From a virus, in the IMG/VR virus record IMGVR_UViG_3300033183_000108, positions 1-33,347 of that record: 33,347 nt of DNA, one strand, 5' to 3'. The position numbers and the translations under genes are program-made. The notes below the pieces were generated by a model. The model made no database searches, was not told the DNA's origin, and worked only from the letters and a program-made list of their open reading frames with translations. Of this stretch, positions 1-33,347 are shown piece by piece. The number at the start of each line of letters is the position of its first letter. The stretch's first letter is position 1.

Positions 1-1109
1 ATGTTTACCTGTAGTTCGTCGAACTCGGACATCAGGTCGGCTTCTGCAAACCCTGCTGCACTAGCTAGTGTAGAATCTAGAACACCCCAGTATTCCAAGA
101 CCTCGTAGCGGCTTTCAGATACGTACGGCTCGGTTTCATCCTCGCGAATAGTATCCTCGTAGTATTTGTCCTCGTAGTTAGGACCTTTTGCCAAGCACTC
201 TTCGATAGCTTCCGATATGAAGTGTGGACGCTTAATCAAAGCACGTAATTGCTGGCGATTTAGTCTGTGACGTTCTATGACGTATTCACAGTCATCGATG
301 CTAGTAGCAGATGGGTCGGGGTGGAAATCCCACGCAGATACCATCTCAATTCTAGGTACAACCTTTTCGTACGGTTGGTATTCCCGTTCGCCGTCGTCGT
401 CGCGGCCCCACTTGTGGACACGCTTGTAAAAATTGAAAGGCCCTTTAATGATACCAGTACCAAGAAGGGACGATTCAAAGATAGCTTTACGAAACACATT
501 TACTGCGTTAGTATCAAGAAGCTGGTCATGGATAGTCTTTTCCATGTTCAGGGCTGCAATCTGTGCTGGGCTAATTTGTGGTTCGCCCATCTTTGCAGGT
601 CCTTCAGCAAGAGGCATTTCGCCGTACTTGCCCTGAAGACCACCTAGGAACTCTTGGGATGGTTCAGCACCCAACGCTCCCGGCAACATCTCCCGACCAT
701 CACCTGCGAACCCATACGGGTCTTCTGGCTGCATCTGGTCGAGCGGTGTCTCCATGTGTGCGAACTCCGCAATACCCTCGGGTACGGGAGTGTGCTGCAC
801 AACCAACGGAAACTTTTTGTTAGCAAACAGGATATCTACAATCTGACCATACGCTGCCAGAACCTTGGTCTTGGTAATTCTCACGAATACCTTAGACCGT
901 TCCGAATCGCGGTAGGTTGTTGAAGAGTCGTAAACACCACGAAAGTTCTTGTAGGCTTGAAGCCAACGCTGCTCGTGAGAGTAACGCCCGTTCTCTGCCT
1001 CTTCGAACTTCTGTTTTACGTAACCTGCTAGCCCCGGAAAAGTTTCCTCTGCATTGACTACAGAGATGGCGGAGTCATCTTCAGGTTGAAGGAAATTATC
1101 TTCTGACAT
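1..1109 (-). CDS. Portal protein, 3' part outside window
   Basis: The frame is open from an ATG at 1109 (MSEDNFLQPE...) to the left edge, giving 369 visible codons without a stop, so the C-terminus lies outside the window. The portal call rests mostly on position, as it is the third gene after the large terminase. It also rests on podovirus-portal-like content: an N-terminal segment with YKNFRGVYDSSTTYRDSERS, then a stretch about residues 220-290 with GTGIIKGPFNFYKRVHKW, a WDFHPDP element and ERHRLNRQQLRALIKR. An acidic, Pro/Gly-rich insert near residues 115-165 looks disordered. Known role: a dodecameric ring at the capsid vertex through which DNA is packaged. It could instead be another large head protein, but the order fits portal best. 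Confidence 0.7.
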   Translation of the reverse strand, partial: MSEDNFLQPEDDSAISVVNAEETFPGLAGYVKQKFEEAENGRYSHEQRWLQAYKNFRGVYDSSTTYRDSERSKVFVRITKTKVLAAYGQIVDILFANKKFPLVVQHTPVPEGIAEFAHMETPLDQMQPEDPYGFAGDGREMLPGALGAEPSQEFLGGLQGKYGEMPLAEGPAKMGEPQISPAQIAALNMEKTIHDQLLDTNAVNVFRKAIFESSLLGTGIIKGPFNFYKRVHKWGRDDDGEREYQPYEKVVPRIEMVSAWDFHPDPSATSIDDCEYVIERHRLNRQQLRALIKRPHFISEAIEECLAKGPNYEDKYYEDTIREDETEPYVSESRYEVLEYWGVLDSTLASAAGFAEADLMSEFDELQVN

Positions 1110-1112
1110 AAC

Positions 1113-1331
1113 TTAGTAATCGCGTTCTTCAGCCATTTTCATTACAGATGCGTCTACTGCACCTTTGGTTGCTTTCTTAGGCATATCTTCAGTCAGAACA
1201 CCTTGAGCAGTCTTGGTGTTGAACTCAAGACCTTCACGGTATAGCTGGTTTGCACCCATCTGGTCATCGACGGATGTTTTGTCTGAAGACATGATATAAG
1301 ATGCACCATAATTGTAATTATTATTCGGCAT
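1113..1331 (-). CDS. Small hypothetical protein between recombinase-like gene and portal
   Basis: A 72-aa protein beginning MPNNNYNYGASYIM and ending MAEERDY. I prefer the ATG at 1331 to the one at 1337. A GGGAG Shine-Dalgarno at about 1338-1342 lies 6 nt upstream of 1331 but directly abuts 1337. The sequence is polar, with an Asn/Tyr-rich N-terminus, no membrane segment and no motif I recognise. It sits tightly between the 709-aa protein and the portal in the late leftward operon, so it is probably a minor head or assembly component. No function is assigned. Confidence 0.65.
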   Translation of the reverse strand: MPNNNYNYGASYIMSSDKTSVDDQMGANQLYREGLEFNTKTAQGVLTEDMPKKATKGAVDASVMKMAEERDY

Positions 1332-1346
1332 TTTCATCTCCCATTG

Positions 1347-3476
1347 TTATCTAGATAAGAAGCCTTGGTCTTGATTGACAGGGGCGGCTTCAGGTCCTCT
1401 GTCACGTCCTAAATCAATAAAGCCAGCCTGTTCTTCGGCAGCTATACGACTAGCAGGTGTCATACCGAACGGGTCAGGTTCTGCCCGTGCAGCAGCAATA
1501 TCTCTTATGTCACTGTATCCTACTGGACCAAACTCAGATGCGCCAGCTACTGCGGCAAGAGCAGGAGAGCCTGTAGCGGCTTCTACTTCAGATACAGTTG
1601 AGGCAGCAGTTGCTGCAGTCAAGCCCAAGCCTAAAGGACCTAACGCCTTTTTAACAGGACCCGGCAACTTGTCAACAACCCCGTATAACAGGTCGTACAG
1701 ACCGTCTGCTTTTAGTTTCTCAGCAACGCTAGGCGAGACTGTGTCTGTCAGAGTTTCTTTAGGGGATACTTTCTTTTTTGCAGGTGGTAATACTTCTTCG
1801 GCTTGCTGCTGCAGTTCAGAGGCTTTAGAAATCAAATCCTCCAGCCTGTTTATTCTTTTTGTGAGAGAGTCAGAAGTAGTATTGATTGTACTTTCTACAC
1901 GTCCCTCTGCAGTGCGAGTGAGAGTTTCTGCAAGCTGCTGTTCTTGAGGCACATCTGTAGTCAGCGGGGTCACGGTAGAAGGTTTGAATTTATCAGATGA
2001 AAACCCATACCCCTCTTCACCGAACACAAGCTGGGGATTATCAAAACCAATAGATTCTAGATACAGCGAGCTAAAAAGTTCTTGTGACTTTTGCAAACCT
2101 GACAGACTTGCTCGGCGAGTTCGCTCTACTTTATAGTGCTTAAGTCCTACGTCATTGCCTGATGAGTGACCTAGTACCTTATTAGCTGCGCCGGGACCTT
2201 CTTCCTCATCAAGAATATCAAATATGTTTTTTCGTAAATCTCGTATGCTAAAGGGAACAGCCTCTCCCTTTTTTAAGTCAAATATTTCTAGACCTAATGC
2301 GTCCATATTGCGGCGCATAACAGGATTTATCTTGTCCCGATAAAAAGACTCTCCTGACTTACCTGTTTTTGAAAACAGCGTAGTGCGCCCACCTGCTTCT
2401 GCATCTGCTGCTAAATCTGCAAGTATGCCATGCACAACCTCTCCTAGGTCGTAGTTTATTCTCTCACCCTTATTACTAAGAGCATATATCTTTTGAATAG
2501 AAGGGTCGAATGAACCATAATCTGCACCCTTAATAGCTTTACCTAGCTGAAGATTTACGATGTCAGGGTTGCGAAGACCTGTCAGCATCTTTATAAGAAA
2601 AAACGCTCTAGCTTCTTTATCAGGTATCTGACGAGCCGTAGCGTCTACAGCTTTATTAAAACTATCAAAGTCAGGAAGTTCTAGCTTTCTAGCCTGTCTT
2701 GTTAAACGAATACCAAACTCTTTATTAGTATTCCGATTAGTTTTTTCCCAGTTAGCAAGAACGTTTACTTCGTCCACACCTGTGCCGGAAGTTATCAACG
2801 TTTTTACGCGAGATGCAAACGCACCCGCTGCCGCAGAAACACCTTTGTATCTTTCTCCAGTAGCCCACTTATGTAGACGCTCAATTCCTGCTTCTGAATT
2901 AAGTTCAGAGAGGGGTGTGTCACTAGGGAATCCAGCAGCATCAAGTTCCTTTAAGGCTCGTTCCATCGAGGATATAGAATCCGCAGAACGATTACCTTCT
3001 AGGTAGCTTTCAAATGCTTCTTGTATTGTTTTTCCTGCCACGGACTTTCCTTTTGCTGCTACTGGCTCGTTGGCTGCTTCTAAGGGCTTTCCTGCTACTA
3101 TATTTTTAGAAGCAGAAGCACCCTTTTCCTGCATCTCCATCGTGCTGCCAAACTTCTTTTCATAGGCTTTGAAGCTAGCATCATCGAATAATTCAGGTGC
3201 ATTAAGTTTGATAGAGGATGCTATACTAAACTTCGCATTTTCATCAGCTAAAGGAAAACCTGAATAATCTAAAAAAGCTATAGCTTGTTCAACAGTTAAC
3301 TTTTTGGGTGTTTTTACTTTTCCTTGACCGGGCTTGCCACCAAACGCTTCAAAAAGAAACTCTTCTTCTTCTGGAATAAAAGGTATATCCATATACTGGC
3401 GAAAAGCAAGAGTGGCATCCTTAACCATCTTTTCGGCACTGCTTGCATTTTTTCCAATGTTGGTTATTTCTGCCAT
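1347..3476 (-). CDS. Tyrosine-recombinase-domain protein in the packaging operon
   Basis: A 709-aa protein starting at the ATG directly after the large-terminase stop. Residues ~150-230 look like a SAM-like core-binding domain. Residues ~255-455 hold a tyrosine-recombinase catalytic core: R302 (MLTGLRNPDI), K336 (SNKGER, beta-hairpin Lys), R415 in SIRDLRKN, H437 (LGHSSG) and Y448 (LKHYKV). The HxxR box reads RxxR (R412-R415), so the usual first His is replaced. The ~130-aa N-terminal and ~250-aa C-terminal extensions are unusual for an integrase. The C-terminal one has a coiled coil (~525-560), a Pro/Lys stretch and an Ala/Gly-rich hydrophobic segment. Its place between terminase and portal suggests either an integrase or resolvase made late, or a recombinase fold reused in packaging or the virion. 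The fold call is firm; the activity is not. Confidence 0.75.
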   Translation of the reverse strand: MAEITNIGKNASSAEKMVKDATLAFRQYMDIPFIPEEEEFLFEAFGGKPGQGKVKTPKKLTVEQAIAFLDYSGFPLADENAKFSIASSIKLNAPELFDDASFKAYEKKFGSTMEMQEKGASASKNIVAGKPLEAANEPVAAKGKSVAGKTIQEAFESYLEGNRSADSISSMERALKELDAAGFPSDTPLSELNSEAGIERLHKWATGERYKGVSAAAGAFASRVKTLITSGTGVDEVNVLANWEKTNRNTNKEFGIRLTRQARKLELPDFDSFNKAVDATARQIPDKEARAFFLIKMLTGLRNPDIVNLQLGKAIKGADYGSFDPSIQKIYALSNKGERINYDLGEVVHGILADLAADAEAGGRTTLFSKTGKSGESFYRDKINPVMRRNMDALGLEIFDLKKGEAVPFSIRDLRKNIFDILDEEEGPGAANKVLGHSSGNDVGLKHYKVERTRRASLSGLQKSQELFSSLYLESIGFDNPQLVFGEEGYGFSSDKFKPSTVTPLTTDVPQEQQLAETLTRTAEGRVESTINTTSDSLTKRINRLEDLISKASELQQQAEEVLPPAKKKVSPKETLTDTVSPSVAEKLKADGLYDLLYGVVDKLPGPVKKALGPLGLGLTAATAASTVSEVEAATGSPALAAVAGASEFGPVGYSDIRDIAAARAEPDPFGMTPASRIAAEEQAGFIDLGRDRGPEAAPVNQDQGFLSR

Positions 3477-5180
3477 CTAGTATCCGAATGTCCCGTCAAA
3501 AGGTTGGAACGCCTGTTCTTTTATGCCTTGCAATGATTTATGGATTGATGTATAACCAGAGGTGCGAGTCATAACCATATAACGGAGTGCATCGTATGCG
3601 TGGTCTTCAGCCTTGGTATCTACATCTTCACTGTTTGTTTTGGACAGGGGTATCCCTGACATTTGTGCAATGGTGTGTTTACAAGTTGAGAAAATGCGTA
3701 AACGTGGTTCGTTGGTGTGAGGGTCTTCTGCCAATCTTCTGTGCAGTTCCATCTTTCCATGAAGCCTGTTACGGTCAGACGGTGTCCAACGCACACCTGC
3801 CCTCATCATGGTTTCTGCAATAGATGGTCCGAAGCCTGTTTTGTTCCAGCACGAAGCATCCAGCACGTTATAGTGGGGAAGAGGGTCTAGTTCTTCCATT
3901 TCTAGTATTTTATCAGCTAACTGGTCTGCTGTCAAGTGTTTAGCATACAACTCTCTGTATACCCAGATATTGTCATCCCAGTCGATTGCACCCCACAGGA
4001 CACAAGAGGGAGAAGCGTAGCCGTAGTCAGCAGCACGGATGCGAGGCCAGTTGGTCGGCATCTCGAACGGTTCGACCACATGCTTGATGCGAGAGAACTC
4101 TGGAAAGGCTGCACCTTCCGCCACGTCCCAGTCACCCTCTAGGAGTCTGCGTCTTTCTACGTCTGGCAACGAACGAAGCATGGCCTCGTATTGCCCATCC
4201 GCCATTAGATAAGGGTTGTCGGTTAGACGTGCGGGTACGAACTTGCGGTAGAAGAGCGGCTGTCCCGCTTTTTCTGGATGTGTGTCAGGCCAAAGAAACG
4301 CCTTGCCCGTCTCCGGGTCGTATGCCGGAAAAGCCTTATTCGCCTCGTGCTTGTCGATATACATTTTCTTAACCCACCAGCCACCAACACCACCGGGGTT
4401 GGCAGTACATCGCATACAGAGGTTCTTTTGTAATTCGGGGTCTGTTGAGCGTAAACGTGACCTAAGATAATCCCAAACATAGCTACTCGGATATTGTGTA
4501 ATTTCATCGACACCTATCCAGTTGAAAGCCTGACCTTGGAAACGGGTCACATCTTTATCTCTATCTAAATAGGTAAACCACATGGTCGCCCCCGAAGGAA
4601 AGACCCATGTGGATTTTGATTCCCGATAAACTGCGCCGGGAAACGCTTTAGGATATAACTGCTTTGACTTGTCTATAAGTTCGGTCAGTTCATCCAGAGT
4701 ACGCCTAAGAAGAAGCCCACGATGATTAGGATTATGGCAGTAGCGTAGTGGGTCTGCAAGAAGTGCAAAACTTTTTCCGCCTCCTGCTGCACCGCCATAC
4801 AGTACGTCTTGCTCGGGAGCAGACAGGAACTCTTCTTGAGGGCCTTCATTAGGTTTGAATATAACTGGTGTATCATCGATTATCTCCTGCACGGTTGCTG
4901 GGAGATTGGCAAGGTCATCACCATCTACGACCCGCGAACCCGTGCCGTTAAGCGCGGTTTCCACCTTCTTCGCACTTTTCTTTAACTTACGTGCGTAGCT
5001 GGCTTTGTCCTGCGCTTTCTTCTGATGTTTTTCTTTTGCCTTCTCGGCTTTTCGAACTCGTGCTTGTAACGCACGTCTCGCTCGTTCGGCTCGAGATAGG
5101 TTGTAAATAGCCTTGGGGGCGTTAGGGTCTTTTTTAGGACGACCTCTACCCCGCTTTTTTTTTTTTTTTTCTTCAGACAT
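3477..5180 (-). CDS. terL: Terminase large subunit (packaging ATPase-nuclease)
   Basis: A 567-aa motor that threads DNA into the prohead and cuts it. Walker A is GGAAGGGKS (about residues 129-137) and Walker B is WIGVDE (D224, E225). The RNase H-like nuclease has acidic candidates D384 (AADYGY), D440 (NVLDAS) and the C-terminal AEDHAYDALRYM around D525-D529. The first ~80 residues are an extra, very basic, helical extension with KRGRGRPKK, which matches an AT-hook core (GRP flanked by basic residues). Codons 4-9 lie in an uninterrupted run of 16 A on the coding strand (5155-5170). The start is 1 nt after the preceding stop with only a weak purine-rich ribosome site. It is part of the leftward late operon. 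Confidence 0.95.
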   Translation of the reverse strand: MSEEKKKKKRGRGRPKKDPNAPKAIYNLSRAERARRALQARVRKAEKAKEKHQKKAQDKASYARKLKKSAKKVETALNGTGSRVVDGDDLANLPATVQEIIDDTPVIFKPNEGPQEEFLSAPEQDVLYGGAAGGGKSFALLADPLRYCHNPNHRGLLLRRTLDELTELIDKSKQLYPKAFPGAVYRESKSTWVFPSGATMWFTYLDRDKDVTRFQGQAFNWIGVDEITQYPSSYVWDYLRSRLRSTDPELQKNLCMRCTANPGGVGGWWVKKMYIDKHEANKAFPAYDPETGKAFLWPDTHPEKAGQPLFYRKFVPARLTDNPYLMADGQYEAMLRSLPDVERRRLLEGDWDVAEGAAFPEFSRIKHVVEPFEMPTNWPRIRAADYGYASPSCVLWGAIDWDDNIWVYRELYAKHLTADQLADKILEMEELDPLPHYNVLDASCWNKTGFGPSIAETMMRAGVRWTPSDRNRLHGKMELHRRLAEDPHTNEPRLRIFSTCKHTIAQMSGIPLSKTNSEDVDTKAEDHAYDALRYMVMTRTSGYTSIHKSLQGIKEQAFQPFDGTFGY

Positions 5181-5181
5181 G

Positions 5182-5406
5182 CTATTTCTTTCGGCGAGAC
5201 CTGAACCACATACGTTCTTCCGCCTCGGTAGCTTCTTGACCTGTGCGGGTGTTAATCAGTTCGTTGAACTGGTTCATGTAATAATCACTAGCTTTGAACT
5301 CGGGTGGTCCGAACTTCTCGTCGTACATCTTGCTAGGTTTTTTAGTTTCGCTATTTTCCGCTGCCTTGCGCGGTGGGGTTTTGTATCCCTTTGTCATGCT
5401 AGCCAT
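5182..5406 (-). CDS. Small hypothetical protein before terL
   Basis: A 74-aa, charged protein (MASMTKGYKTPP... ending FRSRRKK). Its ATG at 5406 overlaps the TAG of the preceding gene by 8 nt, and its own stop lies 1 nt before terL, so it is translationally coupled on both sides. It has a basic C-terminus and no membrane segment. I do not recognise a family. Its place between the terminase subunits suggests a packaging accessory role, which is inference from position only. Confidence 0.65.
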   Translation of the reverse strand: MASMTKGYKTPPRKAAENSETKKPSKMYDEKFGPPEFKASDYYMNQFNELINTRTGQEATEAEERMWFRSRRKK

Positions 5407-5788
5407 TGTACTTTGCCTTCCGTCCTCTGTGGAGTCTACCGCCGAAAGCGTACCCTGCTGGGTTTTTTTCTTTTTGCTCTATACGAACCTTGTCTCTTCC
5501 TGCGCTGTCTTTGCCCACAGCTTTGTAGTCGTCAAACTCACCAGAAGCCACGCCCAAGTAGGACAGTATTTCATTTCGTATGTTTTTGTTAGAATACTTA
5601 GGATTGTCTGGGTAGTACTTTTGCAAACTCAGTTGAACAGCGATTGTTTTCTGCTCTTTCTTGGATAGCTTGTCAAAACCAGAGTGCAAATCCCGCGCAG
5701 CACCGCTAAATTCTCTAAGCAGGTCTAGGCCACGTTTTGTATGTCTAAGTTTTGATTTACTGGGGGCTTTCGCCGCTGGATTAACCAT
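5399..5788 (-). CDS. Basic hypothetical protein between terminase subunits
   Basis: A 129-aa, strongly basic protein (MVNPAAKAPSKSKLRHTKRG... ending GGRLHRGRKAKYNG). The ends are Lys/Arg-rich and the middle is mixed helical (KLSKKEQKTIAVQLSLQKYYPDNPKYSN). The ATG overlaps the end of the small-terminase gene by 8 nt. The Gly/Arg/Lys-rich tail would suit DNA or RNA contact, but no family is recognised. Co-transcription with both terminase subunits points to packaging or early head assembly. Confidence 0.7.
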   Translation of the reverse strand: MVNPAAKAPSKSKLRHTKRGLDLLREFSGAARDLHSGFDKLSKKEQKTIAVQLSLQKYYPDNPKYSNKNIRNEILSYLGVASGEFDDYKAVGKDSAGRDKVRIEQKEKNPAGYAFGGRLHRGRKAKYNG

Positions 5789-6179
5789 CGATTACTACTT
5801 CCTTCTTTGGTGGCAGTAAGACCACCCCGTGGACAGCCTGTACGTTGTGATTCATAGTTTCTTGTTTGCCAAGGCCAACCCTGTTTAGTATCGCTTCTGC
5901 TGCCCTAAGTTTTAGGTCGTCCCCACGCTCAATTACGGGCGTATCGACCAGTTCGACCATCTTGTTAGCAGCCTTGAGGGAGTTTCCCGCCAACACGGCT
6001 CGGGTACGCTCCACGATTTCCTCGGCTAGGCTGTCTCGCAGCCACGTAACTGAGCCACGCGAGTACCCGGCAATCTCTGCTGCTTGGTTGAAGTTGCCGT
6101 TCGATTCGAACAGGGCTGTCAAGAAGGTTTCTTGCTTCTCGGACAACTGCTTCTTTTTTTGCTGCTGTACTAGGTTCAT
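5781..6179 (-). CDS. terS: Terminase small subunit-like DNA-binding protein
   Basis: A 132-aa protein. I place the start at 6179 (MNLVQQQKKKQLSEKQETF) because AAGG lies upstream at a suitable distance. An in-frame ATG at 6227 would add 16 residues but has no ribosome site. Residues ~14-45 (LSEKQETFL...NFNQAAEIAGYSRGSVTWLRDS) form the helix-turn-helix typical of small terminases that recognise packaging DNA. A central helical region with ELVDTPVIERGDDLKLRAAEAILNR is usual for the family, and the C-terminus (VVLLPPKKEVVIDG) is tail-like. It is the first gene of the late leftward operon, about 100 nt below a TTGACA-N17-CATAAT promoter. The call rests on motif, order and size. Confidence 0.8.
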   Translation of the reverse strand: MNLVQQQKKKQLSEKQETFLTALFESNGNFNQAAEIAGYSRGSVTWLRDSLAEEIVERTRAVLAGNSLKAANKMVELVDTPVIERGDDLKLRAAEAILNRVGLGKQETMNHNVQAVHGVVLLPPKKEVVIDG

Positions 6180-6286
6180 TGGGTTTGCCTTGCGATGTTG
6201 CTGGGAAGCGTACCGAATACCAATCATATAAGGAAAATATAAGGAAAAGTTGAGGTGGCTCGTTGTTTTGCAACCCCAGCAACCTC

Positions 6287-6315
6287 ATTATGGTAATAAT
6301 CGGGGGTATTGTCAA
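6287..6315 (-). promoter_or_regulatory. Sigma-70-type promoter for the terminase/late operon
   Basis: On the minus strand, TTGACA (6310-6315), a 17-bp spacer and CATAAT (6287-6292) form a near-consensus host promoter. The predicted transcript starts near 6280, leaving a ~100-nt leader before terS. No other good candidate was seen upstream of this operon. Confidence 0.75.
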
Positions 6316-6366
6316 CTGTTTTTCCTAGAAATTACCAAAAAAATTACGGGTGGGGTGTTTTTGGGG

Positions 6367-6395
6367 TTGACAGATTGCGAAATCGTTGTCATACT
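6367..6395 (+). promoter_or_regulatory. Rightward sigma-70-type promoter facing away from terS
   Basis: TTGACA (6367-6372), a 17-bp spacer and CATACT (6390-6395). The spacer region is an imperfect palindrome (TGACA...TGTCA outside, GATT...AATC inside), a plausible operator. It is divergent from the terminase promoter, and the two TTGACA boxes are mirror images about 50 bp apart. No rightward protein gene follows before a terminator at 6483-6509. Confidence 0.6.
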
Positions 6396-6401
6396 GGCTG
6401 T

Positions 6402-6509
6402 ATCTAGCCGCCGGGTAAACCCCCATACTAACTGTAGGGCTATTAGCAGGGTCTAATAGTAGGGTTACCTTACACGTTCGCCGGGAACCATAGTTGGGTT
6501 CCCTTTTTT
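6402..6509 (+). ncRNA. Candidate ~108-nt small RNA
   Basis: The interval runs from the predicted start of the 6367-6395 promoter to an intrinsic terminator. No reading frame of useful length is present. It contains short self-complementary stretches (CGGGTAAACCC near its 5' end) and most of the first 37-bp direct repeat. No RNA family was recognised. It could instead be an attenuated leader or chance. Confidence 0.35.
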
Positions 6510-6580
6510 ATTGTCCAAAAGTAGCACAGTAAGTAACGGGGCGGTCTATTAGTAGGGTTACCTTACACGTTCGCCGGGAA
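6451..6580. repeat. Pair of 37-bp direct repeats
   Basis: Copies at 6451-6487 and 6544-6580 differ at one position and are spaced by 93 bp. The shared core includes AGTAGGGTTACCTTACACG followed by TTCGCCGGGAA. The second copy is framed by an 8-bp inverted repeat (GGCGGTCT 6540-6547, AGACCGCC 6580-6587). The first runs into the terminator stem. A shorter relative (AGGGTT-CCTTACA) occurs near 12675 in the early control region. Candidates are regulator, replication or packaging sites. Confidence 0.8.
6483..6509 (+). terminator. Intrinsic terminator, rightward
   Basis: GGGAACC (6483-6489) pairs with GGTTCCC (6497-6503) across a 7-nt loop and is followed directly by six T. Orientation fits only a rightward transcript, for which the sole visible source is the 6367-6395 promoter. 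Confidence 0.75.
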
Positions 6581-6691
6581 GACCGCCGGGAAGCCTATAC
6601 AGAAAACCCCAAAATAGAGAAAATATGTCGGGATTGCATAGCAAATGCGGGGGGTCCCCGGTGTCCCATGCGTACCCGCATTGGGTAATTT

Positions 6692-6811
6692 TTATTTAAC
6701 CATATCGCTGATGATACCGCCCGCGCCTTTCCCGGCAAACTAGCCCAGCAACCCCGCAAGGCTACCCACAAGGGATATCGCGCACGCCCGCGCACGTACA
6801 CGTCTTGTCAT
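6692..6811 (-). pseudogene. Small membrane-peptide ORF interrupted by an amber codon
   Basis: From the ATG at 6811 the frame reads MTRRVRARACAISLVGSLAG then LLG, an in-frame TAG (6740-6742), then FAGKGAGGIISDMVK and TAA. Read through the TAG it gives a 39-residue product: a basic N-terminus, a hydrophobic Gly-rich segment and a short polar tail, like a tiny membrane or phage lysis-type peptide. Neighbouring genes end with TAG normally, so codon reassignment is unlikely. A decayed gene is the simplest reading. No ribosome site is evident. Confidence 0.35.
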
Positions 6812-6944
6812 TTGTCATATTAGCGATACGGTAAACCCGAAAGGGTAGGCCTTTACGGTTGATATAACACGGCTTCCCGGGACAACCCCCGCCCGGTAAA
6901 TCCCAAGGATAACAGCCCCCTAGTTGTTATTCAGGCTTCACGGC

Positions 6945-6973
6945 AAAAAAAAGCCCCAGCATATAGCCGGGGC
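6945..6973 (-). terminator. Intrinsic terminator of the leftward accessory genes
   Basis: On the minus strand, an 8-bp stem (GCCCCGGC / GCTGGGGC, one G-U) with a short AT-rich loop is followed by eight T (6945-6952 read as A on +). It would end transcription arriving from the DUF932 and winged-helix genes. Confidence 0.85.
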
Positions 6974-6995
6974 AAGTTTCGCGGGATAGTTCGCG

Positions 6996-7043
6996 CTAGT
7001 CCAGAATAATCCAGATAGTTATTATTATTGTTAACAGTTCCAT
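6996..7043 (-). CDS. Possible 15-aa hydrophobic peptide
   Basis: The ATG at 7043 overlaps the TAA of the preceding gene (TAATG). The frame reads MELLTIIITIWIILD before a TAG, almost entirely hydrophobic, and ends ~20 nt before the operon terminator. An AGG lies upstream. It could be a leaderless membrane peptide or chance. Too short to be trusted without conservation. Confidence 0.2.
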   Translation of the reverse strand: MELLTIIITIWIILD

Positions 7044-7273
7044 TATTCCGGCCTGCTAAATGCCGGGATATCGGCAAGGGTTTTAACAGAGTTCTTCATG
7101 GCAAAGGTATCAAACCCAGCCGCCCGCATCAGTTCCTGCAAGGCATGAGCATGACTGGCAACGCCTTGGACTGACCGCATGATATTTTCAAGGTCACGGG
7201 TCGGGATAACCGCAAATTCCTCTGCGTTATCTTCGGTGATAGTAAACATCATATTTTTTTTATTATTTAGCAT
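7043..7273 (-). CDS. Small hypothetical protein
   Basis: A 76-aa protein, MLNNKKNMMFTITEDNAEEF... ending ADIPAFSRPE. I chose the ATG at 7273 because a strong GGAAGGG lies 8 nt upstream. A TTG at 7291 is also in frame but has no such site. No motif is recognised. The sequence is mixed alpha/beta and soluble. It is the last clear gene of the leftward accessory group before the terminator at 6945-6973. Confidence 0.6.
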   Translation of the reverse strand: MLNNKKNMMFTITEDNAEEFAVIPTRDLENIMRSVQGVASHAHALQELMRAAGFDTFAMKNSVKTLADIPAFSRPE

Positions 7274-7287
7274 GGTTTCGCCCTTCC

Positions 7288-7482
7288 TCAATCTAGCGAT
7301 ATTTCAATTTTAACCCGGTTGTTTATCAGGTCGGCTAGCCTTTCATTTATTAGCCCGTCTACATGGTCGGTTATTTGCTCTTCTAGTTCGGAGCGGGTAA
7401 CCAGTTCTTCCTCGCGGTTAACTTGGCGGATAATCCCCGCCAAGCTATCTACAAGGTTTTCTGCATCGGTTCTGCGATACAT
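7288..7482 (-). CDS. Small acidic helical hypothetical protein
   Basis: A 64-aa protein (MYRRTDAENLVDSLAGIIRQ... ending VKIEISLD). It is almost wholly helical by composition, with many Glu/Asp and Arg in heptad-like spacing, so it could form a coiled coil or dimer. A GGGG run lies just upstream of the ATG. It sits between the winged-helix gene and the 76-aa gene and is probably co-transcribed with both. No family recognised. Confidence 0.55.
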   Translation of the reverse strand: MYRRTDAENLVDSLAGIIRQVNREEELVTRSELEEQITDHVDGLINERLADLINNRVKIEISLD

Positions 7483-7494
7483 AGCCAGCCCCCC

Positions 7495-7884
7495 TTACTT
7501 AGCCAGCCGATACTTAGGCGCACCGCGTTCACGGTAACATCGGATGTTATAACCCTTACCCCGCAACATATAGACATGATTATAGAAGCTAGCCGGGGTA
7601 ATTCCGGTTTCTTGAACAATGGTCTTTTTAGTAATGGGATAGGGACGGGACAAGGCCGCCAAAACTGCCGCCTGTTTAGTTGCCGGGCTGGCTGGCTGGT
7701 TATTCAAGGCCAGTTCTTCCCGGCTAAGTTTGTTCGGGATAATCCGGACGGTTGCCCCCTGCAAGTTCGCCGGGGTGGTTTGTTCCAGTTCGCAAAGCAA
7801 TTCAAACGCCTTTTGGACATGGTCTGCCGCCTGATTACTGGAGCGGATAGCAAGGTTTAACTGGTTTTTAATTTGGTTTAACAT
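7495..7884 (-). CDS. Winged-helix DNA-binding protein, putative regulator
   Basis: A 129-aa protein starting at the ATG at 7884 (MLNQIKNQ), which has GAAGGG about 9 nt upstream. The N-terminal ~40 residues are helical (NLAIRSSNQAADHVQKAFEL). Residues ~72-129 look like a winged helix-turn-helix: KQAAVLAALSRPYPITKKTI, then VQETGITPASFYNHVYMLRG and a beta-wing ending APKYRLAK. This is the layout of small phage or plasmid transcription regulators. Target sites are unknown. The TGACAAAT repeats nearby are candidates, by inference only. The 100 bp upstream are AT-rich and may hold its promoter. Confidence 0.7.
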   Translation of the reverse strand: MLNQIKNQLNLAIRSSNQAADHVQKAFELLCELEQTTPANLQGATVRIIPNKLSREELALNNQPASPATKQAAVLAALSRPYPITKKTIVQETGITPASFYNHVYMLRGKGYNIRCYRERGAPKYRLAK

Positions 7885-7986
7885 CGCATTATTTCCCTTC
7901 TGTTTAGTTAGCGATAAATACAGCATATATTATCAGACACAATAAAACAACAGTTATTGTTCGATAGATTACATATAAGGCTTCCA

Positions 7987-8964
7987 TTAAGCGGCAACCC
8001 TTTCCAGTTCCTGCCAGCCTTCACTGGTTAGCACATCCCGCACCCGGTCATTGCGCTTGCGGGTCACGTCGTGGGATTTCTGCGTCTTTTTAGCCCGGGG
8101 CGTTTCAAGGGTATGGGTTGCCCAGTGGGTAAGCGCATTGTAACCCGCCCAAAGGGTCTCGCCCAGTTCTTCGGTCTCTTCCCGATACTGGTACAGCAGA
8201 TAATCTAGCAGATTTTTATTGATTGGCTCGGCATCGTCTTTATCGCTTGGCCTTGCCGGACGCTGGCAGATAGTGCCTTCAAGGATATCCCGGAATTGCC
8301 GTTCGGTTAACCCAGTTGCCGCCCAGCTATCCATCAATTCGCGCTGGTTTGTAAACATATCCAGAGACAGCATCGCCTTACCTGTTAAGGCCGTTGTATC
8401 TAGATTGCGGGTATGTTTCTTTTTCTGGTGATATGCCTTCTGCCCCCCAAAAACTAAGGTATTGCGGCAGAGGTCACGATAAGCCCCGCTGAATACCTGA
8501 AAAGACCATGACATATCGATAGAGTTGAAAACATCCAAACGCGGAACAACGCTATCAGAACCCGCCCGGCTCTTCACGTCTGCTTTTCTATCCGGAAAAT
8601 AGATTGTTCGGTGGGCTTTCTTCCCCGCCTCGAATAGCCTATCGACTATCTCGACACGTTCCCCGGCAAGCTGACTATCGGCAAGCTGGCGGGATTGCGC
8701 GGCCAGCATATCTTGATGAGGGACAAGCTGGTATGATTTAGCGATAGGCCGCATATCAACAAGCTGACCAGTTGCGCGGTTAAAGATAGCATCATAGCCG
8801 TTCATCGCTTTGGGTAGGCCGTCAATATCGGCAAGGGTCGGGACACGTTCGAAAACAGCCCTATCAGTGAACAAAGATAAATCGTTCGGGTCGGTATGTT
8901 TGTATTCCAGCCCGTCCCTGATTTCGGTGACTGGCTGGTTTGTTACAGTTAAATCTAGTGGCAT
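7987..8964 (-). CDS. DUF932 family phage/plasmid protein
   Basis: A 325-aa protein starting at 8964 (MPLDLTVTNQPV) with AAGGGG 8 nt upstream. The frame is open further but without a ribosome site. Family features are an N-terminal AIFNRATGQLVDMRPIAKSY region, a central DVFNSIDMSWSFQVFSGAYR followed by DLCRNTLVFGG, and a C-terminal basic segment (TPRAKKTQKSHDVTRKRNDR). DUF932 proteins are common on phages and plasmids. As far as I know no biochemical activity is established, although DNA metabolism or protection roles are often proposed. It is preceded by a terminator and a weak promoter, so it seems to be its own transcription unit. Confidence 0.85.
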   Translation of the reverse strand: MPLDLTVTNQPVTEIRDGLEYKHTDPNDLSLFTDRAVFERVPTLADIDGLPKAMNGYDAIFNRATGQLVDMRPIAKSYQLVPHQDMLAAQSRQLADSQLAGERVEIVDRLFEAGKKAHRTIYFPDRKADVKSRAGSDSVVPRLDVFNSIDMSWSFQVFSGAYRDLCRNTLVFGGQKAYHQKKKHTRNLDTTALTGKAMLSLDMFTNQRELMDSWAATGLTERQFRDILEGTICQRPARPSDKDDAEPINKNLLDYLLYQYREETEELGETLWAGYNALTHWATHTLETPRAKKTQKSHDVTRKRNDRVRDVLTSEGWQELERVAA

Positions 8965-9014
8965 AATAAAGCCCCTTCCATTTGGTTGATTGATACGGGT
9001 CACCCCGCCCTTGA

Positions 9015-9045
9015 ATCTTAACCCATATTTTATGCAGATTGTCAA
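9015..9045 (-). promoter_or_regulatory. Possible promoter for the DUF932 gene
   Basis: On the minus strand a perfect TTGACA (9040-9045) follows directly on the T-run of the upstream terminator. The best -10 is TAAGAT (9015-9020) with a long 19-bp spacer. The position is attractive, just after a terminator and ~50 nt before the start, but the -10 is weak. Confidence 0.4.
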
Positions 9046-9080
9046 ATAAAAAATGGGGACGCTGCCGAAACAACGCCCCC
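9046..9080 (-). terminator. Intrinsic terminator between Gp88 and DUF932 genes
   Basis: On the minus strand a 10-bp stem, GGGGGCGTTG / CAGCGTCCCC with two G-U pairs and a TTTCGG loop, is followed by ATTTTTTATT. It would end leftward transcription coming from the early gene cluster, separating that cluster from the DUF932 unit. Confidence 0.85.
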
Positions 9081-9178
9081 AGCAACCCCGCCCCCAAATC
9101 TCGCGGATTGCTCGATATATCCAGACCAGCAACGGGCAAAGGAAACGAAACCCCGCGCTTGTGATATATCCCCAATTC

Positions 9179-9224
9179 TTTAGCGTGGCCTATTTGTCAT
9201 GGTTTAGCGTGGCCTATTTGTCAT
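9179..9224. repeat. Tandem 22-bp repeat after the Gp88 gene
   Basis: Two identical copies of a 22-mer (9179-9200, 9203-9224), sequence on + TTTAGCGTGGCCTATTTGTC plus AT, repeat with a 24-bp period. On the minus strand each copy reads ATGACAAATAGGCCACGCTAA, a 6-codon mini-ORF (MTNRPR, stop). The first ATG overlaps the Gp88 stop (TGATG). Related copies lie at 10091-10155. The unit length is iteron- or operator-like. Confidence 0.85.
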
Positions 9225-9910
9225 CAGTGGGTCAAAAAGATTACTTGCTGTTCCGGTTGATGCCAGCATAGCGCACAATTAGCGCAATTGCTAGCCGCCC
9301 CAGTTTGTTCTGGACAAACAAACGACTGGCCTTTGATTGGCTCGGCACGTTCGCGGGACATAGCCGCAAGCTGGATATCTGCCGCATCAGAAAAACGGAC
9401 AGACCAGCGCATACCAAACCGCTCACGATTAAATAAAAGAGCCTTGCCGATATCGCTGGCTGGTTTTCTGCCAGTATAGCCCCAGACCGCCAGATTGTCA
9501 TACAGGGTCATCAGTTTATGCCATAGCCGGACATATTGCACCGAATAGAAATCACCCAGAACATGAAGCCGGATTATAACGCCTTTATAAGTGGCGCAAA
9601 GTTCGCGCACCTCTTTTTCTAGTTTGTTTTCCAGTTCCGCGCCATGCTGGAAACGGTGGGCAAAGGCCATATTATTACCATAGCAATCATCCCAATGATA
9701 GCAATCGCGGGGACAGGTCGCCCGCTCTTCTAGCGTCAAGGTAAAGATAACATATCCGGCAAACTTGCCCTTTTTAACTACGGGCAATTTTCCCTTGTCG
9801 GCTATCTTGGCATTTTTAGACTGCTTTAATACGTTTACGCTATCTTGAACAACACGCCTAGCCTTTGGGTACATGGTAACGGCTGGCTTATTTATATCTG
9901 CTTTTTTCAT
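9224..9910 (-). CDS. Gp88-family cysteine-rich protein
   Basis: A 228-aa protein starting at 9910 (MKKADINKPAVTMYPKARRV), with AGGA upstream. It matches the phage gene product 88 family as I remember it: TLEERATCPRDCYHWDDCYG with C66, C70 and C76, a central VIIRLHVLGDFYSVQYVRLW region, AVWGYTGR, and a C-terminal cysteine cluster (C-x10-C-x2-C-x2-C). The Cys/His arrangement suggests a metal or Fe-S site. The family's activity is not known to me. It lies between two TGACAAAT repeat clusters, which suggests it may have entered as a block. Confidence 0.8.
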   Translation of the reverse strand: MKKADINKPAVTMYPKARRVVQDSVNVLKQSKNAKIADKGKLPVVKKGKFAGYVIFTLTLEERATCPRDCYHWDDCYGNNMAFAHRFQHGAELENKLEKEVRELCATYKGVIIRLHVLGDFYSVQYVRLWHKLMTLYDNLAVWGYTGRKPASDIGKALLFNRERFGMRWSVRFSDAADIQLAAMSRERAEPIKGQSFVCPEQTGAASNCANCALCWHQPEQQVIFLTH

Positions 9911-9967
9911 CGGTTGCGTTTCCTTTTCTGTTGATAAGATAACGCCTACCAAATAAACGCCAGATTG

Positions 9968-10147
9968 TCAAGGCCGTTTTATTTGCTCTTTATCCATATA
10001 GCACCCGGCACAGTAAACCCCCCAGCTATCCCAAACATCCGCCCTAGCCCCGCAATCGCAAAAATACTCAGGTACGTTCCCGGGGTGATGGCGTGGCGGA
10101 TTTGTCACATTTAGCGTGGGGGATTTGTCAGGTTGGTTGTTTGTCAT
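9968..10147 (-). CDS. 59-aa zinc-ribbon protein
   Basis: A small gene beginning MTNNQPDKSPTLNVTNPPRH and ending MDKEQIKRP. The ATG at 10147 overlaps the stop of the preceding gene (ATGA), a classic coupled start. C30-D-C32-G and C46-A-G-C49 make a plausible zinc knuckle, with aromatic residues between (DVWDSWGVY). The N-terminal 25 residues are Pro/Asn-rich and encoded by the TGACAAAT repeat DNA. Probably a small protein- or nucleic-acid-binding factor of the early cluster. No family name recognised. Confidence 0.65.
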   Translation of the reverse strand: MTNNQPDKSPTLNVTNPPRHHPGNVPEYFCDCGARADVWDSWGVYCAGCYMDKEQIKRP

Positions 10148-10155
10148 TTGTCAGC
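10091..10155. repeat. TGACAAAT repeat cluster before the Gp88 gene
   Basis: Degenerate copies of the 9179-9224 unit: GCGTGGCGGATTTGTCA (10091-10107), TTTAGCGTGGGGGATTTGTC plus A (10110-10130), and TTGTCATTTGTCA near 10143-10153. They cover the N-terminal codons of the 59-aa zinc-ribbon gene. The 13-mer TTGTCATTTGTCA recurs at ~6806-6818. Confidence 0.6.
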
Positions 10156-10365
10156 TATCTCTGCTTCCACCGAAAAGACATCATGCCCAGACCGTCTATA
10201 TGCTTTTGTCTTGTTAAGTGTACGGTTTGTCGCAAGTTGCAAGGCTTCTTCTTTGTCGATAGCCCGTACCCTGATTGTTTTGTCTAGCGTTACAGAAATT
10301 GTCACGTTGAACAGTTCTGTTTTGTGTGTGCTATATTCAGTGATGGTTGGATAAGCGTTTATCAT
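10144..10365 (-). CDS. Small hypothetical protein of the early cluster
   Basis: A 73-aa protein (MINAYPTITEYSTHKTELFN... ending VFSVEAEIADK). A beta-strand pattern (NVTISVTLDKTIRVRAIDKE) followed by a helix (EEALQLATNRTL) resembles small phage proteins that carry a sequence-tolerant beta-alpha fold. ATGA overlaps couple it to the genes on both sides. No specific family or function recognised. Confidence 0.65.
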   Translation of the reverse strand: MINAYPTITEYSTHKTELFNVTISVTLDKTIRVRAIDKEEALQLATNRTLNKTKAYRRSGHDVFSVEAEIADK

Positions 10366-10637
10366 TTGTCATCGCTCATGTTAAACTGCGTGTGTACGGA
10401 CTGCACCGCTTCTTCTAGTTCGTTGAACAGGTCGCAATAGATGTACCGTACCCCGCCACCATGCAGGGCTTCGTTTGTTATTTCCTTTGACAGCTTATAC
10501 ATGGTATGTACGGCAAGTATCTGTTGCGGGGATAGCTTGTCGATAACTTCTTGTCTCTTCTTGCGTTCTTTTTCCTGTTCTCTTGCCCAGTGACGGATGC
10601 GCTGGTCTACTGTCATATCTTTAAGTTGCTTTGCCAT
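10362..10637 (-). CDS. Helical hypothetical protein of the early cluster
   Basis: A 91-aa, mostly helical protein (MAKQLKDMTVDQRIRHWARE... ending FNMSDDK), with a strongly basic helix at residues ~20-35 (EQEKERKKRQEVIDKL). The ATG overlaps the previous stop (TAATG) and its own stop overlaps the next start (ATGA). No family recognised. Small, charged, tightly coupled early proteins of this kind often act in host takeover, but nothing here shows a target. Confidence 0.65.
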   Translation of the reverse strand: MAKQLKDMTVDQRIRHWAREQEKERKKRQEVIDKLSPQQILAVHTMYKLSKEITNEALHGGGVRYIYCDLFNELEEAVQSVHTQFNMSDDK

Positions 10638-10810
10638 TAGTGTGACCTCTCAAAAAACATTTCGGTAATTAGTTCGTTTACTGCCGCTTGGGCTTGTTCG
10701 TGGCTAGGTATGTTGCGTAAGCGTAGGGTCGTTAAGAAATCCTCTACAGTTAATTCTAGCACAGTTTCTGCTAGCTGTTCGATAGCCGCCTCGTTCGCGT
10801 GGTTACTCAA
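10637..10810 (-). CDS. 57-aa acidic hypothetical protein with TTG start
   Basis: The frame ends with TAA at 10637-10639, which overlaps the next ATG (TAATG). The best start is TTG at 10810 (MSNHANEAAIEQLAETVLEL...), with GAGAGG just upstream and overlapping the end of the preceding gene by 8 nt. Residues 5-25 form an acidic amphipathic helix and residues ~38-52 another. No ATG is available upstream before the preceding gene. Position and coupling support it; the start codon is inferred. Confidence 0.55.
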   Translation of the reverse strand: MSNHANEAAIEQLAETVLELTVEDFLTTLRLRNIPSHEQAQAAVNELITEMFFERSH

Positions 10811-10964
10811 AATCCTCTCCCACTGTTGCGATAATGTCTTGTTTCATCTGCATAGGGTCATATTCCCCGTTCGCTAATTCGGCTAGGATTTCGTGTATCT
10901 CGCTAGGCAAGGTATCACTGCCCAGCCATAAATAGACCATATCTTCTGTAATCTTTTTAGTCAT
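10803..10964 (-). CDS. 53-aa hypothetical protein of the early cluster
   Basis: MTKKITEDMVYLWLGSDTLP... ending IIATVGEDFE. The ATG at 10964 overlaps the preceding gene by 8 nt and the end overlaps the next TTG start. It is acidic and helical. The segment GEYDPMQMKQDIIATVGEDF looks like a short helical domain. Too short to assign, but the frame is cleanly packed between its neighbours. Confidence 0.6.
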   Translation of the reverse strand: MTKKITEDMVYLWLGSDTLPSEIHEILAELANGEYDPMQMKQDIIATVGEDFE

Positions 10965-11175
10965 AACTTATCGTCTCCAATCCTGTGTAAAACGTACCAG
11001 CCCCAGCATCCACCCGCTCTTGTAAATACCGTAGCCAGATTAGCTGGTTATGCGTGGGCGGTTTGTCATGCTCCCACTCTTGGTCTTCTAACATCATGCG
11101 GTATTCGCGCAGGGCTTGGACGTACGGTATGCCGACTGCCTCGACAAGGGGGCGGTTCTTTATATACATACTCAT
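10957..11175 (-). CDS. Small hypothetical protein of the early cluster
   Basis: A 72-aa protein (MSMYIKNRPLVEAVGIPYVQ... ending GLETISYD). The ATG at 11175 overlaps the previous stop (ATGA). A second ATG two codons in is possible. Trp/Tyr-rich helical middle (HNQLIWLRYLQERVDAG). No family recognised. It overlaps the next gene by 8 nt. Confidence 0.65.
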   Translation of the reverse strand: MSMYIKNRPLVEAVGIPYVQALREYRMMLEDQEWEHDKPPTHNQLIWLRYLQERVDAGAGTFYTGLETISYD

Positions 11176-11429
11176 GCGAATATCACCTCTTCTACTTCAC
11201 CGTTTGCGTCAAGTATCTTGACCCACTCTGTTGTTTCTATCCAAACCTTCGCACCACATGATAGCGGCTTGTCTGGCGAATAGACCAAACGTCCTACCAT
11301 AAATTCTGCGCCATGTCCAGTATAATTTTTGCCGCCACACTTTACAGACACAATCGGCTTGGCATCACCAGTCTTGCTGTTGTGCCGGATGTTGTGCTGA
11401 TTAACGTGTATTCTTTTAATCTTTCCCAT
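11172..11429 (-). CDS. Conserved phage hypothetical protein (KRIHVNQHNIRHN type)
   Basis: An 85-aa protein. The ATG at 11429 overlaps the preceding TAA (TAATG) and has a CGGAG site upstream, so I prefer it to the in-frame ATG at 11447. The segments GKIKRIHVNQHNIRHNSKTG and VYSPDKPLSCGAKVWIET look like a small beta-rich protein that I recall as widespread in marine phages and some bacteria, without known function. CGGK and LSCGA each hold one cysteine. The gene is coupled on both sides in the early cluster. Confidence 0.7.
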   Translation of the reverse strand: MGKIKRIHVNQHNIRHNSKTGDAKPIVSVKCGGKNYTGHGAEFMVGRLVYSPDKPLSCGAKVWIETTEWVKILDANGEVEEVIFA

Positions 11430-11713
11430 TACCAAAGTCTCCGCCATTCGTCTGTCTTGGTGTGCGCCACACTTTCTTCATCACGCCATATCTCGTAGGC
11501 AGTGCAGTGCCACTTGTCCTCTTCTTCGCTGTACCAGAAGTTCAGGTCGTAATCAGCGTACTCACAATGTTTACCAGCAAACAAGGGCACATCATTTATC
11601 TGTTGCCAGTCCTCGTCTGTTGCACCGCCCTCTAGAACATCATAAAGTATCATGTATGATTGCGATAGCAGATAGCCATGTGCAAATTCTGGTATGTGTA
11701 ATGTGTCAGTCAT
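11429..11713 (-). CDS. Acidic hypothetical protein of the early cluster
   Basis: A 94-aa protein (MTDTLHIPEFAHGYLLSQSY... ending TDEWRRLW), rich in Trp, Tyr, Asp and Glu, with net negative charge. Overlaps both neighbours (8 nt upstream; TAATG downstream). Such small acidic phage proteins are often inhibitors or DNA mimics. That is only a suggestion from composition; no motif was seen. Confidence 0.65.
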   Translation of the reverse strand: MTDTLHIPEFAHGYLLSQSYMILYDVLEGGATDEDWQQINDVPLFAGKHCEYADYDLNFWYSEEEDKWHCTAYEIWRDEESVAHTKTDEWRRLW

Positions 11714-11942
11714 AGTCTAATTCCTCTGCTTCTAGCCAACACCCGCTACCCTCGCCATAATTATCATCGAAGTATGCACCATGTTCCTTTGCGGCATCTT
11801 GTAATTCCTCGTAAGAATCATAGTAACCTAGCACCTCTACCACAATGTCTTCTGGTTCGCCATCTGGTGAATTGTAGTATGCCTTGGATAATCCCGCTGG
11901 TGACATATCCCCCATCGTCATTACTCTAGCTATATACCGCAT
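11706..11942 (-). CDS. Acidic hypothetical protein, first gene of the coupled early cluster
   Basis: A 78-aa protein (MRYIARVMTMGDMSPAGLSK... ending WLEAEELDYD), with a beta-rich start and an acidic tail. It has the best ribosome site of the cluster (AAGGAG, 8-9 nt upstream) and lies ~30 nt below the TTGACA-N17-TATAGG promoter. It therefore leads the chain of overlapping genes 11942-9968. Net charge is strongly negative, so a DNA-mimic or inhibitor role is possible but unproven. Confidence 0.7.
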   Translation of the reverse strand: MRYIARVMTMGDMSPAGLSKAYYNSPDGEPEDIVVEVLGYYDSYEELQDAAKEHGAYFDDNYGEGSGCWLEAEELDYD

Positions 11943-11967
11943 CTGTTAATCTCCTTATCTGTCTGCA

Positions 11968-12005
11968 GTTTCATTACCTATACATGAAACTATCGAACGT
12001 GTCAA
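11968..12005 (-). promoter_or_regulatory. Promoter with operator for the coupled early cluster
   Basis: On the minus strand TTGACA (12000-12005), 17 bp and TATAGG (11977-11982). An inverted repeat GTTTCAT (11968-11974) / ATGAAAC (11984-11990) brackets the -10 box, an ideal place for a repressor. The ribbon-helix-helix protein encoded just upstream (12298-12513) is a natural candidate, by inference. Confidence 0.7.
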
Positions 12006-12008
12006 GCA

Positions 12009-12043
12009 CAAAAAGAAATGGGGCTATCCCGAAAGATAACCCC
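12009..12043 (-). terminator. Intrinsic terminator after the RHH gene group
   Basis: On the minus strand a 9-bp stem GGGGTTATC / GATAGCCCC (one U-G pair) with a TTTCGG loop is followed by ATTTCTTTTT. It separates the first early unit (12637-12075) from the second, promoter-equipped unit (11942 leftward). Confidence 0.75.
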
Positions 12044-12074
12044 GCTCCCAACCAACAGAAAGGACACCCTATGT

Positions 12075-12323
12075 CTATGCAACCTCATAGGGCGTACCTA
12101 GTCTTAACACAGAACCAGCGTTAGTGTCAAGCCATTTGTCACATTCTTTTTTACTTTTTCCAACAAACACCGTTATCCACCTTGTCAGGTCGACAGCCTC
12201 GCCCTTCCTAACAAGTTCGCGGCTTGTCTCGTTTAGCCTGACTAAACTAGCTGGCGTAACTACTTGCCACGCCCCGTCAAACTCGCGTTCGATTACTTCA
12301 GCCTTCAGTTCCCGTCTTTTCAT
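12075..12323 (-). CDS. Small basic hypothetical protein next to RHH regulator
   Basis: An 82-aa protein (MKRRELKAEVIEREFDGAWQ... ending LRLGTPYEVA). I chose the ATG at 12323, with AGGA 8 nt upstream. A TTG at 12341 is also in frame. Sheet-and-helix pattern with WITVFVGKSKKECDKWLD. It overlaps the end of the RHH gene by 26 nt. An antidote or partner for the regulator is conceivable, but no toxin-antitoxin family is recognised. Confidence 0.55.
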   Translation of the reverse strand: MKRRELKAEVIEREFDGAWQVVTPASLVRLNETSRELVRKGEAVDLTRWITVFVGKSKKECDKWLDTNAGSVLRLGTPYEVA

Positions 12324-12513
12324 CTTCCGATTCCTGTTCAATTACATGGATATACAAATCGATTGCTTCCCGTATTAGGTCAGCAACACTGACTTGTTCT
12401 AATTCTGTTTTTTGTCTCTCAGACGATATGCTAGCCAGTTTGTCATACTGACCCACTGTCATCAGTAGATTGTACGTCTTTGTCTTCTCTTCTATCTTCA
12501 GTGGTCTCGCCAT
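12298..12513 (-). CDS. Ribbon-helix-helix transcription regulator
   Basis: A 71-aa protein starting at 12513 (MARPLKIEEKTKTYNLLMTV) with GGAG 6-7 nt upstream. The pattern of one beta strand (KTYNLLMTV) followed by two helices, with VSVADLIREAIDLYIHVIEQ as the second, is typical of Arc/MetJ-like dimers that insert the ribbon in the major groove. The tail is acidic. It lies in the first early operon, near two palindromic promoter regions (ATGTTGACAACAT at 12741-12753 and the inverted repeat at 11968-11990), which makes autoregulation likely. Confidence 0.7.
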   Translation of the reverse strand: MARPLKIEEKTKTYNLLMTVGQYDKLASISSERQKTELEQVSVADLIREAIDLYIHVIEQESEDEKTGTEG

Positions 12514-12637
12514 TGTCTCCATCCATCCACTCAGCAACCCAGTCATAGGTTTCGTCTACGCCTCGTTTGTTAGGCACAACTCTTGTCCTATAAGTAGGGT
12601 TACGTATTTGTTTAGCTATAGGGTTTCTTTTTTTCAT
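12443..12637 (-). CDS. Small basic conserved phage protein (MKKRNPIAK type)
   Basis: A 64-aa protein starting at 12637. The N-terminal MKKRNPIAKQIRNPTYRTRV is the signature of a small basic protein I recall from many marine phages, usually about 45 residues long. Here an extra acidic tail follows (EWMDGDNGETTEDRREDK...). No Shine-Dalgarno is visible, as the leader is almost pure A/T. It is the first gene of the leftward early unit, ~57 nt below its promoter. Function unknown. Confidence 0.65.
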   Translation of the reverse strand: MKKRNPIAKQIRNPTYRTRVVPNKRGVDETYDWVAEWMDGDNGETTEDRREDKDVQSTDDSGSV

Positions 12638-12700
12638 AACATAATATAACAATTATTATAATAAGTAATATAACAGGGTTTCCTTACAGGGTATACCTAC

Positions 12701-12729
12701 CTAATAGCACGGATGGATTAGCTGGTCAA
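12701..12729 (-). promoter_or_regulatory. Leftward early promoter
   Basis: On the minus strand TTGACC (12724-12729), 17 bp and TATTAG (12701-12706), with a predicted start near 12694. GTCAAC of its -35 and GTTGAC of the rightward -35 form a 6-bp inverted repeat 12 bp apart, so the two promoters face away from a common centre. Confidence 0.6.
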
Positions 12730-12740
12730 CAAAAAAAATC

Positions 12741-12772
12741 ATGTTGACAACATTTTTAGTTTGTCGTATAGA
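12741..12772 (+). promoter_or_regulatory. Rightward early promoter of the replication genes
   Basis: TTGACA (12744-12749), 17 bp and TATAGA (12767-12772). The -35 is inside a 13-bp perfect palindrome ATGTTGACAACAT (12741-12753), a good operator. The predicted first transcribed base (12779) is the A of the primase ATG, so this would give a leaderless mRNA. Confidence 0.7.
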
Positions 12773-12778
12773 TTTGTC

Positions 12779-13579
12779 ATGGCTAACTGGATAACAGAAT
12801 TTGTGATGGACTTACCCCTGCAACCCAATGGGCGGTTGCGTATGGATTGTCCGATGTGTGGTAAAAAGAACACGTTCAGCGTGGGCGAACAGAATGGGCA
12901 ACGCCTATATCACTGTTTCCATGCTGACTGTTCTGCTTCGGGACGGACAGGCTTTCGCTTAACTAAGGATGTGGCAACACACCCTATGTTACTGAAAGCA
13001 AACAAGAAATCTTCTGTTCCTCCAGCGGTGGGTAGTGCTGCTTTCGAGATTCCCAGCACGTTCGTTCCGATATCGCGCAGTCCCGAATCAGTTGCCTACC
13101 TCAAGCGGGTTCATGCCTACGATGCGTATCTCGATGGTCGTGTAGACTTGCGGTTCGACTTTCAGCGCAACCGAATTGTCTACATGATTACTGATGGGCG
13201 TAAGGTGGTGGATGCCGCAGGTCGAACTCTTACGGGTGAGAAGCCCAAGTGGTGGAGATATGGAAAATCTGGATTACCTTTTGTATCTGGAAGACATGGT
13301 AGCTGTGTACTTGTTGAAGATTGTGCTAGTGCTTGTTCTGTTTCGCGTCATATTACAGGAATAGCCTTGCTTGGAACTAATCTACTTGACAGCCACGTTG
13401 CTGTTTTGCGAAAGTACGAACGGGTGTTTGTGGCTCTTGATAAGGATGCTACCCAAAAAGCCCTACAAATTGTAAGAAAATTACAAGGCATTGTGCCTAC
13501 CAACTTAATGATTTTGAATCAAGACTTGAAGGACATGGATAATGATACCAGAGAAAGAATACTCGCCCAATACACTTGA
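12779..13579 (+). CDS. DNA primase (zinc-binding and TOPRIM)
   Basis: A 266-aa protein making RNA primers for lagging-strand synthesis. N-terminal zinc module: C24-P-M-C27 and C46-x4-C51 (HCFHADC). TOPRIM domain at ~165-245: the glutamate motif in SCVLVEDCASACSV and the DxD motif in VFVALDKDATQKAL. In T7 the same parts are fused to the helicase; here the helicase is a separate gene overlapping by 38 nt. The ATG at 12779 has no Shine-Dalgarno and coincides with the predicted transcription start, so leaderless translation is likely. The TTG at 12761 would lie within the promoter and is rejected. Confidence 0.9.
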   Translation: MANWITEFVMDLPLQPNGRLRMDCPMCGKKNTFSVGEQNGQRLYHCFHADCSASGRTGFRLTKDVATHPMLLKANKKSSVPPAVGSAAFEIPSTFVPISRSPESVAYLKRVHAYDAYLDGRVDLRFDFQRNRIVYMITDGRKVVDAAGRTLTGEKPKWWRYGKSGLPFVSGRHGSCVLVEDCASACSVSRHITGIALLGTNLLDSHVAVLRKYERVFVALDKDATQKALQIVRKLQGIVPTNLMILNQDLKDMDNDTRERILAQYT

Positions 13580-14780
13580 ACATCAGGTGTTGGGCTACAT
13601 CCTTAACTACGATTTTTACAACAAGGTAAAGAACATTGTCAGTAAGGATATGTTCGCGGGACGAGACGCGACGATATTTGACGTGATTGCGTACGCTCAT
13701 AAGGAATACTCTACTAACCTACTTCCGAATCAGGTTGCCGCACTTGTCAGTGACCGCAATCCGGCAATGCCATCTAGCGCAGTAGGCGAGATATATAGTA
13801 TACTTAACAACCTATCCGAGAAAGTATCGGAAGAGATGTCCCTCGAACTGGATGTGGTCAAGAATTTCTGGGTTCGGGACAGGGCTAGACAGATTGGTGA
13901 GAAGGCGATTGCCATCTTTACTGGCGAATCGGAACACTTTGGCGAACTCAAGACGCTTATCGACATGGTTGAAGATGGGCGGATGACAGATAAGACAACC
14001 TATAGTGAGATGGATAAAGACTTTACACAACTAGTAGAGGAAGAGACAGGCGAACCTGACTTCCCATTCGGCTGGGACTTGTTGTCAGAGAACTTGTCAG
14101 GCATGGACAGGGGCAACCTTGGGATTATCTTTGCCCGTCCAGAGGTAGGCAAGACAACATTCTGTGCGTTCCTTGCCGCGAACTACATACGCAACAAACA
14201 AAAGGTAGTCTACTGGGCGAACGAAGAACCAGCCGAAAAGATTAAGTTGCGTATCATTCAGTCATTCTTTGAACGTACGCGACAACAGATGCTTGAGGAA
14301 CGACACACGTTGCAGCAACGGTTCGAAGAAGAAGTAGCACCGTACTTAGTTGTTATGGATTCGGTAGGCACGTCTATGGAAGAACTGAACGAGTACGCCC
14401 AGCTAAACGAGCCGGACATCATGTTCTGTGACCAGCTTGATAAGTTCAGGATTGGTGGCGAGTTCAACCGTGGGGATGAGAAGCTGAAGGAAATATATGT
14501 TACTGCGAGAGAGATTGCCAAGCGTAACAAACTTCTGTTATGGTCTGTGTCACAAGCCAGCTTCGAGGCACATGACCGACAGTTCATCGACTATTCCATG
14601 CTAGATGGTTCGCGAACTGGTAAGGCTGGTGAGGCGGATGTCATCATCGGTATCGGCAAGACTGGCACGTCTGAAGAAGAGAACACAGCACGACACATCT
14701 GTATCTCTAAGAACAAACTGAATGGGTGGCATGGGATGTTTACCAGCCACATCGATGTACACACGGGGGTATACTACTGA
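13542..14780 (+). CDS. DnaB-like replicative helicase
   Basis: A 412-aa protein. The N-terminal ~110 residues (NTLEHQVLGYILNYDFYNKV...) resemble the DnaB N-terminal helical domain. The RecA-like core has Walker A ARPEVGKTT (~198-206), a glutamate pair in WANEEP, Walker B PDIMFCDQLD (~291-300), a sensor-type Gln in LLLWSVSQAS, and an arginine-finger region near DGSRTGKAGEAD. Expected role: a hexameric 5'-3' unwinding ring working with the adjacent primase and polymerase. Its start overlaps the primase end by 38 nt, and its stop shares bases with the HNH start (TGATG). Confidence 0.9.
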   Translation: MIPEKEYSPNTLEHQVLGYILNYDFYNKVKNIVSKDMFAGRDATIFDVIAYAHKEYSTNLLPNQVAALVSDRNPAMPSSAVGEIYSILNNLSEKVSEEMSLELDVVKNFWVRDRARQIGEKAIAIFTGESEHFGELKTLIDMVEDGRMTDKTTYSEMDKDFTQLVEEETGEPDFPFGWDLLSENLSGMDRGNLGIIFARPEVGKTTFCAFLAANYIRNKQKVVYWANEEPAEKIKLRIIQSFFERTRQQMLEERHTLQQRFEEEVAPYLVVMDSVGTSMEELNEYAQLNEPDIMFCDQLDKFRIGGEFNRGDEKLKEIYVTAREIAKRNKLLLWSVSQASFEAHDRQFIDYSMLDGSRTGKAGEADVIIGIGKTGTSEEENTARHICISKNKLNGWHGMFTSHIDVHTGVYY

Positions 14781-15097
14781 TGCCAGCTAGAACCCCAAAA
14801 CAGAAAGCTGCTAAAGTAATCTATGCTGCACGTAGACGTGATAGGCGTAAGCATATACTTAATCAGTATAAGATGCGAAAGGGATGCTCTTCGTGCGGCT
14901 ATAATCAGAATGGTTGTGCCTTAGACTTTGACCATGTAGATGCTTCTAACAAGGTTGCCGCAGTATCCCGTTTGACACTAGGCAGCATTAAGAAGTTATT
15001 TTCTGAAATACGTAAATGTCAGGTCTTGTGCAAGAACTGTCATTCTGTAAAATCTTACAAACAAGAAAGGGAGCGTCATGCGAGTCTTAACCTTTGA
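14780..15097 (+). CDS. HNH endonuclease
   Basis: A 105-aa protein with C36-SS-C39, the catalytic DFDH (D51-H52) and C84-KN-C87-H88, the layout of a zinc-supported HNH nuclease. The N-terminus is very basic (KVIYAARRRDRRKHIL). The ATG shares bases with the helicase stop (TGATG), and the gene overlaps the exonuclease start by 20 nt, so it is woven into the replication operon rather than sitting in an intron. It could be a homing-type free-standing endonuclease or a DNA-processing enzyme. The sequence does not decide. Confidence 0.85.
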   Translation: MPARTPKQKAAKVIYAARRRDRRKHILNQYKMRKGCSSCGYNQNGCALDFDHVDASNKVAAVSRLTLGSIKKLFSEIRKCQVLCKNCHSVKSYKQERERHASLNL

Positions 15098-15659
15098 CGT
15101 AGAAACAACCCACAAGGAAAAAGCCAACGGCTCATCTACACCCCTGCCGTACTTTGGCAACACGCTAGTATCTGTGGGGTATAAATGGCTGGGCTTGGAT
15201 AAGGTACATTACCTTTGTTTCGACCACAGTACTCAGCAACCTAGCAACGATGGTTTCAACATCTTCCAAGATGCCCTGACCCTTGCTGACGTTGTCGTAG
15301 GTCACAACATCAAGTTCGACCTGTCGTGGATACGCGAGTGCAACTTTAAGTACGAGGGACACGTATATGATACGATGGTTGCGGAATATATTTTGGCGAA
15401 GGCCAGACGTTGGCCTCTCAACCTTGCTGCTGTTGCAGGGAAGTATGGTGGAGTGCAAAAGGAGAAAGACCTTATCACGCCCTACTTCAAGGAAGGCAAA
15501 ACATTCTTTGACATCCCGTGGGATACGATAGTAGAATATGGCATTGCCGATGTGATTGCTACCGAACAGGTGGCAACCGCCCAACTCAAAGCCTTTGGCA
15601 CAACATTTGAGGAATTGTTTGATGACAAATCTAATACCGACGCTTCGTCTGTCGCTTGA
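15078..15659 (+). CDS. 3'-5' proofreading exonuclease, separate from polymerase
   Basis: A 193-aa DEDDy exonuclease domain of the family A polymerase type: ExoI FDVETT (D and E near residues 6-9), ExoII GHNIKFDLSW, and ExoIII YGIADV (Tyr and Asp four apart). In T7 and HMO-2011-type polymerases, as I recall, this domain is the N-terminus of one long polymerase. Here the frame ends at a TGA (15657-15659) and the polymerase continues one frame over. The end overlaps the polymerase gene by 38 nt, so the two are translationally coupled and probably assemble. No other fault is visible. Confidence 0.9.
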   Translation: MRVLTFDVETTHKEKANGSSTPLPYFGNTLVSVGYKWLGLDKVHYLCFDHSTQQPSNDGFNIFQDALTLADVVVGHNIKFDLSWIRECNFKYEGHVYDTMVAEYILAKARRWPLNLAAVAGKYGGVQKEKDLITPYFKEGKTFFDIPWDTIVEYGIADVIATEQVATAQLKAFGTTFEELFDDKSNTDASSVA

Positions 15660-17157
15660 AATGACGAACGTTCTGGCTCATATAGAACAGAACGGCATCA
15701 AGATAAACAAGACAACCCTAGCTGAGATTCGTGAAGAATACGAACAGGAACTATTCCAGCTAGAACGCAGACTAAACGAACTAGCCGCGAACGCGATGGG
15801 CGATACCCCCGTCAATCTCGACAGTCCAGACGACAGGTCTATGCTGATGTACTCGTGCAAGGTTGTTGACAAGAAGCGTTGGGCTGTCCTGTTCAACTTA
15901 GGACACGAGATGCGTGGCGCAACTAGAAAGCCTAAGATGCGTAAGCGTATGTCCCGCGGAGAGTTCAAGGGATATGTGCTGCGGGAAACTGACGTGGTCT
16001 ACAAGACTGTGGGTTCGCAATGTCAAGACTGCGGTGGCAAGGGCAGGTACAATCCTCTGCGTAAGGATGGTTCGATGGGTAAGGCTGTTCGCATTTGTAA
16101 GACGTGTGACGGTAAGGGTGTTGTATATACAAATACTAGCGAGGTTGCTGGGTTCAAGATGGTTCCCCGTGATGCGTTCGATGTTGCCGCTGGTGGTTTC
16201 AAGACAGATAAAGAAACCCTAGAAGATATGTCGCTATCCCTGAGAGGGGATGCTAGAGAGTTCGCACAGTCCTATATTCGATACTCTGCCCTGCGAACCT
16301 ATCTCCGCTCGTTTGTTGAGGGCATGGAGAACAACATGGACGGCAACGGCTTCATCCACACAGAGTTCATGCAGTGCGTGACGGCAACAGGCCGATTGTC
16401 TTCCCGTAATCCAAACTTCCAGAATATGCCCCGTGGTTCTACCTTTGCTATCCGCAGGGCAGTAGAGAGTAGGTTCGAGGGTGGCTCTATCCTAGAAGGC
16501 GACTACAGCCAGCTAGAGTTCAGGGTTGCTGGCTTCCTAGCTAACGATGAGATGGTCTTGACGGACGTAGAAGCTGGTACGGATGTGCATAGCTATACTG
16601 CCAGCGTTATTGGCTGTACAAGACAGGAAGCAAAAGCCCACACCTTCAAGCCGCTATATGGCGGGGTTAGCGGGACGGAAGACCAGCAACGCTACTACCG
16701 TGCCTTCAAGGATAAGTATCGTGGCGTTACGGAATGGCATAAGGTTCTGCAGAAGGATGCGGTAACCAAGAAGGAGATTACCCTGCCGTCTGGTAGACAG
16801 TATGCCTTCCCCGATGCCAAGTGGACTGAGTGGGGTACGGCTACCAACCGTACAGCTATCTGTAACTACCCTGTTCAAGGATTTGCCACGGCTGACCTGC
16901 TGCCGATGGCTCTAGTAAAATTGCACCAAGACATGGCTGGGATGCAGTCTGTTATCTGCAACACAGTACACGATTCCATTGTGATTGACGTGTATCCGGG
17001 TGAAGAAGAGCAGTGTATTCAGGTTATGTCGAAGGCAATGTTGTGTCTGCCGCAGGAGACAAAGCGCAGATATAACAAGGAATATACCATGCCAGTGGGT
17101 ATAGAATTAAAAATGGGAAAAAACTGGCTTGACTTAGAAGCAGTGTTTGAGGTATAA
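15622..17157 (+). CDS. Family A DNA polymerase with DnaJ-type zinc motif
   Basis: A 511-aa polymerase lacking its own exonuclease. The ATG at 15622 has an excellent GAGGA 8 nt upstream, and the first residues (MTNLIPTLRLSLEM) already match the family, so I prefer it to 15556 or 15661. Before the palm, CQDCGGKG (C134, C137) and CKTCDGKG (C159, C162) form a half DnaJ zinc centre. Motif A DYSQLEFR starts at D294. Motif B RQEAKAHTFKPLYG (R334, K338, F342, Y346) has Phe where E. coli Pol I has Phe762. Motif C VHDS has D451. It replicates the genome with the helicase-primase. The zinc element sits where T7 carries its thioredoxin-binding insert, roughly, so it may be a processivity contact. Confidence 0.93.
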   Translation: MTNLIPTLRLSLEMTNVLAHIEQNGIKINKTTLAEIREEYEQELFQLERRLNELAANAMGDTPVNLDSPDDRSMLMYSCKVVDKKRWAVLFNLGHEMRGATRKPKMRKRMSRGEFKGYVLRETDVVYKTVGSQCQDCGGKGRYNPLRKDGSMGKAVRICKTCDGKGVVYTNTSEVAGFKMVPRDAFDVAAGGFKTDKETLEDMSLSLRGDAREFAQSYIRYSALRTYLRSFVEGMENNMDGNGFIHTEFMQCVTATGRLSSRNPNFQNMPRGSTFAIRRAVESRFEGGSILEGDYSQLEFRVAGFLANDEMVLTDVEAGTDVHSYTASVIGCTRQEAKAHTFKPLYGGVSGTEDQQRYYRAFKDKYRGVTEWHKVLQKDAVTKKEITLPSGRQYAFPDAKWTEWGTATNRTAICNYPVQGFATADLLPMALVKLHQDMAGMQSVICNTVHDSIVIDVYPGEEEQCIQVMSKAMLCLPQETKRRYNKEYTMPVGIELKMGKNWLDLEAVFEV

Positions 17158-17158
17158 T
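17129..17158 (+). promoter_or_regulatory. Internal sigma-70-type promoter at the polymerase 3' end
   Basis: TTGACT (17129-17134), an 18-bp spacer and a perfect TATAAT (17153-17158) overlap the last polymerase codons. The start near 17165 would serve the 17195 gene and the nuclease genes behind it. Confidence 0.7.
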
Positions 17159-17194
17159 CCTTTTACGTTCAACTTTAGCCCAATGGAGATTGAC

Positions 17195-18031
17195 ATGGGT
17201 ACAGATTTAGAAATGGTAATGAATGAGTTTTCTGTCGATATTTCGGATGATAAGGACGCTTTGCTGGCGGCTCTTGGTCAGGATGGGGTTGCTGAGTCCA
17301 AGCAGTCCTCTCTTGCAAGTTTGCGTATCAACTACGATGCGGATACTGAAGAGGGTCATACGCTCAAGCGTGGGACTTGGAAGGTGTGGAACGGTTCTGA
17401 GAACGTCTACGCTGACTCTGTGGTTATCAACCCGATGCTGCGAACTTTCGAGTATTCTATCTACGACCAAGAAGAAGGTGCGTTTACTTGCCGCTCAGTT
17501 CAGCGGAAGAAGATGACTGAAGCCTTTCCAGATAACTCTGGTGGGATGAAGTGTGGTAGGCTTACTCGTAGTGAGGAGCAAGACTTGGCAGAGGATGACC
17601 CTCGCCTGTTGCTGAGTAAGTCGGTGACCTGTAATATAATAATCTACGGTCAGCTAGATATGAAGGATGCCGTCAACGCCGCAGGGGAATCATCCCCCGT
17701 AGAAAACCTACCGTTCGTTGGCTACTTCAAGCGTTCTGGCTTCCGCCCTATGAACGACTTTATTCAGCAGAAGCTGGGTAAGATTCCGCTACCTACTGCT
17801 CTTGTCGAACTGAAGACCAAGCGCATGGCTAACGGTGGGGTTACCTACTGGATTCCGCAGCCTGAGTTGGTTAAGGAAGTTTCCTTTACTCCAGAGCGTA
17901 AGGAACTGATGCAGAAGTTCTTGGATACTGTTGGAGCAGCTAACGCTAAGATTCTCGGCGAACACAGGGAAGCATTGAAGCAGCTTATGTCTGATGAAGA
18001 TGTCGACCTTGCTAATCGGTTAGCCGGATGA
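17195..18031 (+). CDS. Conserved replication-operon protein, possible ssDNA-binding
   Basis: A 278-aa protein starting at 17195 (MGTDLEMVMNEF) with GGAG 7-8 nt upstream; an ATG at 17183 is also possible. The N-terminus is acidic. The middle is beta-rich (GTWKVWNGSENVYADSVVIN, KSVTCNIIIYGQLDM, NLPFVGYFKRSGF) and the C-terminus is helical. It sits between polymerase and recombination nuclease, where many phages encode their ssDNA-binding protein, and has its own strong promoter, as a protein needed in quantity would. No OB-fold motif is certain, so the role is inference. Confidence 0.6.
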   Translation: MGTDLEMVMNEFSVDISDDKDALLAALGQDGVAESKQSSLASLRINYDADTEEGHTLKRGTWKVWNGSENVYADSVVINPMLRTFEYSIYDQEEGAFTCRSVQRKKMTEAFPDNSGGMKCGRLTRSEEQDLAEDDPRLLLSKSVTCNIIIYGQLDMKDAVNAAGESSPVENLPFVGYFKRSGFRPMNDFIQQKLGKIPLPTALVELKTKRMANGGVTYWIPQPELVKEVSFTPERKELMQKFLDTVGAANAKILGEHREALKQLMSDEDVDLANRLAG

Positions 18032-18915
18032 TAGCCCTTGTAGAAATACAGGACTTTCTCAAGAAAGCTGGGCTGGGGGAGATTGACTCTTCCAGCCTAC
18101 ACACCCTGATAGAAGAGTTTGGCGAAGACTGCAAGGCATCTTTGCGTAAGCAGCTATCACCACGGGGTGAGTATCGTATGCGTATGTCTGGATTAGGCCG
18201 TCCTCTTTGTCAACAGAAGTTGGAGAAACAGGGACACACCCAAGAGGTGGCCTACAACGACACGATGCGCTTCTTGATGGGTGACCTCGTTGAGGCAGTA
18301 GCTGTCTTCATTATGAAGGCTGCTGGCGTTAAGGTGATTGACACCCAAACACCCTGCGAACTCGAACTTGGTGGGGAGAAGATACAGGGTACTCTCGACA
18401 TCATCCTAGAAGATGGTGAAGAGAAGGTTTGGGACATCAAGTCTACCAGCCCTTGGTCTTTCGAAAACAAGTTCTCAGGACGGGGCGGCTACGATGTAAT
18501 CAAAGAGGATGACCCTTTCGGCTACATCATGCAGGGCTATCTATACTCTGAATCACAGGGCAAGCCCTTCGGTGGTTGGATAGCAATCAACAAATCTTCT
18601 GGGGAGTGGGACTTCGTTGAAGCACCGGACGACCAAGAAGAAGACCGTAAAAGGTACATTGCTGACGCTCACAGCCGCGTGGAGAGCCTAACTAAAGACG
18701 AGAAGTTCAAAATACCCTTCGAAGCTGTAGATGAGTCCTACACGGTCAAGGGAGAGAAGATTTACACAGGTAACAAACTGATGCCAAAGACGTGTACTTT
18801 CTGCTCTTTCAAAGAAAAGTGTTGGAAGAACGCTGAGTACCATGATAAGGTAACATCTAAGGCCAAGTTCCCACCGAAGGCTTGGTACACCAAGATTGTC
18901 AAACGAGAACTGTAA
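18028..18915 (+). CDS. Cas4/RecB-like Fe-S PD-(D/E)XK exonuclease
   Basis: A 295-aa nuclease. Motifs: GTLDII (D124), VWDIKST (D136, K138) and the Q169-GYL-Y173 helix, together the RecB/Cas4 active site. C61 (GRPLCQQ) joins C256, C259 and C265 (TCTFCSFKEKCW) to give the split four-cysteine pattern that holds a 4Fe-4S cluster in Cas4, AddB and related nucleases. Expected role: 5'-end resection for phage recombination or host DNA degradation. Start and stop overlap neighbours (ATGA; TAATG). No CRISPR locus is present, so a recombination role is more likely than spacer capture. Confidence 0.85.
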   Translation: MIALVEIQDFLKKAGLGEIDSSSLHTLIEEFGEDCKASLRKQLSPRGEYRMRMSGLGRPLCQQKLEKQGHTQEVAYNDTMRFLMGDLVEAVAVFIMKAAGVKVIDTQTPCELELGGEKIQGTLDIILEDGEEKVWDIKSTSPWSFENKFSGRGGYDVIKEDDPFGYIMQGYLYSESQGKPFGGWIAINKSSGEWDFVEAPDDQEEDRKRYIADAHSRVESLTKDEKFKIPFEAVDESYTVKGEKIYTGNKLMPKTCTFCSFKEKCWKNAEYHDKVTSKAKFPPKAWYTKIVKREL

Positions 18916-19310
18916 TGCCCTTGTTATACACAGAGACATATCCGAGGAAGTTGCTGGGGATGAACCCAGCCCTGCGGTGTGTCTATGTGGAATCACATGA
19001 GAAGAGGGGCGGTGACCCAGCAACCGTGCATGTTCGCGGCTTGGAAAACTCTCTGCCCCTCACCCTTCGTAATAATTATACCGACAGTGGTTACCTAGTT
19101 GCAGATACAGAAGCTAGGGACATCGTGCTTATAGAAGAGCAATTTCAACAAATCAATCACCACCTGAGGATGGGCGTTACTGTATGTCTACCGACAATGC
19201 TGTTAAGCGAAGAACTAAACTACCTAGAAAAGCATACACCAAAAGTAGAACAGTATCTATTAAAGCGGCTAAGTCTGGCAAAGACTGCGTATCCCCTGCT
19301 AGAATTATGA
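18915..19310 (+). CDS. Hypothetical protein between two nucleases
   Basis: A 131-aa protein starting at the ATG overlapping the nuclease stop (MPLLYTETYPRKLLGMNPAL...). Beta-rich middle (VHVRGLENSLPLTLRNNYTD, SGYLVADTEARDIVLIEEQF) and a helical C-terminus (EELNYLEKHTPKVEQYLLKR). No motif recognised. It ends with an ATGA overlap onto the endonuclease I gene. Steady position in the recombination block suggests DNA metabolism. Confidence 0.65.
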   Translation: MPLLYTETYPRKLLGMNPALRCVYVESHEKRGGDPATVHVRGLENSLPLTLRNNYTDSGYLVADTEARDIVLIEEQFQQINHHLRMGVTVCLPTMLLSEELNYLEKHTPKVEQYLLKRLSLAKTAYPLLEL

Positions 19311-19672
19311 GAAATACAAAATATCGGTCTATGTTCGAAATCAACATAGCCAAGTCTCTTGCAGAAAAAAACATCTCGTTTGAATACGAAACAAAGAAGC
19401 TGACGTATATACCAAAGCCCCGTAATTATACGCCAGACTTTTACATCCCACATAAAGATTTGTACATAGAAGCGAAAGGCCACCTAGATAAGGGTGACCG
19501 TGTCAAGATGATACTGATTAAACAGCAGTACCCAGACCTAGATATCAGGTTCGTTTTCCTAAATGCGAACAACAAGATTTATCGAGGCAGTAAAACCACC
19601 TATGCCATGTGGGCAACCAAGCATGGTTTCGAGTGGGCAGAGAAAGCTATACCTGAGGAGTGGTTAAAATGA
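19307..19672 (+). CDS. T7-type endonuclease I (Holliday junction resolvase)
   Basis: 121 aa from the ATG at 19307. The T7 gp3 signature is clear: RSMFE (E11), YTPDF (D44), YIEAKG (E55, K57), then QYPDLDIRFVF, KHGFEWA and IPEEW at the C-terminus. The family cuts branched DNA and helps break down host DNA and debranch concatemers. I prefer 19307 because it overlaps the previous stop by only 4 nt. An in-frame ATG at 19184 would add 41 very basic residues but needs a 127-nt overlap. T7 has about 10 more N-terminal residues than the short form, so the choice stays open. Confidence 0.9.
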   Translation: MRNTKYRSMFEINIAKSLAEKNISFEYETKKLTYIPKPRNYTPDFYIPHKDLYIEAKGHLDKGDRVKMILIKQQYPDLDIRFVFLNANNKIYRGSKTTYAMWATKHGFEWAEKAIPEEWLK

Positions 19673-20040
19673 GTGAAGACCTAGAACGCGAGATGGAAAA
19701 GGCCAGCCTGTTGAAGAACAGGTTCTACCTAATTCTTAACAACACAGATTCCGACAGCTTCAACATGACAGCGTACGATACCACCGAACCCGACATGGTA
19801 AATGTGGAAGACGTACCTGCTGGTATGGTTATCCTGAACGGCATGATTGAGATGCTTGAGAATGATTTCGAGCGTGTGTGGGATGCGGGTATGGCTCGTA
19901 TCACCTTCATCAACCTAGCCGAAAGTTTCCGGGCGGAGTTCGAAGACGACGAGGATGCCGCGAACTTGCAGGAGATAACCGACAAGGTTATCGAACGCGA
20001 GGACAACATAGTTAAGGTGAACTTCGGAGAGAAGCAATGA
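19669..20040 (+). CDS. Acidic hypothetical protein
   Basis: A 123-aa protein (MSEDLEREMEKASLLKNRFY... ending NIVKVNFGEKQ), acidic, alpha-helical in its second half (EFEDDEDAANLQEITDKVIE). The ATG overlaps the endonuclease stop (ATGA) and the end overlaps the MazG start. No family recognised. It belongs to the nucleotide and DNA-metabolism operon by position. Confidence 0.65.
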   Translation: MSEDLEREMEKASLLKNRFYLILNNTDSDSFNMTAYDTTEPDMVNVEDVPAGMVILNGMIEMLENDFERVWDAGMARITFINLAESFRAEFEDDEDAANLQEITDKVIEREDNIVKVNFGEKQ

Positions 20041-20363
20041 AAGACCAGTGGCACATAAACTACTATCAGAAAGAAGCCCTGAAGACGGCTATTTACCCGG
20101 ACGAGTACAAGGTTGTTTACCCTGCGTTAGGTTTGGCAGGGGAAGCTGGCGAGGTTGCTGACAAGGTCAAGAAGATTATACGCGACGGCAACACTGACTC
20201 GAATCATGCGATTGCCCTTGAACTTGGTGATGTGTTGTGGTACATTGCAAGTCTGGCTAATGACTTGGGGTATTCCATGCAGGACATAGCTGAGATGAAC
20301 GTGAACAAACTACAGAAGCGTTCGCGGGAAAACAAACTGAAGGGTAGTGGTGATAACAGATGA
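20037..20363 (+). CDS. mazG: MazG-like nucleoside triphosphate pyrophosphohydrolase
   Basis: A 108-aa protein of the phage MazG type. The metal-binding motifs are visible: LAGEAGEVADKVKK (ExxE-like) and ELGDVLWYIASLA (ExxD), followed by the usual MNVNKLQKRSREN helix. The family hydrolyses NTPs or dNTPs to monophosphates. In marine phages it is thought to adjust nucleotide pools or the stress nucleotide ppGpp. It overlaps its neighbours by 4 nt on each side, and the reductase downstream fits a nucleotide-supply role. Confidence 0.9.
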   Translation: MKDQWHINYYQKEALKTAIYPDEYKVVYPALGLAGEAGEVADKVKKIIRDGNTDSNHAIALELGDVLWYIASLANDLGYSMQDIAEMNVNKLQKRSRENKLKGSGDNR

Positions 20364-20641
20364 CCAGCTATTATAACATTATGAAGCAGCTAGACGAAGA
20401 AAACGAACAAGCAGGTAAAGAGGCGTACGGCAATGTCGATATGGTTAACAAGCCCCCACACTATAATCAGGCAGGTATCGAGTGCATCGATGCAATCAAG
20501 GCGGCGACGGGTGATGGCTACGAGTTCTATCTCCAAGGAAACATACTCAAATACCTCTGGCGATACAGATACAAAAACGGAATCGAAGACCTCAAAAAAG
20601 CAGAGTTCTACCTCAGAAGACTGATAGAGGAGAAATCCTGA
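20360..20641 (+). CDS. DUF3310 protein
   Basis: A 93-aa protein with the DUF3310 core VNKPPHYNQAGIECIDAIKA, then GNILKYLWRYRYKNGIEDLK and the terminal KAEFYLRRLIEE helix. It is very common in phage replication operons and has been described as a nucleotide-kinase-like or HTH-related small protein without firm activity. The ATG overlaps the MazG stop (ATGA) and its TGA overlaps the next ATG. Confidence 0.88.
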   Translation: MTSYYNIMKQLDEENEQAGKEAYGNVDMVNKPPHYNQAGIECIDAIKAATGDGYEFYLQGNILKYLWRYRYKNGIEDLKKAEFYLRRLIEEKS

Positions 20642-20799
20642 TGAACTGCTGGCATTGTAAAACAGAACTAATCTGGGATAGTGACCACGACATCTCCGAA
20701 GAAACCGAAAACTTCGCTATGCTGACAAATCTACATTGTCCAAACTGCAACAGCGATGTCGATGTTTGGCTACCGAAAGAAAATGAAGAATCTTCTTAA
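20641..20799 (+). CDS. 52-aa zinc-ribbon protein
   Basis: MNCWHCKTELIWDSDHDISE... ending LPKENEESS. C3-WH-C6 and C33-PN-C36 form a clear rubredoxin-like zinc ribbon, with an acidic loop between. The ATG overlaps the DUF3310 stop (TGATG). Small ribbon proteins of this look are frequent beside phage replication genes. Partner unknown. Confidence 0.75.
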   Translation: MNCWHCKTELIWDSDHDISEETENFAMLTNLHCPNCNSDVDVWLPKENEESS

Positions 20800-20923
20800 A
20801 CATATTTGCAAGCACTGTAAGAATGTGCAATACATACCGCTTGTGTTACGCAAGCTATCCTACAAAATGTCGTGCTATGTCTGCGGCAACGAAATAAAAA
20901 CAAAAGAGAGGAACAAGACATGA
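20783..20923 (+). CDS. 46-aa second zinc-ribbon protein
   Basis: MKNLLKHICKHCKNVQYIPL... ending CGNEIKTKERNKT. C9-KH-C12 and C31-YV-C34 form a zinc ribbon, and the protein is strongly basic, unlike the acidic ribbon protein it overlaps by 17 nt. It ends in an ATGA overlap with the reductase start. Two different-charge ribbons in a row may act together, but this is only suggestion. Confidence 0.65.
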   Translation: MKNLLKHICKHCKNVQYIPLVLRKLSYKMSCYVCGNEIKTKERNKT

Positions 20924-22848
20924 GCAACATGTTACCAACCACCTATCAACAATTCATCCACAAGTCACGCTATGCACGTTGGCTAGATGACGAACAGCGT
21001 CGTGAGGATTGGCACGAGACGGTTGACCGCTACGTCAACTTCATGGTCAATCAGGCGAAGGGCAAGCATCAGTTCGAACTGCCCAAGAAGGATGTAGAAG
21101 ATATCCGCGAGGCTATTCTAAACCTAGAGATTATGCCCAGCATGAGAGCGATGATGACATCTGGTCCGGCTCTGGCACGGGATAACATCTCAGGGTATAA
21201 CTGTAGCTACATACCAGTAGACAGCCCTCGTTCGTTTGACGAGTGCATGTACATCTTGATGTGTGGTACTGGGGTAGGTTTTTCTGTTGAGCGTGAGAAC
21301 GTAGACAAACTGCCTGTAATTAGCGATGCCATGCACAACACCGACACCGTAATCAAAGTGGGTGATTCCAAGCCGGGATGGGCTAAGTCACTTCGCGAAC
21401 TGATTGCCCTGTTGTATGCAGGACAGATTCCAACATGGGACATGTCACAAGTTCGTGCGGCAGGTGAACGCTTGAAGACTATGGGCGGTAGAGCATCAGG
21501 GCCACAACCGTTGGATGACCTGTTTCGCTTTGTTGTGCAGACATTCAAGAAAGCACAGGGACGCAAACTGTTTCCTATCGAGTGTCACGACCTGATGTGT
21601 AAGATTGGGGAGATTGTAGTTGTTGGGGGAGTTAGACGGTCAGCACTGATTAGTCTGTCAAACTTGAACGACGACCAAATGGCACATGCTAAGTCTGGTA
21701 TGTGGTGGGAGAACGAAGGCCAACGTGCCTTGGCTAATAACTCTGTAGCCTACAAGGGTAAGCCAGAGATGGGTACGTTCATGCGGGAATGGGTTGCCCT
21801 GTACGAGAGCAAGTCTGGTGAGCGGGGTATGTTCAACCGTGAGGCTGCTGACAAACAGGTTGCCCGGAACGAGCGGCGGGAGACAGGACACATGTGGGGT
21901 ACTAACCCGTGTTCCGAAATCATCCTGCGTCCGTACCAGTTCTGTAACCTGTCAGAGGTGATGGTCAGGGAATCGGATGACCTGAACAGCTTGAAGCGCA
22001 AGGTTCGCCTAGCAACCATACTGGGTACACTGCAGTCAACCTTGACTGACTTCAAGTACCTGCGAAACGTATGGAAGAAGAACACAGAAGAAGAAAGACT
22101 GCTGGGTGTATCCCTCACTGGTATCATGGACCACGCTGTGCTGTCAAAAAACGTAGACAGCCCTAAGTGGCTACAGGAGATGCGGCAGGAAGCGGTAGAT
22201 ACAAACAAGAAGTATGCAGACAAACTAGGTATACCACAGTCTGCTGCAATCACCTGTGTTAAGCCGTCTGGTACGGTATCTCAGTTAACAGACACAGCTA
22301 GCGGTATCCACGCACGTCACAACGACTATTATATCAGGACGGTTCGCGGGGATAACAAAGACCCGTTGACACAGTTTATGATTGAGGCGGGTGTTCCAAA
22401 CGAGCGGGACGTGATGAAGCCGGACTCGACAACCGTGTTCTCGTTTGCTATGAAGTCACCAGAGGGTGCGGTAACACGTACGCAGATGACAGCTATCGAA
22501 CAGCTAGAATTGTGGAAAACATACGCGCTGCATTGGTGTGAACACAAGCCATCTGTAACTATCTCTGTCAAGGAAGACGAGTGGATGGAAGTAGGGGCGT
22601 GGGTGTACGAAAACTTTGACGTGGCTTCTGGGGTATCCTTCTTGCCGCACAGCGACCACACATACCAGCAAGCCCCCTATCAGGATATGGAACGGGAAGA
22701 TTATCTGGAGTGGCAGCAAACCTACGGCGAGGTAAAGCTGGATTGGAATCAGTTATCCCTGTTCGAGAAAGAAGACAGTACTAGCGGTTCCCGCGAACTT
22801 GCTTGTACTGCTGGTGTGTGCGAAGTAGTTGACATAAATGCAGCATAG
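20920..22848 (+). CDS. nrdJ: Monomeric B12-dependent (class II) ribonucleotide reductase
   Basis: A 642-aa enzyme converting ribonucleotides to deoxyribonucleotides with adenosylcobalamin as radical source. Residues align with the Lactobacillus leichmannii type: C95 (YNCSYIP) and C342 (FCNLSEV) as the reducing pair, C331 in NPCSEI as the radical cysteine (C331-C342 spacing of 11 equals C408-C419), N329 and E333 as active-site partners, PSGTVSQLTD, and the C-terminal C629-x4-C634 shuttle, like C731/C736. The ATG is the ATGA overlap at 20920, with GAGAGG upstream. No small subunit is needed. Dependence on host B12 suits marine alphaproteobacteria. It is the last long gene of the replication operon. 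Confidence 0.93.
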   Translation: MSNMLPTTYQQFIHKSRYARWLDDEQRREDWHETVDRYVNFMVNQAKGKHQFELPKKDVEDIREAILNLEIMPSMRAMMTSGPALARDNISGYNCSYIPVDSPRSFDECMYILMCGTGVGFSVERENVDKLPVISDAMHNTDTVIKVGDSKPGWAKSLRELIALLYAGQIPTWDMSQVRAAGERLKTMGGRASGPQPLDDLFRFVVQTFKKAQGRKLFPIECHDLMCKIGEIVVVGGVRRSALISLSNLNDDQMAHAKSGMWWENEGQRALANNSVAYKGKPEMGTFMREWVALYESKSGERGMFNREAADKQVARNERRETGHMWGTNPCSEIILRPYQFCNLSEVMVRESDDLNSLKRKVRLATILGTLQSTLTDFKYLRNVWKKNTEEERLLGVSLTGIMDHAVLSKNVDSPKWLQEMRQEAVDTNKKYADKLGIPQSAAITCVKPSGTVSQLTDTASGIHARHNDYYIRTVRGDNKDPLTQFMIEAGVPNERDVMKPDSTTVFSFAMKSPEGAVTRTQMTAIEQLELWKTYALHWCEHKPSVTISVKEDEWMEVGAWVYENFDVASGVSFLPHSDHTYQQAPYQDMEREDYLEWQQTYGEVKLDWNQLSLFEKEDSTSGSRELACTAGVCEVVDINAA

Positions 22849-22861
22849 TGTATTATACATG

Positions 22862-22890
22862 TTGCATTAAGGCAATTAACGTGTTATATA
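22862..22890 (+). promoter_or_regulatory. Promoter for the structured RNA candidate
   Basis: TTGCAT (22862-22867, weak), 17 bp and TATATA (22885-22890) with TG one base upstream (extended -10). Predicted start near 22897. Confidence 0.45.
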
Positions 22891-22896
22891 TGCTAC

Positions 22897-23108
22897 GTCC
22901 CGATGGGGTTGATTTGTTTAATTCGTATGGTAAATTCGGAATAATAATCCCGAAAGGGTTGGTATAGGGCATCCCAAATTATGCTGGTACTTTCCGTAGA
23001 CCCTTTAAATCAAGAGGCCACTTGTGGTAGGGATAGGCCGGGAAAGCTAAGAGAATGGATGTGTGACTGCCAGCACCAGTTTATATGTTAAACAAATTAA
23101 ATTCTTTT
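22897..23108 (+). ncRNA. Structured RNA candidate downstream of the reductase gene
   Basis: A 13-bp long-range helix (22909-22921 with 23088-23100, one G-U) closes a domain with nested helices: TGCTGG 22982-22987 / CCAGCA 23070-23075, CTTTCC 22990-22995 / GGAAAG 23041-23046, CCCT 23001-23004 / AGGG 23029-23032, and CCAC 23018-23021 / GTGG 23024-23027. A separate CCC-GAAA-GGG tetraloop hairpin lies near 22948-22957. TTCTTTTTA follows the closing helix. A second CCAGCAT at 23116-23122 could compete for the TGCTGG strand. No known family matched by eye. Nesting of this order without a reading frame argues for an RNA gene or leader. Confidence 0.55.
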
Positions 23109-23135
23109 TACATAGCCAGCATCATGTGTTAAAAA
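23107..23135 (+). promoter_or_regulatory. Promoter of the downstream small-gene operon
   Basis: TTTACA (23107-23112), 17 bp and TAAAAA (23130-23135) preceded by TGT (extended -10). Start near 23142, ~27 nt before the ATG at 23169. The -35 overlaps the T-run that ends the structured RNA candidate. Confidence 0.5.
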
Positions 23136-23168
23136 AACAAGAAAAACTTAACATAAAGAAAATGAAAA

Positions 23169-23357
23169 ATGACAGAAGATATCGAAGACAATCTAATTAA
23201 AATTACAGGATATGAAGAACACGAAGATGGTTCAGCAACCATGCAGATGGAGTGTTCGCCTTTTACAAAAAATGTCTTAATTGAAGTAGGACTAATATCT
23301 TTAATCAAAAAGCACATAGATGAATTGGAAGATACGGAGCATCTGAAGGATGAGTAG
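23169..23357 (+). CDS. Acidic small hypothetical protein
   Basis: A 62-aa acidic protein (MTEDIEDNLIKITGYEEHED... ending EDTEHLKDE), beta-rich first half and a helix (LISLIKKHIDELEDTEH). I recall short proteins of this pattern in marine phages, function unknown. First gene of a small rightward group; overlaps the next by 8 nt. Confidence 0.65.
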   Translation: MTEDIEDNLIKITGYEEHEDGSATMQMECSPFTKNVLIEVGLISLIKKHIDELEDTEHLKDE

Positions 23358-23469
23358 GCTTGTATGGAAGCGAGGGGATGGCTGGGTTCAGCACGACCCA
23401 CCCAAAGGACATCCTTGCTATAAAGAATGGTTAGAATTAAGAATGAAACAGGCAGAGAAAAGTGCTTGA
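23350..23469 (+). CDS. 39-aa hypothetical protein
   Basis: MSRLVWKRGDGWVQHDPPKG... ending RMKQAEKSA. Trp-rich beta-like start and a short helix. Its ATG overlaps the previous gene by 8 nt and its end overlaps the GTG of the next. The coupled packing on both sides is the main support. Confidence 0.55.
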   Translation: MSRLVWKRGDGWVQHDPPKGHPCYKEWLELRMKQAEKSA

Positions 23470-23596
23470 CGATACTGGACAGTTTACGCTACTCTGGTGG
23501 CAATGGTGGTTGCTGGCTATGGTAACTATCAACACAGGCTTGAATGTGGTTGTATTCTTCAAGCATAGATTTAGGGGGAAAAAAGATGAGTCTTGA
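23462..23596 (+). CDS. 44-aa single-span membrane protein with GTG start
   Basis: From GTG at 23462: MLDDTGQFTLLWWQWWLLAM, then VTINTGLNVVVFFKH and a basic tail RFRGKKDES. One transmembrane helix (residues ~8-34) with a positive cytoplasmic tail is clear, the architecture of a small phage membrane protein such as a pinholin or a host-envelope modifier. The start is inferred. The frame overlaps the preceding gene by 8 nt and the next by 11 nt. Confidence 0.5.
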   Translation: MLDDTGQFTLLWWQWWLLAMVTINTGLNVVVFFKHRFRGKKDES

Positions 23597-24005
23597 ACCG
23601 TGTGTAGCAGACCGCAAGAAGTTCGATATCGACCTGCAGTACGGCAAGGTACGCGAAAAGCGTGTTGCTGACATGCTACAGGACAAGAAGATTGAGGTGA
23701 AGTCAGAGCGAGACATGTGGGTTCGAACTGGCAACATCGCCATAGAATATGAGTGCTATGGTAAGCCTAGCGGTATCAACAAGACAGAGTCTGACTACTG
23801 GTTTCACAACCTCTGTATTGGAGACGAGACCTTCGCAACCCTCGTATTCGACGTGCCATCCCTCAAACGCATAATAGACAACCTAGACGAAAAACGCACC
23901 GTATCCGGGGGGGATAACGGTGCGGCTCGTATGTACCTTCTCAGCCTTCAGAAACTGTTTTCCACCGATGTATTTAAGGCTTACAAAGATGGCAAAGAAA
24001 GCTAA
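23586..24005 (+). CDS. PD-(D/E)XK-like nuclease-fold protein
   Basis: A 139-aa protein starting at 23586 (MSLEPCVADRKKFDIDLQYG) with GGGGG upstream. DLQYGKVREKRVADMLQDKK, then IEVKSE (E37, K39) and NIAIEYECYGKPSG form the pattern of a small restriction-nuclease-like fold found in phages; active residues are likely D16, E37 and K39 with E54 behind. Probably a nuclease acting on host or recombining DNA. Activity is not shown. It overlaps the next gene by 17 nt. Confidence 0.65.
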   Translation: MSLEPCVADRKKFDIDLQYGKVREKRVADMLQDKKIEVKSERDMWVRTGNIAIEYECYGKPSGINKTESDYWFHNLCIGDETFATLVFDVPSLKRIIDNLDEKRTVSGGDNGAARMYLLSLQKLFSTDVFKAYKDGKES

Positions 24006-24210
24006 AGCTGAGTTGTTCACCCTAACGTGTGCTATGAACACAGAGGGGCATGTAGAACTGGATTACCAAGCGGTAGACCCAGAAGAGTTTGTCAAGACGA
24101 TGGAACAGGGCTTCCCCGAATATGAGGGAACGTTCAAGGTTGCCAGCCTCGTTCGCTATCTGCGAGAGATGGGCGACGAAGTAATGGCGAACTCTACCCG
24201 TTACGTTTAG
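23989..24210 (+). CDS. Small hypothetical protein, last rightward gene
   Basis: A 73-aa protein starting at 23989 (MAKKAKAELFTLTCAMNTEG... ending EVMANSTRYV). Beta start and helical end (FKVASLVRYLREMGDEVM). Its end overlaps the end of the convergent virion-side gene by 17 nt, and no terminator is seen between them. No family recognised. Confidence 0.6.
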   Translation: MAKKAKAELFTLTCAMNTEGHVELDYQAVDPEEFVKTMEQGFPEYEGTFKVASLVRYLREMGDEVMANSTRYV

Positions 24211-24382
24211 GCTTCATCTTACCGCCGTAGGCCATCTTCGGCATACCCATAGCTGGTTGGATACCCTGCTGGGTTCGTGGCATCATAGGATTGGCAGACA
24301 TTGCTGTGCCACCCATCTGCATTGGTTTGCGTACCATAGACCCGTAGGCGTAGGCTTTGCGGGTTTTTTTATTGTTCATCAT
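24194..24382 (-). CDS. Small Met/Gly-rich basic protein at the end of the virion operon
   Basis: A 62-aa protein (MMNNKKTRKAYAYGSMVRKP... ending YGGKMKPKRNG), unusually rich in Met, Gly, Pro and Lys. It overlaps the end of the 1608-aa gene by 14 nt. Low complexity and basic charge suggest a disordered DNA- or membrane-contacting peptide. Similar short Gly-Lys proteins follow internal virion protein genes in other marine podoviruses, as I recall. Function unknown. Confidence 0.6.
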   Translation of the reverse strand: MMNNKKTRKAYAYGSMVRKPMQMGGTAMSANPMMPRTQQGIQPAMGMPKMAYGGKMKPKRNG

Positions 24383-27300
24383 CGGGTTGTTCCTCTAGCT
24401 TTTCTGCTTCTTCACGAAGTATGTCTCTTTGCTCTTCAAGAGCGGCTGCTTCTTTCTCAGTTATGGTCATAGTGCCTTCTTCGGCATCGAAGGTTATTCC
24501 TAAGAAAACATCCAAGGCGGGTATTTCGCCTTCTGTGCGGAGTATCCCGCCTTCCCCTGCTAATATATATGTGCGTACACGCAGCGACAGGGTGTTGATG
24601 TCTTTGTCGGTAATTGCCTTGGGATTGCTCATCATCTTGCCGAGAATACCAGCAGCAGTTCTATCCTGCAACGCGAACTTAATCAGGCTCTGCCGTCTTT
24701 TCAGCATAACACGAAGTCCGACTTCTGTTGCTACGTACTGAGGGCTGACCAAACCACGAGACAGGTTGAAGAAACGAGCGATAGCACTGTCTATTGACAT
24801 GCCCTTGGTATCTGGCAACGCTCTGAAACCCGCACCATTTCCTGAAGCAAAGATTCCCCACTCGGCTATGTCTTCCATGTGCTTTGCGTGTTCCGTACCT
24901 AACACCTCGTCCATAACCGTACGCTTAGGAGGATTGCTTACGTGGTCTACCAGCACGGTCAAGTCTGATATCTCTTCTCTAGCGTCATTCAAAGCAGAGG
25001 TTTTTACATAGCGATGACCTGTTAACTCCATTAACCCGCGAACGTACATGTTCTTAAGTGCGTAATCCACATCTTCTGCTTTCATCCCTTGAGATGTTAG
25101 CTTAGTACGCAAATCCTGTATAGAGGCAGGTGTTGCTGTTGCAAAGTTTTGCTTGAAGAACGAGACGGGGTCACCCGCGTTTTTCATAAGTTCTGTTAGC
25201 TGCTTGTTAATATCTAGGTCTTTCTCGTACTCTCTCTGCGAAGCAATCCTGAGTGTTGAGCCAGCTGTGTTAGCATCCTTCATAAGCGTATCGTAAGAAC
25301 CACGCCACTGTTCGTTTTCCATTAGAAGCGTATCCACATCCGCGAACTCCTTTTGCAGTTGTGCGGTATGCCCCTTTCTATATTCGATGTCAGAATCTGC
25401 ATCTTTAACAACGGGAATCAGTAATTCTCTTTCGGCTTCTAGCATACGGTTTGCTCTAGAAAAATCATAGTCTGGAAGTTCGCCACCTAACAAACGAGAT
25501 GTCGGGTCCATTTCAATATCCTGACGTAGACGCTCGGGAAGCTGGGATATCTCCTGCTGTCTTCCTGCGAACGTGCCTTGTAGCAGGTCGCTGCCCTCTT
25601 TGTTCAGCAGGGTTTCTAACAAACCTTCAAACTGTTTAGCAGCTTTATTCTGAAGAGGGTCACTAAGGTTAAATACAAACTGACCGTTTCTACGTTCAGC
25701 CCCTAAGAACTGCATTAGGTAGTCTCTGTTTTGACCTATCGCTACAAGCAACTCTCCCTTTTTAGAAACATCTGTTTCATTCATCAGCTTTCTAAAGTCT
25801 TTTGCTATATCCAGAAGAGGCTTTTCAGGTCGTGCGCTAGGGCTGCTATAGATAATCTTGCCCGTGCTAATTTCGCCTGTCTTTTCGTCCACGATAGTTT
25901 CTACACGTTTCTGACCTTTGGTGACTGTTCCACCGTATGTGCCTGTTTCAGTAACGTCACCTACGTCCTGTTTCCAACCCGCTCTTGCAATTTCAAGTTT
26001 TTGAGTGAGTTGCCCAGATGGGTCGGCGGCATCGAACACTTCATCTATTGCAGTTAGAAACTCGGCCTCGATTGCGCCTAGACCTGCCTTAGTAACATTG
26101 CCCTGTTTTAAGTTTCCTATGCGTCTGTCTCGGAAGAACCTGCGAATATCTTCTGTCTCCATCACGCTGGCCTTGAAGAAGCGAAACGGGCTGGCTTCTT
26201 TTGCGTTTTCAGCAGCCCATAGTGCGAAGTCAGTGTACGTTGGGGACGATATCTGTTTGTTTTCGAAAGCAAGCTGAATCATTTTGAGAACTTCTTCTTC
26301 GTCCCCATACCGTTCGACAAGCCCCCTCTTAGCCATAGAGTTGAAAGTCTGCTTCAGTATACCACCTTCTGCAGACAACCATTGCTTTCCGCCTTTGAAG
26401 AAGTAATCTATCTCGTTGCCGCGCAACTCTTCGTCTTTAGACAGCATCTTGCCAACAATGGTATCTAGGTTTATCTCGATATTGTTTTCTTGAGCGTAGG
26501 TGTCTACGTCTGTGTACCGCGCACTGCCTCGGCTTCTTCTTGTTGCTAGAACGGTACTAAATAGTGTCTCAGCACCCTCAGAAACCGCATCACGAACTTG
26601 TTTGTCTGTCATGCCAGATGATAGTCTCTCTGCAGCCAGCAACTTATCAGAAGCACTGTCCAATATCTGCACAGCAACTTGCTCAGATACTTTTGCTCTA
26701 TCTACAACTGCTCTAGCTCCCGGGGCCATAGCAAGTATTTTCATATCTGTAAGCATGTCTAGGTCTTCAGAAGTCACAGCACCGGGCTTTTCTATCAGGG
26801 TATTCAAGGCTGTTTCGGCCTGTTGTCTCTTTAGATTTAACCTATCCAGCCCGTCTTGTGAAGCACGAGACAGCATGTCTATAGTTTGCTGTAGTGGCTC
26901 GTTACTATCTAGCTGTATGTTCTTTTTGGCTAGCGACTCTGTTAAAACTTTAAGGTTAGTGTTCATCCCTTCATAAACAACCTCTTCCTGTAGCAGGGCT
27001 TTAAAAACTTCGTTAAGGCTGTTTTGATTGGTTAAACTTCCGGGCTTAAGTTTGTTTATCTGAAGTTCCTGAACAGCTACCAACGGAGCGAGACCGCTGG
27101 CATGTGCGAGACTAAGATGAAGATTAGCCATGTTTTCCCTAACCTCATCGTCGCTAAATACGCGAGTACCAGCCTCTGTTCTCATGTTTTTCATGCGGCT
27201 TTGCATACGTGTCATAACACCGTTATAACTCTTCAGCGAGTCGTATATTTTTAGCTGCATGTTAACTGTTTTACCGCCGCCTATGTCTACGTCGGTTTTA

Positions 27301-29195
27301 GCAGACCGTATCAGTCTGGAAAAGAAGTCCATAGACTTTATGGTTTCGTCGTCCAACTCCATACCTACTTGCGCGGCAGCAGCACGTATTTCAGCCGTGT
27401 CGCCTCGTATCAACATGCCGGGTGTGACGACACTTAACCAATCAGAATTTTCAAGAGAAACCCCTAGGTCAGTTATAGCTTCTCTACCTGTCTTTATCAC
27501 AGGTACGTATTTAGATGCTCCACTTACTAGTGATACAGTTCCTCTGGCTGCGGAAGGAGCAACAAGCGGAAAAGTCAGCATGGATAACATCTCTGGAATT
27601 TCAGGTTCAAATCCCATGCCATTAAAGGCCATGCCTACGTATTCAGGTACGTAACCTGCTGCAAGAGATACAGCAACGTCATCAAGACCTGCGTTGATAG
27701 AAAACGGATTTAGATATTTACTATTTCCAGATTTATTAACGTATGCGCTTCTGCTCTTCTCTAGAAATGCCAACTCGGTTTCGATATCTTTTATTTGGTC
27801 AGGAATACTAGGGTCAGAACCTATGTCTCTTGACTGTATTCTTAACTTTGACAGTTCGTCTTCTAGCTTTGCTGCTTTAGACTGGTACTCTCCTAGATTA
27901 GCGAGGTGTGCGTTTAAGGTTTTACCCCTATCCATAGCACCTTTTCCGAAAGTAATTCTGTTAAATCCGCTGATTACATGTGTAAGAGCCTTGCCGTAAT
28001 CATCCTCTAATAATGAAAGATGAACTTGCCAGTCCGTTAAATTAGACCCGAATCTATCTGGATTACGTGTACGAGCAGCTTGAACGGCACGATACCACTT
28101 ATCTCCTCTGCTGACGTTCATCAACGTACTGAACTGAACTATCGGTGCATTGGATGAAAAGAACATAAAGGATTTTTCGCCAGAAGTAAGCTGGTCAAAC
28201 GAGTTACCTATGATGCTTTCAAACACGTTGAGGTCTACACTATCTTCGTACGCTATAGACCCGTCCTCATTGTACTTCTGCTTCAAGCCAATTACTTGAC
28301 CAGATTCATCTACATCCAATTCAGTGGCGGGTACTTGATGGGCTATTTTCCAACCATCCTCGCCGTACTTTTCAATAAACTTTTCCTTATACCACGCCGA
28401 CAGTCGTTGTGCGCCACTTCTAAATACAACTGATTTGTTAGACGCATCCCGCAAGAAGGTTGTTACAGGGCTGTTTGCTTCCTTTTGGTATTCGCCGTAG
28501 TAAGCAGAAAAGTATTCACCAAAGGACATGTCGGTGTCCCATCCGTCGTACGCAGTTTTAAGACCTGCTGCACCAGCATCCCATGCCATCCCTGCCAGAG
28601 TGGGCAACGTTTGTGATATATCCGAAGGTATATCCCGGTATGTTCTCATAATTTCTCGGGTTAAGGAACCCGATACAAAATCGTTGAGAAGTAGCTCTTG
28701 TCCTTCTAGTGGAAGGTCTGACTTAGAAAGAATATCCGCTACAGAACGGTCTATATCCACCACTCTCTCAAGTTTTTTTCGTATGCCTTCAGGGTATTTA
28801 TTGAAATAGGCGGGTAGGTTTGTTTCAGCGTAGTCTGGCGTAGAAAACCCTACAGCCAGTTTGCCGGGTTCCTGTTCCGGGACTCTATATGACTGTACGA
28901 ACTTTTCATATAGCTGTGCCTGTAGGGCGTTGTCCTGCCTAGCTTCTGCAAGAATCTCGGGGTCGATAACCACATCGCCCAAGCTGGTGTAACCCTTTTC
29001 ATTTATTTCTTGAGGTGTTGTGCTATTTAGAAAATCTACAAACGCCTCATCAGCAGTTGGTACTTTCTTTTCGCCCTTTTGAATGGCAACATCTTGTTTG
29101 CGCATTGTCTCTAAATCAGAGAACGCTTGTTTAAAGTTCTCGGCAGTTGGGTCTAGATAAGAAGTTTCATCCACAATAACAGGTGATTGAGCCAT
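24369..29195 (-). CDS. Giant internal virion protein (gp16-like position)
   Basis: A 1608-aa protein (MAQSPVIVDETSYLDPTAEN... ending EEAEKLEEQPDDEQ). Long helical, coiled-coil stretches (for example around residues 420-470, 780-830 and the last 30), with some small hydrophobic Gly/Ala-rich segments. I see no lysozyme or transglycosylase motif. By size and order (small Ala/Gln-rich protein, ~730-aa protein, giant protein) it fits the T7 gp14-gp15-gp16 core that is ejected to carry DNA through the envelope. Assignment is by position. It starts 2 nt after the 733-aa gene. Confidence 0.65.
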   Translation of the reverse strand: MAQSPVIVDETSYLDPTAENFKQAFSDLETMRKQDVAIQKGEKKVPTADEAFVDFLNSTTPQEINEKGYTSLGDVVIDPEILAEARQDNALQAQLYEKFVQSYRVPEQEPGKLAVGFSTPDYAETNLPAYFNKYPEGIRKKLERVVDIDRSVADILSKSDLPLEGQELLLNDFVSGSLTREIMRTYRDIPSDISQTLPTLAGMAWDAGAAGLKTAYDGWDTDMSFGEYFSAYYGEYQKEANSPVTTFLRDASNKSVVFRSGAQRLSAWYKEKFIEKYGEDGWKIAHQVPATELDVDESGQVIGLKQKYNEDGSIAYEDSVDLNVFESIIGNSFDQLTSGEKSFMFFSSNAPIVQFSTLMNVSRGDKWYRAVQAARTRNPDRFGSNLTDWQVHLSLLEDDYGKALTHVISGFNRITFGKGAMDRGKTLNAHLANLGEYQSKAAKLEDELSKLRIQSRDIGSDPSIPDQIKDIETELAFLEKSRSAYVNKSGNSKYLNPFSINAGLDDVAVSLAAGYVPEYVGMAFNGMGFEPEIPEMLSMLTFPLVAPSAARGTVSLVSGASKYVPVIKTGREAITDLGVSLENSDWLSVVTPGMLIRGDTAEIRAAAAQVGMELDDETIKSMDFFSRLIRSAKTDVDIGGGKTVNMQLKIYDSLKSYNGVMTRMQSRMKNMRTEAGTRVFSDDEVRENMANLHLSLAHASGLAPLVAVQELQINKLKPGSLTNQNSLNEVFKALLQEEVVYEGMNTNLKVLTESLAKKNIQLDSNEPLQQTIDMLSRASQDGLDRLNLKRQQAETALNTLIEKPGAVTSEDLDMLTDMKILAMAPGARAVVDRAKVSEQVAVQILDSASDKLLAAERLSSGMTDKQVRDAVSEGAETLFSTVLATRRSRGSARYTDVDTYAQENNIEINLDTIVGKMLSKDEELRGNEIDYFFKGGKQWLSAEGGILKQTFNSMAKRGLVERYGDEEEVLKMIQLAFENKQISSPTYTDFALWAAENAKEASPFRFFKASVMETEDIRRFFRDRRIGNLKQGNVTKAGLGAIEAEFLTAIDEVFDAADPSGQLTQKLEIARAGWKQDVGDVTETGTYGGTVTKGQKRVETIVDEKTGEISTGKIIYSSPSARPEKPLLDIAKDFRKLMNETDVSKKGELLVAIGQNRDYLMQFLGAERRNGQFVFNLSDPLQNKAAKQFEGLLETLLNKEGSDLLQGTFAGRQQEISQLPERLRQDIEMDPTSRLLGGELPDYDFSRANRMLEAERELLIPVVKDADSDIEYRKGHTAQLQKEFADVDTLLMENEQWRGSYDTLMKDANTAGSTLRIASQREYEKDLDINKQLTELMKNAGDPVSFFKQNFATATPASIQDLRTKLTSQGMKAEDVDYALKNMYVRGLMELTGHRYVKTSALNDAREEISDLTVLVDHVSNPPKRTVMDEVLGTEHAKHMEDIAEWGIFASGNGAGFRALPDTKGMSIDSAIARFFNLSRGLVSPQYVATEVGLRVMLKRRQSLIKFALQDRTAAGILGKMMSNPKAITDKDINTLSLRVRTYILAGEGGILRTEGEIPALDVFLGITFDAEEGTMTITEKEAAALEEQRDILREEAEKLEEQPDDEQ

Positions 29196-29197
29196 AC

Positions 29198-31399
29198 TTA
29201 CTTTCCTCTAGGCTTGTAATATACTTGGTTGTTGATTTCAACACGGTCATATAACATACCGCCTATATCGAACGCACCTGCCACAGTCTTACTTGGCTTT
29301 GCCTTCATGCCCTCTGCACTAAGGGCTGATATCATTGTCGGGGTGACTTCCTGCGAAACTGGCTCGGGCTTCCCTGTGCCAGAAGTTTCAGCATCATCAG
29401 GTGACGGGGCAGGTGCAGGACTTACCTCAGGATTAGCAGCTGGCGGAGTGGGTACTGCGCTTCCCGGTGCTACATAAAAATCACGAAGTTCGGAAGAGTC
29501 GGTCACTACTCGCGCTGTACCCGTTGTATTGTTTATTTCTATAAGTCTTAGATTTTCATCCCGCTTATACTGATATCCGTCTCTTTGATAAGTAGAGACA
29601 TCCTTGTAAGTTCCAGTCTTTTGCATCTCAGACCATAGCATAGACGTAGACGCTGTTTCGGAGATAGCCCCGGCTTGCTTTCGTCTGTGTTCTTTTTTGG
29701 CTGGCTCTACGACACGAGTATAGGCTACGAACTCTCGCGCAGCTTTAGAATTAACTTGACGGCTTGCGAAGTTTACGTAGAACTGAGTATCCTCTACCAT
29801 CTGGGCTGATTCGTCTATAATTTTTTTCAGCTTACCCTTTGCAACGTTTGTGTTTTGGAACAGACCTGTTCCGATAATAGCCTCTAGCTGAATCTTAAAA
29901 TCGCTATCTGACAGTCTACCGTTGGTATCCACAGCCCTCGCCCTCGCATAGGCAAGCTGAATGGTAGCAAGCTGTGTTTCACCGATTTGTTCTAGTGTTG
30001 TTATTTCTACTTGCTTCAAAGCAGTCATTAGGGTTTTTTGCAAAGTATCTGCATTAGTACCCTCTTCTAACTCGTCAGGAGACAACCCTCCAAAAATCTG
30101 GTCTAGCTGACCACCGGGACCTGCTATTCCCAAACCTAGCTGTTGAAGAAATCCTGCAAGACCTGTCTTAACTTTTCCTGTTGCGGGGTCGATGTTGTTG
30201 TAGATGGCAGTAGCAAGCTGTACGGACTTGTTCGCGAACTCGTTACGTTCTTCTTTTTTACCTACGTCTATACCCTTCGCTTCCATAAAGTCTCTACCAT
30301 TCACCGTAGGTACTTTAATACCTTTCACCTTAAACTGCTGTGGTTCTGGTATAAGAGGTAATATAGCGTCTATAAACCTAGCAGTATTTCCTGTATCAGA
30401 CACCTCATTATATAGTATGTCGGATACTTCCCGCGTTACATCCGGGTCTGAACGCAATATCATTTGGTCTAGTCCGGCTTCACTCAAGGCCATGGTTTGA
30501 TTTAGAAGAATATCTAGGTTATTACCAGCGTCTTTTCCATACATGTAGTCTTTCATGTTGAACAACATGTGGTTAGCATTTAGGTAGCCCTTACTAGCAG
30601 CTAGACTATTTAGAAACTGCTTCTGTTTTTTACCCAGTTCTCCTTCTGTAAGAGTGTACACGTTTCCTGCGAACCCACCTTGTCCTTCAGAACCCGGACT
30701 TTTTACGAACACTTCATTTTCCCCGAGACCCCTACCTTTGGTAGTAGCTTGTATCGCGCTTTGAAGCACCCGGTAGTCTGCAGCTTCTGAACTCACACCC
30801 ATAGCTGTTCGTAACGTGTCAGCAAAAGTTATAACGTTGTTGAACTGAGCGTAGTCGGTGTATACGGGAGATTTAAGTTCGTTCGAAACAGTATCGTAAC
30901 TGTTATCAAAGTGAAAGTCTTGAGCATACTGTATCAAGTAGCCGTCTATAGAGCCTAAAAACTGCTGTGCTGCACCGGGATTAGCTAGAAACTGTTCTAG
31001 ACGTTTGTTTACTAATTCTGGGTTAGAAAACTCATTCTGATAATTTCTCAAATTCATCGAAGCAGATTCACTTATCTTTTTATCGTCAAAGTTCCAGCCA
31101 AAAACAACGGAGTTTCTACCAGTTCCAAAAGCGGTGGTATCACCTGCAGTAGCAAGAGTGTTTGATATACCCGATAAGTCTAAACCCTCAACACCTGATG
31201 CTTCAATCATCTTCAAGCCGATGTTATACTGCCCCTCACTCAAGTCCTTTGTGCCGATAATACCCATGCCCTGCTCAAAAAACATCTTGCTTTTTTCTGC
31301 CTGTGCTTCTTTTTCTTTCTGGGCTGCTGCGGCTTGTTCCTTAACGTAGTCTGTGTGTCCCTTCAGGAAACCTGTGGCAAAAGCGATACCGATACCCAT
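29198..31399 (-). CDS. Internal virion protein (gp15-like position)
   Basis: A 733-aa protein (MGIGIAFATGFLKGHTDYVK... ending NQVYYKPRGK). The N-terminal helix with Ala/Lys/Glu heptads (EQAAAAQKEKEAQAEKSK) is a coiled coil. The centre is helical. A Pro/Ala-rich linker near residues 640-670 (VPTPPAANPEVSPAPAPSPD) joins a small C-terminal domain. Its ATG overlaps the preceding stop (31399). Placed directly before the giant gene, it matches the T7 gp15 slot of the ejection core. No enzyme motif recognised. Confidence 0.6.
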   Translation of the reverse strand: MGIGIAFATGFLKGHTDYVKEQAAAAQKEKEAQAEKSKMFFEQGMGIIGTKDLSEGQYNIGLKMIEASGVEGLDLSGISNTLATAGDTTAFGTGRNSVVFGWNFDDKKISESASMNLRNYQNEFSNPELVNKRLEQFLANPGAAQQFLGSIDGYLIQYAQDFHFDNSYDTVSNELKSPVYTDYAQFNNVITFADTLRTAMGVSSEAADYRVLQSAIQATTKGRGLGENEVFVKSPGSEGQGGFAGNVYTLTEGELGKKQKQFLNSLAASKGYLNANHMLFNMKDYMYGKDAGNNLDILLNQTMALSEAGLDQMILRSDPDVTREVSDILYNEVSDTGNTARFIDAILPLIPEPQQFKVKGIKVPTVNGRDFMEAKGIDVGKKEERNEFANKSVQLATAIYNNIDPATGKVKTGLAGFLQQLGLGIAGPGGQLDQIFGGLSPDELEEGTNADTLQKTLMTALKQVEITTLEQIGETQLATIQLAYARARAVDTNGRLSDSDFKIQLEAIIGTGLFQNTNVAKGKLKKIIDESAQMVEDTQFYVNFASRQVNSKAAREFVAYTRVVEPAKKEHRRKQAGAISETASTSMLWSEMQKTGTYKDVSTYQRDGYQYKRDENLRLIEINNTTGTARVVTDSSELRDFYVAPGSAVPTPPAANPEVSPAPAPSPDDAETSGTGKPEPVSQEVTPTMISALSAEGMKAKPSKTVAGAFDIGGMLYDRVEINNQVYYKPRGK

Positions 31400-31947
31400 T
31401 ACTCTTCTCCTTCTTCACGAGACATGTTCATAAAGTTAGGCTCTTGAGGGGTGTTGCCAGCGCGAATTGCTGCGTTAACATTCTCACGAATATAGCCAAA
31501 CATCTGTGGATTGTTCTGCTTCATCATACGGAAGAAGGTTTCGTCGTCCATCTCGCCCTCAGTCATGGTGTCGTCATTTTCGAACAGACGATATGGAATC
31601 TTCTCTTCTTCTGCCATATCAGAGATGATGATTGCTAGCGGGCCTTTCAAGAGCATCCCAACGTCTGGTGTATAGTAACCATCGCGAAATCCCTGAAAGA
31701 GCATCCCCTCGACAATCACCTCTACAGACACACCTACCATAAGCAGCTTGAACAGTTCCTGCTTGTTCTTTTCTTTTGTGATGCTTTCGACGGCACGTTC
31801 GAACGCCTCGTCTGGGTCGACGTACTTAGGCGGCTTGCCCCAAGGCCACTTGCTGTTGTCATCAGTGAGGGAATAGCCAGCGGGTGCAACGCTAAATGGG
31901 TCGAGTTGCGCGGTATCCCGCGAACGTCCTAGGGTTTCCTCTGCCAA
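31399..31947 (-). CDS. Virion-operon protein, function unknown
   Basis: A 182-aa protein (MAEETLGRSRDTAQLDPFSV... ending FMNMSREEGEE). Helical middle with a mildly hydrophobic stretch (KLLMVGVSVEVIVEGMLFQG), charged ends, Met-rich tail. It lies between two presumed virion genes, sharing bases with the start of the next. It could be a tail, core-assembly or membrane-associated component. No family recognised. Confidence 0.6.
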   Translation of the reverse strand: MAEETLGRSRDTAQLDPFSVAPAGYSLTDDNSKWPWGKPPKYVDPDEAFERAVESITKEKNKQELFKLLMVGVSVEVIVEGMLFQGFRDGYYTPDVGMLLKGPLAIIISDMAEEEKIPYRLFENDDTMTEGEMDDETFFRMMKQNNPQMFGYIRENVNAAIRAGNTPQEPNFMNMSREEGEE

Positions 31948-31948
31948 G

Positions 31949-32470
31949 TTAATCTCCAGTTTTAATACGTGGTGCTGCTATTGTGCGTGAAATCGTTGTA
32001 GTTCCCGGCGAAACAGGACGGCTACGCCCTTTGGTAGGTCGCACGGTGTACTGTGCCGTTTTCGCTTCTAGGTTGGTTTCGAAGTTTTGGTTTTGTAGAC
32101 GGCGACGCAGGGCTTCTTGGTAGTCTATGCTGCGAGGTGACCAACGAGTTTGACCCCCAGCCAGACCGCCGGGAGTTGGTTTGTATGTTTTAGTAGCCTT
32201 GAACTCTTTTATCTCCGGGGTATTGAAGTATTCAACTGCATCCTCGTCATCCATCATGCCAACGTAATGCTGTGCGCCTGTCTTAATCAGGCCGAGAAAA
32301 CCGCCGGATGTGCTAGTATCCACGTCCATTCCGGCATCAAATACAGTATCTATTGGACTTCCTTGTTTGCCACCTGTCAGCAGTGATGCGCCTCCTTCAA
32401 TCACGATGTCAAGGGCTTTGTTCATGCTGAAGTTTTTTAAAAAAGAAGCTGCGCTATCAATAAGACCCAT
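31949..32470 (-). CDS. Virion-operon protein, function unknown
   Basis: A 173-aa protein (MGLIDSAASFLKNFSMNKAL... ending SRTIAAPRIKTGD). The N-terminal ~50 residues look like an amphipathic, Gly/Ala-containing segment and the C-terminal third is basic and Pro/Thr-rich, probably disordered (VRPTKGRSRPVSPGTTTIS). It sits between the 285-aa and 182-aa genes with 1-nt spacing to the latter. It may be a small tail or core protein. Confidence 0.6.
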   Translation of the reverse strand: MGLIDSAASFLKNFSMNKALDIVIEGGASLLTGGKQGSPIDTVFDAGMDVDTSTSGGFLGLIKTGAQHYVGMMDDEDAVEYFNTPEIKEFKATKTYKPTPGGLAGGQTRWSPRSIDYQEALRRRLQNQNFETNLEAKTAQYTVRPTKGRSRPVSPGTTTISRTIAAPRIKTGD

Positions 32471-32481
32471 AATAATTTCTC

Positions 32482-33347
32482 CTACAGACTTGCTGCCCAG
32501 CGACCCAGCCAGTTACCAATCCCGGCTGCTAACGAATCTTTTTGTTGCTTGTCATACAGCTGGTTGCTGTTCGCAAAACTCATTGCGTTTAAGCCCATGT
32601 CGTGTTCTCTCTCAAGGGAGTTCTCACTTTTCTGGAAGTTCCAGTTGGCGTTGTCGCGGTACATCTGCCACATGTTGTTCAGGGCATTTTGGTTCGCATT
32701 ATATTCGTTTTGCACGTTGATACGGTTCGTCTCGTTTTGCAGGGCAGTGTTCGCGGTGTTTACCTGCCGTCTCCAGACTGCGTTCGACTGGTCTACTGCG
32801 AACTGCATCTGTGCATTGAACTTGTCCCGCGCATCTCGCATGGAAGCATTGAACTGGTTCATCGAGTTCGCTTCCGATACGTTGAACTGCTGCATAGAAG
32901 CTACGCGGTTTGCGTTGGCTGTATCGACTTGTGCGCCTAGTTCAGCAAAGAACTCATCAACCTGCAACTCGTTCTTGGCGTTGAACTGTTGCCGAGCGTT
33001 TTCTTCGGCGGCATCCTTGAAGACACCTTGCACAAGTGCCTGATATGTTAATGTATCGCTTTTCTGCTGATTGTCAAGGTTTTTCAGGTCGATAGATAAG
33101 AAGGCTTGGGCGTTCGTGACTGCTGATTGCAGACGAGCGTTCAGGTTGGCCTTGTCCATTGCAGCGTAGGTTGCCGCATTTTGCAAGGCTGCTTGCTGCT
33201 TATTATTCAGGTTTTGCAACTGGATTGCTGCATACTTGTTCGCATCTTGTGCGGCAATCTGTACACCCGACTCCATCAAAGCTGTTGTGATAGCTGCCGC
33301 CGCCATAGACGAAGCCCCAAGGCCACGCTGCTGCATCACAGCATTTA
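32482..33347 (-). CDS. Ala/Gln/Asn-rich internal virion protein (gp14-like), 5' end probably cut
   Basis: At least 285 aa. The frame is open to the right edge, and the first in-window start codons (GTG 33339, ATG 33336) follow in-frame codons for Asn-Ala, so the true start may lie outside. The protein is almost all helix, made of repeated Ala/Gln/Asn/Asp heptads (QNLNNKQQAALQNAATYAAM, AQAFLSIDLKNLDNQQKS), ending in an amphipathic SLAAGIGNWLGRWAASL that could touch membrane. Composition and first position before the 733- and 1608-aa proteins fit the T7 gp14 slot of the ejection machinery. Confidence 0.65.
   Translation of the reverse strand, partial: NAVMQQRGLGASSMAAAAITTALMESGVQIAAQDANKYAAIQLQNLNNKQQAALQNAATYAAMDKANLNARLQSAVTNAQAFLSIDLKNLDNQQKSDTLTYQALVQGVFKDAAEENARQQFNAKNELQVDEFFAELGAQVDTANANRVASMQQFNVSEANSMNQFNASMRDARDKFNAQMQFAVDQSNAVWRRQVNTANTALQNETNRINVQNEYNANQNALNNMWQMYRDNANWNFQKSENSLEREHDMGLNAMSFANSNQLYDKQQKDSLAAGIGNWLGRWAASL

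Follow-up and report, generated by a model that had tools for sequence, protein, structure and literature searches.

The gene between the large terminase (TerL) gene and the portal gene of an uncultured marine phage encodes a tyrosine recombinase, an identification that we consider secure, and a protein of this kind is universal at that position in the clade to which the phage belongs. The protein, which comprises 709 aa and carries N- and C-terminal extensions (positions 1347 to 3476, minus strand; family profile E = 4e-62), was found in a 33,347-nucleotide stretch of DNA, hereinafter the window (IMG/VR record IMGVR_UViG_3300033183_000108, positions 1 to 33,347). Judged from its residues and its predicted model, it looks like a catalytically competent enzyme. 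As to its role, we tentatively favor a recombinase that would be linked to packaging or to the virion in the manner of VLF-1 of the baculoviruses, a kind of role so far seen in insect viruses only.

Genomic context of the recombinase gene

The packaging genes of the window lie on the minus strand in the order TerL (3477 to 5180; phrog_979, E = 1.2e-62), recombinase, a conserved 74-aa open reading frame (ORF) without a family match (1113 to 1337), and a portal protein that is incomplete at the contig end (3 to 1109) and was recognized by tblastn matches to annotated portals of HMO-2011-type phages. TerL and the portal both match that group of marine podophages best, and the DNA polymerase ORF (15556 to 17157) contains the segments CQDCGGKG and CKTCDGKG, i.e., two CxxCxGxG motifs; a DNA polymerase with such partial DnaJ zinc motifs is the mark of the HMO-2011 type (PMC9038755). 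The recombinase gene begins with an ATG immediately past the TerL stop codon. In relatives, its start is often inside the TerL stop (CTGATGG) or a few nucleotides beyond, and the ORF after it starts within tens of nucleotides. Given this tight spacing, late coexpression is expected, and the recombinase would be made in the same operon as the terminase and the portal. An earlier reading of the window from its letters and ORFs (the sequence-only reading) had placed the gene in a packaging operon, and its position between TerL and the 74-aa ORF and portal agrees with this.

Neighbors upstream of the packaging genes are a DUF932 protein (7987 to 9132, minus strand) and a GP88-family protein (9224 to 9952, minus strand). 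Contig edges in the collected loci are concentrated 0 to 2 kb upstream of TerL (92 of the 135 edges within the flank; loci L017 to L095 and L112 to L191), which may reflect a terminus of the genome or hypervariability around terS.

Fold and family identity

On its own, the window protein matches integrase models weakly (PF00589, E = 0.27; phrog_1, E = 0.0036), and a search of the PDB with the single sequence retrieved nothing; hence, the identification rests on its relatives. A profile of the family recovered the XerC-like archaeal XerA (PDB code 4a8e; E = 3e-8) and the Tn1549 integrase (E = 5e-7), and PF00589 and phrog_1 were detected in 28 and 27, respectively, of 47 relatives. An AlphaFold2 (AF2) model of the core built with 47 sequences is of moderate confidence (pLDDT 69, pTM 0.61), and its top Foldseek matches in the PDB are lambda Int, XerA, Tn1549 Int, XerH, and Cre, with a probability of 1.00 for lambda Int, XerA, and Cre, E values from 5e-5, and TM scores of ~0.4 to 0.55. 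Structure prediction, fold search, and profile search, the first two of which had been proposed as checks on the sequence-only reading, thus all put tyrosine recombinases on top and agree with the invariance of R302, R415, and Y448 (see below). Among viral models, the matches are integrases plus Vlf-1 of Esparto virus (ranked fourth) and of Oryctes rhinoceros nudivirus; ordinary integrases score equally well as or better than Vlf-1. A protelomerase was considered and rejected: TelA, TelK, and ResT are absent from the profile matches and the listed core fold matches, and with the full-length model, protelomerases appear at ranks 37 to 42 only (E = 0.15 to 0.5).

The slot family shares with the tyrosine recombinase superfamily (PF00589; lambda Int, XerA/XerC/D, Cre, and Tn1549 Int) the core fold, the R-K-R-H/R-Y order of residues, and a helical, core-binding-like region that precedes the catalytic domain. 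No member has His in the HxxR box, and roughly half carry Arg at the His/Trp position; these traits set the family apart from the superfamily, as do its long tail, optional N-terminal module, and late packaging operon. The SSV1-type and pNOB8-type archaeal integrases likewise lack the HxxR His, and we are not aware of a long C-terminal tail or a packaging context in these enzymes.

Conservation of the active site

The five residues picked out by the sequence-only reading are all present in the window protein, namely, R302 (ArgI; 2571 to 2573), the catalytic K336 of the beta hairpin (2469 to 2471), R415 (ArgII; in the HxxR-equivalent box R412-D-L-R415, 2232 to 2243), H437 at the His/Trp position, in LGH (2166 to 2168), and the nucleophile Y448 in HYK (2133 to 2135), all on the minus strand. 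We aligned 101 distinct slot-protein cores automatically; 96 of these share <25% identity with the core of the window protein. R302 is found in 101 of 101, R415 in 99 of 99, Y448 in 97 of 97, and K336 in 88 of 98, and the position of H437 holds His in 53 and Arg in 44 of 97. The columns conserved in >93% of these cores are those of R302, F368, R415, and Y448, three of which are the named catalytic residues, a coincidence that exceeds chance. As that reading had noted for the RDLR of the window, the first residue of the HxxR box is not His; this holds for all 99 cores (0 of 99), in which S, Y, T, R, A, K, and others are seen instead.

The same columns (R302, F368, R415, and Y448) are invariant, and K336 is present in 45 of 47, in an alignment of 47 cores that had been trimmed by eye-chosen motifs. 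ArgI and Tyr belong to these motifs, and the trimming may have favored their columns; ArgII and Lys played no part in it. In the untrimmed full-length alignment, ArgI falls in a single column (47 of 47), and among 54 distinct proteins outside alignment building, trimmed at residue 430 only, R302 is conserved in 54 of 54, R415 in 52 of 52, and Y448 in 50 of 50. Inspected by eye, two proteins of no assigned type likewise show GLRG and a Tyr late in the sequence. Within the window's own type (W, the window protein, with L002, L143, L149/L150, and L167), the cores are 57 to 87% identical to that of W and all five residues are invariant. Nor do R302, H437, and Y448 vary freely, the pattern named in advance as speaking against a recombinase: the first and last are invariant, and position 437 is only His or Arg. 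The core is under purifying selection; against the nearest relative, L002, dN is 0.088 and dS is 1.40 (dN/dS, ~0.06, with dS near saturation).

These data bear on the option, also raised by the sequence-only reading, that the fold is inactive. According to this explanation, which we regard as highly unlikely, catalysis was lost and the protein binds DNA or serves structurally, like MrpR of SPbeta. It could draw on the missing HxxR His and the frequent Arg at the His/Trp position, and MrpR provides a precedent (PMC10516654). MrpR and SroF of the SPbeta-group phages resemble the slot protein as phage recombinase folds outside the integrase role, and SroF ranks 21st in the Foldseek PDB search of the core. 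MrpR, however, is inactive and no longer has ArgI or ArgII (PMC10516654), whereas ArgI, ArgII, and Tyr are invariant here, and an MrpR-like repressor, which needs the loss of both Arg residues, was accordingly rejected. The invariant active site together with the low dN/dS makes an inactive fold unlikely. The missing His is not disabling either, since active enzymes without it exist in the archaeal integrases of the SSV1 (KxxR) and pNOB8 (YxxR) types, with IntSSV1 being demonstrated to be active (PMC8371274).

Domain architecture

The window protein is divisible into three parts. An optional N-terminal module (residues 1 to 145; 3042 to 3476, minus strand) is modeled with a pLDDT of ~80 over residues 20 to 110. 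The recombinase core, supported by AF2 and Foldseek (residues 146 to 475; 2052 to 3041, minus strand), consists of the helical core-binding-like part followed by the catalytic domain. It is followed by a C-terminal tail (residues 476 to 709; 1350 to 2051, minus strand), which matches no family and for which no fold was predicted with confidence. A low-confidence model of the tail predicts a long, coiled-coil-like helix (511 to 562), Ala/Gly-rich helices (~594 to 647), and the end DQGFLSR; the full-length AF2 model (pLDDT 61, pTM 0.38) is too poor to interpret this part. The core is preceded by ~145 residues, and 261 residues follow Y448, in accord with the extensions of ~130 and ~250 residues estimated from the letters. 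The tail past the Tyr measures 208 to 354 residues in 100 of 100 relatives measured; it contains an Ala/Gly-rich stretch of moderate hydrophobicity and in most cases has GF or SF at its end.

The N-terminal module is common to core types G, B, C, and I, with variants in type A. In W, the module-core junction reads KGKSVA-GKTIQEAF, and the stand-alone protein of L002 begins MAGKTIQEAF; L004 and L022 have a common core and different N-terminal modules. Thus, N-terminal modules come and go on common cores, and core, N-terminal module, and C-terminal tail are exchanged separately.

The slot across relatives and the exchange of cores

Relatives were collected by a scan with the slot protein and two scans with TerL queries of IMG/VR, giving ~170 loci. 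Every complete TerL-portal slot found in ~150 related loci contains one protein of this kind (519 to 780 aa). Sorting of 47 cluster representatives yielded eight core types, and there are at least that many in the family, mostly <25% identical to each other. In cultured HMO-2011, the slot is 11 bp; in the pelagiphages HTVC115P and HTVC033P, it holds small ORFs; and in rhizobial phages, it holds unrelated genes, so that none of the cultured HMO-2011-type genomes inspected has a recombinase there. Neither the window's protein nor proteins of types A, B, and F had a match in the collection of cultured phages. The comparison of this slot in HMO-2011-type genomes, suggested at the outset, therefore came out positive for the uncultured clade, where a recombinase is always present, and negative for the cultured genomes inspected. 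A planctomycete MAG contig carries an HMO-2011-like phage whose TerL is split by an intein-like insert (L212:6747-9338); its portal directly follows TerL, without a recombinase.

Among TerL pairs 95 to 100% identical, only 23 of 69 have a core type in common. On a TerL tree of 71 tips, core type needs at least 41 changes, compared with a mean of 47 and a minimum of 41 for shuffled labels; the labels are sequence clusters that we defined, with weak assignments left out. Core type is therefore exchanged among near relatives close to randomly. This argues against a fixed housekeeping resolvase that would recombine a phage site inside the cell, converting dimers or concatemers to packageable genomes, and would not enter the virion. 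A resolvase is in our view unlikely: one site and one core would be expected of it, an endonuclease I that is a candidate junction resolvase is already present in the replication module (19184 to 19669, plus strand; PF05367, E = 1e-37), and cultured sister phages manage without a slot recombinase. Its synthesis together with the terminase and the fact that Xer proteins are its best sequence matches among solved structures would fit such a function. No loxP- or dif-like perfect inverted repeat (arms of ≥11 bp, spacer of 4 to 10) was found in nine records, which also counts against a resolvase, if weakly, as none is the chance expectation too.

The extreme exchange of cores among close relatives resembles that of other conflict systems, and it is conceivable, if quite improbable, that the protein is a weapon or exclusion factor directed against host or competitor DNA and diversified by an arms race. 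Its universal presence and strong purifying selection within type speak against this, as does the absence of any toxin or immunity partner that we could see.

Integration, attachment sites, and terminal repeats

Core swapping would be expected just as much if the protein were an integrase that changes its target. On this account, which we consider somewhat doubtful, the phages are temperate and the slot protein is a relocated integrase; new cores would give it new integration sites, as commonly happens with integrases. Several observations are in its favor. The slot gene is the only recombinase in the records, including a 54.9-kb one with a 91-bp end repeat (G001): a PF00589 search of records up to 56.8 kb gave no match outside the slot gene, and in several of them, there was no match at the threshold because the slot gene itself scores too low. 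In HMO-2011, whose slot is empty, a canonical int is located elsewhere, in a 302-aa frame (E = 1e-21). The nearest families are integrases, and some HMO-2011-type phages integrate (PMC9038755). The HMO-2011-type int is, like the slot protein, a tyrosine recombinase of the same phage group; it differs in lying upstream of the replication module (PMC9038755) and in being an ordinary integrase by model score.

Against an integrase stands, first, the phyletic distribution. TerL scans of ~85,000 GTDB species genomes recovered no close relative, versus >570 matches in viral contigs, and hosts are perhaps not represented; the first scan of genome contigs was empty, and the second found one distant TerL (52%) on a planctomycete MAG contig, without the slot gene. 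Second, there is no intergenic room for an attP beside the slot gene, although one may lie farther away; no same-codon conservation within core types inside the gene rises above shuffles, except at the 3' end in type A; and no att-like tRNA or tRNA-like remnants were detected. The lack of a nearby attP and of prophages in the genomes scanned argues against a plain integrase or ordinary integration cassette, although the phages may integrate into a host outside those genomes. Third, ordinary integrases end soon past the Tyr and are not known as late genes. Weak, sub-threshold small-RNA-like matches were seen in G001 (54476 to 54565; L196:14476-14565, plus strand; suhB/SorX, E of ~0.01) and in the window (6945 to 7042, minus strand; PrrF, E = 0.8), both upstream of the terminase genes.

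Inverted repeats are present at the 3' end of the slot gene (1359 to 1404, minus strand), namely, TGACAG/CTGTCA (1376 to 1404) and GAAGCC/GGCTTC (1359 to 1391). The terminal 60 nucleotides of the gene are enriched in stem-loops among relatives: an inverted repeat with arms of ≥6 nucleotides is present in 65% of 85 distinct loci, compared with 20% of codon-shuffled ends and 14 to 27% of the other gene ends tested. The arms vary by lineage yet stay complementary (GGCTTC/GAAGCC, GGTTTC/GAAACC, and GGATTGT/ACAATCC). We rejected the idea that the repeat is the recombinase's own type-specific site, as type B has several different repeats and one repeat occurs in both B and C; the repeat is not linked to core type.

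Proposed role and implications

The known functions of tyrosine recombinases in phages are those of integrases, resolvases, protelomerases, and, once inactivated, repressors. The packaging- or virion-linked enzyme that we tentatively prefer would work differently: the conserved tail, with the optional N-terminal module, would tie it to the packaging machine or the virion; the exchangeable core would pick the DNA site; and the recombinase would cut and rejoin DNA, either that of the phage during packaging or that of phage or host immediately following ejection, by analogy with VLF-1, the virion-associated recombinase of baculoviruses and nudiviruses. More specifically, it is possible that we are dealing with a phage counterpart of VLF-1, i.e., an active site-specific recombinase in the packaging or ejection apparatus of a large group of marine phages, in which conserved docking ends flank a site-recognizing core that is hot-swapped as a cassette. 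In baculoviruses, VLF-1 is part of the capsid and is required for packaging; bracoviruses require it to form virions and to excise DNA (PMC3649998, PMC11654684). The VLF-1 proteins of baculoviruses, nudiviruses, and bracoviruses are likewise recombinase-fold proteins made late; they belong to eukaryotic viruses, and their likeness to the slot protein is one of fold only.

A 2024 study regarded a packaging-linked recombinase role as unique to baculo-like viruses (PMC11654684). If our preferred reading is correct, a clade-wide, catalytically preserved, and swapped recombinase would link site-specific recombination to packaging or genome delivery in HMO-2011-type phages, reportedly a dominant and broadly distributed marine group (PMC9038755). 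Clades of this group without the usual int have been read as possibly lytic (PMC9038755), a reading that the slot recombinase calls into question.
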